From: Planctomycetota bacterium
GTDB taxonomy: Bacteria; Planctomycetota; Planctomycetia; Gemmatales; Gemmataceae
Assembly (NCBI GenBank): GCA_016872605.1
Contig: VGZI01000003.1
Span: 45,329-109,328 of the forward strand
DNA length: 64,000 bases
Direction of reading: 5' to 3'
A program made the translations under genes and the position numbers. Below, piece by piece: positions 1 to 64,000 of this stretch (position 1 is the stretch's first letter; each line of letters begins with the position of its first letter). Below the pieces are notes generated by a model. That model made no database searches. It was not told the DNA's origin and was given only the letters and a program-made list of their open reading frames with translations.

Positions 1-1
1 A

Positions 2-1039
2 CTGAAAACGCTCGGCCAGCAGATTGGCATTGCCGTCTACACGGAGGGCCCTGCGATCCCTGGCGGCGGTGGGCCGAATCCAGTCAGCGTTTGCCAGAAC
101 GCGGTCAACCACGCCAAGAACACTACCCACGACGTCATCATCCTCGACACCGCAGGCCGACTCCACGTCGCCGAGATGCCGATGGACGAGCTCAGGCAGA
201 TTGACTCGAAGGTCCGGCCCGACGATGTCTTTTTCGTTTGCGACGCCATGACCGGCCAGGATGCCGTCAATAGCGCCAAGGCCTTCAACGACGCGCTCGA
301 TCTCAACGGCGTCATCCTCACCAAGCTCGACGGCGATGCCCGCGGCGGCGCCGCCCTGTCGATCAAGCACGTCACAAAGGTCCCGATCAAGTTCATGGGC
401 GTCGGCGAACGGCTCACCGCCCTGGAGGAATTCGTCCCCGAACGCATGGCCCAGCGTATCATGGGTCAGGGCGACGTCTGGTCGATCGTCGAAAAAGTGC
501 AGCACGCCCAGGCCGAGATGACCAAGGAGGAGATCGAGGCCCAGCGCAAGAAACTCGAGCAAGGCGACTTCAATCTCAACGATTTCCGCAAGCAATTCTC
601 GCAGATGGCGAAGATGGGCGGCATGAAAGAACTCATGGGCAGCATGCCCGGCATGGGCAACATGATTCAGGACGGCGAAGATCCCGACGTCGCCATCAAA
701 CGCATCCAGGGCATGATCGACGCCATGACCGCCGAGGAACGCAAGGACCCGGACATCATTGACCTGAGCCGGCGCCGCCGCATCGCCGCCGGCAGCGGCA
801 CGCAACCCCATGACATCAAGCAGTTCCTCATTCAGTTCGACCAGGTGCGCGTGATCATGCGGCAAGTCGCCAACATGTCGTTCTTCGATCGCATCAAGAT
901 GATGATGGGCATGGGCAACGCCGGCATGTTCGACCCCGGCGCCATGCTCCCCAAAACGAAAATCGGCACGGGTCACCGCAAAACACCCAAAGAACGTGCC
1001 GAAGAACGCAAGAAAATGCGCAAGAAGAAAAAACGCTGA
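2..1039 (+). CDS. ffh: Signal recognition particle protein Ffh, 5'-truncated by window edge
   Basis: Frame 2 is open from the window start (LKTLGQQIGIAVYTEGP...HDVIILDTAGRLH) and continues into the 176..1039 ORF; DTAGRL, TKLDGDARGGAALS, GVGE and Met-rich M domain. Confidence 0.97.
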   Translation: MKTLGQQIGIAVYTEGPAIPGGGGPNPVSVCQNAVNHAKNTTHDVIILDTAGRLHVAEMPMDELRQIDSKVRPDDVFFVCDAMTGQDAVNSAKAFNDALDLNGVILTKLDGDARGGAALSIKHVTKVPIKFMGVGERLTALEEFVPERMAQRIMGQGDVWSIVEKVQHAQAEMTKEEIEAQRKKLEQGDFNLNDFRKQFSQMAKMGGMKELMGSMPGMGNMIQDGEDPDVAIKRIQGMIDAMTAEERKDPDIIDLSRRRRIAAGSGTQPHDIKQFLIQFDQVRVIMRQVANMSFFDRIKMMMGMGNAGMFDPGAMLPKTKIGTGHRKTPKERAEERKKMRKKKKR

Positions 1040-1100
1040 GCAAGCTGCTCGGCGCAGGATGGAGTCCTATCAAATCACCCGGCAAATGCAAGAATGCTCG

Positions 1101-1257
1101 GGTGCACGACATGGTCTGCGTGGCCTGCTTCAGGGAGGGCGAGGCTCCTGCCGAGCCGGAAGCGACAGGATACTCGTCCGAAATCGAGTATTTCGCGGGC
1201 TCGCGGCTCGGCAGGAGCCTCGCCCTCCCGTGCCGTTTGCAAACCATCTCGTGCACC
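1101..1257. repeat. 157-bp dispersed palindromic element, copy 1
   Basis: Termini ggtgcacgacatggt / accatctcgtgcacc; internal perfect 25-bp inverted repeat gggagggcgaggctcctgccgagcc at 1133-1157 and 1205-1229; near-identical copy at 14119-14274. Confidence 0.9.
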
Positions 1258-1363
1258 AAAAATTCTCCGGGCGCGGCAATTCCTCTTTCTTCGTTTCGGC
1301 GACGCTTTATAATGAGGGCTTACCGATTGAGAACAGCCCCTGTGTGATTGGGGGCCGACAGGG

Positions 1364-1831
1364 ATGTCGTCGCCGATTTCTCACGGAGAAGTGCCGATGG
1401 ATGGCTCGAGCTTTTCCCTCACGTTGCCCAGCGAACCGCGCATGCTGTCGGTGGCGCGGAATTTTGTCGAAGCGGTGTGCCAAGCCTATCGTCTGGATCG
1501 CACCACGATGCACGCCTTGGTCATCGTCACCGGCGAAGCGGTCACCAACATCGTGCGTCACGCTCATCAAAATCGGCCCAACTCGCAAATGGAGCTGCAT
1601 CTGCAGATGCTGGCCGACTCCGTCGTCATCACGTTTCGCGATGAAGGCGCGCCATTCGATCTCGAATCGGTTCCCGACCTGCCCCCAGGCGAAATGCGCA
1701 TTGGCGGCCGAGGCATCTATTTGATGCGGACCCTGATGGACGAGCTGACGTGCGAGCCGCGCGGCGACGGCCAACCAGGCAACGTCTTGCGCATGATCAA
1801 GCGCTGCGCGGCCCTGCGCGAGTGCGGCTAA
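1364..1831 (+). CDS. Serine-kinase-like ATP-binding anti-sigma factor (RsbW/SpoIIAB-like HATPase)
   Basis: GEAVTNIVRHAH N-box, FRDEGAPFD G1 box, GGRGIYLMRTLMDEL. Start may be 1397. Confidence 0.8.
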   Translation: MSSPISHGEVPMDGSSFSLTLPSEPRMLSVARNFVEAVCQAYRLDRTTMHALVIVTGEAVTNIVRHAHQNRPNSQMELHLQMLADSVVITFRDEGAPFDLESVPDLPPGEMRIGGRGIYLMRTLMDELTCEPRGDGQPGNVLRMIKRCAALRECG

Positions 1832-2152
1832 GGTGCGGCTGCTACACCGCAAGCGGTGCAAACTCGGTTCGTTCGCCTTTATTGGTATGGCTGGTTTGTT
1901 GCACGGCCAACGCGAAATTCCATCTGGCGAAACGTTCAATCTCCTTCTTTCCCCAGACGATAAAGTTTGTGTAAATCGGCAGGGTGTAGGCTTGAAAAAC
2001 ACCCCTTGGCAACAAGTCAAGGGAATCGACCTGGTTGCAAGGACATTTCGCGACACATGGGTTGCTTCTCTCTGACGAAACACTTTATGATGAACCTGCG
2101 CCGCTTGGAGCATGTCTTCGAAGCCAACAGGCGCCGCAGGGGAGAAGACTCG

Positions 2153-2422
2153 ATGCACGAACACGGCCCCGATGAGCTGGGCGGTCCCGTCCGCGGGACG
2201 TCTGCCTGGTGGCGTGGCATGGGCGCCCCAACTGATCCTACCGACGATGGACCGCCAACCCCCGAAGAACCGCGTCGTCGCCGCAAAAAGGACGCAAAAC
2301 CGATTCGCATGGAACTCGTGGAACGCATTCGCAAGGAAATCGCCGAAGGAACCTACGACACCCAAGAGAAATGGGAAGCCGCCCTCGACCGCCTGCTCGA
2401 TCGCCTCGAACGAGAGGATTGA
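2153..2422 (+). CDS. FlgM-like anti-sigma-28 domain protein
   Basis: C-terminal RMELVERIRKEIAEGTYDTQEKWEAALDRLLDRL resembles FlgM; start chosen at MHEHGPDELGG within ORF 1967..2422. Confidence 0.55.
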   Translation: MHEHGPDELGGPVRGTSAWWRGMGAPTDPTDDGPPTPEEPRRRRKKDAKPIRMELVERIRKEIAEGTYDTQEKWEAALDRLLDRLERED

Positions 2423-2425
2423 TTT

Positions 2426-2486
2426 GCCGCTTGTGGCTTCGCGCTCGCGCGGCGCGGCAAGACGTGAGCGCGAAACCGCAAGCGGC
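2426..2486. repeat. Imperfect hairpin repeat downstream of FlgM-like gene (possible terminator)
   Basis: gccgcttgtggcttcgcgctcgcg ... cgtgagcgcgaaaccgcaagcggc, 21 of 24 pairs match. Confidence 0.65.
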
Positions 2487-2558
2487 TGGCGAATCACCCG
2501 CGAACCGGGTACAATAGGGAGAATCCATTCATCCTGATTTGTCCGGAGAATACGACGC

Positions 2559-3050
2559 GTGAACATGCTCCCCGCCGTGGAAGTCTCGCAGACCCCCGAA
2601 GAGAAGTTCCGCGAGTACCTGGCCAGTCGTCCCAAGCCACAGCGCTTCACGAACCAGCAGCGCGACATGGTCCAATATATCTTCAGCAAGCACAACCACT
2701 TCGACGCCGATGAACTGATCGACGAGATGAAACGGGAGAACTTCCAGGTCAGCCGGCCCACTGTCTACCGCACGCTCAAAAAGCTCGTCGACGCCGGCCT
2801 GCTGCGCAAGATCAACCTCGGCAAACGCACGGTCTACGAACATGACTACGGCTACGCGCAGCACGACCATCTCTACTGCGATCAGTGTGGATCGATGATC
2901 GAGTTTCAGGAATCACGCCTGGATGAGTTGATTCGAGATGTCTGCCAGGATCAGCAATTCCAACTCGGCGGCCACAGCTTCATCATCCGTGGCACCTGCG
3001 CCGACTGCAACCGCGCCCGCATGACCAAACGCCGTCTTGACTTGGTGTAA
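2559..3050 (+). CDS. fur: Fur-family transcriptional regulator
   Basis: VSRPTVYRTLKKLVDAGLLRK winged helix, HDHLYCDQCG, C-terminal CADC. Confidence 0.9.
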   Translation: MNMLPAVEVSQTPEEKFREYLASRPKPQRFTNQQRDMVQYIFSKHNHFDADELIDEMKRENFQVSRPTVYRTLKKLVDAGLLRKINLGKRTVYEHDYGYAQHDHLYCDQCGSMIEFQESRLDELIRDVCQDQQFQLGGHSFIIRGTCADCNRARMTKRRLDLV

Positions 3051-3057
3051 GAATTTG

Positions 3058-3181
3058 TCCACGAAGGGCCACGAAGAAACACGAAGTAGTGTTCTTGAAG
3101 GTCGATGTCAAAAAACGAGGGGGGCTGGTCGCAACGTTGCAACCAACTCCCCCGTCGTGTTTCTTGGTGCCCCTTCGTGGA
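3058..3181. repeat. Nested palindromic element between convergent genes
   Basis: Outer arms 3058-3084 and 3155-3181 match 25/27 as inverted repeat (tccacgaagggccacgaagaaacacga); inner G-rich/C-rich pair (gggggctggt... / ...accaactccccc). Confidence 0.75.
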
Positions 3182-3187
3182 TGTTTT

Positions 3188-4669
3188 TCAGAACCGAGCG
3201 GGCACCACGAAGCCTTCGCGATATTCCCGCGTCAACAGGCGATTCGCTTCGGCGTCGTTGCCGAACGTCTCCGCTCGCACATCGAGCGTCAAGCGTCGGC
3301 CCACGGTGAGCATCGCTTGATCGAGATTGACTTCGCGGGCGCGAAGGTGGTCGATCATGCGATTAAGCGTCTCGTTGCCTTCGCGATGTTCGCCGAGGAT
3401 GCCGTCGCGGCGACTGAAAGCGACGGTGCGGCCCAGGCGATGACTGACGTTGACGATATGGCACAACGCACTGGAGATATGCCCTTCGAGGATTTCGCCC
3501 TGGAGATCCTGACGTCGGCCGGAGCGGATTGCGGCGACGAAGTTGCCATAGTGATCGCCGCGCCGGTTGCTGTTGAATCGACGAACAACGTTATTGTTAT
3601 TGTCGAAGGCGGTGGCAGTGCTGTAGTTGGTCATGACGAGATAGCCGTTGGCGCAGTGGAAGACATTGCCGACTTGTGCGGTGCGGTAATCGCCCATAGG
3701 GAATAGGCCGCGGACTTCGAAGATCAACTCGCAATCGCCATAATCGAAAAGACCGACTTGCGTGTTGGGTGTTTCGCCGTCGTCGACGTAGCCGAACCGG
3801 CCGCCAAGGCTCATGACGGAGCGGGAGAGTTCGGATTTGCCCAAGCCCCAGCGTGCGACGTCCATCTGGTGAATGCCCTGGTTGCCCAGGTCGCCGTTGC
3901 CGTACTCCCAAATCCAGTGCCAGTCGTAGTGAACCGGTCCGAAAGCGGGGTTATTGCGGCGCGGCGCGGCATTGGACGCGGGGCCGCACCAGAGATTGTA
4001 GTCCATCGTCCGAGGCGCCTGTTGCGGGCCGTTCACTCGGCCGATCGTATTGCGACGCTTGTAGCACAGGCCGCGAGCGACGCTGCATCGGCCCAAACCA
4101 CCGGAACGAAGGAACTCGATGGCCTCCCGGATGTTCGGCTCGCTACGGATCTGCGTGCCGGCCTGGCAGATCTTGTCGTAGTGCCGAGATGCTTCGACGA
4201 GACGGCGACCTTCCCAAACGTTGTGGCTCACGGGCTTCTCGACGTAGACATGCTTGCCATTCTGCATGGCCCAGATGCCAGCCAGCGCGTGCCAATGGTT
4301 CGGCGTGGCGATGGAGACGGCATGGATGTCGCGATTTTCCATGATCCGGCGAAGGTCTTGCACGACCGTCGGCGCCGAGCCTTGCCGTTGCCGAGCGAGC
4401 TCGACCGCTCCGCCAACAACGGCGGTATCGACATCGCACACATGCGTGACGACGCAATTATGCCGACCGGCCAAGCCGGTGATGTGGTCCCGTCCGCGGC
4501 TGCGAACGCCGATGACCGCGACGTTGATCCGCTCGTTGGCGCCGCGCGGCGTTGCCTGCGCTTGCGGTCGATCGTTGGCTTCTGTTTCCGAGAGGAAGAA
4601 CCCGGAACCGATCACCCCCGCCAACCCGGCGGATTGCTGCATGAATTCACGACGATCGAGAAAATGCAT
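3188..4669 (-). CDS. Gfo/Idh/MocA family oxidoreductase, secreted (TAT-type leader)
   Basis: MHFLDRREFMQQSAGLAGVIGSGFF leader; VAVIGVRSRGRDHITGL; ATPNHWHA; YVEKPVSHNVWEGR. Confidence 0.9.
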   Translation of the reverse strand: MHFLDRREFMQQSAGLAGVIGSGFFLSETEANDRPQAQATPRGANERINVAVIGVRSRGRDHITGLAGRHNCVVTHVCDVDTAVVGGAVELARQRQGSAPTVVQDLRRIMENRDIHAVSIATPNHWHALAGIWAMQNGKHVYVEKPVSHNVWEGRRLVEASRHYDKICQAGTQIRSEPNIREAIEFLRSGGLGRCSVARGLCYKRRNTIGRVNGPQQAPRTMDYNLWCGPASNAAPRRNNPAFGPVHYDWHWIWEYGNGDLGNQGIHQMDVARWGLGKSELSRSVMSLGGRFGYVDDGETPNTQVGLFDYGDCELIFEVRGLFPMGDYRTAQVGNVFHCANGYLVMTNYSTATAFDNNNNVVRRFNSNRRGDHYGNFVAAIRSGRRQDLQGEILEGHISSALCHIVNVSHRLGRTVAFSRRDGILGEHREGNETLNRMIDHLRAREVNLDQAMLTVGRRLTLDVRAETFGNDAEANRLLTREYREGFVVPARF

Positions 4670-5007
4670 AGTTCGCACTCCTGCTGAAGGTGAAATTTGC
4701 TTGGTGTGTGTGATACCAATGTAGCTGTTGCGACGGGGCGGCGTCAATCAGAAATGAGAATTTCTCACGATGCCGTTGAGACGTTAGCTCGGACCCTGTC
4801 TCCGTCCCTCCGCTGATTTTCTTGGCTACGTCACCCGGGGAGTCGGGAGAAAGGCACGGACGCTACGGAGATCCTGACCGAATCAAAGCAGAAAGCGGCC
4901 CCGGTCGTGCCGCTGGCGTAACGCGAGGCACTTTGGACGTTACCCTTGATTGCGGCCGCGGGCATCGTACATTCTTCCTCATTTCATGACATGAAAGGAA
5001 CCGCCGC

Positions 5008-5401
5008 ATGACTGTCGCTGAATTGATGACCACCAAGCTCTTCACCGTTGGGCCCGACGACTCCGTCGAAGGCGCCGTCCGCATGCTGCAACAGCGCGGC
5101 GTGCGCCACCTGCTCGTGCTCGATGGCCACGATCTCGTCGGCATTCTCTCCGCTCGATCCACAGAAGAGCAAACGCAAGAAGCTCCTCAACCTCGGCGGG
5201 TTGTTCTTCTTGCTCGAGCCGATCCTGGTGCGCGAGATCATGACGAAGAATCCGGTCACCGTCGCTCCGACGGCGTCGGCGCAGGACGCTGCCAAGCTCA
5301 TGGTGTCCAATCGCTTCGGCGCCTTGCCCGTCGTCAAGGCGGGCAAGCTCGTCGGAATCGTCACCGAGACTGATCTCCTGCGGCATTTCGCGTCGCTGTG
5401 A
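5008..5401 (+). pseudogene. CBS-domain-pair protein, frameshifted between the two CBS motifs
   Basis: CBS1 in frame 1 (MTVAELMTTKLFTVGPDDSVEGAVRMLQQRGVRHLLVLDGHDLVGILS); CBS2 in frame 2 (LDPQKSKRKKLLNLGGLFFLLEPILVREIMTKNPVTVAPTASAQDAAKLMVSNRFGALPVV); frame change near 5150-5157. Confidence 0.8.
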
Positions 5402-5430
5402 GCGCGCTTACGTCTAGAAGCAGTTCAGAA

Positions 5431-5523
5431 CCCCTTTCCCTTCGGGAGAGGGGCAGCGGTGAGGATGGGTCGTCATGCTTTTGCTAGTTCAAACCTCTCC
5501 CCTTTCCCTCCGGGAGAGGGGAG
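5431..5523. repeat. Two tandem copies of a CCCTTTCCCTYCGGGAGAGGG hairpin repeat
   Basis: cccctttcccttcgggagagggg at 5431-5453 and ctcccctttccctccgggagaggggag at 5497-5523. Confidence 0.75.
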
Positions 5524-5598
5524 TTTTGAATTAGCCGCTAAACGTAATCCTTTGCGTTTCACTGTGTGGCTTGATACGATGAGGGAAACGTTCACGCC

Positions 5599-8500
5599 AT
5601 GCAGGATCCCACCATGATTCGTATCCTTCTCGCGTCCCTCCTACTTCTCATTCCCGCCACGACGCAAGCTCAAGAGGCAGTCCGCTTCGTGCGGTCGCCG
5701 GACATTTCGCCCGACGGCAAAACCGTCGCCTTCAGCTATCTCGGCGACATCTGGCTCGTCGACGTCAACGGCGGCGTCGCCAAGCATCTGACGATGCACG
5801 AGAAGCACGATTTCAATCCCGTCTTCAGCCCCAATGGCAAGTGGATCGCGTTCTCCTCCAACCGCCACGGCCAATACGACGTCTTCATCATTCCCGCCGA
5901 GGGAGGAAAGCCGCGACGCCTGACCTTCGACTCGGCCGACGATCATGTCACCGGCTGGTCGCCCGACAGCAAGCACGTGCTGTTCATGTCGGGGCGCTCG
6001 GTTGATCTTCCGTTCCGCATGGAACTCTTCACCGTCTCGATCGACGGCGGCCCGGTCAAGCAGATCAGCGCCTTCGAAGGACGAGACGGCGTGTACAACC
6101 CCACGGGCGATCTCATCGCCTATATTCGCGGGCCGGGCGTCTGGTATCGCAGGGGATACAAAGGCTCATCGAATGACGACATCTGGCTTTGCAATGCCGA
6201 CGGCTCGAACAATCGCCGCGTCACGACGCACCAGGGACAGGACAGCTATCCGATGTGGTCGGCCGACGGCAAGCACCTTTACTATGTCAGCGATGTCGCC
6301 GGCGGATTGGCCAACATCGTCAAACAGGCGATCGATCCGCAGTCGCCCGCCGCCCAGGCCGTCGCCGTGACGCATCACGCAGACGAGTTTGTCCGCCGCG
6401 CTCGCATGTGCGCCAATGGTGAACTGATCGTTTATGAGTGCGGCCCCGATGTCTGGGTACATTCACTCAAGACCAACAAGAGCCGAAAGCTTCGTATCGA
6501 AGTGCGTGCCGACGACAAGACGAATCCGGAAGTCGTCAAGACGTTCACCACCGGCGCCACCGAGTTTGCCTGGTCGCCGAACGAAAAGCATGTCGCCTTC
6601 GTCGCACACGGCGAAATTTTCCTCATGAGCCGGGATGGAGGCAATGCGAAACGCCTCACCGATCATCCGGGTTTCGATCACGGCATTGCCTGGTCGCCCG
6701 ATGGGCGACGCATGCTTTTTCTTTCGGATCGCAACGGCCACGAAGACATCTACGCGCTCGAATCCGACGACCCGGAGCATCCCGACATCGTCGGAGCACA
6801 CCAATACAGGGTGAAGCAACTCACCAAGACGCCTGAAGCCGAATTCGGCATCAGGTTTTCGCCGGACGCTCAGCGCGTCCTCTTCATCCGTGCCGGCAAG
6901 CTCATGACGATGGACCCGGACGGCGGAAATCAGAAAGTGCTCGTCAACGAAGGCCAGATTTTCGATTACGAGTGGTCGCCCGATGGCCAGTGGATTTGCT
7001 ACGCCCGCATGGACGGCTCGTTCGCCAGCGAGCTGTTCATCATCCCGTCGACCGGCGCCACCGCCCTGAACCCGGCCCGCAACATCACGCGCTTCGCCAC
7101 CTACAACGGCGGCGTCACCTGGAGCCGCACGGGGAACAAACTCGCGTTCATCAGTGTTCGCAAAGGAAACACGCCGAGCTCCTATGTCCTGTCCTTGCAA
7201 AAGCCACTCTCCGCCGGCGCCTTCCTGAGCAAGGACATCGACTGGGACAACATCCATCTCCGCGTCAAGCAGCCGTACGGGATGAATATCTCCGAATGCG
7301 CCATCTCCAATGACGGATCGAAAATCGCCTTTCGTGGACAAATCGACGACGCCGAGGATCTCTGGATCGCCGACGCCAACGGCGGCTCGATCCTGCGCCT
7401 CACCAACGGCAACCTCAAACCCGCGCAGATCACCTGGTCGAAATTCTTCGCCGGGCAAATCTACTTTCGCGACAACAACGGCAACCTTCGCGGCATCATG
7501 ATCGGCGGCCCCACCGTCGTCGGCCCCACCACGCTCAACTTTTCGGCCCGAATGGCGATTCGCCAGGACCAGCTCTTTCAAGAAATCTTCGACCAGAGTT
7601 GGCGCGCTCTGGACGAGAGCTTCTACGACAAGAACTTTCACGGCGCCGACTGGAAGACGATTCGCGCCAAATACCGACCGCTCGTTGCCCACTGCGGCAT
7701 GAAAGAGGACCTGTACACCTTGATCAGCCTCATGCTCGGCGAACTCAACGCCTCGCACCTGGGCATCTCCGGCAACCTCGGCAAGGCCGAGCAAGAGACG
7801 GCCGATCTGGGCTTGATCTTCGACCGTTCGCATCCCGGGCCCGATCTGAGAGTCGGCGAGATTCTCAAGGGCGGCCCCGCAGATCGCCGCGGTCTTAACA
7901 TCAAACCCGGCGATCGCATCGTCCGCATCGACGGCGTCGAACTGACCAACACGACCAACGTGTCGAAGCTGCTCAACGACAAGGTCGGCGAAGTCGTCAC
8001 GCTGACCATCGCCAGCGCCGCCGACGCGAAGACCCGGCGCCGCGTCGAGATTCGCGCCGAGGGCCGAGCCAAGGTCAACGAACCAATGTATGAGCGCTGG
8101 CTCAAGCGCAACGCCGACCGCGTCACCGAGCTAAGCAAGGGCAAGCTCGGCTACATCCACATTCCGAACATGCAAGAGCCCGGCCTGGAACGCTTCGTCC
8201 GCTCGCTCTATTCGGACAACTTCGACAAAGAAGGAATTGTCCTCGACGTTCGCTACAACGGCGGCGGGTTCACGCACGATCAGGTCTTGGCCTACCTCAC
8301 GGGCAAGGAGCACACCATCTTCAGCCATCGCGACGGGTCATCGGGCCTCGTGCTCCGTTCCTACGATCGCAAGTGGACCAAGCCGTTGACGCTGCTCATC
8401 AACAACCGCTCGTACAGCGATGCCGAGATCTTCCCGCACGGCTTCCGCACCTGGGGCCTGGGAAAGCTCGTCGGCCAGCCGACTGGCGGGTTCGTCATCG

Positions 8501-8745
8501 GCACGCGCAACATCACGCTTATCGACGGCTCCACCTTCCGCACACCGCGCATCGGTGTCCACACGGTCAAAGGAGTCAACATGGACAAGGCAGGCGTCCA
8601 GCCCGATATCCTCATCGAACCACACCCCGACGACCTGGCCCACGGCGTCGATCTGCAACTCGATCGAGCCGTGGAAGTGTTGCTTCAAGACGTGGCTAAT
8701 TGGAAGAAGGCGCGTCCGCCCATGGTCGGCTCTGGCGGTCAGTGA
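5599..8745 (+). CDS. Tricorn-like protease: WD40/PD40 beta-propeller, PDZ, S41 peptidase
   Basis: Signal peptide; repeated SPDG/WSPDG blades; PDZ (GDRIVRIDGVELTNTTNVSKLL); S41 region GIVLDVRYNGGGFTHDQ and NNRSYSDAEIFPHGFR. Confidence 0.93.
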   Translation: MQDPTMIRILLASLLLLIPATTQAQEAVRFVRSPDISPDGKTVAFSYLGDIWLVDVNGGVAKHLTMHEKHDFNPVFSPNGKWIAFSSNRHGQYDVFIIPAEGGKPRRLTFDSADDHVTGWSPDSKHVLFMSGRSVDLPFRMELFTVSIDGGPVKQISAFEGRDGVYNPTGDLIAYIRGPGVWYRRGYKGSSNDDIWLCNADGSNNRRVTTHQGQDSYPMWSADGKHLYYVSDVAGGLANIVKQAIDPQSPAAQAVAVTHHADEFVRRARMCANGELIVYECGPDVWVHSLKTNKSRKLRIEVRADDKTNPEVVKTFTTGATEFAWSPNEKHVAFVAHGEIFLMSRDGGNAKRLTDHPGFDHGIAWSPDGRRMLFLSDRNGHEDIYALESDDPEHPDIVGAHQYRVKQLTKTPEAEFGIRFSPDAQRVLFIRAGKLMTMDPDGGNQKVLVNEGQIFDYEWSPDGQWICYARMDGSFASELFIIPSTGATALNPARNITRFATYNGGVTWSRTGNKLAFISVRKGNTPSSYVLSLQKPLSAGAFLSKDIDWDNIHLRVKQPYGMNISECAISNDGSKIAFRGQIDDAEDLWIADANGGSILRLTNGNLKPAQITWSKFFAGQIYFRDNNGNLRGIMIGGPTVVGPTTLNFSARMAIRQDQLFQEIFDQSWRALDESFYDKNFHGADWKTIRAKYRPLVAHCGMKEDLYTLISLMLGELNASHLGISGNLGKAEQETADLGLIFDRSHPGPDLRVGEILKGGPADRRGLNIKPGDRIVRIDGVELTNTTNVSKLLNDKVGEVVTLTIASAADAKTRRRVEIRAEGRAKVNEPMYERWLKRNADRVTELSKGKLGYIHIPNMQEPGLERFVRSLYSDNFDKEGIVLDVRYNGGGFTHDQVLAYLTGKEHTIFSHRDGSSGLVLRSYDRKWTKPLTLLINNRSYSDAEIFPHGFRTWGLGKLVGQPTGGFVIGTRNITLIDGSTFRTPRIGVHTVKGVNMDKAGVQPDILIEPHPDDLAHGVDLQLDRAVEVLLQDVANWKKARPPMVGSGGQ

Positions 8746-9386
8746 GAGAAACAACCACAGATGAACATCGATAAACCTAGCGCGGCTGAGCCGCGACCAT
8801 CAAGACCCAACCACGGATTACCTGATCGCACGGATACGCGATACGGAAACGGCCGTGACCAAGCGGGAACGTGGAGATACGGAACATTCCAACTCTCTTG
8901 TGCTTTCCGCACTTCCTTACTTGGACAGCGCCACGTTTTAGACTTGGTCAACACCCTGCAACGCATTTTTTGTACGTAACTCCTTTAGTAAAGAGCACGT
9001 GCGCGTATTCGTTGCACGCACACACTCACACCCCCCCCTTGCGAAATGCAACGAAACCGGGAACCAGGGTGAGCAACGCTCGTTCGCCGTACGCAGGCGT
9101 CGCAGGGCTTCAAAAGTGGCGCTGTCCAATTGATCTCTTTTCTGAATATCCGTGCCGTCAGTGTGTTCCGCGGTCTCAGATGATCTTGTTGTCACACGAA
9201 GAAATTGATTGATAGCAGTACGGGGGACTCGGAGAAATTCAGAGGACTCAACGGCCGAAGGCTACACGGACTACCGGTTTGCGTCCGCCATGGCAGTAAT
9301 GCGTCTCTCGATATAACGTCATATCCCATTGTCCCCCATGCTCCCCGTGGTTCATGTAGTAGAGGGGCTGAAGTGCTGAGAGACGG

Positions 9387-10715
9387 TCAGATCGACCCGC
9401 GGCGAAGCTTGGCGGCTTTTTGTTCGTCCGCCTCGGCGGCCTTGTCGTTGCCGAGTTGGCGGTGCAACTCCGCGCGGAAATCGTAGATGCGCGGCTCGTC
9501 GGGACGCTGGCGGATGGCGGCGTCGAAGTCGGCCAGGGCCTTCTCCGGCAACTCTTTCTCGCTGTAGGCCAAGCCGCGCCACAAGAGGCCTTGCCAATTC
9601 CTCGGATCGAGCTTCAACCCAGCCTCGAGGTCTACCAGCGCCTTGTCTAGAATCTTCGGATCGTCCTTTTCCCAGTAATCGAAGATGTGCCACTGCCCGC
9701 GCAAGATCAAGGCGATCGGCTCTTGCGTATCGAGTGCGACAGCTTTGTCGATATCGCGTTTGATGGCCTGGAAGGACGGCTTGGTGGGATCAGCCCCTTT
9801 TCGACATTGGGCATTGGCGCGAAACAGATACCCGCGCGCCTCCTTCGGATCGAGGGCGATTGCCTTGGCCGCATCGGCGACGGCCTTCGCGAAATCGCCG
9901 CGCTCCGTGTGAGCGTTACTCCGCAACAGAAAAGCCTCGACCTCTTTGGGATCGTGCTGAATGACCTTGTCGCAGTCGGCAATCACGTCGAGATAATCGC
10001 GGTTGTTGGTGTTGATCAGCGCGCGAACGAGCCGGCAACTTTTGTCCTTGGGATCGAGCGTGATGGCCCTGGCCGCGTCTGCCAGCGCCTTGTGCGACTC
10101 CCCGCGCTGCATGTGCAGCATCGCCCGCGTTCCGTAAAGCCAGGGGTCGTTCGGATCGATGCGCAGCGCTCGGTCAAGGTCGGCAAAGGCGCGGTCGAGA
10201 TCGTTGCGCTCGGAATAGGTGATCGCCCGGTTGCCCAAGACGCCGACATGCTTGGGATCGAGCTCGAGTGCCTTGGCGAAGTGGGCATACGCCTTGTCGT
10301 AGTCCTTCTTTTCGCCGAACGAGCTGCCCAGATTGAAGTGCGCCTCGGCGTTCTTGGGATCGAGCGCGAGCGCACTTCGGCAATCGGCAATGGCCTTGTC
10401 GAAGTCACGTTTGCCCCGGCGAAGGGCGCGAGCGCGGTGCACGTAGGCGCTGATCTCCTTCGAGTCGAGCGCGATCGCCTTGGTGCAGTCGGCGATGGCC
10501 TTATCGAAGTCCCCCTTCTTCTCATGCGCGAAGCCGCGATACGAATACGCTCGCGCGTCATTGGCGTTGGCGGCAATGACCTTGTCGAAGCACGCGATAG
10601 CTCGATCGAACTCCTTCCGCGCAAGCGCATCCTTGCCCTCGGTGAAATTCGTGCCGCCTCCGTGGGTCAGACCTGCGGCGATATGAATTGCAACCAACGA
10701 AATCGTGAACCGCAT
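9387..10715 (-). CDS. TPR-repeat protein, secreted
   Basis: More than ten TPR units (e.g. DFDKAIADCTKAIALDSKEISAYVHRARA); start set at MRFTISLVAIHIAAG signal peptide. Confidence 0.9.
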   Translation of the reverse strand: MRFTISLVAIHIAAGLTHGGGTNFTEGKDALARKEFDRAIACFDKVIAANANDARAYSYRGFAHEKKGDFDKAIADCTKAIALDSKEISAYVHRARALRRGKRDFDKAIADCRSALALDPKNAEAHFNLGSSFGEKKDYDKAYAHFAKALELDPKHVGVLGNRAITYSERNDLDRAFADLDRALRIDPNDPWLYGTRAMLHMQRGESHKALADAARAITLDPKDKSCRLVRALINTNNRDYLDVIADCDKVIQHDPKEVEAFLLRSNAHTERGDFAKAVADAAKAIALDPKEARGYLFRANAQCRKGADPTKPSFQAIKRDIDKAVALDTQEPIALILRGQWHIFDYWEKDDPKILDKALVDLEAGLKLDPRNWQGLLWRGLAYSEKELPEKALADFDAAIRQRPDEPRIYDFRAELHRQLGNDKAAEADEQKAAKLRRGSI

Positions 10716-10875
10716 AATGGGACTCCTTTCCCAGGGCGTCGTGAGGCATCGTAACAAATCGTTGCTCCCGGCGTAAAGGCCGAGTCCCTGCACGCCGGGC
10801 GGTGAACGGACGTCTTCGTTCCACCGTCTTCATAAGATGATCATTCGCCCTTGGCGCAGGAGATGGAGGATTTCC

Positions 10876-11754
10876 ATGAGTTTCTCTACTTGCAAACCGA
10901 TTGCTTGCTTGATTTTGGCATTCGCCAGCGCCGGGCATGTGCAGGCCCAAGAAAAAACGATCCGCCTCGGCATGGCAAAGACGTTTGTCGCCGAAAGGCC
11001 AAAGGGATTCATCGACATCGCCACCGGTGAATTCAAAGACGTGCTCAAGAAAACGACGGGGCTGAACGGCAACCTCGATTCCAAGAACGATGCCATTGAG
11101 GTCGCCGACAAGCTCGCCAAAAAGCAGGTCGACTTCGGCATTTTTCACGCCCACGAGTTCGCCTGGGCGCAGAAGAAACACCCCGGCCTCGAAGCTTTGC
11201 TGCTCGCACCGGGGAAGTATCGTCTGGAACGCGCGTACCTCATCGTGCACAAAACCGACGCCGCCAAGGGAATCGGCGATTTGGCAGGCAAAAAGCTTGA
11301 CGTCGCTGAAGGAACCAGCGAGCCGTGCCGACTTTTTCTGAACAAGTTGTGCCAGGACCAGGCCAAGAAGGCGCCGATGGCGTTTTTCGCCGCCGTCGCG
11401 AAGTCCGAGTCGCCGAAGGATGCACTCGATGAAGTGGCGCGCGGCAATGTGCAAGCCACGGTCGTTGATCGGACCGTGCTCGAATTTTACCGTGAGGTCC
11501 GGGGCCCGGTGTTCGACAAGAACCTGCGCATCCTCGCCGAGTCGCCGTCATTCCCCCCTGCCGTGATCGCTTGGCAGAAAGGCGGCGTCGACGATGCCAC
11601 GCTGAGCCAATTCCGCGACGGCCTGCTCAAGGCTCACACCATAGCCGACGGTCGCGACATGATGAAGACGTGGAACATCGAGATGTTCGAGACTCCGGCC
11701 AAGGAGTACACAGGTCAACTGACGGAACTTCTCAAGGCGTTTCCATCGCCATGA
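10876..11754 (+). CDS. PhnD-like phosphate/phosphonate ABC transporter substrate-binding protein
   Basis: Signal peptide; KKQVDFGIFHAHEFAW; DLAGKKLDVAEGTSEPCRLF; VDRTVLEFY. Confidence 0.75.
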   Translation: MSFSTCKPIACLILAFASAGHVQAQEKTIRLGMAKTFVAERPKGFIDIATGEFKDVLKKTTGLNGNLDSKNDAIEVADKLAKKQVDFGIFHAHEFAWAQKKHPGLEALLLAPGKYRLERAYLIVHKTDAAKGIGDLAGKKLDVAEGTSEPCRLFLNKLCQDQAKKAPMAFFAAVAKSESPKDALDEVARGNVQATVVDRTVLEFYREVRGPVFDKNLRILAESPSFPPAVIAWQKGGVDDATLSQFRDGLLKAHTIADGRDMMKTWNIEMFETPAKEYTGQLTELLKAFPSP

Positions 11755-11820
11755 GTGAGTGCGAATCTTCTAATTTGACAGCGCACTATCACGCGGAAAC
11801 ATTGGCGACGTTGGGCTCAT

Positions 11821-11953
11821 AGCCGCGGAGCGGCGTAAGCCAGTAGCCAGGCTCGCAAGACCCTGGACCTGGCCGATCACGACACAAGCCGCGCAGCGGC
11901 GAAAGCCTTCCCAGGATCTCACGACCCTGGCTATTGGTTTCCGTCGCTCCGCG
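11821..11953. repeat. Pair of direct repeat units between convergent genes
   Basis: agccgcggagcggcgtaagccagtagccaggctcgcaagaccctgg (11821-11866) and agccgcgcagcggcgaaagccttcccaggatctcacgaccctgg (11887-11930). Confidence 0.6.
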
Positions 11954-11982
11954 ACTCTACCATGGTGCGCTGTCGAACGAAT

Positions 11983-13951
11983 TCACCGCGCGGGCTGCCT
12001 GTCGGCGGCAGGCGCCTTGGCAAGCCGAACATTCTCGAAACTGACGTAAACTGCGATTTTTCCGGCGTCCGGTCCGACGCCGTAGCGGCATTGCACTTGG
12101 TGAATCGTCCCCGTGAATGCGATCGGCGCGCCAACCTTCGGCAATGAAGCACGGTCTTGGTCCACGCCAGCAACGGGCAGGCCGAAGCGGAAATCGGTCC
12201 GTCGGAGGACGAAAAGCGAGGTTTTGCGAGACAGCTCCACATGCTTGGGCATTCCGCCCGAAATGGCCAGTTCCACTTCAAGGTTGTCGAAGCCAAAGCC
12301 CTTTTGAACAGCGATCACTTTCGCGGGCCAGGAGATCACGCCTTTGAAGGTTTCGTTGAACCTGGCTTGAACCGTTCCATCCGGCGGTGCTTTGTCGATG
12401 AGGAATTGCCGGCCCTCCACGTTCACCATCTGATGTTCTCGCGATTTCAGTTCGGTCTCGGTTGGAATGGTCGAATGCGTGGCGAGTTGGACGGCGGTGT
12501 TTGCGAAGTCGTCCGAATCGGTTTGCCAGGCTTTGGGGCTTTTCATGAATGCCAGGATCTGATTGGCCATCTCCATTTCTTGATTGGCCAGCCAAAAGTT
12601 TTGATCAGCGCGCCAGGCCTTGCAACTCAGGTCCAGTGCATCGTGGCGGGCATCCAAGAAACGCATGAACAAGTTCCAGTCTGGAATCGCCGTCTGGAAG
12701 TCCCGAGGCACGCTCGAGTGCGTGTCGAACTGTTTTCGGACGGTTCGCCATGGTTCCAGGCACTCGCGCTCGATTCGTTCCGCGGCATCCGCCGGCGTCA
12801 ACGCCTGGGCGTCGCGCTGCTCCTTGATGGAGTTGTACCTTTCGCGGATCCATTGCTCGGCGTCGGCCAAATGTAAGAAGGCGAGGCCGAAATCCGCATC
12901 CTCGCGCGACGAACTCGGCAAGCAAAGAACGGCGGCAGCGATCGCAAGACAGCCGACGAAAGCCACGCATGATGTTCGCGCGACCTGGCTAATTCGAGTC
13001 CATGGCCCCGCCCCAAGGCCGAGAATCACGCCGCACAGAAAGCCGGTTGCCAGACCTCCGAAATGGCAGGCATGATCGATGTTCGGAACGAACCAGGCGA
13101 TGGCAAGATTGAGTAACAGAACACCGATGACGTCGGTTCGAATTCGGCGAAACACGGTCGCGCCGAGCGCGGCGCGTTGCAACCATGCCAGCGCCATCAA
13201 CCCGCCGAAGACGCCAAAGATGGCGCCGGACGCGCCAAAGCCGCCACCATTCACCGCCGGTCGTGGGCGGACCGAAGTTCGCGCCCCACCGCACCATGTC
13301 AGTGAGCCACGGCGTGTGAAGGGAAACTCCACAGAAGAACATCACGTTGAAAACCGCGAACGTGATGAAAACCAGGAAGTGGGTCATCCCGGTTCGTGGA
13401 TTGAGGGCCAGGACGTTTCGATAAAACTGCTCGATTCGGCCAATCGGTTCGTCATCCGGCGGCCCCGTCAGACCGAGGGCCCCGCGAAGCTCTTCGATCT
13501 GATCGACGCTGAAATTCTCCAAGAAAAAATGAGCACCGCAAGACTGGTGGTAATCCAACGGCGTCGTCGGATCGCCCACTTGCACCCGGTTTACATCGTG
13601 AAAAACAATACGCAGCCAGTGACCGTCGAAATCAACCCGCTTGACGTTTGATCGGCTCGTGAAAAGGCTCCACAATTTGCTGCCGCTCTCGAAGACGGTG
13701 AGCTGGTCGCCTGCAACCTCAAGGCACGCTGGGTAAAGCGCTCGGACGACCGCTCCCCACGCCATGAGGAGTCCCACCGGAATCAATAAAAACCGCCAGC
13801 TCGATTCCCATCCAGGCGGTGGAATCAAACTCAGCGTGCTCGTGAGGAGAACGATCAAGATGGCGTTGGCATAGTGCTCAACGACGGCTCCACGGACTTC
13901 CACGCGCGGGACCTCGTCCGGCGTTTTCACGTCGATCGCAAATTGGCTCAT
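11983..13951 (-). pseudogene. Rhomboid-family intramembrane serine protease with internal deletion and frameshift
   Basis: ORF 12989..13951 gives N-terminal part to WGANFGPPTTGGEWWRL; ORF 11983..13332 gives NGGGFGASGAIFGVFGGLMAL...DHACHFGGLATGF. The segment expected between WWRL and GASG (TM2 with HxxxN) is absent. Confidence 0.75.
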
Positions 13952-14118
13952 GGATGCGTCTCGCCATTACGGTAGCAGCGCCTACTCTTTTGCCGCACAA
14001 TCGGTCATTACTTTCTACGTCATGCCTTAACAGGCTCCCAGCCACGTCAAAGAGAAAAAACGACCGAATCCGCCCGTCGTCACAGCCACGGCGTGTCATT
14101 TCCGCACATCGGCGGCCG

Positions 14119-14274
14119 GGTGCACGACATGGTCTGCGTGGCCTGGTGCGGGAGGGCGAGGCTCCTGCCGAGCCGGAAGCGACGGGATACTCGTCCGAAA
14201 TCGAGTATTTCGCGGGCTCGCGGCTCGGCAGGAGCCTCGCCCTCCCGTGCCGTTTGCAAACCATGTCGTGCACC
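14119..14274. repeat. 156-bp dispersed palindromic element, copy 2
   Basis: Termini ggtgcacgacatggt / accatgtcgtgcacc; perfect 25-bp arms 14150-14174 and 14222-14246 identical to copy 1. Confidence 0.9.
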
Positions 14275-14424
14275 CTCGGCGGCCTTCGGTCCGTGCTTGG
14301 GATTGACTGAAAACGACGCAGATCCCACGACTCCTGGCGAATCGTGTTTGGTCCATTATTTGCGATTGTCACGCCGACGCGACGCACTGGGCTTCGCTCC
14401 GAGTTTTCTGTCTGAGGAAATGTC

Positions 14425-14595
14425 ATGGCTACTGTCACTGACCGAACGACCGACACATCATTTTCCGATGAAGAATTGGACCATCTGCACTCCGATGATC
14501 TGCATGCCGCGAGCCTCGTCGTCGGCTTGATGACCGGCGTGTTCACGATCGGACTGCTCATGTATGCGGCTATCTGCGTGATTGCGATGATGTAG
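14425..14595 (+). CDS. Small single-pass membrane protein (56 aa), absent from ORF track
   Basis: MATVTDRTTDTSFSDEELDHLHSDDLHAASLVVGLMTGVFTIGLLMYAAICVIAMM; acidic N-terminus plus one TM segment. Confidence 0.55.
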   Translation: MATVTDRTTDTSFSDEELDHLHSDDLHAASLVVGLMTGVFTIGLLMYAAICVIAMM

Positions 14596-14661
14596 AGAGG
14601 CACAGCGAGGAGCGGCTAAACGACGAGCGGCTTGCTGGGCTTGCTGTAGCTATGAAAGAGA

Positions 14662-14686
14662 TGGGGCACGTTGGAAACGTGCCCCA
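14662..14686. terminator. Perfect hairpin tggggcacgtt-gga-aacgtgcccca between convergent genes
   Basis: 11-bp perfect arms, 3-nt loop; family also at 26683-26739. Confidence 0.55.
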
Positions 14687-14703
14687 CGAAACCGATAGCC
14701 CAC

Positions 14704-15858
14704 TTAGCTATGCTTGGCGCGCGGCAGCCAGTAGATGCCTGCTAATGCAGCCTGTTCGGGCATCTCGCGCGTCGGCAGTACGAAGACTTTGGCGCCGTGG
14801 GTTGCGGCATGAATCGCCGCCAGGTTGGCCAAATCCTCGTCGCCGTTCGCGGCATGGGGATGAACGGTCACTTCGTTGCTGGCAGGATTCCATTCGCCCC
14901 AGGTCTCACGATCGCCGGCGACCATCAGGGCCTCGAGCCGGCCTTCGCATGCCGCTCGCACCGTTTCAACTGGCTCATGACAGGTGCGCCCGGTTCCCGC
15001 CAGCGCTACAAACTGGCCGCGCACCGCATGCAGCGGCTGCTCGAAGCGATCCGCAACGACCTTCCACGCTCGCTCATGCAGCTCGCGCATCGTCCAGCGC
15101 TCAGGATTGCCCGGAATCCCGTGGTCCATCAGATTCGGATAATGGTTCGCTTTGCGATAGATCGGCCAAAGGTACTCGACGCCCGCCAGAATCAACGGCG
15201 CTTTTTCGGGCAAATAGTCGCGCAGGCCTCGATCGATCCGCTGGAAATAAACCAAGAGATCGTCCTTGGCCGTATCGATGCCCACGCCCTGCCCGTGATA
15301 AATCGTGGCCCAGTGCCCACCGATGTTGTGGGAATGAAACTCCAGCGGTTCATCGCGATCGTGCAGCCGAAGCGCCTCGGCAAGGCTGGTCGGCATGGTC
15401 TTCAGCTCGACTTCCCGCAGTGCGCCGGCATCGCCTTCCCACAGGTGAATCCGCTTCGGGCTCAGACCGAGCACGAAAAACTTCGCTTCCCGGTCCAGCA
15501 GGCTCAACAGCGGCTTGACGAAAAACCGTTCCCCCACAATCACGCGCGGAGCAATCGGTTTGCGAAGCCGATACCAGCGCATCGCGCTCGGCGTCATGAA
15601 GACGGCCAAGCCTTCACTGGTGCCTCGCCAGAACTCGAGATCGTTGTACAAATGCTTGGCGGGCCGAAACATCTTCTTGACCCCGTCTTCGTTCAGCCCC
15701 TTCTTGACGACGATCTCTTCCGCCTCGGCAATCAGGTTCTTGAACTGAATCGGATCCTGCTCGGCGCCTCCCGGCCGCGTCGGCTGGTAAAGCGACACAC
15801 ACGGCCTTCCGGAGAGAGCCAATAGCAACTTGAGGTCTTTGGCGGTGAAGGTATTCAT
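14704..15858 (-). CDS. baeRF-type (bacterial eRF1-like) domain protein
   Basis: N-terminal LLALSGRPCVSLYQPTRPGG, FFVKPLLSLLDREAKFFVLGLSPKRIHLWEGD; C-terminal GAKVFVLPTREMPEQAALAGIYW. Confidence 0.6.
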   Translation of the reverse strand: MNTFTAKDLKLLLALSGRPCVSLYQPTRPGGAEQDPIQFKNLIAEAEEIVVKKGLNEDGVKKMFRPAKHLYNDLEFWRGTSEGLAVFMTPSAMRWYRLRKPIAPRVIVGERFFVKPLLSLLDREAKFFVLGLSPKRIHLWEGDAGALREVELKTMPTSLAEALRLHDRDEPLEFHSHNIGGHWATIYHGQGVGIDTAKDDLLVYFQRIDRGLRDYLPEKAPLILAGVEYLWPIYRKANHYPNLMDHGIPGNPERWTMRELHERAWKVVADRFEQPLHAVRGQFVALAGTGRTCHEPVETVRAACEGRLEALMVAGDRETWGEWNPASNEVTVHPHAANGDEDLANLAAIHAATHGAKVFVLPTREMPEQAALAGIYWLPRAKHS

Positions 15859-15875
15859 ATGCAGCTCCTTTCCAG

Positions 15876-15978
15876 AGATCAGGCGTCAGGGGGCAGGGAT
15901 CAGGAATCCGGTGTCACTGTCAGGGATGATTTAAGGGCCTGACTTCTGACTCCTGACTCCTGGTCCCTGACTCCTGAC
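15876..15978. repeat. Low-complexity CTGACTC/CAGGGATCAGG spacer
   Basis: ctgacttctgactcctgactcctggtccctgactcctgactca plus an opposite-orientation atcaggcgtcagggggcagggatcagg. Confidence 0.65.
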
Positions 15979-16458
15979 TCACAGCATCGCCGTCTCGGGC
16001 ATCTCTTCCGCGGGCGTCATCGTGCTCACGTCCACGGCTGCTCGAACGGTGAGCACCGGGCACGGCGCTCGACGGAGAACCTCCTCGGCGAAGCTGCCCA
16101 TCACAAAGCGCGTCAGTCCGGTTCGACCCGAGGTACCCATCACGACCAGGTCGGCGTTAGTTTCCTCCGCGGTCTCACTGATCACCGTGGATGGGTCGCC
16201 TTCGAGCAAGCGATACTCGATGGTCACACGCGGCGATGGCGAGCGGAGGGCCTGCAACCGCTTCATCGCTTCCCCTTTGTCCTCCTCCGGACCGACGTAC
16301 GCGCCGGCTTCGCTGAACGCGACCGCCTGCGGCTCCACGACGTGCACCGCGATAATCCGTGCATGATAGTCTCGCGCAAGCGCGCCCGCGACTTCGAAGG
16401 CAACCTTCGACGCCGGCGAAAAATCCGTGGCGAACACAATCGTCTTGAATGGCAACAT
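15979..16458 (-). CDS. Universal stress protein (UspA family)
   Basis: TIVFATDFSPASKVAFEVAGALA; ADLVVMGTSGRTGLTRFVMGSFAEEVLRRAPCPVLTVR. Confidence 0.93.
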   Translation of the reverse strand: MLPFKTIVFATDFSPASKVAFEVAGALARDYHARIIAVHVVEPQAVAFSEAGAYVGPEEDKGEAMKRLQALRSPSPRVTIEYRLLEGDPSTVISETAEETNADLVVMGTSGRTGLTRFVMGSFAEEVLRRAPCPVLTVRAAVDVSTMTPAEEMPETAML

Positions 16459-16807
16459 GGTTTGGCCCTCCATTAAGATTTCAACTTTTTCCAATCGCAA
16501 ACATGATGCCAATCAGAATTGCCGATCGTTGTTGCAAATCACCGCCGTTTTGGAGTCGAAATTACCTAATCACGCCTCTGGCGCTGGGCGAGCAAGGCAC
16601 ACCCTTGTGCGGATCAGCCCGTTTTTCGCGCCGCCCCGACACGAATCTGCGTAATTTCTTCCGATTCTGAGGCACAAATGCTGGTAGGACAGGTGTGCGG
16701 ATTACGCAGCTATCCAAGGTGCGAGGCAAGGTACGCCCGATACTCTGGAATACACCACGGCGCCGCCACCTCTGCGTTCCAATGGGTTAGCATGGACGGA
16801 GCTTCAC

Positions 16808-17827
16808 ATGGGCAACCGTTTGCTCATCGGCGCGGTCGTTCTCGCATTCGGCATGATAGCGTCGCGTGGATCGGCCGATCCGCCGAGCGACGGACCGTCC
16901 AACCGTGGCGTCCTGCTGCCGCCACAGGCGTTTGATGACACCGCCAAGCGGCCCAACTCGGAACGCGAACGGCACGGCGAGTGGTCCATCAACGGCGGGG
17001 TGTATCTCGTCACTCCGGTTTTCGGGACCAATCCCGCCTTCCTTGTAACCAGTGGGCAGGGCAATGTCTCGCGCCAGGTTGATTTCGATCAACATCTGCA
17101 GGTCGCGCCGTTTCTCGCGCTCGGCTATGTCAGCGAGCGCGGCTGGGGGCTGCGCGGCCGATGTTTTCAGTACGATCACGGCAACTCCATCGACCATGTC
17201 GCGGCGCCTGGCGAGACCGTCACCGGGATCTCCGCGTTCGCTCCGGGTCGTGCGGCGACGGCGGGCACAATTCTCGCTTCCAGCAATCTTGCCGTCAACG
17301 TGCTCGACATCGAAGCGACGTGCAGCATCGACTCGGCCAAGTGGTCACACCTTTTGGGCATCGGTGTGCGCTACGCTCATATGAGCCAGGACTATCGGGC
17401 CACGGTTTTCAACACCAAGACGTTCATCGATCTGACAAGCGGGCACAATCTGAACGGCGTCGGGCCGGCGTTTTCACTCGAGACCAAACGGCGCGTCGGG
17501 GAGTCGGGGTTTGCCATCTACGGTCAGCTTCACGGCGCCGTCCTGTTCGGTCGCGCCAAGGAGATGCAGGCCGCTGTGATCAATGGACTCCCGATGGAGT
17601 TCTCACGTCGTCATACCGATGTGCTACCGGTCGGTGAGCTTGAAGCGGGTCTTGAGTATGAGCGAAATGTCGGACGCGTAAAGGTGTTCGGACAGGCGGG
17701 ATTTCAAGGGCAGGCCTGGTGGGGCGGCGGCAACGCCAGCAACCTCGATCCGGTCGGGTTCTCGTCGGCGGCCAACAACAATTTCGGTTTCGTTGGCGCC
17801 GCCCTGCGCGTCGGCGTGCGCTACTAA
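16808..17827 (+). CDS. BBP7-like outer-membrane beta-barrel protein
   Basis: Signal peptide; LGIGVRYAHMSQDYRA; FGFVGAALRVGVRY C-terminal strand. Confidence 0.7.
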   Translation: MGNRLLIGAVVLAFGMIASRGSADPPSDGPSNRGVLLPPQAFDDTAKRPNSERERHGEWSINGGVYLVTPVFGTNPAFLVTSGQGNVSRQVDFDQHLQVAPFLALGYVSERGWGLRGRCFQYDHGNSIDHVAAPGETVTGISAFAPGRAATAGTILASSNLAVNVLDIEATCSIDSAKWSHLLGIGVRYAHMSQDYRATVFNTKTFIDLTSGHNLNGVGPAFSLETKRRVGESGFAIYGQLHGAVLFGRAKEMQAAVINGLPMEFSRRHTDVLPVGELEAGLEYERNVGRVKVFGQAGFQGQAWWGGGNASNLDPVGFSSAANNNFGFVGAALRVGVRY

Positions 17828-17831
17828 CCGC

Positions 17832-17879
17832 GCTTGCGTTTAGCGTTCGCACGGGGCCATGCGAACGCTAAACGCAAGC
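17832..17879. terminator. Bidirectional terminator-like hairpin
   Basis: gcttgcgtttagcgttcgc-acggggccat-gcgaacgctaaacgcaagc, perfect 19-bp arms between convergent genes. Confidence 0.7.
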
Positions 17880-17885
17880 TGTGAA

Positions 17886-18533
17886 CTACTTCAATTCCTT
17901 AAATCGAATATTGCGGAACACGACCTCCATGGCCGGACCGCCGTGGATTTGAAACGCGATGATTCCTTCGTCGGGAAGTTCCTTGCGGTTCTTGCCTTCG
18001 GACGCCCACTTCTTGTCGAACTCTTGATCGACGGTGGTTTCGCCGTTGAGCTTGATGGTGACGTGTTTGCCGATGCATTTGATGTAGTAATCGTTGAATT
18101 CGCCTTCCTTGAGGACCTTTTTGACGAGCTTGCCGTCGGCCGCCTTCATCATGCCGCCGAAGTTTTCACCGTAGAGGCTGCCCCAGTAAGGTCCACCCAT
18201 GTCGCATTGCGGGCCGGTGACGGCGAACTTGTCCTTGTTATGGATATGGCTGCGAATCTGGATGCCGCTGTTGCCCGACTTCGTTAGCCGAACCTCGAAC
18301 TGCAACTCAAAGTCCTTGTATTTTTTCTTGCTGCACAGAAAGGTGTTGTAGTTGATTCCCTTGGGCGCGGTTGAACCGACGATGGCGCTTTCCTTGACCG
18401 ACCAGAATTGGTCGAGCAAGCCTTCGAAGCCGGCCAGATCTTTGCCGTTGAAGAACGGCTTATCGTCGCCGGCGTGGGCGGATGAAACCGTGAGCATTGC
18501 GCCAATCGCAAGAGTCCAGACTGAATTCTTCAT
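17886..18533 (-). CDS. DUF1080 (3-keto-disaccharide hydrolase) domain protein, secreted
   Basis: MKNSVWTLAIGAMLTVSSAHA leader; FFNGKDLAGFEG; FELQFEVRLTKSGNSGIQIRS; FRNIRFKELK. Confidence 0.88.
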   Translation of the reverse strand: MKNSVWTLAIGAMLTVSSAHAGDDKPFFNGKDLAGFEGLLDQFWSVKESAIVGSTAPKGINYNTFLCSKKKYKDFELQFEVRLTKSGNSGIQIRSHIHNKDKFAVTGPQCDMGGPYWGSLYGENFGGMMKAADGKLVKKVLKEGEFNDYYIKCIGKHVTIKLNGETTVDQEFDKKWASEGKNRKELPDEGIIAFQIHGGPAMEVVFRNIRFKELK

Positions 18534-18560
18534 GATGAAATCCTCTGAAGGTAAATACGC

Positions 18561-18587
18561 GTAGTGCAGGCGGCTCGCCTGCACTAC
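18561..18587. repeat. Perfect hairpin gtagtgcaggc-ggctc-gcctgcactac
   Basis: 11-bp perfect inverted repeat overlapping the nusB stop region. Confidence 0.7.
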
Positions 18588-19018
18588 GGGGCAGGTTGAT
18601 CCTCTTTTTTCGCCGGCTCGGCTTCACGGCGCAATCGATCGAGCACGCCGTTGATGAACGCCGACGAATCGGCCGTGCCGAAGCGCCGCGCCAGTTCGAT
18701 CGCTTCATCGAAAGCGACGGCGGGCGGCGTATCCTTCATGAACAAAAGCTCAAACGCGCCGATACGCAGGATGTTGCGATCGACCGCCGGCATGCGCGAC
18801 AGCTTCCAGTTCTCGGCCGCCGCGGATATTTTTGCATCGATCTCCTGCAAGTTGGCGACTATGCCGTCGAACAGGAGCCAGCAGAAGGTGCGGATGCCCG
18901 TTTCCTTGAGCCGATCAGACGCGAAATGCTCCAGGGCGGCGCGGTCGATCCTCGCGTTCTGCTCGCGCTGATAGAGCAGCTGCAATGCGACCTCACGTCC
19001 TCGCGATCGACGGCTCAT
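18584..19018 (-). CDS. nusB: Transcription antitermination factor NusB
   Basis: GREVALQLLYQRE; VDRNILRIGAFELLF; AFDEAIELARRFGTADSSAFINGVLDRL. Confidence 0.95.
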   Translation of the reverse strand: MSRRSRGREVALQLLYQREQNARIDRAALEHFASDRLKETGIRTFCWLLFDGIVANLQEIDAKISAAAENWKLSRMPAVDRNILRIGAFELLFMKDTPPAVAFDEAIELARRFGTADSSAFINGVLDRLRREAEPAKKEDQPAP

Positions 19019-19074
19019 GCGGAAGTACCAAGGAAACGAGTTCCGAACTCATGTTAGCGAAGAACGAGACCCCT

Positions 19075-19106
19075 GGCGAGCCGAGCTCCGTAAGGAGCCG
19101 GTTGAT
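19075..19106. repeat. GGCGAGCCGAGCyCCG.aGGrGCCGGTTGAT repeat, copy 1
   Basis: ggcgagccgagctccgtaaggagccggttgat; related copies at 55213, 55260 (reverse), 57628 (reverse). Confidence 0.6.
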
Positions 19107-19118
19107 GAAATGCACGCA

Positions 19119-19583
19119 TCACGCCAGCGTCTTGAGCAGATTGGCCATCTCGATGGCGGCGAGAGCGACGTCGGCCCCTTTGTTCCCAGCTTTGCCACCG
19201 GCGCGATCATGAGCTTGCTCGTCGGTATCGCAGGTCAGAACGCCGAACAGCACCGGAACGCCCGTCGTTAGCCCGGCTTGCAGGATGCCGTCGGCCGCGG
19301 CCTTGCAAACGTAATCATAATGATCGGTATCGCCGCGAATGACGGCGCCCAGGCAGATGACGGCCGCGTAGCGATTCGAGGCCGCCAAGCGCTGCGCAAC
19401 GAGCGGAAGCTCGAACGCGCCGGGGACCCAGACGAGCGTGATCGCATCGTCCGGTATCCCTTTGCTACGGAGCGTTCCTTGTGCGCCGGCGACGAGTTTC
19501 TCGACGACCTCGTGATTAAACTTCGATGCGACGATCGCGAAACGACCCGTCGGGGGCCATTGCGATCCTTCGAAGGCGGGCAT
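19119..19583 (-). CDS. ribH: 6,7-dimethyl-8-ribityllumazine synthase
   Basis: FAIVASKFNHEVVEKLVAGA; VPGAFELPLVAQRLA; CLGAVIRGDTDHYDYVC; GVLTCDTDEQAHDRAGGKAGNKG. Confidence 0.97.
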   Translation of the reverse strand: MPAFEGSQWPPTGRFAIVASKFNHEVVEKLVAGAQGTLRSKGIPDDAITLVWVPGAFELPLVAQRLAASNRYAAVICLGAVIRGDTDHYDYVCKAAADGILQAGLTTGVPVLFGVLTCDTDEQAHDRAGGKAGNKGADVALAAIEMANLLKTLA

Positions 19584-19584
19584 G

Positions 19585-19881
19585 TCACATCCTCGCTAAG
19601 AACTCTTCTACGGTCCATCCCGCTTGGCGGAGAATGGATCGAAGCGTCTTGGGCTTGAGATCTCGATTGTGATAGGGAACCGTGACCAAGTGAGGAGGGT
19701 CGGAATCGTCGACATGGGGCCGGTGTTTCGTTGACTGAGGCAAACGAAAACCGTTGCGCTCCAGGATGCGTATGACATCGGCCGGCTTCAAAGCCGGGAG
19801 CCGGGAGCCGCTCCTGCCTCCACTCCGATTCTCTCGCTGCGAACTTCCTCGGGAAACGGCAATTTCAATTCCTTTAGACAC
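19585..19881 (-). CDS. hicA: HicA/YcfA-type toxin
   Basis: [24 protein letters not shown]...VTVPYHNRDLKPKTLRSILRQAGWTVEEFL; true start uncertain. Confidence 0.75.
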   Translation of the reverse strand: MSKGIEIAVSRGSSQRENRSGGRSGSRLPALKPADVIRILERNGFRLPQSTKHRPHVDDSDPPHLVTVPYHNRDLKPKTLRSILRQAGWTVEEFLARM

Positions 19882-20030
19882 GCTAACGAATTCTCGATCG
19901 CGTCCTTCGCCATATCGTGAGCCTCGGCTAGCGTCTTGCCGTCTGTGGTGATCCCCAAAGCAGGAATGTGAGCGTAAAAGCCGCCGTCCTCGGCTTTTTC
20001 GTACATCACTGTGTAAACCGCGCGTTCCAA
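19788..20030 (-). CDS. hicB: HicB-type antitoxin
   Basis: [49 protein letters not shown]; overlaps hicA. Confidence 0.78.
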
Positions 20031-20090
20031 GATATTACCTCATGTTCTACCGCTTGCGGCGTACCAGCGGCTGCTACGCCGCAATCACCA

Positions 20091-21566
20091 TCACGCCAGG
20101 TTCAGCGTCTTCAAGAATTCGCCGTTCGACTTGGTTCGCCCCATGCGGTTGATGAGAAGCTCCATTGCTTCCACCGGGTTCATGTCGCTCAACACCTTAC
20201 GCAAGATGTAGGTCATGCGCAGTTCGTCAGGCGTCGCAAGCAGCTCTTCCTTTCGTGTGCCGGAGGCGTTGACGTCGATCGCTGGCCAGACGCGTTTGTC
20301 GACGAGTCGGCGATCGAGGTGCAGTTCCATGTTGCCGGTGCCCTTGAATTCTTCGAAGATCACTTCGTCCATACGGCTGCCGGTGTCGATGAGGGCGGTG
20401 GCGAGGATCGTCAAGCTGCCCCCTTCCTCGATGTTGCGAGCGGCGCCGAAGAAGCGCTTCGGCTTGTGCAGGGCGTTGGCGTCGATGCCGCCGGAGAGAA
20501 TCTTGCCGGAATGCTGAGTCTCGTTGTTCCACGCGCGAGCCAAGCGCGTGATCGAATCGAGCAGGATGACGACATCATGGCCAAACTCGACCATGCGTTT
20601 AGCCTTCTCGATAACCATCTCGCTGACCTGCACATGTCGGCTCGACGGTTCATCGAATGTGGACGACACGACCTCGGAATGCTCGCTGCGGACGCTGCGC
20701 TCCATGTCGGTGACTTCTTCGGGCCGTTCGTCGATCAAGAGGACGATGACGTAACATTCGGGATGGTTGTGCAGGATGCTCTTGGCCATCTTCTGTAAAA
20801 GGACCGTCTTTCCGGTGCGAGGAGGCGCGACGATCAGGCCGCGCTGCCCTTTGCCGATCGGCGTGACCAGATCGACGATGCGCATGTTGATCTCGGCCGA
20901 CTCGAGTTCGAGCTTGAGCCGTTCGTTCGGGTGCAGCGGCGTGAGATCGTCGAAAACGACTTTTTGCGTGAGCAACTCGGGGTTGTCGTAATTGATCGCC
21001 TCGACGCGCAAAAGCGCGAAGTAGCGTTCGTTTTCTTTCGGTGGCCGAATCTGCCCGGAGACGACGCTGCCGGTGCGCAGGCCGAAGCGGCGAATTTGGC
21101 TAGGCGAGATATAAATGTCGTCCGGGCAGGGCATGTAGTTGTAGTCGGGGCTGCGCAGGAAGCCGAAGCCGTCGGGCAGCGTTTCGAGCGTGCCTTCACC
21201 GAACATCAGGCCGTTCTGTTTGACACGTTCCTTGAGAATCTTGAAGATGAGGTCTTGCTTCTTAAGCCCCGAATACTCAACGAGATTCTCTTCTTTGGCG
21301 ACCTTGAGCAGCTGCGCCATCGTCATCTGCTGCAGTTCCGAGATGTGCGTTTCGCCGCGCTTGATCTGCTCATAGCGGCTGTTGGTCTCGGCGTCGAAGC
21401 CGATGTGCTCTTGCTCATCGAGGTTGGTCGCGGTGGGGGGCGCCGCGTTGGCGGGCCTTTCCTCGTCCAATATGTCGTGGCCGAATGCGCTCGGCTCCTC
21501 CGGCTTGTTGGAACGGGGGCGCGGGCGCGTCGGTGCGCCTTCCTTTCGGCCTCGGAAATCCGGCAT
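20091..21566 (-). CDS. rho: Transcription termination factor Rho
   Basis: [83 protein letters not shown]. Confidence 0.98.
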
Positions 21567-21830
21567 GACGATTCCTCCTCAATATGCTGGCACGAGATTG
21601 GAGGTTCTGTTCCTCACTCGCGAAGTGGCACGAGGTGTCGGGTGCGCTTCGCGAACACGCCAGCGGCAGGCTCAGGGGTGATGCAGCAGCGATTCTATCG
21701 GATCGTGGTTGCATGTCACGGCTTCGTGGCCGCGACTTTGGTTAGCGTGACGTGCGTCGCAAGACGGCGTCATCCTTCGGGCGAGGTTCTTCGGGGAGCG
21801 ACACTCGGGGATAATGATTGTTTGATTGTA

Positions 21831-22442
21831 TCAGATAACTTTCCAGCGCTCTAGGGCATCTTTGACCTGGGGCAATATTTTTTCCGGACCGGAGTCATTG
21901 AAAATCACGGCGTCGGCGCGAGCTTTCTTTTCGTTAAGAGACATCTGTGAGGACTCACGCCGGGCCAGCTCCGCGTCGTCCCAGCCGCGTTTTTCCTTGA
22001 GGCGTTCGAGCCGAACGTCGCGCGGCGCGTCGACGAATACGATCTTGTCGCAGCGCCGATGCCAGCCGGCTTCCAACATGATGGCAGCGTCGAGCACGAC
22101 AAATCGCGTCCCCCTTCGCGATTGTGCCTGGTCGATCTCCGCCCCGATGCGTTCTTCGATAAAGGGAAACACGAGCGCTTCCAGCGCAGCCAGTTCCTCA
22201 TGATTGGAGAATACGATCCGTGCAATCGTGCGACGATCGGGAAATCCCTGATCATTGAGGATGCGAGGGCCCCAGCGTTCGACGAGCTTGGCACGAATGT
22301 CCGGCTGTCGCAAGGCGTCGTGCCCGAATGCGTCAGCGGAAACGAGATGGCCGCCGAGCGATTGCATGGTCTGGGCGACCAGGCTCTTACCGCTGCCGAT
22401 GCCTCCGATGATGCCGATGACGGGGAGCATGACTAACGCCAA
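21831..22442 (-). CDS. coaE: Dephospho-CoA kinase
   Basis: VIGIIGGIGSGKSLVAQTMQSLGGHLVSADAFGHDALRQP; start may be 22424. Confidence 0.93.
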   Translation of the reverse strand: MALVMLPVIGIIGGIGSGKSLVAQTMQSLGGHLVSADAFGHDALRQPDIRAKLVERWGPRILNDQGFPDRRTIARIVFSNHEELAALEALVFPFIEERIGAEIDQAQSRRGTRFVVLDAAIMLEAGWHRRCDKIVFVDAPRDVRLERLKEKRGWDDAELARRESSQMSLNEKKARADAVIFNDSGPEKILPQVKDALERWKVI

Positions 22443-22795
22443 TGGTTGAGGACGATGAATTGGTCCGTGATCGGCACGTTGGCCGCGAGCAGGTTTCGAA
22501 TGGCCCTTGCCACCCGCGCGGGCGGCATGTCGCGATTGGGATCGTTGTCCCGACAGACGACGAGAATTCCAACGTGGTGCCCGCCTAGATCGATCACGAG
22601 CCGATGCAAGTCCAGAAAATCGTCGTGATTGCCAGTGAGTATCGCGCGATTGTCCAATGTCGCATGTCGGGGGTGGACGGGATCGTCCTCCCCCGAAAGT
22701 CCAACGTCTGCTGGAATTTGAACGTCGTGCCCCTCATTTCGCAACAGGCGCGTCAACAGGGCCGACACACTATCGTCATCCAGACAGAGCCTCAT
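22433..22795 (-). CDS. DUF5615 PIN-like toxin
   Basis: MRLCLDDDSVSALLTRLLRNEGHDVQIPADVGLSG; RAILTGNHDDFLDLHRL. Confidence 0.75.
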   Translation of the reverse strand: MRLCLDDDSVSALLTRLLRNEGHDVQIPADVGLSGEDDPVHPRHATLDNRAILTGNHDDFLDLHRLVIDLGGHHVGILVVCRDNDPNRDMPPARVARAIRNLLAANVPITDQFIVLNHWR

Positions 22796-23130
22796 GCGCG
22801 ATGCATCCGTTTGATCTGCGCGATCTCCTGCGGCGACAGCCGACCGTTAGGACTCGCAGCGACGGCGTCCATCAAGGCCTTCTGCCGCGCGTAGTCGGCC
22901 AACAACTCCGGCGGATTTGACTGGCAATACTCGATCGATTCCAGCACCGCCTCTACGGGCACATTGTAGTCGAGGGCAGCTTCTTCCGGCGTCATCGGCT
23001 CGGAGTTAAAGCACAGCCCGTACAGGGTTCGAGCTCGAATGCGCGTGCCTCGGACGCAAAGCTGTTTGTACGACGAGGGCTTCGGGTCGGGAGCCAGATA
23101 TTTCCAGACTTTCGGCGGATTTGTGCTCAT
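22792..23130 (-). CDS. DUF433 antitoxin-like protein
   Basis: CVRGTRIRARTLYGL; MTPEEAALDYNVPVEAVLESIEYCQSN; overlaps the downstream toxin start by 4 nt. Confidence 0.75.
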   Translation of the reverse strand: MSTNPPKVWKYLAPDPKPSSYKQLCVRGTRIRARTLYGLCFNSEPMTPEEAALDYNVPVEAVLESIEYCQSNPPELLADYARQKALMDAVAASPNGRLSPQEIAQIKRMHRA

Positions 23131-23300
23131 ACGTGTGTTTTACCACGCTCTGACCTTAGATGACAGTGCACTTGGCGCGCTCGGCGTTTTTTGCAGAGAT
23201 AGGGGCGGATTCCAGTGCTTCGGGAGTTCAGAAGTGTTTACGCTTGGCGCTCGCATGGCGCCACGCGAGCGCAAATAGGCTGGTTCAGAACCTCGACGGG

Positions 23301-23702
23301 TCATCGCTGGTATGACGGGAATGGCGGAAACTCTCGGATGCGCCCCGGCCCCACAGGCGCGCCGGACAGACCGTAATTTGGGACTGCCCAGAACATGGGG
23401 GGATACTGCAAATACAAAGGCGGGGCGAAGGCATCACGTCCACGAACTCTGGAATACATCTTGTAAAACACTGCTCCAAAAATCTCATGACGGTCCACGC
23501 GGCATTCGAAGTTCATTTGCTTGCCGGGAAATCGATAACTCATCGTCTGCCAATGTGTGGGGCCGGGCAAGGTGCGCTGGCAAAAGAGGCACAGGCGGCC
23601 AGAATAAATCCAACCATCGCGGCTCCAATGAGAATCCGGTCTCGTTGGGGTCGTCATCGGCGGAATAACCGGCAAAGTTGAGTTTTCGACGGGCAAAAGC
23701 AT
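23301..23702 (-). CDS. Hypothetical protein, uncertain
   Basis: 133-aa ORF in an otherwise empty interval; no recognised domain. Confidence 0.3.
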   Translation of the reverse strand: MLLPVENSTLPVIPPMTTPTRPDSHWSRDGWIYSGRLCLFCQRTLPGPTHWQTMSYRFPGKQMNFECRVDRHEIFGAVFYKMYSRVRGRDAFAPPLYLQYPPMFWAVPNYGLSGAPVGPGRIREFPPFPSYQR

Positions 23703-23716
23703 GGTTCCGATGAAAT

Positions 23717-26578
23717 CTAATCCCTCACCTCGGCCGTATCATGCCAATTCGGACCAACGCTCATGTCCACGCGCAACGGCACATCGAGCTTCCCCGACAG
23801 CGCACGCGTCATCTCCTCGTGCACCAAGCGAAGTGCCGTCGCCTTTTCCTCCGGCGGGAACTCGAACACCAGCTCGTCATGAATCTGCAGCAACATCCGC
23901 GTGCGACATCTCTCGCGCTCGAGTCGTCGATGAATGTTAAGCATCGCCACCTTGATCAGGTCGGCAGCCGAGCCCTGAATCTGCATGTTGATCGCTTCGC
24001 GCTCGGGCTGATTGCGATTCTTGAACGTCGTGCTGGCGCGAACGCCTTCGATACGACGGCGTCGGCCGAGGATCGTTGCGACGTAGCCGTTGTCCCGGCA
24101 CGATGCCAAGAGCGACTGCTGGTAGTCTTGCACGCGCGGATACTTCGTGAAATAGGCATCGATGAATGCGGCGCCGTCCGCGTTCGTCAAGCCTAGACGA
24201 TTGGCCAGCCCTCCCGCGCTGATGCCGTAGATGACGCCGAAGTTGACCGTCTTGGCCGTGCGGCGCATGGCTTCGGTGACGTGGTGAAGTTCGACGCCGA
24301 AGATTTGCGCCGCGACGAGGGCATGGATATCACGGTCGTCGGCGAACGCTTGCTGCAATGCCTTGTCGCCGCTGAAGTGAGCGAGCAGACGTAATTCGAT
24401 CTGCGAGTAGTCGGCGGCGAGGAGGAGCCAATCCTTTTCGGGAAGAAACGCCCGGCGGATGTTGCCCCCCATCTCGGAGCGAATCGGAATGTTCTGCAGA
24501 TTCGGATCGCTGGAGCTGAGTCGGCCGGTCGATGCCACGGTTTGGTTGAACGACGCGTGGATACGGCCCGTGCGCGCGTTGACGAGAGCGGGCAGTGCGT
24601 CGACGTAGGTCCCCTTGAGCTTGGCGATCTTGCGGTGCTCGAGCAGCTTGCGCGGGAACTCGACGTGCGGATGGTCCTGACGGGCGAGCAATTCCAGCGT
24701 TTCCTGGTCGGTGCTGGCGTCGCCGCCGATGTTCGTTTTCTTGAGCGACTTAAAGCCCAGGTGTGTGAAGAGGACTTCACGCAACTGCTGGACCGAGTTG
24801 ATATTGAACTCGCGCCCCGCCGCGGCATAGATTTCGCGTTCCAGCGTCGCCAGCGATTTCTCCATCTCGGCGCTCATCAATTGCAGGAACGGGACATCGA
24901 GGCGAACGCCGGTGAACTCCATTTGACCGAGCACTTCGATAAGCGGAATTTCCAGGTCGTCATACAAGCACAAGTCAGAGCCTGAAGCGTCAGCGAAGAG
25001 GACCCGTACCTTCGCTGACGCTTCAGGCTCTGTTCGCTTCAATCCCAACGCCGCCAGTTCCGGTTCGAGCTTCTCACACAAGCGCCAGGCGACGTCGGCG
25101 TCCTCGCCGGCGTATTCAGCGACGCGGGCCGTCGGTACCTGGTCCATGCGCAGCTGGTTCTTGCCTTTGCCAATGAGTTCAGTGATCGAGATATTGCGGT
25201 GCTTGAGATGATCCATCGCCAGGGCATCGAGGTTGTGGTTGCGCGTGCCGGCGTGCAGGAGGTAATCGGCGACCATGGAATCGCCGACGACGCCCGCCAT
25301 GCGAATGCCTTGGGCCAGCAGCACCTGCCAATCGTACTTGATATTCTGATTGATCTTGCCGACGGCCGGGTCTTCGAGGATCACCTTGAGTTGCGCAAGC
25401 GCAGCCCGTTCGTCGAGCACCGCTTCGCCAGCCGGACCGCGCACGGCCAGATACCACGCTTCGCCGGGCTGCCAACAGATGGCGATGCCGACAATCTCGG
25501 CAAGATGCGGTTCGAGCGACGTCGTCTCGAGATCGACGGCGAACCGCTTCTGCTGCTTGAGCCGGGCCAGAAAGGTCTTGAACTCGGCCGCACGATTAAC
25601 GAGGTGATACGTGTGCGGCCAATCGCCGCCCGTGCTTGTCGCCGCGGCTGCTTCTTCGCCGCCGAAAAGCGAGCCTTGCACGACTTGGCTTTTTGTTTCC
25701 TCCGATGTCGTCGCGATCGTGCCGCGAACCTGCTCGGCGAATCCGCGAAAACCCCACTCGCGAAAATGCTGCAAGAGCGCCTGTCCATCCCAAGCTTGCA
25801 CGCGCCATGCGTCCCAAGTCAGCGGCAGCGAGACGTTCGCGTTCAGCGTCACGAGCTTTCGGCTGCGCTCCAGGTCTGGCAGAAATGCTTGTAGGTTCTC
25901 CTTCTTCTTGCCCTTCAGGTCGCCGATATGGGCGATAAGGTTCTCGATCGTGCCATAGTCTTGCAGATATTTACTCGCCGTTTTGGGACCGACGCCTTCC
26001 ACGCCGGGGACATTGTCGACCGAATCGCCGACGAGCGTTTGATAGTCAACGACCTGGTCGGGTCGTATTCCCCAGTCGGTTTGCAGCGCGGCGGCGTCGA
26101 AGTCGGCAAGCTTGCGAAGATTGAAGATCTTGACCTTGTCGCTCAACAGTTGCCGACAGTCCTTATCGCTGGAGCAAATGAAGACGTGCAATCCGCGCAG
26201 GGCGCCGGCCTTGGCGAGCGTGGCGATCAGGTCATCCGCTTCGTAGCCCGCGAGTCCAAGCACCGGAATGCGCATCGCGTGCAGCATTGTCTGAATCAGG
26301 GGAATCTGCAACTGCAAGTCGTCCGGCATCGGGGCGCGCTGGGCCTTGTACTCCGCATACAGCTTGTCGCGAAACGTCGGACCCGGCTCGTCGAAGCAGC
26401 AAATGAGATACGTCGGCTTGCGCTGGTTGCGAAGGTACAGCATGTCCTTCGTGAAGCCGAAGAGCGCATTGGTCGGCAACCCCGACGGACTTGTCATTTG
26501 CGGAATCGCGTGAAACACCTGAAAAATCAGCGAAAAAGCATCGACCAGATACAGGGTTTCCGCGGCAGGATCGGCCAT
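23717..26578 (-). CDS. polA: DNA polymerase I, carrying an in-frame palindromic insertion
   Basis: YLVDAFSLIFQVFHAI; GVEGVGPKTASKYL; 3'-5' exo FAVDLETTSLEP; LLAADYSQIELRLLAHFSGD; RRTAKTVNFGVIYGISAGGLANRLG; LLQIHDELVFEFP. Confidence 0.97.
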   Translation of the reverse strand: MADPAAETLYLVDAFSLIFQVFHAIPQMTSPSGLPTNALFGFTKDMLYLRNQRKPTYLICCFDEPGPTFRDKLYAEYKAQRAPMPDDLQLQIPLIQTMLHAMRIPVLGLAGYEADDLIATLAKAGALRGLHVFICSSDKDCRQLLSDKVKIFNLRKLADFDAAALQTDWGIRPDQVVDYQTLVGDSVDNVPGVEGVGPKTASKYLQDYGTIENLIAHIGDLKGKKKENLQAFLPDLERSRKLVTLNANVSLPLTWDAWRVQAWDGQALLQHFREWGFRGFAEQVRGTIATTSEETKSQVVQGSLFGGEEAAAATSTGGDWPHTYHLVNRAAEFKTFLARLKQQKRFAVDLETTSLEPHLAEIVGIAICWQPGEAWYLAVRGPAGEAVLDERAALAQLKVILEDPAVGKINQNIKYDWQVLLAQGIRMAGVVGDSMVADYLLHAGTRNHNLDALAMDHLKHRNISITELIGKGKNQLRMDQVPTARVAEYAGEDADVAWRLCEKLEPELAALGLKRTEPEASAKVRVLFADASGSDLCLYDDLEIPLIEVLGQMEFTGVRLDVPFLQLMSAEMEKSLATLEREIYAAAGREFNINSVQQLREVLFTHLGFKSLKKTNIGGDASTDQETLELLARQDHPHVEFPRKLLEHRKIAKLKGTYVDALPALVNARTGRIHASFNQTVASTGRLSSSDPNLQNIPIRSEMGGNIRRAFLPEKDWLLLAADYSQIELRLLAHFSGDKALQQAFADDRDIHALVAAQIFGVELHHVTEAMRRTAKTVNFGVIYGISAGGLANRLGLTNADGAAFIDAYFTKYPRVQDYQQSLLASCRDNGYVATILGRRRRIEGVRASTTFKNRNQPEREAINMQIQGSAADLIKVAMLNIHRRLERERCRTRMLLQIHDELVFEFPPEEKATALRLVHEEMTRALSGKLDVPLRVDMSVGPNWHDTAEVRD
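24976..25032. repeat. Palindromic element inside polA
   Basis: Perfect 23-bp arms cagagcctgaagcgtcagcgaag (24976-24998) and cttcgctgacgcttcaggctctg (25010-25032). Confidence 0.9.
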
Positions 26579-26682
26579 CGCGTTCTCAAGAGATGTGACG
26601 AAGCTCAGGGTTGATCGCAGCGAAACTCGGGGATGACGCTGTCCATTTTAAGCTCCGTTTGAAACCAATTCAAGGGTCGGTT

Positions 26683-26739
26683 GTGGGGCACGTTTTCAAC
26701 GTGCCGTTCGCGTCTTGGCACGTTGAAAATGTGCGCCAC
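26683..26739. repeat. Hairpin repeat gtggggcacgttttcaacgtgcc / ggcacgttgaaaatgtgcgccac
   Basis: 23-bp arms at 26683-26705 and 26717-26739, two mismatches; same family as 14662-14686. Confidence 0.75.
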
Positions 26740-26749
26740 GAGGAGTCTT

Positions 26750-27127
26750 ATGCAGCCGTCGACGTTGATATTCCTTCGCAAGGTCAAGGCCAAAGGCCGA
26801 GCCGTGTTCGCAAAAGCCGCCATCAAGAAGAGGACGATTATCGAGCGGGCACCGGTCATGCTCGTGCCGATCAGCGAACTCGCCGGCGGCATGGCGAACC
26901 CGGCCTTGCACAAGTACTTTTTCCAATGGAGCAAGACGCACGTGGCCATGATCCTGGGCTACGGCTCCTTGTACAACCACTCGTATCGCCCGAATGCCCG
27001 ATATACTCACGGATCTCTTTCGATCACCTACCGCGCCTTGCGCGACATCGCCGCTGGAGAGGAGATCACGATCAATTACAACTTTGATCCGAAGGACAAG
27101 ACGCCGCTGAAATTCAAAGTGGTATGA
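26750..27127 (+). CDS. SET-domain protein
   Basis: GYGSLYNHSYRPNARYTHGSLSITYRALRDIAAGEEITINYNF. Confidence 0.82.
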   Translation: MQPSTLIFLRKVKAKGRAVFAKAAIKKRTIIERAPVMLVPISELAGGMANPALHKYFFQWSKTHVAMILGYGSLYNHSYRPNARYTHGSLSITYRALRDIAAGEEITINYNFDPKDKTPLKFKVV

Positions 27128-27163
27128 CCCAGAGCCACGGGCGAGTGCTGTGAGTCCCTGGAA

Positions 27164-27589
27164 TCATTCCGCCTCATCCACGCGCACCGATGCGCAGATC
27201 GCCCGAAACACCGGCTCGACGTCGTCCAGGTCCAGGTCGTTCGCCTGGCACATCAGCAAGATCGTTCCCGCCTCGCTGTAGAGCACGCGCGTGCGGCACG
27301 TATTGGTCAAATCGAGGCTGAAGAAGCGGATGTCGTGCCCGAGCGCCGGCTGTCCGGCAATCGACTCCAGTGCCGTTTCCGCCTCCAAACCGGGATACTC
27401 GGACCGCAGTGCCTCCAGGACCGTCTCCGCGACCTGCTCGACCTGCGGCATGTCGGTGTCGAGCGTCAACAGGAAGAAAGCGGTCGACGGACTCTGCACG
27501 GTCACGTTCCACCCGGATTCCGCTTCTTCACGGGTGAGCCGCCAGCTGGTCGGATACTGAAATCGAATTCCGTCGGCCTGAAACTGCAT
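27164..27589 (-). CDS. Conserved hypothetical protein (DcrB/PsbP-like)
   Basis: IRFQYPTSWRLTREEAESGWNVTVQSP ... RTRVLYSEAGTILLMCQAND. Confidence 0.6.
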   Translation of the reverse strand: MQFQADGIRFQYPTSWRLTREEAESGWNVTVQSPSTAFFLLTLDTDMPQVEQVAETVLEALRSEYPGLEAETALESIAGQPALGHDIRFFSLDLTNTCRTRVLYSEAGTILLMCQANDLDLDDVEPVFRAICASVRVDEAE

Positions 27590-27790
27590 GCGTCACCATC
27601 GCAATCAAAGCCGCGCCCGAAGTAAGCGGGCTACGCCGTTCATTGTAGCATTGCTAAGATCATTACATTCGTCACGACCCGACGTTTCCATTGGCCATGC
27701 CCGCCGAAAAATGGAAAAAACGCCAGGACTCTTCGGCGTTTTTCGATAAAGTCGAATGGAGAATCCAGAGAACCTGTTGGAGTCTGCACC

Positions 27791-28204
27791 ATGAGTCGAC
27801 GTGGGAGCGTGCGCCATTTGTTCGCGCTGGGATTGGCCGGTTTGCTGGTCTGGCTCGCGCTGGGCGCCTCGGCGTCCGCCGGTGAACTGGAGGGCCGCTG
27901 GCGCAATGGGTATTGGACGGACGTCAACACCGGGCACAAGGACAACCTGCGCGGCCGATTCCGTCAGACAAGCGACGGGAATTACCGAGTCGTCTTCACG
28001 GGCAAGTTCGCCGTGATCATTCCGTTTCGTTTCGCCACGACGCTGAACGTTGTCGGTCGCGACGGCGACAAAGTCCTCATGCAAGGCGAATCGCGCCTGC
28101 CCGGCTTCGGCCGCTTCACGTACAACGCGACCGCTGACAGCAACAACTTCACGGCTCAATACGATTCACGCCGCTGGCGCGGCGAGTTCCGCTTGTGGAG
28201 ATGA
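27791..28204 (+). CDS. Secreted hypothetical protein
   Basis: Signal peptide; LEGRWRNGYWTDVNTGHKDNLRGRFRQTSDGNYRVVFTGKFAVIIPF. Confidence 0.65.
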   Translation: MSRRGSVRHLFALGLAGLLVWLALGASASAGELEGRWRNGYWTDVNTGHKDNLRGRFRQTSDGNYRVVFTGKFAVIIPFRFATTLNVVGRDGDKVLMQGESRLPGFGRFTYNATADSNNFTAQYDSRRWRGEFRLWR

Positions 28205-28633
28205 TCCCGCGTTGGCCTCAGCACAAGCAAGGGCTGCCCAAACTTCATCGCTGTCGTTTTTCGATTCTTCATTGATTTCATGATAATAGACATGCGCCGG
28301 CGCGTAGGCGGAGCCAATGCTCCCGCCAAGTCCAGTTGATATCGGCGGCGGATCAGCCCAGATTCCCACCAACAGTGGAATCGCGCCACCCGGCGGAGCG
28401 GCGCCGACCGCAGTCAGAGATGCCAGCGCTCTCGGCGCTGGGTGCCAGCCGGGCACTTCCACCTTGACCCATCGCCCGCGTTGAGCCTCTGGTTTTTGTT
28501 CATTGCCAGGTATTGCAGTTTTTGGCGGCACTGGCAGGCTTTCGTCGGTTCGGCGAAGCAAAGAAAAACAAACATACACAACGACAAGCACGCCTACGCC
28601 AAGAACAATCGTCGTTCGCATGACCCACACCAT
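28166..28633 (-). CDS. Hypothetical membrane-anchored protein
   Basis: N-terminal TM (TTIVLGVGVLVVVYVCFSLL); 3' end overlaps 27791..28204 by 39 nt. Confidence 0.45.
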   Translation of the reverse strand: MVWVMRTTIVLGVGVLVVVYVCFSLLRRTDESLPVPPKTAIPGNEQKPEAQRGRWVKVEVPGWHPAPRALASLTAVGAAPPGGAIPLLVGIWADPPPISTGLGGSIGSAYAPAHVYYHEINEESKNDSDEVWAALACAEANAGSSPQAELAAPAA

Positions 28634-28812
28634 TTCAGGTTGAAATCCGTTTGGAGGCTTAGTTCTAATGCTCTCCCGCAGGGGCTGCCTCAGTACATCG
28701 TGAACTTTCAGGAACTGGCTCCGCTTCCGGCTGCGTCGGCCCCGGTCGACACGGCGGATAGGATACGCAAGTCCCGCACTTCATTTGCTTGCGCTGCGTG
28801 CTCGTTTTTGCT

Positions 28813-30909
28813 TCATCCCACGATCACGCGTGGCCTCTTGGCCGGGTCAGGCTCCGCACGCACAATCAGCTCGCGCACCTTCCACGGGATGTTGCCCTCG
28901 CCGAACGCCAAGTAACTCCAGCTTGCGGAGAGGATATCCAATTCGGGCCAGCCGAAATGCAGTCCCGGCGGTTTGCTGTAGCGCGACATCTCCAGCGCGA
29001 TGGCCGCGATGGCATGGGCGACCGACACGCAGTTGGTGACCTTGATCAGATAACGCTTGCCGACTTGTACTATTTCGATCATCAGCTTCTGAAAGAACTC
29101 GCTCGGATCGTCGACGCACACTTCCAAAAACACGATGTCCGCATCCGGCGCCAGATGATGCTCCTCGCGGATTTGTTTTTCCTTTTCGTCATAGTCTTGT
29201 CCGGGATGCAACGGAACCAGAATCGGGAAGTCGGCGGAGCGCAGGGCGTTCCACAAGAACTCCGCTTGCGTGTCCTTGAACTCGAAGCCGGTGGTGCGCA
29301 GTTCATCGGCGCGCCAGGCCCGCGAGGCGATCGACATGGCCAGGATGGTGACGATGAAACACAACGAAATCCAAAGCCCGCTGCCCGAACGCACGATGAC
29401 GGCAAGCATCGTCGCCGCAAAGACGATCGCAACGATCGAGTGGATCGCGAGGTCGGCGTAGTAGAGAACCGACCAGCCGGACTCGGTGTCCTTCTGATAT
29501 TCGCGTCGTTTGTCGACGACCGTGGCGACCGCCGCTCCGGTGATCAACACCAGGACGCCCGTCGCATACGCGCCGCGCTGATCCTCGACGTCGGCCTTGA
29601 AATAGACGGTCACCGCCATGTTGATCCCCGCGAACAGGATCAACAGAACGCCCCAGCGCTGCATCATCGGCACCTCCATGCCGAAACGCAACAAGAACAT
29701 CGGCAGAAGCACCGCAAGCACGGTCATGACGCTCGTGCCCGCCAAGCACAACACAAGCACCGTGACGACGTCATACGCCGTGCCGAAAACGATTCCGCAG
29801 AAAGGCATTAGCGGCTCGCGATCGAGTACTTGTCGTCCTTTCTCGTCGAGGTGGCCGACCTCGCCTCCATGCGCGAGATAAGCCAGCGCGCGGTTGTTGG
29901 CGAGGCCGCCCGCCTGAAACTGTTGCTCCGGTATCAGCAGCGTCGTTACAAGCACGGAGCCGAGCAGGAAGACCGACATGACCACGGCCGCCGTGATCAG
30001 CACCTTGCGCGTATTCCAGACGCGCGTGGTCGGTGGTTCCTCGCCGGGTTCCCCTTCGACTTGAGGCATGAGGACCATGCTCAACTCGAAACCGCTCAGG
30101 CCCAGCGCCAGGTTGGGCAGAACCAGGAAGCTCAAGAACGCGATAAGCCCCCAACCCTCGGGATCGTTGGTATGAAGCGACAACTCCAGTCGGCCGAACC
30201 GCATGTGTTCAAGCCAGTTCTCGAAGACCTCAGGCCGGTCCACGAGGCGCCAAACTCCGCCGACGATCAGGACACCCGTCATCAGCAGGTAAAGGCCGAT
30301 CAACGGGACGGCCAGTACGAGAACGTTTCGATTGAATCCATTGCGGAGAACGTACCAAAAGACGGTGCCGATGATGCCCAGCACGATGGTAACGACAAGT
30401 TGATCGTTGACGAAGGAGGCCGCGTATTCACCGGCCAAGTCGCGCGTGGTTTCGTGCAGCCAGCCGGCGGCGAGGCGAGCGTTCTCCTGCCTGCCGGCAT
30501 CGTGCTGGTTCAGCACATGGACGGCGGCGTCGGCGAGCGACAAGGTCTTGAGCATGACGAAGTCGGTGGCCGCGAAGCCGAGCAAGACCAACACCAGCGT
30601 CTTGCCGTGCCAGCCGTGAATGAGCTTGTTGATCAGGCCGAGCGAGCCTTGTCCGCCGGTCGATCGGCCCGCGAGGTAGCAGTAGATGGGCAGAGCGCCG
30701 AAGAGGGTGAGCAGAACAACGGCGGTGGTCGCCAGGGGACCGAGCCGACCGGTCTCATGAAAAGTGATCGACGGTTGGTAAGCGAGCGTGCTGAAGTAAT
30801 CGAGTCCCAGGATGCACAGGACCCAGAGCCAATAGAACTCGCCGTCGCCGGATTTCTTGCCCCCGGATGAAGAATCGGACATGCCTGGAATGGTCGGTTC
30901 GTCGGGCAT
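28813..30909 (-). CDS. APC-superfamily amino-acid permease-like protein
   Basis: ILGLDYFSTLAYQPSITF; about 12 TM segments; FLVLPNLALGLSGFELSMVLMP. Confidence 0.8.
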   Translation of the reverse strand: MPDEPTIPGMSDSSSGGKKSGDGEFYWLWVLCILGLDYFSTLAYQPSITFHETGRLGPLATTAVVLLTLFGALPIYCYLAGRSTGGQGSLGLINKLIHGWHGKTLVLVLLGFAATDFVMLKTLSLADAAVHVLNQHDAGRQENARLAAGWLHETTRDLAGEYAASFVNDQLVVTIVLGIIGTVFWYVLRNGFNRNVLVLAVPLIGLYLLMTGVLIVGGVWRLVDRPEVFENWLEHMRFGRLELSLHTNDPEGWGLIAFLSFLVLPNLALGLSGFELSMVLMPQVEGEPGEEPPTTRVWNTRKVLITAAVVMSVFLLGSVLVTTLLIPEQQFQAGGLANNRALAYLAHGGEVGHLDEKGRQVLDREPLMPFCGIVFGTAYDVVTVLVLCLAGTSVMTVLAVLLPMFLLRFGMEVPMMQRWGVLLILFAGINMAVTVYFKADVEDQRGAYATGVLVLITGAAVATVVDKRREYQKDTESGWSVLYYADLAIHSIVAIVFAATMLAVIVRSGSGLWISLCFIVTILAMSIASRAWRADELRTTGFEFKDTQAEFLWNALRSADFPILVPLHPGQDYDEKEKQIREEHHLAPDADIVFLEVCVDDPSEFFQKLMIEIVQVGKRYLIKVTNCVSVAHAIAAIALEMSRYSKPPGLHFGWPELDILSASWSYLAFGEGNIPWKVRELIVRAEPDPAKRPRVIVG

Positions 30910-30988
30910 TTTCTAATTCTATACTGCGTGGAGGCCGAAACGACCCGTTTAGCCGGCGTTCGAAGAATGCCGTGAATCCGGAGACGCC

Positions 30989-31270
30989 ATGGCTCGATCG
31001 ACGCGACGCCGATTCTTGCAAACCGCCGCGGTAGCCGCCGCGCTTCCCGTGGCCGACGCCCTTGCTGTGCAAGCGGGCGATCCGCCGAGCGCCGATCAAT
31101 CGTTGTTGGCCATCGTTCGGCAGCGCTTTAAGTTCTTGACGGAGGATCAACTCAAGGCGGTGCAGCGCGGGCTGCAATCCGGCCTTGCGGTCGGCGGAAT
31201 CCTAAATCGCACGCGGCTCGGCCCGCTCGATGAGCCGGCCACAGTCTTCGTCTCGGATGTTGCAGAGTAG
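30989..31270 (+). CDS. Small TAT-leader hypothetical protein
   Basis: MARSTRRRFLQTAAVAAALPVADALAVQAGD; ORF 93 aa. Confidence 0.55.
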   Translation: MARSTRRRFLQTAAVAAALPVADALAVQAGDPPSADQSLLAIVRQRFKFLTEDQLKAVQRGLQSGLAVGGILNRTRLGPLDEPATVFVSDVAE

Positions 31271-31423
31271 ACCAAGCCAAGGACCGCTCGGTGTGAACCG
31301 GTCAGCCGGCAAGGCGACGCGTGGTGTTATGTTGTGCATGACATGATGCGCTTCACTTGAGCTTGAAATTGACCGTCGCGTGGCCTGGAATATAAATAGC
31401 ACCAGGATGGTACTATCAAGCTT

Positions 31424-31488
31424 GGGCAGGGTTCGGCTCGAGGCTCGTGATTGGGCGACACGACTTTGACCGGCCCTGCCCTTTTTTT
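31424..31488 (+). terminator. Stem gggcaggg...ccctgccc followed by T-tract
   Basis: 8-bp arms 31424-31431 / 31474-31481 followed by ttttttt. Confidence 0.45.
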
Positions 31489-31563
31489 GGAATCAATCTC
31501 TTCTGGAGTCAAACTTCTTTATTCGAGGGTACGCGTCTGTCTTTTGTTACCCGCTAACGGTGA

Positions 31564-31725
31564 ACTGATCCGAAAGACGTCAAAAAAAACGGAAAGTTGT
31601 CCGTCACTGTCTCGAAAGAGATAGCCGTGGTCGATTACGTTCGAGCCTATTTGCCCGCAAATGAATCGGCACCGCGCCGCAATGGCAAAATGGCGTTCAG
31701 CTACGCGATTCGATCCAAAACCTAG
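31564..31725 (+). pseudogene. Startless C-terminal gene fragment
   Basis: Open frame TDPKDVKKNGKLSVTVSKEIAVVDYVRAYLPANESAPRRNGKMAFSYAIRSKT* without an upstream start. Confidence 0.3.
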
Positions 31726-31755
31726 CGCGGTGACGTAAGCCGCATCGCTGCCACG

Positions 31756-34700
31756 TCATCGAGGCGGCGCCCTCCTGGGAAGAATTGGAACCTCGCAAAA
31801 CGTCAGTGCGGCGATGCCGTTTCGCCCAAGCAGCAGTTGATCCTGGCTCCACGAACGGCTGTCGAGATAGGAAATGTGCCGAGCGTTCGCCGCTCCCGTC
31901 AACTTCAACGTGACCACATTCCCGGACGCGGCGCCGGAGGCGACCTTGCCTTTGACACCGTCCAGGTAGACGTGATTTGCCACGGAGTCGTTCCACGCCA
32001 TCGGTTGGTCAAATTCGAGGGCAATTTTATCCTGATTGTCGCTGGTGTAATGCGCGATCTTGAGGTCGGGAGGCGTGATCGCTGACTTGAGCACCTTGCC
32101 ATAGTTGTCCCGCTCAACGAGTGGGCAAATCAGGCGTGCGAACTCCGCATAGCCGGCGGGCGGAAAATGGCAGCCGCCTGGCGGTTTGATGCCGAGCGTC
32201 GACATGATGTGCAGGTTGGAGAACTGCGTGGGGAGTTTTCGTTGTACCTCGCGCAGGTGATTATCGGAACCGTTAACGCCCATCGCGCAAGCTCGCGGCC
32301 AAATCTGAAAGACGTAGTAGTGCTGAATGTTCGGAAAATTCTGCTTCCAGGCCGCGGACAGTTCAATGAAATTCTGCTGGTAGGTTTCCCATCCATAACC
32401 CCCGGTCGGGCCATCGGCGCCCTGATCGTTTTCGCCTTGATGCCACAAGACGCCGCGGATGCCGTGCGTCAGCTTGGCCTGCTGAACGCGCCATAACGCA
32501 CGGCCGTAAATGGTGGCAACGTCTTCGGGATTGTTTGGATTCCGCTGGTGCTGGTCGATCCGGCTGCCGCCGACGGCGCCATTGATGATGCAGATGGGAA
32601 TCTTGTGGTTCTCCACGAGCCGTCTGGCCAGCTCCAGGCCCCAATAGCCGATCTGGGCTTTGCCGCCTTGGCGATCACGGCAGACCGCGTCGGCCCAGAG
32701 TTTCTGCCGAGCCCCTTGCGGCGAACCCGACGGTGAGCCGAAACTGCGAATCCATTCGCTGGTGTAGAGTGGGTCTTCCTTACCCACATCGGTTGCTTCC
32801 GCGTTGGACTGCCCTTGGATCAAGTAGGCATCGCCGCAAACGAGATTTCTTGCCGTATGGAGCACCGTCTCGCGATCACCTGTCTTGGACCCGAACTCGA
32901 CCTTGTATTTGACGAGCCCTGGCTTCAGCTTGACGGCAAAGGCGTACGACTTGTCGGCCGCCAGTTTCTTGAGTTCGGTCTTATAGGGTTGATCGTTGGC
33001 GGTCACTCGCAAGAAGACGGCATCGGCGTTGTCTTGCAACCTACCGTTGTAGTGCATTATGCCTTCGTTCTTGTCATCGCGGGCATAAAACTGGTTGTCC
33101 ACCGGCTTCTCGTCCTTGGCGGGAATTCGTTGCACCCAGGGATCGCGATTCAGTTCCTCGACTTCGATCGAGGTGGTGTTGGTGCTGGGTTCGCCGCCAT
33201 TATCGACGCTGACCTCAACAGTTACCTTGCCACTGTTTTGCGCTCTCTTCAGGATGAGTTTTCCTGGCGCGATCTCCTTGATGGTCGCGAGACCGGAAAC
33301 CTTCCAACGGTAATTGAGCGTGTCCGCTCCGCGTGCCTGCATTTCCTTGCTGTTGGAAATCTGCGGAACGACCTCGATCATCTCGCGGCCATCCCACCTG
33401 GACGGGGCCTTCAACGTGAAGATCGGTTCCGGAATGTTCTCCTTAATCGTGATCGCAATGTCCTTGGTCTTTACTTCGTTGGCGTAAATCGCTCTGAGTT
33501 GCAGCGTGAGCGACTTATCTCCCACGACTCTGCCCGCGTCGAACGTGAACGAAAATCGGTCCACGGCAACTACTGACGCCTCACCATCCCGTTTCAGTAC
33601 CCAGTAGATCTTCTGAGCGCCGCCCGCCTCGGCCGTCACCGTAGCTTTCTGGCCTTCGAGGACGGTGAGCGCGGATTGCGATACTGCGAAGCGGTCGCCT
33701 GGTTGCACCAAAGGACCGACGAGCGTTTGCAGCGGCTTCTGGTTTTCGTACTGCAGCTTGATCCAGTCGGCGGAACGGACCACCTTGGAGATTCTCACTT
33801 CGTCAATGTCGCCAACGAAGTTGTAATTGTTGTACCAGCCGCCAATCCACATCTTGGCAGGGGTTGGAATGTTGAGCGGCGCATTCGGGGTCGTTGTGAC
33901 GCCATCGAGTTTGCCGTTCAAATAGACTCTTGATTCGCCTTTCTTGTAGGTGTGAACCACATGGGCCCATTCCGACATCGGCAATCGACTGACGCCCGAG
34001 ACATTCGCTCCTGAAAAGTAACACTCCATCTGAACATGCGGTGGACTGGCGACCTGCATTACAACCTTGCCCTGCCCTTTTTCGATGCCCCAGGCCAGGA
34101 CACGCCCATTCGCCTTGGCAGCGCGAATCCATGCTTCGGAGGTGTGCGACTCGGCGCCCGACGGATAGGACGTGATATTCTCGCCGCAACGGATGCCTTT
34201 GCCGAGGTCAAAACGGCGGGCCAGGCCGATAATCCCCTTGAATGGGATGGTCCCCTGGTCGATGGAAGCCAGTGTGCCGACGTCATCTCTGGCAGGGTCG
34301 GTCATGTGCCAAACGCTGAGGTAGCCGTTCGATGCATTGAATACCGCCTTCCCGTTGGATTCACGGACCGCACCCGCATTACCCCAGTACAGTTTGATCG
34401 CTTGCCGCGTGTTGCCCGTGATCGTGGGAATGCGTACCCAGATGCTGGCCTCCCCGTTGGCTGCGTCCCATTCGTCGATCTGATAGTCAAGCGGCGTGCC
34501 GGTGCTCGTGGTGAAACGAAGATCGTCCCCATTGGCCTTCGCCTGGGCGAAGTTGAAAAAATCCTTGTGCAACCGCACCAGCAACGGAAAATCCTTCACT
34601 GATGCCGACGCTGGCAGGTTCGCGCCTTCGGGCGCCGTGAGCAGATAAAAAGTGCCGGAATGTTTCCATCCGGCATAAGGCGACTGAGCCGTGGCTTGCT

Positions 34701-34761
34701 GGCCGTGCCCAATACTCGTGAGCAAAAACACCAATGCGATCAGCAATCGAGGCAGGGACAT
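31756..34761 (-). CDS. Large secreted protein: DUF2341, LamG-like, sialate O-acetylesterase (SASA)
   Basis: DFPLLVRLHKDFFNFAQAKANGDDLRFTTSTGTPLDYQIDEWD; GDIDEVRISKVVRSADWIKLQYENQK; LIQGQSNAEATDVGKED; GVLWHQGENDQ. Confidence 0.9.
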   Translation of the reverse strand: MSLPRLLIALVFLLTSIGHGQQATAQSPYAGWKHSGTFYLLTAPEGANLPASASVKDFPLLVRLHKDFFNFAQAKANGDDLRFTTSTGTPLDYQIDEWDAANGEASIWVRIPTITGNTRQAIKLYWGNAGAVRESNGKAVFNASNGYLSVWHMTDPARDDVGTLASIDQGTIPFKGIIGLARRFDLGKGIRCGENITSYPSGAESHTSEAWIRAAKANGRVLAWGIEKGQGKVVMQVASPPHVQMECYFSGANVSGVSRLPMSEWAHVVHTYKKGESRVYLNGKLDGVTTTPNAPLNIPTPAKMWIGGWYNNYNFVGDIDEVRISKVVRSADWIKLQYENQKPLQTLVGPLVQPGDRFAVSQSALTVLEGQKATVTAEAGGAQKIYWVLKRDGEASVVAVDRFSFTFDAGRVVGDKSLTLQLRAIYANEVKTKDIAITIKENIPEPIFTLKAPSRWDGREMIEVVPQISNSKEMQARGADTLNYRWKVSGLATIKEIAPGKLILKRAQNSGKVTVEVSVDNGGEPSTNTTSIEVEELNRDPWVQRIPAKDEKPVDNQFYARDDKNEGIMHYNGRLQDNADAVFLRVTANDQPYKTELKKLAADKSYAFAVKLKPGLVKYKVEFGSKTGDRETVLHTARNLVCGDAYLIQGQSNAEATDVGKEDPLYTSEWIRSFGSPSGSPQGARQKLWADAVCRDRQGGKAQIGYWGLELARRLVENHKIPICIINGAVGGSRIDQHQRNPNNPEDVATIYGRALWRVQQAKLTHGIRGVLWHQGENDQGADGPTGGYGWETYQQNFIELSAAWKQNFPNIQHYYVFQIWPRACAMGVNGSDNHLREVQRKLPTQFSNLHIMSTLGIKPPGGCHFPPAGYAEFARLICPLVERDNYGKVLKSAITPPDLKIAHYTSDNQDKIALEFDQPMAWNDSVANHVYLDGVKGKVASGAASGNVVTLKLTGAANARHISYLDSRSWSQDQLLLGRNGIAALTFCEVPILPRRAPPR

Positions 34762-34783
34762 TCGTATGCTTCTTTATTTCCGT

Positions 34784-36049
34784 TCAGTTCTTGTTTTTCT
34801 TCCCACGCTCCCGCGCATTGATCTCCATCGGGTCCGTAACGGGTATTCGTGGCTCCCAAAACACACCTTGGCTCTGGCCAAAACGCACGTGGTTCATGAA
34901 CGTCTTTTCTGTCGGCTTGAATTGCGCGACGGCATTGCGCAGCCCCGTCGCGATCCGCGCCGCGCTCGCGTCCACAGACAAACTCGATACGACCTTGGCG
35001 GTGCGGCCGAACTGCTCCGGTTCGACGATCACCAGGCCGAACTCCTGCTTCTTCCCCTCTATGGTTGCCAGATCGACGGCGGTCCCACTGGCAAAGATAA
35101 ACCGACCCACGAATTCGTCATTCCAGATCAGTGTGACCAGCTTGTCTTCCAGCGGCTTTCGCGCTGCTGCGTCCTTGCCAACGACGATCACCAGCAGTTG
35201 GTTGTCCGCGGCGGCCACGTTGACGCCAAGTTTGACCGTGGCGACCAGCGGCAGTGCCATGGGGCCTTCCTTCGCCTTACCCGGGTATTTGGCGGCGATC
35301 TTCTTCATCGCCTCGGCCATCTCCGCTGCGTCCGCGAAGACCTGCTTCGGGCCTCGGCCGGAGCGGATCAGTTTCTGCCGGCCATCGGGTGCCAGGATCC
35401 CGAACACACTGTTCTCCAATTCGCCGGATTTCGTCGACGTAAACGCCTTGAGGAAGACTGCCTCGGTTTCATCTTCATAAGTAGCGAGCCGAACACAGAC
35501 GAAGCTCCGCGACGCGGCGATCACTTGCGGCTGGAACAGGAAACTCCTGTCCATATCTTGCTTGCCCGGTCACCAGATGCCGGATACGCCCGCGCAGTGC
35601 GGCGCCGCGGATACGAGCAGAATCGGTTTCCCAGTTCGCTGCGCTTCGGCCAGCCCCGCTTTCCAGGTCGCGAACCACTGGATGCCATTGGCCGGGGGAA
35701 TCGCCTGGCCCACAGGCGGCCCCTTCGCCTTGGGTGGACCATCGTTAGGCAGACCTTTCTTGGGCCCCTTCAGCTCCTTCAGTCGCTCCACCTGTTCTGG
35801 AGTCAAGATTTTCAGCAACTTCGCGCGAACGTCTTTCTCCAGGTCAGTCAACGCTTTTTCCTGATCGCTCGTCAAGTCGAGGGATTCGCGTAAGAATGGC
35901 GGAAGAACCCTGCCCAGTTCAAACGACGGCGGGCCTTTCTTGTCTTTTTTCGCTCCCTTGTCTTTGCCGCCCGGAGGCTGAGACAGGCCAGGCGCAAAGG
36001 AAACGGCCAGTACACAAACTGCAAACACGGCAATGATGGGCATTCTCAT
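34784..36049 (-). CDS. Putative selenoprotein: secreted thioredoxin-like protein, Sec at in-frame UGA (35572-35570)
   Basis: ORFs 35570..36049 and 34784..35554 are in one frame, separated only by TGA plus PGKQD: KPILLVSAAPHCAGVSGIW-U-PGKQDMDRSFLFQPQVIAASRSFVCVRLATYED. Confidence 0.65.
35533..35552 (-). promoter_or_regulatory. Candidate bacterial SECIS hairpin
   Basis: mRNA sense GGACAGGAGUUUCCUGUUCC: stem with one bulged U, apical loop GUU, loop G 26 nt downstream of UGA. Confidence 0.6.
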
Positions 36050-36172
36050 TCGGGCACTCCGATGCGCGAAATGTCGACAAACAACGCGGGGATTTTATCA
36101 GGCAAAGCTTAAGAACGAATGAAGGAGAGGTCGGTTCTTTCTGTAATCCTCTCGTCGGTGCCGTGGCCTATT

Positions 36173-36645
36173 TTACAACATCCTTCGCTTCAGTCTTTCT
36201 TGACGGAGATAGACATCACGTCCACCGTCTCGCCGGGCCGTCCTGTTTCGGTGGGGGTCGAACCGTAGGGGTCGGATCGTCCCGCGAGACGTCGTCGAAG
36301 AGGACAGGGCCACTTCGTAGGTGCGGAACTTGCCATCCGGCACGACGGCAAATTTCACGCTCTGATCCGCCCGAAACCCCTGCTCGTCCGCAGTTTCCCA
36401 AAACAACTCGGCGGTCTTGTTTGTCGTTCGGAACGCCGCCCGAATGAAGATCGTAGGGCCGTCCTTGGCCTGCCAGCATCCTTAAGGCCCGATCATTTGC
36501 GGATCATCTTTCTCGACGTTCAACCGCCAAGAGTCCTGCAATGGAAATCCCGTGTCGGCGGCGTCCACGAGCCACCAGTTCTGGCAGTCGTCTACGAACC
36601 GCACGTGCCGATAGACGCCTCCTTCTTCTTTCCATTCACGAATCA
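36173..36645 (-). pseudogene. Degraded C-terminal gene fragment with in-frame TAA
   Basis: Conceptual DLKNKSVGSSTEVIREWKEEGGVYRHVRFVDDCQNWWLVDAADTGFPLQDSWRLNVEKDDPQMIGP*GCWQAKDGPTIFIRAAFRTTNKTAELFWETADEQGFRADQSVKFAVVPDGKFRTYEVALSS. Confidence 0.5.
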
Positions 36646-36680
36646 CTTCCGTCGACGAACCAACACTCTTATTCTTCAGA

Positions 36681-39161
36681 TCACTTCACCGGGGTGAGCG
36701 TGAAGTCTTTGATGGCCAATCCGGATTGCGGTGGCCGATTCCGCCAGAAACGCAGCGTGTTTTCCCCTTCCTTGAGCGTAACCGTGACCGGCGTGGAGTT
36801 CTGCCACGTCCCAACCGTGAAGGGCATTTCCATCACGACCTCGGCATCGGCGTCGTTCACCGCGACAATGAGTCGCTGATCGGAATTCGTCGTAACGACG
36901 CGCGCAGCCAACGTGTATTTGCCCGCTCGCGGGGCGGCCACCTTGTATTCGAATCGCGATTTCGTGCCTTGCCTAGGCCCGGTCGGATCTACCTTCGGAC
37001 TTTGGGAGTAGTAGCTGCGCGAATAGGTGTCCGAGACCCGCTCACAGACGTTGCCATACATGTCGTAAAGCCCCCATGGATTTGGCTTCTTCTGGCCGAC
37101 GGGACGCGACTTGCCGCCCGAGTTGTCCTTGAACCAGGCATACTCACCAAGCAGCGAAGCGTCGTCGCCGAAGAACCACTTGGTGTTTCGGCCTGCGCGA
37201 CTGGCATATTCCCACTCGGCTTCGGTGGGAAGCCGCACGTCAAGCCCGGTCATTTCCGCGATCTTTCCACAAAACGTCTTTGCGTCTGGCGCCCCAACAT
37301 TGTCCACCGGGCAATCCGGCCGCTTGGTGGACTTGCTGGGGTTCGATCGCATGATTGCCTCGTACTGCGCCTGCGTCACTTCGTACTTGCCCAGATAGAA
37401 GCCTTTCGTGATCGTGACTTCGTGCAGGGGTTGCTCGACACACTCGAACCTGCCATCGGTCTTGCTTTCGCCTCCCATCGTGAACGTTCCGGGCTTGATA
37501 TAGACCAACTCCATGGTCACGCCGTCACCCAGTTTGATCTTCAGTTCACGCGGTGTATCGGTGCCGGTCGGCGTCACCGCGACTCGGAGCCCCCAGTCCG
37601 CATATTGGCCATAGCCGCCACTGAGAAGACGCCTCCCCGATGTGCATTGGTTGGAGTCAAACTTCCATGTGCCGCCGCGCAAAATTGTCAGCCCCTCTGG
37701 GAAGAATCGCGGGAGAAAGATCTGTAGACCGCCGCCGAAGCTCTTCATCGCAAAGACGTCAGGCGTGTTCCCCGACGGCTTGCTGTAGGCCGCGGCCGGT
37801 ATCGAGATGACACCGTCCTTGCCGTAGACGATCTTGCGATCCTCGGGCGTGACGGGCGAAGCGATGACTTTCTGTGCGATGGTTGGTTCGTTGGCTTCGC
37901 CAAGGTCCGTGCCGAGCGCTTCGAGCGTGACGGCCTTTGCCTCGGTAATGATCGCACGCTGAGTGCGAAGCGCGACGCCGTTCCAGAAGTCGTGTTTCCC
38001 CTCGAGTTCGCCGTACGTCCGCTTTTCTCCCAGAACATCGCCAACCCACTGTGCACGCTTAACCTTGAGGTATGCCTCTTTGTTGCTTCGTGCCTGCGTC
38101 GTGGCGAGGAAATCGAGATCCTTGTGGTATCGTGTGTGGGTCCAGCCGGAGCCCCAGCCTCCGCCGAGATTGACGACCCATCCCTGGGGCGTCCAATGTG
38201 CCAGGGCAGCATGACCCGTCGACGGACGAGCCGTGGTCGGGATGCCGAAGGCTCGCAGTATGAATCGCCCGAAGAACGCACGTCGGCCACAAACCCCGCC
38301 GTTCATGAGGATGTTCTGATAGTTCTGCAAACTCGGCCGATCGTATTTCACGTTTTCGGACCCGTACCTGACGTCCGAACCGACGATATTCACGTAGCGC
38401 CAGCCATAGTTCGAGTTGTAGATGTGGTCAGGCCGATAGATTCGGAGCATCTCGCGGCCCCAGGCCAGGGTTTCGTCCGGCTCATTTCCATTCACTACCA
38501 TGCGGAGTTCCCAGGTGGTCAGACGGTCAAACGCCGCATCCAGTTCACGAGCCAGGTATGCCCTCTCGAAATGCAGGTAGCGTTTCACGGGGTCGATGTT
38601 TTGCGGCGCGTCGGTTCGGTCCTTGGGATTGTCCTGAGCAATGGGGACCGCGTGTTCAAGACTGATGGCGAGCGCCAACCGCTGCAGAACTCCGGTGGCT
38701 GCTTTCTTGCTTGCCTTCTGGATGTCGGCGTAAATCTTCAATGCCGGGCCATACTGTGCTGGGCCATAGCCGCGGCCGACTCGTGGGGCGTTGGCGCCGT
38801 CCGCCACCAACATCTGCTTCATGAAGTCTGGGTCCGCAAGCATCTTCTCGACCAGCGCCTTCTGCTCTGCTCCCTGTTGAGCGAACTCTGCCAGCCCCCG
38901 CGGTGTGGCTTCGAACAGAACGACAAATTTCACCAACTTGGCGTCCAGCGCGTCGCTGGCCAGGAAGGTCTTCAGCGAATCGGCTTTGGCCTCGTTCTGC
39001 GGAATCTTGGCAGTGAGTTCGGTGCGGAGTTGTTTGAGATCGTCGGCATACCGCGTCTCGAGTTTCTGACCAACTTCGGTGAGCGGCGTTGACGGTGCCG
39101 ACTGTTGTGCCCAAACGGCCGAGGTCCAAATCACCAGTGCGATCATCGAGATCGTTCGCAT
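36681..39161 (-). CDS. Transglutaminase-like plus SUMF1-like fusion with C-terminal beta-sandwich
   Basis: ILMNGGVCGRRAFFGRFILRAFGIPTTARPSTGHAALAHWTPQGW; MELVYIKPGTFTMGG...RLPTEAEWEYASRAG...NPWGLYDMYGNVCE; then YKVAAPRAGKYTLAARVVT. Confidence 0.85.
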   Translation of the reverse strand: MRTISMIALVIWTSAVWAQQSAPSTPLTEVGQKLETRYADDLKQLRTELTAKIPQNEAKADSLKTFLASDALDAKLVKFVVLFEATPRGLAEFAQQGAEQKALVEKMLADPDFMKQMLVADGANAPRVGRGYGPAQYGPALKIYADIQKASKKAATGVLQRLALAISLEHAVPIAQDNPKDRTDAPQNIDPVKRYLHFERAYLARELDAAFDRLTTWELRMVVNGNEPDETLAWGREMLRIYRPDHIYNSNYGWRYVNIVGSDVRYGSENVKYDRPSLQNYQNILMNGGVCGRRAFFGRFILRAFGIPTTARPSTGHAALAHWTPQGWVVNLGGGWGSGWTHTRYHKDLDFLATTQARSNKEAYLKVKRAQWVGDVLGEKRTYGELEGKHDFWNGVALRTQRAIITEAKAVTLEALGTDLGEANEPTIAQKVIASPVTPEDRKIVYGKDGVISIPAAAYSKPSGNTPDVFAMKSFGGGLQIFLPRFFPEGLTILRGGTWKFDSNQCTSGRRLLSGGYGQYADWGLRVAVTPTGTDTPRELKIKLGDGVTMELVYIKPGTFTMGGESKTDGRFECVEQPLHEVTITKGFYLGKYEVTQAQYEAIMRSNPSKSTKRPDCPVDNVGAPDAKTFCGKIAEMTGLDVRLPTEAEWEYASRAGRNTKWFFGDDASLLGEYAWFKDNSGGKSRPVGQKKPNPWGLYDMYGNVCERVSDTYSRSYYSQSPKVDPTGPRQGTKSRFEYKVAAPRAGKYTLAARVVTTNSDQRLIVAVNDADAEVVMEMPFTVGTWQNSTPVTVTLKEGENTLRFWRNRPPQSGLAIKDFTLTPVK

Positions 39162-39363
39162 CGCTTCGTGTCCTTTTCTTTGTCAAGAGCTTTCGTTTAT
39201 TGGTGCGGCGGACCACAGGTCATCGTTTAACGCTCATCGCTACTTGTTCTTCAACAGCTTGCACAGGGACTGGTGGGCCTCGCTGCGCTCGACCCACCCT
39301 ACGACATTGGCCACGGCTTACGTCGGGAAGTTATTCTTCCGAACGTTCCTTAACACCCAGCCA

Positions 39364-40488
39364 TCACTTATTCTTCAACAGCTCGACCATGGCCTTGCCC
39401 ATGGCTTCGCCGACATCCATGTAGACTTCGGCTTTACCGCCGTAGTGACCATTGCCGCTACCACCTTGGGCCATGGGATGCGTGTAAATGGTGGCGACGT
39501 TGCCCTTGAACTCGGGATACTTCCCGGCGGCGCCGTCCACGGCGAGATGGGCGTTGAGGATCTGGCCGCCGTTGCCGCCGCTGCCTTTGACGGATTCACC
39601 CATCGTGGCAAGCACGAACTTCGCGTTGGGAGCATTGAATTCCTTCCGCACCGTCTTGATGAAATGCACGAGGTTCTTTTCGTAACGAGCAGCGTGACCG
39701 GCATTGCCGGCGTCTCTCTCGCCTTGCCAAAAGAAAAAGCCGGCGACCTCATGGCCCTTGGCTCCCGGGTAGTGCTTTTCGAGATCGGCCAGAGCCTTTT
39801 TGGCGTCGCCGATGTCGTAGTCCCACTGCTTGCCGGCATACCAGTCGATCGGCTTGCCTTTCTTGTCCACCCAAGGTTTGGGTTCGGTCTTTAGGCCCTT
39901 GTCCGGGTCCATTTCCCAAAATTCGGGTTTGTCCTTGTAGCCGGCATAGACAAACTTCTTTTCCACGCCCGCCTTGTCCTTGGAGACAAACTCGAAGCGT
40001 TCACTCCCCGGCGGCAGAAGATCCCAGCCCAGAGCCCGGTTGCCGATGCAGCACTTGAGAATCATCACGGGCGCGTCGATCGCATTTCCCAGCGGATGGC
40101 CGATCCCGAATTCCGGGCCCAGCGTGTTGCCCTTCACGGTCAGAAATTCATTATTGAGCGGGCCTTTGCCGGACATGTACCTCACAAAGCGGACATCCTT
40201 CCGCTCCAGCCAGGCGCCGGCATCATCGACAAGATACTGATACTTCTTCTTCGTTTTGACCGCATGCTCGAGGGAAATGTCCCCTCCCTTGATCTTGCCG
40301 AGGCCGACCATGTTGGATTGGCCCAGCAGGATGAAGACCTGGACCGGCTTGGTCATGTCTGCAGGTTTGCCGTCGGGTTTGGGGAGTTGGGCAGGCGCCT
40401 CCCCGACTGCAACGAAGAAGGAAAACAGAAAAGTGATCCAACACGAGAACAAGAACCAAATCAATCGACTTCCAAAGCGCATTAACAA
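39364..40488 (-). CDS. Secreted sialate O-acetylesterase-type (SASA) esterase
   Basis: FILLGQSNMVGLGKIKGGD; GPEFGIGHPLGNAIDAPVMILKCCIGNRALGWDLLPPGS; FFFWQGERDAGNAGHAARYEKNL. Confidence 0.9.
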   Translation of the reverse strand: MLMRFGSRLIWFLFSCWITFLFSFFVAVGEAPAQLPKPDGKPADMTKPVQVFILLGQSNMVGLGKIKGGDISLEHAVKTKKKYQYLVDDAGAWLERKDVRFVRYMSGKGPLNNEFLTVKGNTLGPEFGIGHPLGNAIDAPVMILKCCIGNRALGWDLLPPGSERFEFVSKDKAGVEKKFVYAGYKDKPEFWEMDPDKGLKTEPKPWVDKKGKPIDWYAGKQWDYDIGDAKKALADLEKHYPGAKGHEVAGFFFWQGERDAGNAGHAARYEKNLVHFIKTVRKEFNAPNAKFVLATMGESVKGSGGNGGQILNAHLAVDGAAGKYPEFKGNVATIYTHPMAQGGSGNGHYGGKAEVYMDVGEAMGKAMVELLKNK

Positions 40489-40603
40489 GACTCCTCATTG
40501 AAAAAAAGGCCGCAGCCACGCCTGGCGCATGGACTTTGGTTTAGTTTAATCCCTGTCATCATTGTATTCGAGAAAATCGATCACGTTTTCAGGAAAGGCA
40601 CGG

Positions 40604-40684
40604 ATGGAACAAAAGGCGCGTCGCGTGGCGCTGATGCTGGATCTCCAATGGCCTTACAAGCGTCATGCCGGCATCTTCGCCGGA
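40604..40684 (+). pseudogene. N-terminal fragment of a XylR-like LacI/AraC transcriptional regulator
   Basis: MEQKARRVALMLDLQWPYKRHAGIFAG then continuity lost at about 40684. Confidence 0.5.
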
Positions 40685-40720
40685 CCAGATCGTGCGTCTG
40701 GGCGAGAGCCAGCTGATCAC

Positions 40721-42820
40721 TCAATCGGTCAACTTCAGCGTCACGCGTCGGAGATCGCCCTTGAACGCGAATGGCGCCTGATAGTCGGCGACCGCGGCGC
40801 CGAGGTCTTGCCCGACTTGTAGTCCTTCACCGGGAACAGCAGGCATCGCTCCTTTTCCCTTTCCTTCCGCGACCAGCTTGTCGTCCAACAACAATCGCAG
40901 GGTACCGTTCTTGTTGAGCAACGCTGTCACGCTGGCTTTCCCGGCGGCAAGCGGCGTCTTCGCCTCAATGGATGTCAATACTCCACTTTGGCGAACCGCA
41001 AAGGCGAGCCGGCCATCGCGAATGAACAGGGCATAGCCGTGATTGCGTCCGCCATGCGCGAGAATCACGCCATCGCCAAGCTTGGGCCCGATATCGGCAT
41101 TGATCGATATCGACTTGCCGGCCACATCCGGGACGTTCTCGCCAGTCAAATTGTCGCCGGCCTGGAATTGAAACTCGGTCTTCGTGCTCGCCTTGGTCTT
41201 GGTTTGCTTCGGTTTTCCATAGGGACGCAACGGCAAGACATCGGCGCGCTCAGCCCACGCCTGCCACTTGGCAGCCAATTCCTTGACACGCTGGGGCTCC
41301 CTTGCGGCCAGGTCCGTTGTCTCGGCTCGATCTGCGTTGAGATCGTAAAGCTCCCACGGGCCGGGAAAGCGGGATACGAGCTTCGAGTTTTTCACCAGGA
41401 TCGCCTTGTTCCCTTCGTGCTCCCAGTAAATGGCCTCCCGTTCGATTGGTTGATTGTTGAACGCGGGAACCAGGCTTTTGCCTTCCAAGGGCGTAATCTT
41501 GTTTCCTTGGTATTCCTTCGGATAGGCGGCGCCGGAAACGTCGATACACGTGGCCATGATATCTATGAGATGGCCCGATTGGCGGCGCAACTCGCCGCGC
41601 GATCTTTCGGGAATGCCCTCCGGCCAATGGACGACGAGCGGTGAAGAAACGCCGCCGCCGTGAACCCAGTGTTTGAAAAGACGCAGGATCGCGTTGGAAA
41701 GCCAGGCCCAGCCTTGACCGTAACTTGAATAGGAATCGGGCCCGCCCAGTTCGCCTCCCTTGCCGCGCTCGATGACTTCGGCACAGCCGCCGTTGTCGGC
41801 AAGGAAAAGAATCAACGTGTTGTCGAGCTGCCCGGTCTTCTTAAGCGCGGCGACGATCTTGCCGATGCCCTGGTCCATGCGATCGACCTGAGCAGCATAG
41901 ATCGCCATGCGCAAATCGAGGTCGTCCCTCTCCTTTTCGGTCAGCTTGTCCCACGGCTTGGCGTCCGAAGGGGGGATCTTCCATTTCGGATCGACGATGC
42001 CGAGCTCTTTCATGCGCTCGTGACGTTTCTGTCGAAGCACGTCCCAGCCTTCGCGATACTTGCCGCGATAGCGTGCAATGTCGTCTTTGAGTGCATGCAG
42101 CGGCCAGTGCGGCGCCGTGTACGCGGTGTAAAGGAAAAACGGCTCCTCCTTGTGGTCCTTGAAATGGTCGTCGATGAACTGAACAGCGTTCTCGCTGAAG
42201 GCATCAGTCAGATAATACCCGTCCTTGGGGACTTCCAACGGTGTGTTGTCGCGCATCAAGCCGACGGGACGAAAGTAGTTCGCGGATCCCGGGATGAGGC
42301 CATAGAAGCGGTCGAAGCCCCGAGCGAGTGGCCAGGCATCCTTGGCTGTCGTGAAATTGTTGTTCCGCGTCAGGTGCCACTTGCCGATCATGTAACAACG
42401 GTAGCCGATCAGGCGCAGTACTTCGGCAATGGTGACACATTTGCGATTGAGCTGACCTTGGTAGCCAGGCTGATTGAGGTTCTCGACCATGAGGCCGACG
42501 CCGGCCTGATGCGAATAAAGTCCAGTCATCAAGGAGGCGCGTGACGGGCAACATCGGGCGGTGTTGTAGAAGTTGGTGAAGCGCAGACCATTTTTGGCAA
42601 GCTTATCCAGATTTGGCGTTTTGATTTCGCCGCCGTAGCAGCCGATATCGGAATATCCGAGATCGTCGGCCAAGATCACGATAATGTTGGGCTTTCGCTT
42701 GGCCTTCTCCTGAGCAAGCGTCGGCGTGGGAAGAAACCAGAAGCAGACCGCAAACGCGAAAACAAGCGCCAAGGCACGATTTCTTTTCATGACTGCTCCA
42801 AGGAATTCGACGCTTATCAT
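40721..42820 (-). CDS. Type I sulfatase (arylsulfatase family)
   Basis: PNIIVILADDLGYSDIGCYGGEIKTPNLDKLA; FGly motif CCPSRASLMTGLYSHQAG; MIGKWHL. Confidence 0.95.
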   Translation of the reverse strand: MISVEFLGAVMKRNRALALVFAFAVCFWFLPTPTLAQEKAKRKPNIIVILADDLGYSDIGCYGGEIKTPNLDKLAKNGLRFTNFYNTARCCPSRASLMTGLYSHQAGVGLMVENLNQPGYQGQLNRKCVTIAEVLRLIGYRCYMIGKWHLTRNNNFTTAKDAWPLARGFDRFYGLIPGSANYFRPVGLMRDNTPLEVPKDGYYLTDAFSENAVQFIDDHFKDHKEEPFFLYTAYTAPHWPLHALKDDIARYRGKYREGWDVLRQKRHERMKELGIVDPKWKIPPSDAKPWDKLTEKERDDLDLRMAIYAAQVDRMDQGIGKIVAALKKTGQLDNTLILFLADNGGCAEVIERGKGGELGGPDSYSSYGQGWAWLSNAILRLFKHWVHGGGVSSPLVVHWPEGIPERSRGELRRQSGHLIDIMATCIDVSGAAYPKEYQGNKITPLEGKSLVPAFNNQPIEREAIYWEHEGNKAILVKNSKLVSRFPGPWELYDLNADRAETTDLAAREPQRVKELAAKWQAWAERADVLPLRPYGKPKQTKTKASTKTEFQFQAGDNLTGENVPDVAGKSISINADIGPKLGDGVILAHGGRNHGYALFIRDGRLAFAVRQSGVLTSIEAKTPLAAGKASVTALLNKNGTLRLLLDDKLVAEGKGKGAMPAVPGEGLQVGQDLGAAVADYQAPFAFKGDLRRVTLKLTD

Positions 42821-42826
42821 TCGTGG

Positions 42827-44320
42827 CTATTTCGCCACCGGAATTTCGTTCACGGTGTAATACGCCTTGCGATGCAATAACTGATCGGTGTCTCGTGCCC
42901 GCAACGCCCCCAGATCAAAGTCATAAACATGTCCGCGAATCAACTCGTTCAGGACAATCGTTGCGGACATGCCGTCCTTGGAAATCCGGACGGAGTCAAC
43001 GCGTGCCGTCGTTTGCTCGATCTCCGGGCCGCCATAGCCGGCATGGTAGGGGTGCGTGAAGGTGCTAATCTTGTAGCATTTCGGATCGCTGGCGGTCTTG
43101 GGGTTGACTGGCTTGGTGAACGCGATCTTGAAGCCGGTGGGTTCGATGGTGATTCGCTGGATTTCGAACGGCATCTTGCCATTCCATTCGATCCGTTCCA
43201 GGGCAAAGGGCTTGGCGCCGCGTACGGGCCAGCCGCGATTGGTGCCGCCGCACAACAAATTGCCTTCGGGAGTGAACACGACGTTCAGGATGCCGGTCGA
43301 AAGGCCTTCGCGGAATTGATAGCATGCGCCTTGCCAGACGCCATTGACGCGTTCGGTTGTCGCACGCATTATGATTGACTGCGTATAGTCGCCGACGAAA
43401 ATCTGATCCTCGAACGGACCGAATTTCCCCTTGGTGCGGTTCACCGTGAAACCGGTGATCGAGCGTCCCATGCGAATGTAGGGAAAAACCACTGCCGACG
43501 GGACGAGCTGCTTGACCCGTTCCTTCTCGAGGATGATCCGCGACCCAGATTTCGGCGCGGGCGGGACCGGTCCCATTTCCGGAGCGTATTTGTACCAGTT
43601 GAAACTCGCTGGATGCCCCTGGAAGCTGCGCGGAGTGACGGCTTTCAAGCTGCACGAGCAGTTCCACGGCCCTTGACTTTCGACGTAGAACAGTTCGCCG
43701 GTTTCGTTTAAGCCGATTCCGCCGGGGCTGCGCAATCCGCTCGCCACGGCGGTCGTCTTGCCGTCCGGGGTTACCTTCAAAATGAAGCCGCGATAAAGGG
43801 CACGCGATTCATAGGAGAATGACAGTCCCAGAGCCACGAATTGATTTCCGTCGCGATCGAAGCGTGAACCGAAGGCGTATTCGTGGTAATTCGCATAGCC
43901 CCACGCGTCCGACAGAGTCTCGAACTTGTTGGCTTTGCCGGTCTTCTTGGTGTCGCTTACACGCGTCACCTCGCAGCTCTGCGTCACGTAAAAGGCATTG
44001 TCTTTGAATTCGAGACCAAAGATTTCATCGAGCCCGGTCGCGAACAGATGGTAGGACGGGGTAGGTCGCTTCGCATCGACCCCACCGATCAGGTAGATTT
44101 CGCCGTGGCGCGTGCCGACTGCGACTCGGCCATCGGGCAACACGCAGAAGGCGCCTGCCTCGATCACCAGACCTTTCGGGATCGAGATGTTGACAATGGG
44201 GTAGTATTCGCGTTCACGCTCCTCAGTGCCCCAGCGGGCGCCGACTTCCTCGGCCCGGGCGATCGAGGCGGTCAGCGCACAGACCGCAACGAGCAACAGG
44301 AATTTACTTGAGCAATTCAT
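42827..44320 (-). CDS. Secreted beta-propeller protein (glucose/sorbosone-dehydrogenase-like)
   Basis: AGAFCVLPDGRVAVGTRHGEIYLI; GFILKVTPDGKTTAVASGLRSPGGIGLNETGELFYVESQG. Confidence 0.7.
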   Translation of the reverse strand: MNCSSKFLLLVAVCALTASIARAEEVGARWGTEEREREYYPIVNISIPKGLVIEAGAFCVLPDGRVAVGTRHGEIYLIGGVDAKRPTPSYHLFATGLDEIFGLEFKDNAFYVTQSCEVTRVSDTKKTGKANKFETLSDAWGYANYHEYAFGSRFDRDGNQFVALGLSFSYESRALYRGFILKVTPDGKTTAVASGLRSPGGIGLNETGELFYVESQGPWNCSCSLKAVTPRSFQGHPASFNWYKYAPEMGPVPPAPKSGSRIILEKERVKQLVPSAVVFPYIRMGRSITGFTVNRTKGKFGPFEDQIFVGDYTQSIIMRATTERVNGVWQGACYQFREGLSTGILNVVFTPEGNLLCGGTNRGWPVRGAKPFALERIEWNGKMPFEIQRITIEPTGFKIAFTKPVNPKTASDPKCYKISTFTHPYHAGYGGPEIEQTTARVDSVRISKDGMSATIVLNELIRGHVYDFDLGALRARDTDQLLHRKAYYTVNEIPVAK

Positions 44321-46619
44321 AGGTCACCGTCCGCGTCGATCGGCCCTTGGGTATGTCGAATCGCAGCAAAAGTTCGAGCGTATTCTTGTCGGCGGAATTC
44401 GCACGCAGCACCGCATGAACCGACGAGATGCTCAGGCGAATCTGGCCCGTCTTGAACTGCTCCTTGGATTCAGCTTCGATCTTCCCGGTGAGAGCGCGAA
44501 ACCAAAGAGTCTGTTCCTTGGGCGAGTGAAACGTCAGGTGTCGACGCAGTCGATTGTCCTTGCCTGCGTCTGCCGGTACGGAGCGGTCTTCAATCTCGAT
44601 GGTCCCACTGCGGTACAGGAAGGTCGGAATGGAAGCATCGTCAAGTTGGTATCCCTTGAATTGGTAGCCGCGATTTTTTGGATAAAGCGGATCGGGATTG
44701 ACCGGCGCCTCCTTGGTCATCACCGGACGGAGCGGCCAGAGCGATTGCTCATTCGCGAGATCGAAGAACGACAGATCCTGAGCGAGTCCGACAAATTTGC
44801 TGGCCGGGTGGAATGCACCGGAACCCTGACCGCCGCGATCGACGTTGATGAAATCGCCTCGCCAAATGGCCGATACCGTCCCCGTCTCGGCGTTGAAGGC
44901 GTAACTCAGCTTCTCCGGAAAGCCGACCGCAATGCCACGGTAGCCGGCAACGCTGCTGCGGCCGCGATAGGTGTGCGTGGCGTCCGTCACGGCAATTTGT
45001 GTGGCGACATTCTGGATGCCCGGCGGATCGGCCGCGGAGGTTCCCAGCGACAGATAGTACCAGATGGCCTCGATCTGCCGGTCCGTCTTGCCGTCGAGAA
45101 CCGTCTTCAGCATGGATTTGCCATCCGGCCAAGACGATGGCATGATCGTGCGCGGGCGAAAGGCGTTTGGATCTCGCAAGTAGTGATAAAACCAGCTCGG
45201 CTGCAGCCGCTGATAGGAGATCATCAAGTCGATCCCTTTGAAATTGCTCGCCTTCCCATTGAAGGTATGGCAGGCAATGCAATTGAACGCCCTGCTGCCC
45301 AGCATTTCGCGGCCGGCGGCACGCAGCTCTTTTTCGCGTTCGCGCTCCTTTTTGTTCGGACTCTCGACGTTCGGAATCGCAAGTTCGACTTTGGCCACTG
45401 CGTCAAGGCTGGCGAACAGCTTCGGCAGATGCTCCAGGTTCGACTCGCCGAATTGCGGCATGCGCGTCAACATGTAGGGTCGCACGCTGTCACCATCAAA
45501 GAGCATCTTCTTGAGGGCAACGGGCCGCAATTTGGCTCCGACCAGCGTTAGTGGTGGCGGAATGCGAGCCTCTTCGCCGAGATTGATTTCACTCGTCTTG
45601 AAAAGGGAATTGTGCTCCGCGGAAACGCCGCCGTAGTCGTCCCGGGCGTGACAGGCGATGCAGTTGAAGGCGGTCAATGCTGTCGCCAGCCGAGTCTTTT
45701 CGGGGACTGGCGTCGCCTTTTGCGTGATCGCTGCTCGAATTGCTTTGATTTGATCGTCGCTCAGGTTAAACAGCGGGCCTTTGCCCGGTTTCGTGGACAG
45801 GCACCCGCCGTTCGAGTTCGAGACGCTCAATATGGAAATCGGTGCGGAGCTAGCCATGTCACCAAGCTTGTGACAGGCGGCGCAGTTGAGACGTTGATAA
45901 TGCTGCTTGCCGAGAGCAACCAGATTGGCCTGCGGGTCCAGCGGCTTGATCGGCGCGTCGACTTTGCCCAACAAGTAGCTGGCCAGGACCTTGGCTTCCA
46001 ACTGGGTCAACTTCATGTCCGGCATTCGGCCCGATGGCCGCACACGTAGCGGGTCTTGAAGAAACTCAGCCAGGGAAACCAAGCTGTATTTCGCCGAAAT
46101 GTGTGCGAGCCCGACGACTCCAACCTGAGTCGTTTCCTTGCCTCCATCATCGCGAGGCGAGTGGCAGGCGACGCAGCCAATCGTGTGAAAGAGTGTTTTA
46201 CCCGCGCCAGTGTCTTGTTCATTGATCTTGTCACGTTGAAATCTGCGAGGGGATTGAGCGACCAAAAAATGAGTAATGGATTCGGCGATCTTGTCCCGCT
46301 GCTCCGTCGGTTCGGCCGCTAACAGATCGGGCATGGCCGTGCCCCCATGTGCGGCCGCTGGCGACGCAATGAACTTGCGCAGGAATTCCGGGGCGACACG
46401 CGCGCCGACCTCGGCCAAATTCGGCGCCGCCTTTTCGAGCGGCTGGATATCTTTCAGACCGTGACACGCGGCGCAGCGCATCTCGCCCAGAATCAATCGT
46501 CCCACTTCGGGTTGAGTTAGGGGATGTTTTTTTGCCAGTCCTGGAAGCTTCGGCGCCGCGGTGCCTGTCTGGGTGAACAACGGCGCGAACAGCAAGGCCA
46601 CCAGCGAATAGCGTAACAT
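44304..46619 (-). CDS. Multiheme c-type cytochrome protein (five CXXCH)
   Basis: CAACHG, CVACHS, CAACHK, CIACHA, CIACHT; signal peptide from MLRYSLVALLFAPLF; overlaps the downstream propeller gene by 17 nt. Confidence 0.9.
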   Translation of the reverse strand: MLRYSLVALLFAPLFTQTGTAAPKLPGLAKKHPLTQPEVGRLILGEMRCAACHGLKDIQPLEKAAPNLAEVGARVAPEFLRKFIASPAAAHGGTAMPDLLAAEPTEQRDKIAESITHFLVAQSPRRFQRDKINEQDTGAGKTLFHTIGCVACHSPRDDGGKETTQVGVVGLAHISAKYSLVSLAEFLQDPLRVRPSGRMPDMKLTQLEAKVLASYLLGKVDAPIKPLDPQANLVALGKQHYQRLNCAACHKLGDMASSAPISILSVSNSNGGCLSTKPGKGPLFNLSDDQIKAIRAAITQKATPVPEKTRLATALTAFNCIACHARDDYGGVSAEHNSLFKTSEINLGEEARIPPPLTLVGAKLRPVALKKMLFDGDSVRPYMLTRMPQFGESNLEHLPKLFASLDAVAKVELAIPNVESPNKKEREREKELRAAGREMLGSRAFNCIACHTFNGKASNFKGIDLMISYQRLQPSWFYHYLRDPNAFRPRTIMPSSWPDGKSMLKTVLDGKTDRQIEAIWYYLSLGTSAADPPGIQNVATQIAVTDATHTYRGRSSVAGYRGIAVGFPEKLSYAFNAETGTVSAIWRGDFINVDRGGQGSGAFHPASKFVGLAQDLSFFDLANEQSLWPLRPVMTKEAPVNPDPLYPKNRGYQFKGYQLDDASIPTFLYRSGTIEIEDRSVPADAGKDNRLRRHLTFHSPKEQTLWFRALTGKIEAESKEQFKTGQIRLSISSVHAVLRANSADKNTLELLLRFDIPKGRSTRTVTYELLK

Positions 46620-46771
46620 TATCACGCAAAGACCTCCACAGATCAGGGACAAGAGTGTCACTGGCCAATTGTATTGGTAAGAATAGGGTGACGAACATCT
46701 TGTGGATCACCCATCCGCAAGCGAACACCGGTCTGGAAGCCGTGATCGATGGAAATCTGGCGGGAAAAAAC

Positions 46772-47671
46772 ATGAGTCGATTCGCACTTGCAGTGACCCT
46801 GACTTCGGCACTCACGTTTCCTCTCGCAGCGCAAGACGTGGAATCGCTTTCGGGAAAGCGGGTTGTCTTCCTCGGCGACAGCAACACGCAGGCCGGCGGG
46901 TACATTAACTTCACGACGTACTACCTCGAAAAGCTCTATCCGAAAAAGGACTTCGACATCCTCGGCCTCGGGCTGGCAAGCGAAACACTCTCGGGGCTGA
47001 GCGAGGACGGTCACGCCGGCGGAAAGTTCGCACGGCCGTGCTTGTTCGAGCGCCTTGACCGCGTGCTGGAGAAAGCAAAGCCAGAGGTCGTCTTCGCATG
47101 TTACGGGATGAACGATGGCATCTATCGGCCCCTCGACAAGAATCGCGCCGACGCATTCCAGAAGGGCGTCACGAAGCTGATCGAAAAATGTCGCAAGGCC
47201 GGCGCGAAGCAAATCTATCTCATCACTCCGCCGATCTACGATTTTGCGCCGAAGAAGGACCAGTTCAACTACGACACGGTGCTCACCGAGTTCGCCAGGT
47301 GGGAGATGGGCCTCAAAATGGACGGCGTAACCGTGATCGACCTGCATTCGGCGATGCGCAAGGCCCGCGCAGCCCGCACAACCCCCTTCTCTGGCGACAA
47401 GGTCCACCCCGGCGACGACGGGCACCTGCTCATGGCCCATACGGTACTGGCTGCGCTTGGCGTGAAGCCGCTGAACGAGAGTGTTGCGAAGATCAAGGCC
47501 GACCCGATGTTCAAGCTGGTCGAGCAGAAGCGTGCGCTACGCTCGGCCGCGTGGATGAAGCACATCGGTTACACACGTGAAAAAACGGTGGCCCCCGGGC
47601 CGCTCGGCACAATCGAGGCCGATGTCGCGAAAATCCAGGAGCGAATCGACTCGCTCCGCCGTATGCCCTGA
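46772..47671 (+). CDS. SGNH/GDSL hydrolase, secreted
   Basis: VVFLGDSNTQAGGYINFTTYYL; FACYGMNDGIYRP; KVHPGDDGHLLMA. Confidence 0.9.
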   Translation: MSRFALAVTLTSALTFPLAAQDVESLSGKRVVFLGDSNTQAGGYINFTTYYLEKLYPKKDFDILGLGLASETLSGLSEDGHAGGKFARPCLFERLDRVLEKAKPEVVFACYGMNDGIYRPLDKNRADAFQKGVTKLIEKCRKAGAKQIYLITPPIYDFAPKKDQFNYDTVLTEFARWEMGLKMDGVTVIDLHSAMRKARAARTTPFSGDKVHPGDDGHLLMAHTVLAALGVKPLNESVAKIKADPMFKLVEQKRALRSAAWMKHIGYTREKTVAPGPLGTIEADVAKIQERIDSLRRMP

Positions 47672-47712
47672 GTTGCGTTCGTGCCGTTCCGTGGACGTTT
47701 GAGGTCACAACA

Positions 47713-49356
47713 ATGGTTCTATTTCGGTACCTGTCGGTGTTCGGGTGCTTCCTTGTCGCGGCTTCGCTTAACGCGGCTGACAAGCCTGTCAAAGTTTTCG
47801 TTCTTGCTGGGCAGTCCAATATGCAGGGGACCGGGTTCGTGAACGCCGGCCCAAAACGCAACGGCGGCAAGGGGAGCCTTGAATACCTCGTCAAAGATCC
47901 CGCCACAGCCGGCAAGTTCAAACACCTCGTGGGCAAGGATGGCAAATGGGTCGCCCGCGATGATGTCTGGATCCACTACTTCGACCGTAAGGGCAAGCTC
48001 ACCGTGGGCTTTGCCGGCAGTGGGGATCAAATCGGCCCGGAACTGGGCTTCGGCCACGTCGTCGGCGATGCGTTTGAAGAGCCGGTTCTGCTCATCAAGT
48101 TGGCCTGGGGCGGGAAGAGTTTGGCCAAGGACTTCCGGCCACCGAGTTCCGGAGGTGAAGTAGGGCCCTACTACAAGGAGATCGTACAGCGAACCAAGGA
48201 TGTCCTGGCCAACCTTGACAAGGAGTTCCCGGAATTGAAGGGACGCGGCCACGAACTCACTGGTTTTGGCTGGCACCAGGGATGGAACGACCGCGTCAAT
48301 CAAGCATTCAACGACGAATACGAAAAAAACATGGCCAACTTCATTCGCGACATCCGCAAGGACCTTGGCGCGAAGAACCTTCCCTTCGTGATCGCGGAGA
48401 CTGGCATGACCGGCCCGGAGGAGAAACACCCCCGGGCCCTGTCCCTGATGAAGGCCCAGGCCGCGGTGGTTGATTACAAGGAATTCAAGGGGAATGTCGC
48501 GTTCGTCGGGACGAAGGCATTCTGGCGAGACAAAGATGTGTCGCCGACTGGACAAGGGTTTCACTGGAACAACAATGCCGAGACCTATTACCTCATCGGC
48601 GAGGCGATGGGAAAAGCCATGACGAAGTTGTGCGCGACGAAGGCGAAATCACCGGATCGCAACTTCAGCCCGGACCAGAGCAAGCTCCCCGCGCCGGCCC
48701 CGAAAAACGCAATCGTGCTCCTGGACACCACGGGGAACCACTCGTTCTTGAGCATGGCTGGCGAGAAAATCGATTGGCCGATCAAGGACGGCGTCGCGGT
48801 CCCGAAGCCCAAGGGGAACCGGAATCACATCGTCTCCAAACTTCACTTCCGCGACGCCGACATCCACGTCGAATTCATGCTGCCGGAAAAGGGCCCCGGC
48901 AATAGCGGCGTCTACATTCACGGGCACTACGAGGTGCAGATCTTCAACTCGTTTGGCAAGGCCGAAGTTACTCAGGAAGATGCCGGCGCTCTCTACGGCT
49001 TTCACAAGCCTCTCGTGAATGCGTGTCGGAAGCCGGGGGAGTGGCAGGCCTTCGACATCCGCTTCCGGGCGCCGCGGCGCGACGAGTCGGGTAAGATCGC
49101 CGAGAACGGAAAAGTCACGGTGTGGTTCAATGGGAGAAAAGTTCAGGACGGGGCCGAGTTTGGCGAGCCGAGGTCGGCATTCCATCCGTTTCGCTTCGGC
49201 ACCACCCCGTACCTGGAAAAGATTCGGGATCGGCAGAAGAAAACAATGACTGGCCCGGTGTTCCTTCAGGACCACGGAAATCCCGTGCAGTTCCGCAACA
49301 TTTGGGTCATTCCTGCGGACGATCTCGCCTTCGTCTACGAACCGACTGGTAAGTGA
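47713..49356 (+). CDS. SASA esterase fused to DUF1080 domain
   Basis: VFVLAGQSNMQGTGFVNAG; GFGWHQGWNDR; C-terminal DADIHVEFMLPEKGPGNSGVYIHGHYEVQIFNS ... VQFRNIWVIP. Confidence 0.92.
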   Translation: MVLFRYLSVFGCFLVAASLNAADKPVKVFVLAGQSNMQGTGFVNAGPKRNGGKGSLEYLVKDPATAGKFKHLVGKDGKWVARDDVWIHYFDRKGKLTVGFAGSGDQIGPELGFGHVVGDAFEEPVLLIKLAWGGKSLAKDFRPPSSGGEVGPYYKEIVQRTKDVLANLDKEFPELKGRGHELTGFGWHQGWNDRVNQAFNDEYEKNMANFIRDIRKDLGAKNLPFVIAETGMTGPEEKHPRALSLMKAQAAVVDYKEFKGNVAFVGTKAFWRDKDVSPTGQGFHWNNNAETYYLIGEAMGKAMTKLCATKAKSPDRNFSPDQSKLPAPAPKNAIVLLDTTGNHSFLSMAGEKIDWPIKDGVAVPKPKGNRNHIVSKLHFRDADIHVEFMLPEKGPGNSGVYIHGHYEVQIFNSFGKAEVTQEDAGALYGFHKPLVNACRKPGEWQAFDIRFRAPRRDESGKIAENGKVTVWFNGRKVQDGAEFGEPRSAFHPFRFGTTPYLEKIRDRQKKTMTGPVFLQDHGNPVQFRNIWVIPADDLAFVYEPTGK

Positions 49357-49571
49357 CCTTGAGTTCGACGCCTCTTCACTATCAGGGTTCCAAGCCCACG
49401 CACTGCGAGCGCTGCTGCTGCCTCGAAAAAACTCGCAAAGTGCATCGCGACGTCCCATGGGCAGTGATTCACGTTCGTGATCCATAAAATCAGCGCAATG
49501 ATTGGCACAATGAGTCCCAAATAGGTGGTCGAAACCGTCAACAGTTCGCGAATCCATCGAGGTGTTCCCAA
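49335..49571 (-). CDS. Possible small membrane protein
   Basis: 78-aa ORF with hydrophobic TYLGLIVPIIALILWI; overlaps the start of the next gene. Confidence 0.35.
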   Translation of the reverse strand: MGTPRWIRELLTVSTTYLGLIVPIIALILWITNVNHCPWDVAMHFASFFEAAAALAVRGLGTLIVKRRRTQGHLPVGS

Positions 49572-50632
49572 TGATCCGAATAGGCCTGGTTTCCGTTGGA
49601 TTCATGGGCATGATTCACTTCCTGGCGGCGCGCAAGCTTCGCGACGCGCGCGTTACCGCGATCTGCAGCCGGGATGAGAAGAAGCTGGCCGGCGACTGGA
49701 CTTCGATCCAGGGCAACTTCGGGCCGCGCGGGGAGATGATGGACCTTTCCGGCATCAAGAAATACCGCAACCTCGACGATCTGCTCGCCGACAAAGACAT
49801 CGACATGATCGATGTCTGCAACCCGACGCATCTGCACCCGGACACCGCCATCAGGGCGCTGCAAGCGGGCAAGCATGTGCTGGTTGAGAAAGCGATTGCG
49901 CTGGAGCCCAAGGACGCCGATGCGATGTTGGCCGCCGCAAAAAAAGCGAACCGCTTGCTCATGGTCGCGCATGTGCTCCCGTTTTTTCCGGAGTTCGCCT
50001 ATGCCGCTCAGGCGATACGAGGCGGGCAGTTCGGCAAGCTCCTGGGCGGGCATTTCAAGCGCATTATCTCCAAACCAGATTGGTCCGCCGAGATCGGTGA
50101 CGCGTCCAAGACCGGCGGGCCGGCCGTCGATCTGCACATCCACGACACCCACTTTATCGGCCTGGTCTGCGGCGTGCCGGCAAGCGTCTTCTCCGTAGGC
50201 GTCGTCGGCTCGGGCGGTTCGGTCGATCATCTGACGACGTCGTACTTGTATCCTCCCGGTACCTCCGGGAGAGGATCCGGGGGTGAGGGGGGCGCTCCAG
50301 CCATCACCTGTTCGTCCGGCGCCTTGACCATGAAGGGCCGCCCGTTTGTGCACGGCTACGAACTGTACCTGGAGAAAGCCACGCTCGTCTACGAATCCGG
50401 CACGTGTCCGCTGACGGTGCTAAGAGCTGACGGCTCGAGCGAACAGCCCAAACTCCCCGGCGGCGACGATGCCACAACAGCGTTCACAATCGAAATCCAG
50501 GCCGCCGTCGACGGCATCAAGGCCAACCGCGAGCATGATTACCTAAGCGGCAAACTCGCCCGCGACGCCCTCGTCATGTGCTATCGAGAAATCGAGTCCG
50601 TCAAATCCGGCCGTGCCGTCGCGGTCGCATAG
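49562..50632 (+). CDS. Gfo/Idh/MocA family oxidoreductase with internal repeat insertion
   Basis: IGLVSVGFMGMIHFLAARKLRDARVTAICSRDE; CNPTHLHPDTAIRALQAGKHVLVEKAIA; GGPAVDLHIHDTHFI. Confidence 0.93.
   Translation: MFPMIRIGLVSVGFMGMIHFLAARKLRDARVTAICSRDEKKLAGDWTSIQGNFGPRGEMMDLSGIKKYRNLDDLLADKDIDMIDVCNPTHLHPDTAIRALQAGKHVLVEKAIALEPKDADAMLAAAKKANRLLMVAHVLPFFPEFAYAAQAIRGGQFGKLLGGHFKRIISKPDWSAEIGDASKTGGPAVDLHIHDTHFIGLVCGVPASVFSVGVVGSGGSVDHLTTSYLYPPGTSGRGSGGEGGAPAITCSSGALTMKGRPFVHGYELYLEKATLVYESGTCPLTVLRADGSSEQPKLPGGDDATTAFTIEIQAAVDGIKANREHDYLSGKLARDALVMCYREIESVKSGRAVAVA
50252..50294. repeat. CTCCCGG-tacct-CCGGGAG repeat inside the Gfo/Idh gene
   Basis: cctcccggtacctccgggagaggatccgggggtgaggggggcg; 7-bp perfect arms 50253-50259 / 50265-50271 with G-rich tail; resembles 5431-5523. 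Confidence 0.65.
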
Positions 50633-50808
50633 GCTTCACTTGCGCGGCGGCTGGTGATGCTGTCAATCGTCGTGCCCGTTTTCGTGAGCGTGATCGCGCA
50701 CTCGAACTCGGCATGCTTGCCGCCCGAGCCGAAGGTAACGCGCCGTCTCGGCTGAATCGCCGGGAAGGATCAACGACGCGAGTACAACGAGAGGGATGAT
50801 GGGATCCT

Positions 50809-50979
50809 CTATTTCCGTTTGCGCGGCTTCGCCTTCTTCGCATCCCGAGCCGCGAGCATCTTTTCAGCAGCCCGTATGCGCCGATCGAGCGCCGCCTGCT
50901 CGGCGGGATCGGTGATTTCAACCATCTCGTACTCCACAAGTGTTGGTTTGTAGGGTAATTTTCGAGGTTTGTTTTTCAT
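50809..50979 (-). CDS. Small basic protein (56 aa), absent from ORF track
   Basis: MKNKPRKLPYKPTLVEYEMVEITDPAEQAALDRRIRAAEKMLAARDAKKAKPRKRK. Confidence 0.5.
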   Translation of the reverse strand: MKNKPRKLPYKPTLVEYEMVEITDPAEQAALDRRIRAAEKMLAARDAKKAKPRKRK

Positions 50980-51024
50980 GATATCCCTTCTGCCACCCGC
51001 GCGCTAAGCCGCAAGCGGCGAACG

Positions 51025-52599
51025 CTATCGCCCATGCCGCAGCACCCTTCCGGCAAGCACGTTGGTCGCGTTGCCGTCCTCGATCGCCAGCCGGCCGTTA
51101 ACGTAGAGGTACTTCAAGCCCGTCGAATGCTGGTGCGGGCGTTCGTAGGTCGCTTTGTCGCGGAACGACTTTGGATCGAAGACGACGATGTCGGCGTAGT
51201 GACCCGCCTTGATGTAGCCGCGCTGGGGGACTTGCAGGATGTCGGCGGGTAGGCCGCTGGCGCTGCGGATCGCTTGCTCGAGCGTGATGACTTTGTCCTC
51301 GATGGCGTAACGGCCGATCTTGCGCGAGAAGGTTCCGTAGCTGCGCGGGTGCGGGACTTTGTCACTCGGCAGCATCGAAGCTCCGTCGCTGGCGGTCGCG
51401 ACGTACGGCTCCATCATGAACAGGCGAATGTCGTCGTCCTGCATGCCGAAGTTGACGATCTGAGCGCCGCCGTTGCGCGTAATGTCGAGAGCGACGGCGA
51501 GCGGCGACTTTTTCTCCTGCTCGGCGATCGTGAACAGGTCTTTGCCCTGCCAACTCGTGTTCTTGGCATAGCCGGCGATCTTGATGCTCTTGCCGTTGAG
51601 ATGGCCCTTAAGGCTCGCGTCGATTGCCTTCTTCATCTTCGCGCCGATGTCGGGATCATCGAGGCGTTTGATCATGTCCTCGGTCGAGCCTTCGCGAAAG
51701 CGGGCGGGGATGAGCGTTGCGGAGAGCGAGGTGCTGCTGGCGGTGTAGGGATACTGGTCGGCGGTGACGTCGATGCCGTCCTTGCGCGCCTTGCGGATGA
51801 GGGCGATCACGTCCGGCGCCTTGCCCCACGCATTGCGACCCGACACTTTGATGTGCGAGATATGCACGCGAATGCCGCAACGGCGAGCGATTTCCAGAAT
51901 CTCTTCGATGGCGGCGAGCACCTCGGTATTCTCGTTGCGAATGTGGCTCGCGTAGAACCCCTTGTGCTTGGCCGCGACTTTGGCGAGCGCGACAAGTTCG
52001 TCGGTTTTCGAATAGGTTCCCGGGTTATAAATGAGCCCGGTGGCGAAGCCGAAGGCGCCGTCCTTCATGCCCTGATCGACGAGTTCCTCCATGCGCCTGA
52101 GCTCTTTCTCGGTCGGGGCGCGATTGACATTGCCCATGGCGGCTCGACGGACATCGTTGTGCGGGACTTGATGGATGACGTTGGTGCCGATGCCGATCTT
52201 TTCGAGGGCGGCGAAATACTTGGCGACATCGACGGGCCCGGCGCCGCAGTTCCCGGTGACGACGGTGGTGACGCCCTGGGTTTGATAGTTGAAGTTGGCG
52301 TTGGTCTTGGCGTTTTGCAGGGGATAGTCGCTGTGCGTGTGCAGGTCGATGAAGCCCGGCGCGAGGACGAGGCCGGTGCAGTCGAGGACGCGCGGATTAC
52401 CTTTCACCACGAACTTGCCGACAGCGACGATGCGATCGCCTTTGATCGCGACATCGCCGACGACACCGGGCTTGCCTGACCCGTCGTGAATGACGGCGCC
52501 TTTCAGAATGACGTCCGCTTCGATGCCGGCATCGAACTGAGCGTCGACAGCGACCATCGGGGCAACCATCAACACGACAAGGAGCAGATAGCGAGTCAT
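51025..52599 (-). CDS. N-acyl-D-amino-acid deacylase-like amidohydrolase
   Basis: VLAPGFIDLHTHSDYPLQ; TTVVTGNCGAGPVDV; YASHIRNENTEVLAAIEEILEIARRCGIRVHISHIK; VFDPKSFRDKATYERPHQHSTG. Confidence 0.92.
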   Translation of the reverse strand: MTRYLLLVVLMVAPMVAVDAQFDAGIEADVILKGAVIHDGSGKPGVVGDVAIKGDRIVAVGKFVVKGNPRVLDCTGLVLAPGFIDLHTHSDYPLQNAKTNANFNYQTQGVTTVVTGNCGAGPVDVAKYFAALEKIGIGTNVIHQVPHNDVRRAAMGNVNRAPTEKELRRMEELVDQGMKDGAFGFATGLIYNPGTYSKTDELVALAKVAAKHKGFYASHIRNENTEVLAAIEEILEIARRCGIRVHISHIKVSGRNAWGKAPDVIALIRKARKDGIDVTADQYPYTASSTSLSATLIPARFREGSTEDMIKRLDDPDIGAKMKKAIDASLKGHLNGKSIKIAGYAKNTSWQGKDLFTIAEQEKKSPLAVALDITRNGGAQIVNFGMQDDDIRLFMMEPYVATASDGASMLPSDKVPHPRSYGTFSRKIGRYAIEDKVITLEQAIRSASGLPADILQVPQRGYIKAGHYADIVVFDPKSFRDKATYERPHQHSTGLKYLYVNGRLAIEDGNATNVLAGRVLRHGR

Positions 52600-52786
52600 G
52601 AGGTATCCTCAGGGGGAGGTGCGAAGCGAGGCGTTCTTGATTGTTGTATGGGGTGCGGAGGGGAGAAGGTCGAGCGTGACTTGTGGAGGGCGTGGTTATG
52701 CGATACGCTAGATTATCGCCGTTGAGGCCGTCGGCGATGAACCGATCGCGAAAGGACAGTTCGCCTGCGGAAGTGGGGGAGGCATC

Positions 52787-53731
52787 GTGAACATCCGCAC
52801 GTACCAGCCGGGCGATGAGTTCGCGCAGCTGAAAATCTACAACACGGCAGCTGCGTCGCAGACGAGGTTCAAACCGGCGACGATCGTCGATCTGCAGCGG
52901 CGCATTAGCGCCAAGGATTTCGAGCCGCTGACTCGGTTCTACGCCGTCACAGGGAACGCCGTCGTCGGCTATTGCACGTATTCGCTTAATGGCCGAGTCA
53001 GTTATCCATGGTGTTTGCCCGGGCACGAGGCCGCCGCCGAGCCGCTGTTTGCGCAGACACTGCAAGCGATGCAGCAGCGCGGCCTGGACAAGGCGTTCTG
53101 TGCTTACCGCGGCGATTGGCCGACGATCAACACTTTCTTCGAACAGCACGGCTTCGCGCGCGTGCGCGAGATGGTGAACTTCTTCCTGAAGTTCGAAAAC
53201 ATGCCGACGCCTTCGGCCAAGATCGGTTCGCTGATCACGCCGCTCGCCATCGACGACATTCCCACGATCTTCGAACTCGACCGATCCGTCTTTCGCGTCG
53301 ACAGCGCGGAAGGGCTCAAGCAGACGATCTGGGAAAATCCCTACTTCTCAAGTGACGATGTGTTCGTCATGCGCAATCGCACGGACAATATGCCGATTGC
53401 CGCCGGCATCTTCATCACCAACCCGCAGTACGCCGACCCGCAGGCCGTCGATTCGTCGATGCCGTGCTTTCGCCTCGGAGCGTTCGGCGCGGAAGGGATG
53501 TCGGCCAAGCGCATCAGAGGGGTGTTCAGTTTCATCACTTCGCCGGATCGGAACGTGTTCAGCACCGGCATGGACATGCTCAGATACGCCACCTACCAGC
53601 TTGCCGACAACGATGACATCGCCGCCTTCGCCGCTCAGGTTGCCACCGACGCGAAGGCCCTATTCACTTTTTACGAACGGATCTTTGAACGCCAGGGGAG
53701 CTTCCCGGTGTATGAGCGGCATCTGGCGTGA
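52787..53731 (+). CDS. GNAT-like acetyltransferase
   Basis: MNIRTYQPGDEFAQLKIYNTAAAS; second half IGSLITPLAIDDIPTIFELD. Confidence 0.6.
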   Translation: MNIRTYQPGDEFAQLKIYNTAAASQTRFKPATIVDLQRRISAKDFEPLTRFYAVTGNAVVGYCTYSLNGRVSYPWCLPGHEAAAEPLFAQTLQAMQQRGLDKAFCAYRGDWPTINTFFEQHGFARVREMVNFFLKFENMPTPSAKIGSLITPLAIDDIPTIFELDRSVFRVDSAEGLKQTIWENPYFSSDDVFVMRNRTDNMPIAAGIFITNPQYADPQAVDSSMPCFRLGAFGAEGMSAKRIRGVFSFITSPDRNVFSTGMDMLRYATYQLADNDDIAAFAAQVATDAKALFTFYERIFERQGSFPVYERHLA

Positions 53732-53736
53732 ACGCT

Positions 53737-53793
53737 CAGAGCCTGAAGCGTAAGCGAAGGAACGGTCGTCCTTCGCTTACGCCTCAGGCTCTG
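53737..53793. repeat. Intergenic copy of the palindromic family found inside polA
   Basis: cagagcctgaagcgtaagcgaagga (53737-53761) / tccttcgcttacgcctcaggctctg (53769-53793), one mismatch in 25. Confidence 0.88.
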
Positions 53794-53804
53794 ATGGAGA
53801 ATCG

Positions 53805-55130
53805 TCATTTCACCTTCGTCTTCGCCGGCGACGCAAATGCCGAATAGAGCGCTCGCGCCTGGTCGGCCGTCATTTCGCCGGGTTGTAGCCAGAGGCGATA
53901 GTTAACGACGAGCGGATTCTCCGGCGTGATTTCGCGCTGGAAGTAGCCGCCGAATCGGCCGTAGTCGCGTTCGCTGAAGCGGGTCTCTTTGGGGTTGCTG
54001 GGGTGATTGAGGTAGACGGTGGAGTAGCGTTTCTCGCCGAGGACGAAGGACATGGCGTACCAGGGGAGATCGACCATCGATTTGTCACCGGGCCAGTTGC
54101 GTTCTTTGCCCATGTCGCCCTTTGTGCCGTCGGGATGCAGATAGTAGGTTTGGTTTTTGGTTTTGGCGGCGACGTCGTTGTGGGCGCGGAACTGGAAGCC
54201 GGCGTGCTGCGGATCGCCGTCGACGCGAATCTTGCCGTCGGCCGTTTTGAGGCGCGACGCGAACTCGACGAGCGTGCCCGCCTTGGAGTGATACACCGTC
54301 AACTCGCGTTCTTCGAGCGCAAACGGCTTGTCGCCCGCGCCGTACCAGCCGAGCAAGACGCGATGTCGGCCGAGGACGGGGCCGGTGTCCTCGCTGAGCG
54401 TCTTCTCGTGATTGACATGTGCCGTCGGCCCTTTCTTCTTGGCGTCGCCAGGTGGACAATGCCAGGTGTCGGCTTGCGTCTTGAGGTCGGGGCCGATCAT
54501 GCACTTGTTGAACCCGTACATGATGCCGCGATGATGCGGATAAAGCAATTTCTTCGGATCGCCCGTGGTGTCGTCGGCGAACCCGCCATTGGTGACGAAC
54601 CGCTTGCCCTGAGGATCGTAGAGGTGATGAAAAACCTTGTACGACTTGTTGCGTGCATCGGGTGACGACGTATCGTAGGCGCGGTTCATGTAGCGCAATA
54701 TAGGTATGGCTCGGCCCGAGTAGGTGAGCAACAGCTCCTGATATTCGCCCTTCTTCTCAGTCCAGGCGAAGCGCGGGATTGCTGGAATCGTCGGTTTGAA
54801 GTAAACGATCAACTCGGCGTCGTCTTCGCTTGGCATCACGACGTGGAGATCACGGCGGACCAATCCCTCTTTGGCAGGCTTGATTGTTTCGGTCACAACA
54901 CCTGGCGATGTGAGCTGACCCGTAATGATCGGCATGTCGACGCCCTTGCCGAGGTCGACATGCACCGCGACCTCGTCGAACTTGGCCCACGCCTTCGGCA
55001 CGCTCAAGGGAACCGTGATCGGCATATCGGCCTTGACGCCCTTGACGGCAACCCTCACAACATTGTCTTGACCGAGGCCGACATTTGCCAGGACCAGGCT
55101 CACAAGCACAACAACAGCGCTGCGATTCAT
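53805..55130 (-). CDS. PmoA-like / DUF6807 family secreted protein
   Basis: Signal peptide MNRSAVVVLVSLVLANVGLGQ; LLYPHHRGIMYGFNK; FALEERELTVYH; VDLPWYAMSFVLGEKRYSTVYLNHPSNPKETRFSERDYGRFGGYF. Confidence 0.8.
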   Translation of the reverse strand: MNRSAVVVLVSLVLANVGLGQDNVVRVAVKGVKADMPITVPLSVPKAWAKFDEVAVHVDLGKGVDMPIITGQLTSPGVVTETIKPAKEGLVRRDLHVVMPSEDDAELIVYFKPTIPAIPRFAWTEKKGEYQELLLTYSGRAIPILRYMNRAYDTSSPDARNKSYKVFHHLYDPQGKRFVTNGGFADDTTGDPKKLLYPHHRGIMYGFNKCMIGPDLKTQADTWHCPPGDAKKKGPTAHVNHEKTLSEDTGPVLGRHRVLLGWYGAGDKPFALEERELTVYHSKAGTLVEFASRLKTADGKIRVDGDPQHAGFQFRAHNDVAAKTKNQTYYLHPDGTKGDMGKERNWPGDKSMVDLPWYAMSFVLGEKRYSTVYLNHPSNPKETRFSERDYGRFGGYFQREITPENPLVVNYRLWLQPGEMTADQARALYSAFASPAKTKVK

Positions 55131-55212
55131 TGAAATACCTCCCGCGATAGGATCATCGACGGTCATTGTAGCCGGCCGCCATTGACCTGCGATGGTTTTT
55201 CGGGGAACTGTC

Positions 55213-55244
55213 GGCGAGCCGAGCCCCGTCAGGGGCGGGTTGAA
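55213..55244. repeat. GGCGAGCC repeat, copy 2
   Basis: ggcgagccgagccccgtcaggggcgggttgaa. Confidence 0.55.
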
Positions 55245-55259
55245 TCGGCGTCGCGCATT

Positions 55260-55292
55260 ATCAACCGGCCGTTTACGCGGCTTGGCTCGCCG
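55260..55292. repeat. GGCGAGCC repeat, copy 3, inverted relative to copy 2
   Basis: atcaaccggccgtttacgcggcttggctcgccg. Confidence 0.55.
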
Positions 55293-55370
55293 GTCTCCTG
55301 CTGTCCATGGTTTTTCCTAATCTGTTGACAATGCGGCCTGGTAGCGAGGATAATGGCCCGGTGAGATTGC

Positions 55371-56183
55371 TTGTGGAGGCTCGTGGCTATGCTTGTCGAC
55401 GTGGTTTGCATTGTAACGTTTCTGCATACGGGTACATCTGGCGAAGAGGAAGCCAAGATGATTCGCTCGATCGTGCAAGAGATCGATCGGTCGCCGTCGC
55501 TGTACCGGCGCTTTGAGCTTCCGACCGACGTGGTGGCGGCGCCCAAGAGCGTACTGGCGAAGTTGATGGCGGTAGCGGTCGACGAGCGCGAGTCGTTCGA
55601 CAAGGAACGGGTGCGCCGCAACGCGGGCAAGGAGAAATATGATGCGGCCCATTCGGTGCGCGCCGCCGTGTTTGCCGCCGTGGAGGCGTCGCAGGAAACG
55701 CAACGGCGCACACTGCGCCTGGAGCTTTCCGCCGTGCCCATCACGCCCAAGCTCAAGGCCGACATTGCGAAGGATCAAGCCGACATCGCGGCAGCGATCT
55801 TCCACCTGGAACAAGTGCTCGACGAAATGATCGACGCCGAGAAGGGGATCGACAAAGAGCCGCGCAAGCATTGGCAGGCGCAATACCATTGGGCTCGGAG
55901 CCAGCTTCAAGCCGACATGATTTTTCTGATGGAGTACAACTTCGCGCTCGGCGCCATTCGGGCGGACCGCTTGCCCGAACTCGATAAGGGCGATGTCGGC
56001 TGGAAGATCATGTTCGTACTGCGACCCCGAGCGCCGGAGGCGAAAGTGAAATCGCTGGCCAAGGACCGCGCCAAACGGTTGAGCCTGTTGGAAAAAAACT
56101 ACGCCGACACGCCATGGGCCCACTTCGCCGCCCGTGAAGGCGAACGCTGGATCGGCATGGAATGGATGACGCGAAAGAAGTGA
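55371..56183 (+). CDS. Conserved hypothetical protein
   Basis: 270-aa ORF with consistent codon pattern and helical, charged sequence; start uncertain. Confidence 0.65.
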   Translation: MWRLVAMLVDVVCIVTFLHTGTSGEEEAKMIRSIVQEIDRSPSLYRRFELPTDVVAAPKSVLAKLMAVAVDERESFDKERVRRNAGKEKYDAAHSVRAAVFAAVEASQETQRRTLRLELSAVPITPKLKADIAKDQADIAAAIFHLEQVLDEMIDAEKGIDKEPRKHWQAQYHWARSQLQADMIFLMEYNFALGAIRADRLPELDKGDVGWKIMFVLRPRAPEAKVKSLAKDRAKRLSLLEKNYADTPWAHFAAREGERWIGMEWMTRKK

Positions 56184-56481
56184 GAGAAAGGAAGGGGTCG
56201 GGAGCCGAGTTGATAAGAGCTTGTTCGCAACGCGGCATTACTCAATGAAGATCGACTCGACTTCTCTTTTCGGTTCTCTGGGCTTTGAGATTCAACGCCA
56301 TTGGCGCTGTCGCGGAGGCGCCACGTTGCCGGTAATGATGGTACAGTCTTCATTTCTTGTTCCATTTTCCTGAACGTCACGTCTATGCGCTTAGCACGGC
56401 TGTGAGTCTACATCCGCGCCATCTGGCGATTCGCAACCGATGCTTCGTGTGTCCTATCCTTTTTCTTCTCAGGAGTGCACC

Positions 56482-56976
56482 ATGAAGACGCGCGTAGGGA
56501 ACATCTTGGCGGCGATCGGAATCTGTCTGGTCGCAGTCGGCCTGCTTCAGGCCGGCGGGGACTCGGCGGCGACAACGAAGGCGGCGCGGTTAATCCAGAA
56601 GGAGCAAAAGCTCATCGCTTTCTTTGCTCATCCAACGGGAAAGCTGCAAACGTTGCAGTTAGTCGAAACCAAGAACATTGATGGTGGCTTCATCCTCACC
56701 TATCAGTTCAATTACAAGCACCCGTTCGGCGATTTCTATTCCAAGATCGACTTCCGATTCGACGGCGACGGTAACTATCGAACAGCCAGCCCGCGCGCTA
56801 GCAGCGGACTCACCGACGCCTTTGACTCGGCGAACGTCGTCATCAGCTGGGCGAAAGAGGAGCTGCTGAAGAATCCCGAATTCCGTGACAACAAGGTCGT
56901 GCGCGACCTGATCGAACGTGCCGACGCGAAGGGATTGCTCGGCTTCATGCTCAAGAAATCGGCGTCAAGCCTGTAA
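56482..56976 (+). CDS. Secreted hypothetical protein
   Basis: MKTRVGNILAAIGICLVAVGLLQAG leader; FILTYQFNYKHPFGDFYSKIDFRFDGDGNY. Confidence 0.65.
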   Translation: MKTRVGNILAAIGICLVAVGLLQAGGDSAATTKAARLIQKEQKLIAFFAHPTGKLQTLQLVETKNIDGGFILTYQFNYKHPFGDFYSKIDFRFDGDGNYRTASPRASSGLTDAFDSANVVISWAKEELLKNPEFRDNKVVRDLIERADAKGLLGFMLKKSASSL

Positions 56977-57053
56977 GCGTCCGTTACCGGTTGCTTCGCC
57001 CAGCAACCGGGTGCCAATTCGCAAAGCGCCAGGCATGTCGTTCGGTTGCGATT

Positions 57054-57605
57054 TCACGGCACGCCCGCACCGCCGGCGCGCAACTCGTCGATCTGTTTCT
57101 TCTGCTCGTAGAGCCATTCGCGCAAACTGTCGTGCGTTGGAAATCGCAGGATCATGAGCGAAACGGCGATCACGATGACGGCGACGGCGTACCATTTTGC
57201 CTCGACGAGAAAGGCGATGCAGCCCATGAAAGCGGGGGCATCCAGGAGCGCCAGGCCCATGATGAAGACGGCTTGTTCGGCGCCCAGGAGTTTGACGATG
57301 TCGCTTTCGTAGTCTTTTCGGGTCGATGCCCTGTGGAGGTGCCAGATGCCCGTGGCGATTTGCCGCGCCGCGTTTTGCCGAAAATACCAAAGCACGAGGA
57401 ACGAAATGCCACCGCAGCCGCCCAGCATGATGAACGCGACGATCGTCAGCATCGGCAATGGCGCGGGGCCGGGCGGGTCGACATGGTTCAGCGCAAGATA
57501 GGTCGCGATGCCGAAGAAGATCAACACGCCTGCGATCAGCGCGCTGGCGATGATTTGCATGCCGCGCACGCGATTCTCGATGGCTTGTTCTTCCGCTTCG
57601 GTCAT
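57054..57605 (-). CDS. Multi-TM hypothetical membrane protein
   Basis: About four hydrophobic segments (MQIIASALIAGVLIFFGIATYLAL; LTIVAFIMLGGCGGISFLVLWYF). Confidence 0.65.
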   Translation of the reverse strand: MTEAEEQAIENRVRGMQIIASALIAGVLIFFGIATYLALNHVDPPGPAPLPMLTIVAFIMLGGCGGISFLVLWYFRQNAARQIATGIWHLHRASTRKDYESDIVKLLGAEQAVFIMGLALLDAPAFMGCIAFLVEAKWYAVAVIVIAVSLMILRFPTHDSLREWLYEQKKQIDELRAGGAGVP

Positions 57606-57627
57606 GGCGAGTTCCTCTCAACGCCCG

Positions 57628-57660
57628 ATCAACCGGCGGCTCACTCCGCTCGGCTCACCG
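57628..57660. repeat. GGCGAGCC repeat, copy 4
   Basis: atcaaccggcggctcactccgctcggctcaccg, reverse orientation. Confidence 0.5.
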
Positions 57661-57663
57661 AAC

Positions 57664-58935
57664 TTAGAGTCCAGGGCGCAAGACGTGCCGTGGGCGCGGT
57701 TGGAGCGTAGTGCGGACGATGTACTCGCCCAGGGTGCGGCCCACTTTTAGGCCTTCGGTGTTGTCGAACTGCCAATGGATGCCGCCGTAGATTCGGCTCA
57801 TGCCAGCTTCCTCGGCGGCGGACCAGAGACTGGTGAATTTGCGCGTCACATTCGGCAATCCATCCGAGGTGGTCGCGAACGAGAGTTTGTCGGTTCCAAA
57901 CGCTTGGGCCAACACCGCGGCGCCGGCGGAGCTAAAGGTGCTGTGCCCGGAGACGTAAGCGGGGAACGGCGGCGTGTCCAGGAGCGGCGTCCAGTCGGCG
58001 CTACGGTCCATTTCGCGAATCGCTGTCACCGGTCGCCAGAACTCAAACGTAAACTTGATCACCCAGCACAAAATGCCTGCGTCAGCCAGGGCGATGTTCA
58101 AGTGGGCGAATAGCCTGGCATTTTCGGCAAGCGTATTGGCGCGGTCGACCGCGATCGACTGGGCGATCTGATTCCAGTGTCCCGGAGGCGTGACGGTTCC
58201 GGCATTGTCGGCCCAGAAATGAGCGATGTCGGTTTGCTCTAGGGTTCGAAGGCTGCTCGTTTTGGCCCCGAGTTGCTTGACCTCATGCAGGGCTTGAACG
58301 TACGCGGCACTCGACAGTGTAGGCGGATCGGCGGGACGATACTGCGTGCCCTTGGTGATCGCGAACGGCTTGACGTAGCCCCAATCGGGCAGAAGGGCGT
58401 CCTGAAGCCGCGGCGGCGTCGGCTGCCAAAAGCCCGGCTGCTTCCTGTACGTGTATTTTCCGATGCGGTCGGAGCCGTCGGCCTTCCGCGTTTCGAGCAT
58501 GCGGTCGGCGCAGAAGCGGCCCAGTTCGGCGCCGGCATCCCGGTTGGGTGATGCGGGAACGTCGGTCCAGGCGAGACGGAGCATCGCGTCGAAAACCTCG
58601 CGCTGTTTCGGATAGAGGTGCACAAGGGCTCGGTGCGCTGCTGCCGCGACCGCCGCTTCCGTCGAGGCGCCGGGGATGGCGGTCGCATCTGTCAGGTACG
58701 GTTGATGGGTGCGCTGGATCGACATGACGCCATCGTAAATCGACAGATGAACAATCGCCAGGTTACGAGCGGCGACGGGGGGCGGCGTGTGATCGAGTCG
58801 AATCGCTGTCAACGCGACTTCGTTCCAGCGCAGCACCATGTCGCGGCCGGGCCGCTCGACGTGAACACCGATCCGTGGTGGAGTGTCTTGAGCCTGAGTC
58901 AAGGCGGCGATCAAAATCAGCAGCGATCCGCTCAT
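57664..58935 (-). CDS. Vanadium-dependent haloperoxidase-like / PAP2 superfamily secreted protein
   Basis: Signal peptide; ALADAGILCWVIKFTFEFWRPVTAIRE; PPFPAYVSGHSTFSSAGAAVLA; GMSRIYGGIHWQFDNTEGLKVGR. Confidence 0.9.
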   Translation of the reverse strand: MSGSLLILIAALTQAQDTPPRIGVHVERPGRDMVLRWNEVALTAIRLDHTPPPVAARNLAIVHLSIYDGVMSIQRTHQPYLTDATAIPGASTEAAVAAAAHRALVHLYPKQREVFDAMLRLAWTDVPASPNRDAGAELGRFCADRMLETRKADGSDRIGKYTYRKQPGFWQPTPPRLQDALLPDWGYVKPFAITKGTQYRPADPPTLSSAAYVQALHEVKQLGAKTSSLRTLEQTDIAHFWADNAGTVTPPGHWNQIAQSIAVDRANTLAENARLFAHLNIALADAGILCWVIKFTFEFWRPVTAIREMDRSADWTPLLDTPPFPAYVSGHSTFSSAGAAVLAQAFGTDKLSFATTSDGLPNVTRKFTSLWSAAEEAGMSRIYGGIHWQFDNTEGLKVGRTLGEYIVRTTLQPRPRHVLRPGL

Positions 58936-59105
58936 GCGATTCTCCCGGTGCAAAGGACCTCGGAGTAATCGTACGGCATTCGCGCAGGCTCGCCAAATTC
59001 ATTCTGGGCGGAGTGGTGGGGCGGGGAATTCCGATTTGGAGGACTTTGCCGATTGTAGGGGTTGTAGCGAATGTGCGAGCGCGCGAAACCGCCGACCTAG
59101 CGCGG

Positions 59106-59918
59106 CTACGCGTGGTCGGCGATGAGGCGAAGGCACGCGGGATGGAGCGGGCCGTTGGTGGCGAGCAGGCCGTGCTTCTGCCAGGCGCCGGGGAGCCCGT
59201 AGCGCAATACTTCACCGGCGGCGCCGGTGACCATGCCCCCTGCCTCGGTGACAAGGATTTGGCCGGCGCAAATGTCCCAGTCGTGGAATGCTTCGTAGGT
59301 GTTGAGATAGATGTCCGCCTCGCCGCGCGCGACGAGCGCCAGCTTGATGCCGGCTGAGTACGACTCGACGACGCGAGCCGGACGCAGGGAATCGACCCAG
59401 CGTGAACGTCTGCCGGGCGTGCGCGATCGGCTCTGCGTCAATGTCGCTTGCGTCGTTTGAACAACAGCCGTCACCCGGCAGCGCGCCGGTTCGCGCGCGG
59501 CGCCGTCGATGCGCCAACAGCCCTGGCCGAGCGCCGCGTAGGTCAAGCGTTGTACGGCCGGCTGCGCCACGACGCCGACGGCGATTGCGCCTTTCTCGAC
59601 GAACGCGATCATGACGGAAAATTCGCCGTTCTTGCGTGCGAACCCGCGTGTGCCGTCGATCGGGTCGACGATCCAGAGCCGATCGCCCGTTTGAAGGGCG
59701 TCGCGCAAAGTCGGCGTCGCTTCCTCGGCGCACAGGGCATCATTGGGAAATGCGCGGCGGATCGCTCGCAATATGATTTCTTGCGATTGGCGGTCGGCTT
59801 CGGTGCTGATCTCGGCGGGCGCGTCGGGCACCACCTCGAACCGTTCATACGCGCCGGTCAAGTGATCGCGCGCTTGAGCGGCCGCGTCTAGGGCGACCGC
59901 AAGTTCGCGTTCGTGCAT
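59106..59918 (-). CDS. Inositol monophosphatase / CysQ-like phosphatase
   Basis: LCAEEATPTLRDALQTGDRLWIVDPIDGTRGFARKNGEFSVMIAFVEKG; AFHDWDICAGQILVTEAGG. Confidence 0.92.
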   Translation of the reverse strand: MHERELAVALDAAAQARDHLTGAYERFEVVPDAPAEISTEADRQSQEIILRAIRRAFPNDALCAEEATPTLRDALQTGDRLWIVDPIDGTRGFARKNGEFSVMIAFVEKGAIAVGVVAQPAVQRLTYAALGQGCWRIDGAAREPARCRVTAVVQTTQATLTQSRSRTPGRRSRWVDSLRPARVVESYSAGIKLALVARGEADIYLNTYEAFHDWDICAGQILVTEAGGMVTGAAGEVLRYGLPGAWQKHGLLATNGPLHPACLRLIADHA

Positions 59919-59954
59919 GGGGATTCCTTCCGGGCTTTGCCGCTAACGGCAACG

Positions 59955-62159
59955 TCAGTCTCCGTTTTTTTGGGCGGCGACCGGGGCGACCTGGCTGGCG
60001 AACTCGTTGAACTCCAAATACTGCAAGTGCCGGTACAATTCGCTCTCATTAAGCAATTCACGATGATCGCCATAGGCGGCGACGCGGCCTTCGTGCAGAA
60101 CGACTAGTTTATCGCAGCTACGAATCGTGGAAAGCCGGTGCGGAAGAAAGATGACGGTTCGGCCCGGCAAAAACCGCTGATACGTGTCGTCGATCATCGC
60201 TTTGGTGTCGTCGTCGAGCAGCGCATGCGGCTCCTCGACGATGAGGATCGTCGGATCGCGCAGGATCGCGCGAGCCAGCGCGATGCGAAACATCTCGCCC
60301 GGCGTCAGCACATGGCCTTGATCGCCGATCACCGTTTCGTAACCCTGCGGCAGCTTGGCGATGAACTGATGAGCGTGTGCGAGCTTGGCGGCGTCGGTTA
60401 TACGCTGGAGATTGAAGGCCGGATCGCCGCAACCGATGTTGTTCGCCACCGTGTCGTTGAAGACGAAGTTCCCGTCGAAAACCACCGCGATCTGGATGCG
60501 CAGCGAATCGAGGGTGACCCAGCGCAAATCCTTGCCGTCGAAGAGGACCTTGCCTGACGTCGGATCGAGCAAGCGGGGCAAGAGCGAGACGAGCACGTGC
60601 TTTTCAGTTTCGTTGAGCCCGACGATGCCGATCCTTGAGCCGACTTCAATGGTCAGATTGATATTGGCCAGCAGCTTTTCGTCCTTGCCGGGTTGGTGAA
60701 CGGTTACTTTCTCAAAGCGGATCTCGCCGGAGAGCGTGGGAACGAGCTCGGCTTCGATGGGCTGGCCGATGCCTCCGGTGCGATCCAGGAAATCGAAGAC
60801 CACCTGCGCCGATTCGCTTCCCCGGCCCACGATGCGGCGGGCTTCGATGATCGCTAGCAGCGGCCAATAGAGGCTAATGATCGCTGCCGCCAGCACCAGG
60901 CAACTGGTAACGCCGAATTGGCCCCACAGGATAATCTGTCCGGCGACCAGAAGCAGTCCCATGGCGGAAAGGAGCCCGAGCAGAAGGACCAGCGGCTGAT
61001 AATACGCCTCGCCACGGTAGCGCTGCATCTGAGCATCGTTGTAATCGCTCAATTGCCGTTCGACGCGCTCGAGATTAAATGCGTCCATCAGGTACACTTT
61101 GACGAGGCGCGACAGCATCAGGCTCTCTTGCACCAGAACCACCTGGTCGGCGGATTGGGCTTCCGCCGCTCGGCTCTGCTCCTGATGATGGTCGACGAGC
61201 TGGCCTCCAATCAGCCAGACGAGCGCTGCGATCCCCAAAAACGCCACGCCGAGCCAGAAATTGACTACGAGCATGAACGCGATCAAGAGCCCGATCTTCA
61301 CCGGCTCGCGGAAAAAGACGGTAAGCCATTGGAACAGGGCCTCGTGAACACCTTCGAGATGCCGCGTCGAGATGCCGGCGGCATCGCTGGGGCCGAGCGT
61401 CTTGAACGCCAGCAGCCCGAGCCGGTTGGTGTGCTGATACACCGACCGTCGCAAGCGGGTCATTGCATCGAGCACGGCGATGGCGCCGTAGTAGCTCGAC
61501 AAGAACAGCATGGCCAGGCGCAGCAGCGCGACTCCGACCGCGACAATGACCAGGCCATAGAGGAAGTTCGTATTGCCGTAGGCCCACGTCCACGAGTTCC
61601 ATTCGGCCAAGAACCCGATGATACGGCCTTTGTAAGAATGGCGTGTGCGAATCACCAGGCTCAATAGGCCGCCCTGCTCGATCGGCAAGTAAAGGCCGGC
61701 GTCGTTTACGTGTGAGCGCAGGTCATCCCGAATCTTCTGAGCGGCGGCCTCACACACACGATCGGCAAACAGCTCCGGCAGCTTGGCCCACCACAGCAAC
61801 GCCTTCTCCTGCGCCGGCAGTTTCTCGAAAGGCTCCCCCTTTTCCCACATTTGCAGCGCCGATGCGTCAACGTTGTGCGCCTGCAGCTCCGCCTTGATCG
61901 CCGCCACCACCTCTTCGCGCTTCCCGTTGGCCGCGGCGGCTTGAAGCGACTGAGCAAAACTCTGCCGCTCCGCCGCCGTCAATGCGTGATAGCTCGGAAT
62001 ATCCCCGCGTTCGACGAGGAGATCGATGAACAAGCCCAGCAGAATGATCAGCGCAACGTAAAGAACCGCCGAGACGAGGGACGAAAAAATGGACACCCAC
62101 TCCGCGATCGGGTGGTACGTCAAGAACTTCTGGCAGCGAGCGAAGGCGCTGTCCGTCAT
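59955..62159 (-). CDS. ABC exporter-type protein (fused TMD-NBD) with degenerate nucleotide-binding motifs
   Basis: TMD then NBD: Walker A position GLNETEKH, signature position LTPGE, Walker B ILIVEEP, H-loop FLPHRLSTI. Confidence 0.88.
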   Translation of the reverse strand: MTDSAFARCQKFLTYHPIAEWVSIFSSLVSAVLYVALIILLGLFIDLLVERGDIPSYHALTAAERQSFAQSLQAAAANGKREEVVAAIKAELQAHNVDASALQMWEKGEPFEKLPAQEKALLWWAKLPELFADRVCEAAAQKIRDDLRSHVNDAGLYLPIEQGGLLSLVIRTRHSYKGRIIGFLAEWNSWTWAYGNTNFLYGLVIVAVGVALLRLAMLFLSSYYGAIAVLDAMTRLRRSVYQHTNRLGLLAFKTLGPSDAAGISTRHLEGVHEALFQWLTVFFREPVKIGLLIAFMLVVNFWLGVAFLGIAALVWLIGGQLVDHHQEQSRAAEAQSADQVVLVQESLMLSRLVKVYLMDAFNLERVERQLSDYNDAQMQRYRGEAYYQPLVLLLGLLSAMGLLLVAGQIILWGQFGVTSCLVLAAAIISLYWPLLAIIEARRIVGRGSESAQVVFDFLDRTGGIGQPIEAELVPTLSGEIRFEKVTVHQPGKDEKLLANINLTIEVGSRIGIVGLNETEKHVLVSLLPRLLDPTSGKVLFDGKDLRWVTLDSLRIQIAVVFDGNFVFNDTVANNIGCGDPAFNLQRITDAAKLAHAHQFIAKLPQGYETVIGDQGHVLTPGEMFRIALARAILRDPTILIVEEPHALLDDDTKAMIDDTYQRFLPGRTVIFLPHRLSTIRSCDKLVVLHEGRVAAYGDHRELLNESELYRHLQYLEFNEFASQVAPVAAQKNGD

Positions 62160-62359
62160 GGAAATGACTCAATTTGGGTCGGCCTCGTTCAGTCCCGGGC
62201 AGGCTGCGTGAAACGCACCTTTCCGCCTACGGCCGAGCTAAACTCCGTTCCATTCTACCAGACAGACGATTTTCTTGGGAAACCCAGTTTGTCGCGAAAT
62301 GCACAACAAAACGAAATCATCGATCCCGACAAAAGCACGTCGTATCGATTGGGCAGACT

Positions 62360-63565
62360 TTACGCGACATCGCGATCTTCGAATAGGATCAAGCCGCCGA
62401 GCAGAGCGATGCTGGTGTAGATCGTCGCGTAGATGAAGACGTTGAATGTGTAGAGAGCATAGCGCTCCGGATCGAGCGGCACGTCGCGCACGATGGCCGA
62501 ACTGACATCGAAGTTCGCCAGGCCAGGCAGCAGAAATTCGAAAAGCTGCGCGATGAACTGCACGAGCCGAAGGTCCTGGCTGACTGCCGTCAGAATCGGC
62601 GCCAGATGGCCGAGGAAGTAGATGAACATGCACATCGTGAGATTGACGACCATGGGCAAGCGCGTTGCCAAGGCCACGCTGACGGCAATCAAGGTCATGA
62701 CCTGTCCGAATCCGATGATGAGCCCGGGCAGCGCCTCGCCGAGGTCGCGGAACCACAATCCCGTGCCGCGCAGCAAGTCGCCGGCGACCGTGGGGCCGTA
62801 CGTCTCTTCAACCATGCGATTGACCCAGGCCGGGTCGGGCGGCAGCTGCGTGATGCCCGGTTGAAAATCGTAATTAAACTTCGCCAGCACGACCCAGATC
62901 AGCACCCAGCCCATCAGCATGGTCATGAAGGCGCCGGCCAGCGTCAACCCCGCGAACTTGCCGAAGAGAAAATCCCGCCGCGAGATCGGCTTGCTCAAAA
63001 GCGTGACTGCCGTTCGGCCTTCGATCTCTTCACTTACCGAAATGCTTGCTGAGATTACGCCGAAGATGGCGGGGAAGATCATCGTCAAGGCATAAGTGAT
63101 TTCCTTGACCATCTTGAGGTCTTCGCCGAAAGTGAAATAGGGGATGACGATCGATACGACCATCGCCAGGCCGCCCAGGAAGGTGAGCAGCCAGAACATG
63201 GGCTGGCGAATCCCTTCATAAAACGCGGCCAAGGCAACCGCGCCTCCCTTGGGCCAAAAGGTGAGCATGCAGTAATACGCAAGTACAAAGAAGTCGAGGC
63301 CGATCTGCAAGGTCAGCAGGGAAGCGTTGAATCGGCCGAGCAAGTTGATGGCGCCGGGTTCGCTGCTGGTCTGCAGGAAAAACGCCAGCGCGATGCCGAT
63401 GACGGCGGCAACCCCCGCCCCTTTCGCGAGTGCTGCCAGGTCTTTCGTCAGCGAGATCCCCCAGAGCGCAACCAGCCACGGAACGGCAGCGATGAATTGC
63501 ACAATCGACAACAACATGCACAGCGGCGCTAGTTGCAAGAACGTCGTGGACATGGCCGATTTCAT
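62360..63565 (-). CDS. ABC-2-type multi-TM permease
   Basis: SEEIEGRTAVTLLSKPISRRDFLFGKFAGLTLAGAFMTMLMGWVLIWVV. Confidence 0.85.
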   Translation of the reverse strand: MKSAMSTTFLQLAPLCMLLSIVQFIAAVPWLVALWGISLTKDLAALAKGAGVAAVIGIALAFFLQTSSEPGAINLLGRFNASLLTLQIGLDFFVLAYYCMLTFWPKGGAVALAAFYEGIRQPMFWLLTFLGGLAMVVSIVIPYFTFGEDLKMVKEITYALTMIFPAIFGVISASISVSEEIEGRTAVTLLSKPISRRDFLFGKFAGLTLAGAFMTMLMGWVLIWVVLAKFNYDFQPGITQLPPDPAWVNRMVEETYGPTVAGDLLRGTGLWFRDLGEALPGLIIGFGQVMTLIAVSVALATRLPMVVNLTMCMFIYFLGHLAPILTAVSQDLRLVQFIAQLFEFLLPGLANFDVSSAIVRDVPLDPERYALYTFNVFIYATIYTSIALLGGLILFEDRDVA

Positions 63566-64000
63566 TCTCCGATTCGCCGAGACGGGAATTATTTTATGAC
63601 GCCGACTCGCACGACAAGGGCCGCGCACGAAAGAGGCGGCCAATCCGAGGCAAAAGCCGCTTGCCTGGTGTCGCTGCGTAGCAGCGTGCAGTGTTTACTA
63701 CGTGGGCGGCGGCTCTGGTGATCGGCATTTCGACAAGATTTTTTGGCGCGATTCTTTACCGATCGTCATCATCGTCATCGCGGCGTCGGCTTGACGGTCG
63801 TCCCGCCTGCGTCAATTCGGCGATGCCTTCTGCCACTTTCAGGCTCCCCAGGATCATGAAAATGAACGTACAACGATCGAGTGCGTCAGTGTCAGGCCAA
63901 AGCAGCATGGGTTCAGTGTGTCACTGAGTAGCCGCATTCAGAGCAGAGCAGACCAGACGCTGCTCCGTCCACAGCAGCCCAAGCAGGCAAAGCGGGGCGA

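Follow-up and report, generated by a model that had tools for sequence, protein, structure and literature searches.

Background

In-frame REPs have already been reported within ORFs, including those of DNA polymerase I and tRNA synthetases, and two Xanthomonas species carry different REPs at about the same site of recB (Di Nocera et al. 2013, PMC3733652). Rickettsia palindromic elements (RPEs) are the other known case: as described in the sections on them in a R. japonica study (PMC3767692, citing Ogata et al.), they lie in frame and solvent-exposed in housekeeping enzymes, and orthologues can have different RPE groups at one site. There, RPEs at the same site are taken to go back to a single ancient insertion, hotspots being left as a possibility. 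As regards the enzymes, the available part of Quentin et al. 2018 (PMC6006769) places the class-3 TnpA-REP group principally in Planctomycetes, Acidobacteria and Proteobacteria. Our search for literature on coding palindromes in Gemmata or on in-frame tRNA synthetase inserts found none beyond the REP and RPE papers.

Here we consider a hairpin inside polA in a stretch of 64,000 nt of Gemmataceae DNA (hereafter the window), and the family to which it belongs (family A). Family A shares with REPINs and with GTAG- and CGTC-tagged REPs (Bertels and Rainey 2011; PMC3733652) the dispersed short palindromes, the inverted pairing, the association with RAYTs and the in-frame position of some copies. 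It differs in having neither tag, since it starts with TCAGAGCC, and in that about five unrelated families occupy the PolA site and the pattern recurs in LeuRS, AlaRS and PurL. In-frame, exposed insertion in housekeeping enzymes is shared with RPEs, and family A behaves like an RPE; the phylum is different, and the sequences appear to be so too, family A having no CGTC tag at its ends. CGTC-tagged REPs, including RPE-4 and RPE-6, have no associated transposase, whereas family A flanks a RAYT in sister genomes. What is new, to judge by the sequences, is that in Gemmataceae clearly unrelated families have apparently used one and the same site in succession, and this in four proteins. Also new are the connection with class-3-like RAYTs and the signal of stop avoidance.

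Results

The hairpin in polA

The polA gene (23717-26578, minus strand) encodes 953 aa, and its 5'-3' exonuclease, 3'-5' exonuclease and polymerase domains are all complete (Pfam). A sequence-only reading of the window had described a 57-bp hairpin with perfect 23-bp arms inside this ORF, and we find it exactly so at 24976-25032: the arms (24976-24998 and 25010-25032, 23 nt each) are 100% complementary and enclose an 11-nt loop. The translation given there is also exact. Folded as single-stranded DNA, the hairpin reaches -31 kcal/mol, whereas dinucleotide shuffles reach -11.2 +/- 2.3 (z = -8.6; 0/200 shuffles equal it), and a single family-A arm folds weakly (-5.7 kcal/mol, 5 pairs). An Rfam search of the hairpin gave matches far below threshold only, mostly microRNA precursors, as expected for any long hairpin.

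The Pfam match to the 3'-5' exonuclease stops at residue 508 and that to the polymerase starts at residue 565; the insert occupies approximately residues 516-535, at the domain junction where it had been placed. Against E. coli Klenow structures it falls in an alignment gap between ..WPDLQKHK and LNVFENIEMPL, which is the same junction. In an AlphaFold2 model computed with 16 PolA sequences (mean pLDDT 83.7), residues 519-534 score below 50 and are flanked by confident helices (483-510 and 538-556); the insert is thus modelled as a disordered interdomain loop, which answers the structural check proposed with the original reading.

The stretch missing from PolA of most genera is indeed the 66 bp, or 22 codons, that had been claimed (24968-25033, minus strand). 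The size probably does not hold for the element itself. The last three insert codons read DLC, and relatives show ..DLY, ..DMY or ..GMY ahead of LYDD; these 9 bp (24968-24976) probably predate the insertion as linker, which would leave about 57-60 bp (19-20 codons) for the mobile part.

Family A in the genome and its relatives

With at most two mismatches, the pattern CAGAGCCTGAAGCGTNAGCGAAGG is matched by 256 half-sites in the genome (6.7 Mb) and its reversed control by none, so that the proposal of a dispersed palindrome family was right. In the majority of genomic copies, flanking T/A lengthen the consensus to TCAGAGCC...GGCTCTGA. The sister element that had been noted in an intergenic gap of the window is present at 53736-53794, between two convergent genes; its 26-nt arms have one mismatch. 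A slightly shorter pattern gives 71 to 189 half-sites in each of the same-genus genomes G001, G002, G004 and G006, 3 in G003 and 2 in G005; it also finds some in a few other genera of Gemmataceae, and 0 in 38 genomes outside the family. The window's genome (G000) is a 372-contig draft, and the relatives are drafts and metagenome-assembled genomes (MAGs).

A census of contigs C1-C39 and the window (2.25 Mb, one third of the genome; genes from a home-made gene caller) yielded 99 family-A loci, 49 of them full inverted pairs with a usual offset of 27-35 nt between half-site starts. Of these loci, 72 lie between genes, 16 touch the end of a gene and only 11 are within genes, although 83% of the sequence is coding. 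The family is thus strongly depleted from genes, which would be expected if most in-gene insertions are lost. Family A thus shows two inverted REPs, a short spacer, a long hairpin and many dispersed copies, by which a REPIN is recognized; in PolA, LeuRS, PurL and LarE the insertion is in frame and leaves a conserved protein unbroken, by which an RPE is recognized.

Reading frame

The frame used reads S-E-P-E-A-(S/L)-A-K ... A-S-G-S-D. It depends on a variable base of the first arm: A or G produces TAA or TGA, and C or T leaves the frame open. The base is C or T in 15/16 in-gene half-sites versus 39/108 intergenic ones (Fisher P = 1.2e-5, the two arms of an element not being independent), and it is C in the polA copy. 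All five full in-gene copies, and 10/11 in-gene loci, use this single frame; the intergenic copies more frequently have an alternative frame open than the used one (46 vs 29). Together, the stop-avoiding base and the single frame point to a filter at the level of the peptide and speak against the insert being bypassed or removed. Most likely, the in-gene copies are translated.

Association with RAYTs

Genes with the Y1_Tnp domain (PF01797) occur in 7/7 genomes of the genus, and many are flanked on both sides by a hairpin family of their own. Family-A hairpins bracket a RAYT gene in G002 (contig C198, hairpins at 17389-17448 and 17962-18028) and lie on both sides of one in G004 (contig C58); the two RAYT proteins are 77% identical. 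Over 21 related RAYT loci, the arms diverge in step with the RAYT sequences (Mantel r = 0.52, 0/5000 permutations; arms hand-picked from the RAYT-locus hairpins). In the window's own genome, family-A hairpins flanking a RAYT were not seen, and only a partial homologue of the cognate RAYT, with a stop, was found. Considering the bracketed genes of the sister genomes, we infer that a RAYT moved the polA copy.

The RAYT motifs THVH/NHVH, RWTQHGS and YVL..GQ match, by eye against the published table, the class-3 NHVH, W(T/A) and Y motif with Q. The family-A arm begins with CAGA, which is a CnGA foot, and has no GT(A/G)G; the foot varies in other related families. With the class-3 TnpA-REP group and its atypical REP-like hairpins, as far as the available part of its description goes (PMC6006769), our system shares the HUH, W and Y motifs of the RAYT, hairpins on both sides, the CnGA-type foot without GTAG, high copy number and occurrence in Planctomycetes. 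It differs in its in-protein copies, which that part does not report, and in the cognate RAYT, which is not intact in the window's genome in its draft form.

At both bracketed loci (L081 in G002:C198 and L087 in G004:C58) the RAYT frame extends at either end into the hairpin that flanks it, from which it draws its stop codon (..SEPEA*), so that the element supplies the end of the gene.

The PolA linker as a shared insertion site

Proteins of relatives were aligned and their DNA was checked for palindromes; L280 was excluded from the alignment (stop codon). The linker holds family A in G000 and a diverged family-A type at the same place in G001. Other palindromes are found in G006 (GGGAGGGCGAGGCTCCTGCCGAGCC.., family B), in G002 (134 bp, coding for SPLPLYSGGEGPGVRG...PHPQPLSPGVPGERG, family C), in G035 (GTAGTAGGCACACTCCGTGTGCC.., family D) and, a few residues upstream, in G022 (GGCGAGCGGGGAGTGTCAACC.., family E). 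In G003 and G005 the linker is short and not palindromic (RAGEESRERWF); in four other genera it is non-palindromic as well and of intermediate length, and in most other genera it has only 12-19 residues. The proposed alignment to PolA of relatives thus returns orthologues without the insert, with a short unrelated linker or with a different palindrome at that place.

In the polA ORFs of 29 genomes, six long inverted repeats lie in 2,016 nt of linker and none in the remaining 83,781 nt. Random placement would put all six events in the linker with a probability of about 2e-10, or of 7e-9 if G000 and G001 count as one. The six repeats are, as far as their sequences tell, about five unrelated families, hence mostly independent insertions. 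The supposition of a planctomycete in-protein palindrome family therefore needs amending: such palindromes are present, and they belong to many families, not to one.

Family B (CGGGAGGGCGAGGCTCCTGCCGAGCC) has two intergenic copies in the window (1133-1229 and 14149-14247), the same palindrome as in the G006 linker, and a family-B hairpin lies about 350 bp from the RAYT gene L078 in the window's genome.

Other proteins

Full or near-full family-A hairpins also occur in the genes for LeuRS, PurL, LarE and an ATPase-like protein of the window's genome (the last identity is our own reading), and AlaRS has a full or near-full family-C hairpin. MetH and FwdC contain hairpins of GTAG-tagged families, which, unlike family A, start with GTAG. 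The latter two inserts are single-species, with clean gaps in the same-genus orthologues compared; on inspection by eye, neither MetH nor FwdC shows an evident target-site duplication, the relatives compared being too divergent for certainty. A hairpin in a kinase-like gene (C39:12817), being without further copies, was dropped.

In LeuRS, the four relatives compared (G002, G003, G005 and G006) carry palindromic or repeat inserts that differ from one to the next; AlaRS has different palindromes in G001, G002 and G006, and the PurL of G002, like that of the pair G003/G005, contains other palindromes. On this sequence comparison, all three repeat the PolA pattern of unrelated palindromes at one site. 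The AlaRS insert of G002 (CCAGCCCCACGCGCAAGCGTGGGG) is a hairpin that flanks a RAYT in G002 itself. In alignments with solved structures, the LeuRS and AlaRS insertion sites are short turns. LarE has no insert in four relatives and a different one in G001.

LeuRS (C1:76092-79040), PurL (C30) and MetH (C8) of G000 also have second, shorter repeat-derived peptides at other loops, e.g., LPSPSGRGVGGEG, PPSPSGRGAGGEGG and RETRGEGREDRSSLTPRPSPL, so that there are several repeat insertions per protein.

Discussion

We consider it confirmed by comparison of sequences that in Gemmataceae an apparently mobile DNA hairpin resides in polA with the gene unbroken, and that a few flexible protein sites were evidently invaded repeatedly. 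We believe it very probable that the insert is a REPIN-like element of a RAYT-spread family that entered the PolA linker and survived in frame, and that tolerant loops are hit independently by unrelated families. The insert would consist of two inverted copies of an approximately 26-nt REP, TCAGAGCCTGAAGCGTNAGCGAAGGA, around a spacer of about 7-11 nt. A class-3-like RAYT, i.e., a single-tyrosine HUH enzyme acting on single-stranded-DNA hairpins, would amplify TCAGAGCC hairpins in this genus, and one copy would have been inserted into the codons of the exonuclease/polymerase linker. Most in-gene insertions would be lost, and the survivors would be those in frame, without a stop and in a flexible exposed loop. 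The polA copy may have survived because its length keeps the frame, its variable base C avoids the stop and its peptide, TEPEASAK...ADASGSD, would form a small, polar, disordered loop. With different families active at various times and in various species, their copies would accumulate at the same few permissive loops: the PolA linker, a turn of the LeuRS editing domain, an AlaRS turn and a PurL linker. We presume that the hotspot results from the loss of harmful insertions and not from targeting.

It could be supposed instead that the 22 residues are an ancestral PolA segment and that codon choice produced the palindrome by chance. The genus and its near relatives do have a somewhat longer linker (as in G003/G005), so the DLC part is probably older. 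The inserted DNA, however, is a copy of a family with hundreds of half-sites in the genome, and orthologues carry different palindromes or none at the linker; relatives with the same peptide in non-palindromic codons, named in the sequence-only reading as the decisive counter-evidence, were looked for among the PolA of relatives and not seen. An ancestral origin of the hairpin itself is refuted and would hold for the three DLC codons only; as an explanation of the whole insert it has practically no chance. We give equally negligible weight to an assembly or amplification artefact, namely inverted-repeat chimeras in MAGs: the genome is a draft of many contigs and the named relatives are MAGs, but in-frame palindromes occur at the same sites in assemblies of different projects, and the arms belong to genome-wide families and keep the frame and the stop-avoiding base.

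A very stable hairpin within a coding sequence also suggests translational bypass or RNA-level removal, in which the ribosome skips the hairpin or the mRNA loses it and PolA is made without the peptide. Hairpins feature in known bypass elements (byps of some yeast mitochondria, T4 gene 60). Skipped inserts, however, need neither a frame nor stop avoidance, and the in-gene copies show both (15/16 vs 39/108), which makes this explanation very improbable. A selected function, for instance a hairpin or loop at a domain boundary that slows the ribosome during domain folding or alters the enzyme, has in its favour the interdomain position of the PolA site and the fact that nearly every species of the genus compared has some insert in the LeuRS, AlaRS, PurL and PolA linkers; for REPs located in repair genes, Di Nocera et al. 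suggested speculatively that they change activity (PMC3733652). Nevertheless, the unrelated sequences and lengths and the insert-free orthologues fit tolerance, the MetH and FwdC inserts are single-species, and the elements are strongly depleted from genes overall, so we find such a function improbable. It is unlikely, in our estimate, that the palindromes in the PolA, LeuRS, AlaRS and PurL linkers are repeatedly replaced, one family by another, either because an existing hairpin is a target for the next element or because the hairpin or loop is selected, e.g., for co-translational folding.

Returning to a RAYT-spread element tolerated in a loop, the analogy with RPEs drawn from the sequence stands for behaviour (in frame, in an exposed loop, in housekeeping enzymes) and appears to fail for descent: the element is of the REP/REPIN type, and its hairpins flank a RAYT in sister species. 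Mobile palindromes would then rewrite essential proteins in planctomycetes too, beyond Rickettsia. This bears on the open RPE question, because unrelated palindromes share sites: same-site inserts can be independent hotspot hits and not relics of one insertion. The published reading of same-site RPEs is one ancient insertion, and the unrelated sequences at the Gemmataceae sites favour independent hits. Taken as a natural map, the sites may show which loops of PolA, LeuRS, AlaRS, PurL and MetH tolerate insertions, and would offer a measurable route from selfish DNA to protein sequence.

Other observations in the window

Near polA, two small adjacent ORFs of 120 and 112 aa (22433-23130, minus strand) resemble, by eye, a DUF5615 PIN-like / DUF433 toxin-antitoxin pair. 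Other families are represented by additional strong inverted repeats at 17832-17879, 3058-3181, 26683-26739, 11821-11956 and 55212-55292, some of them between convergent genes.
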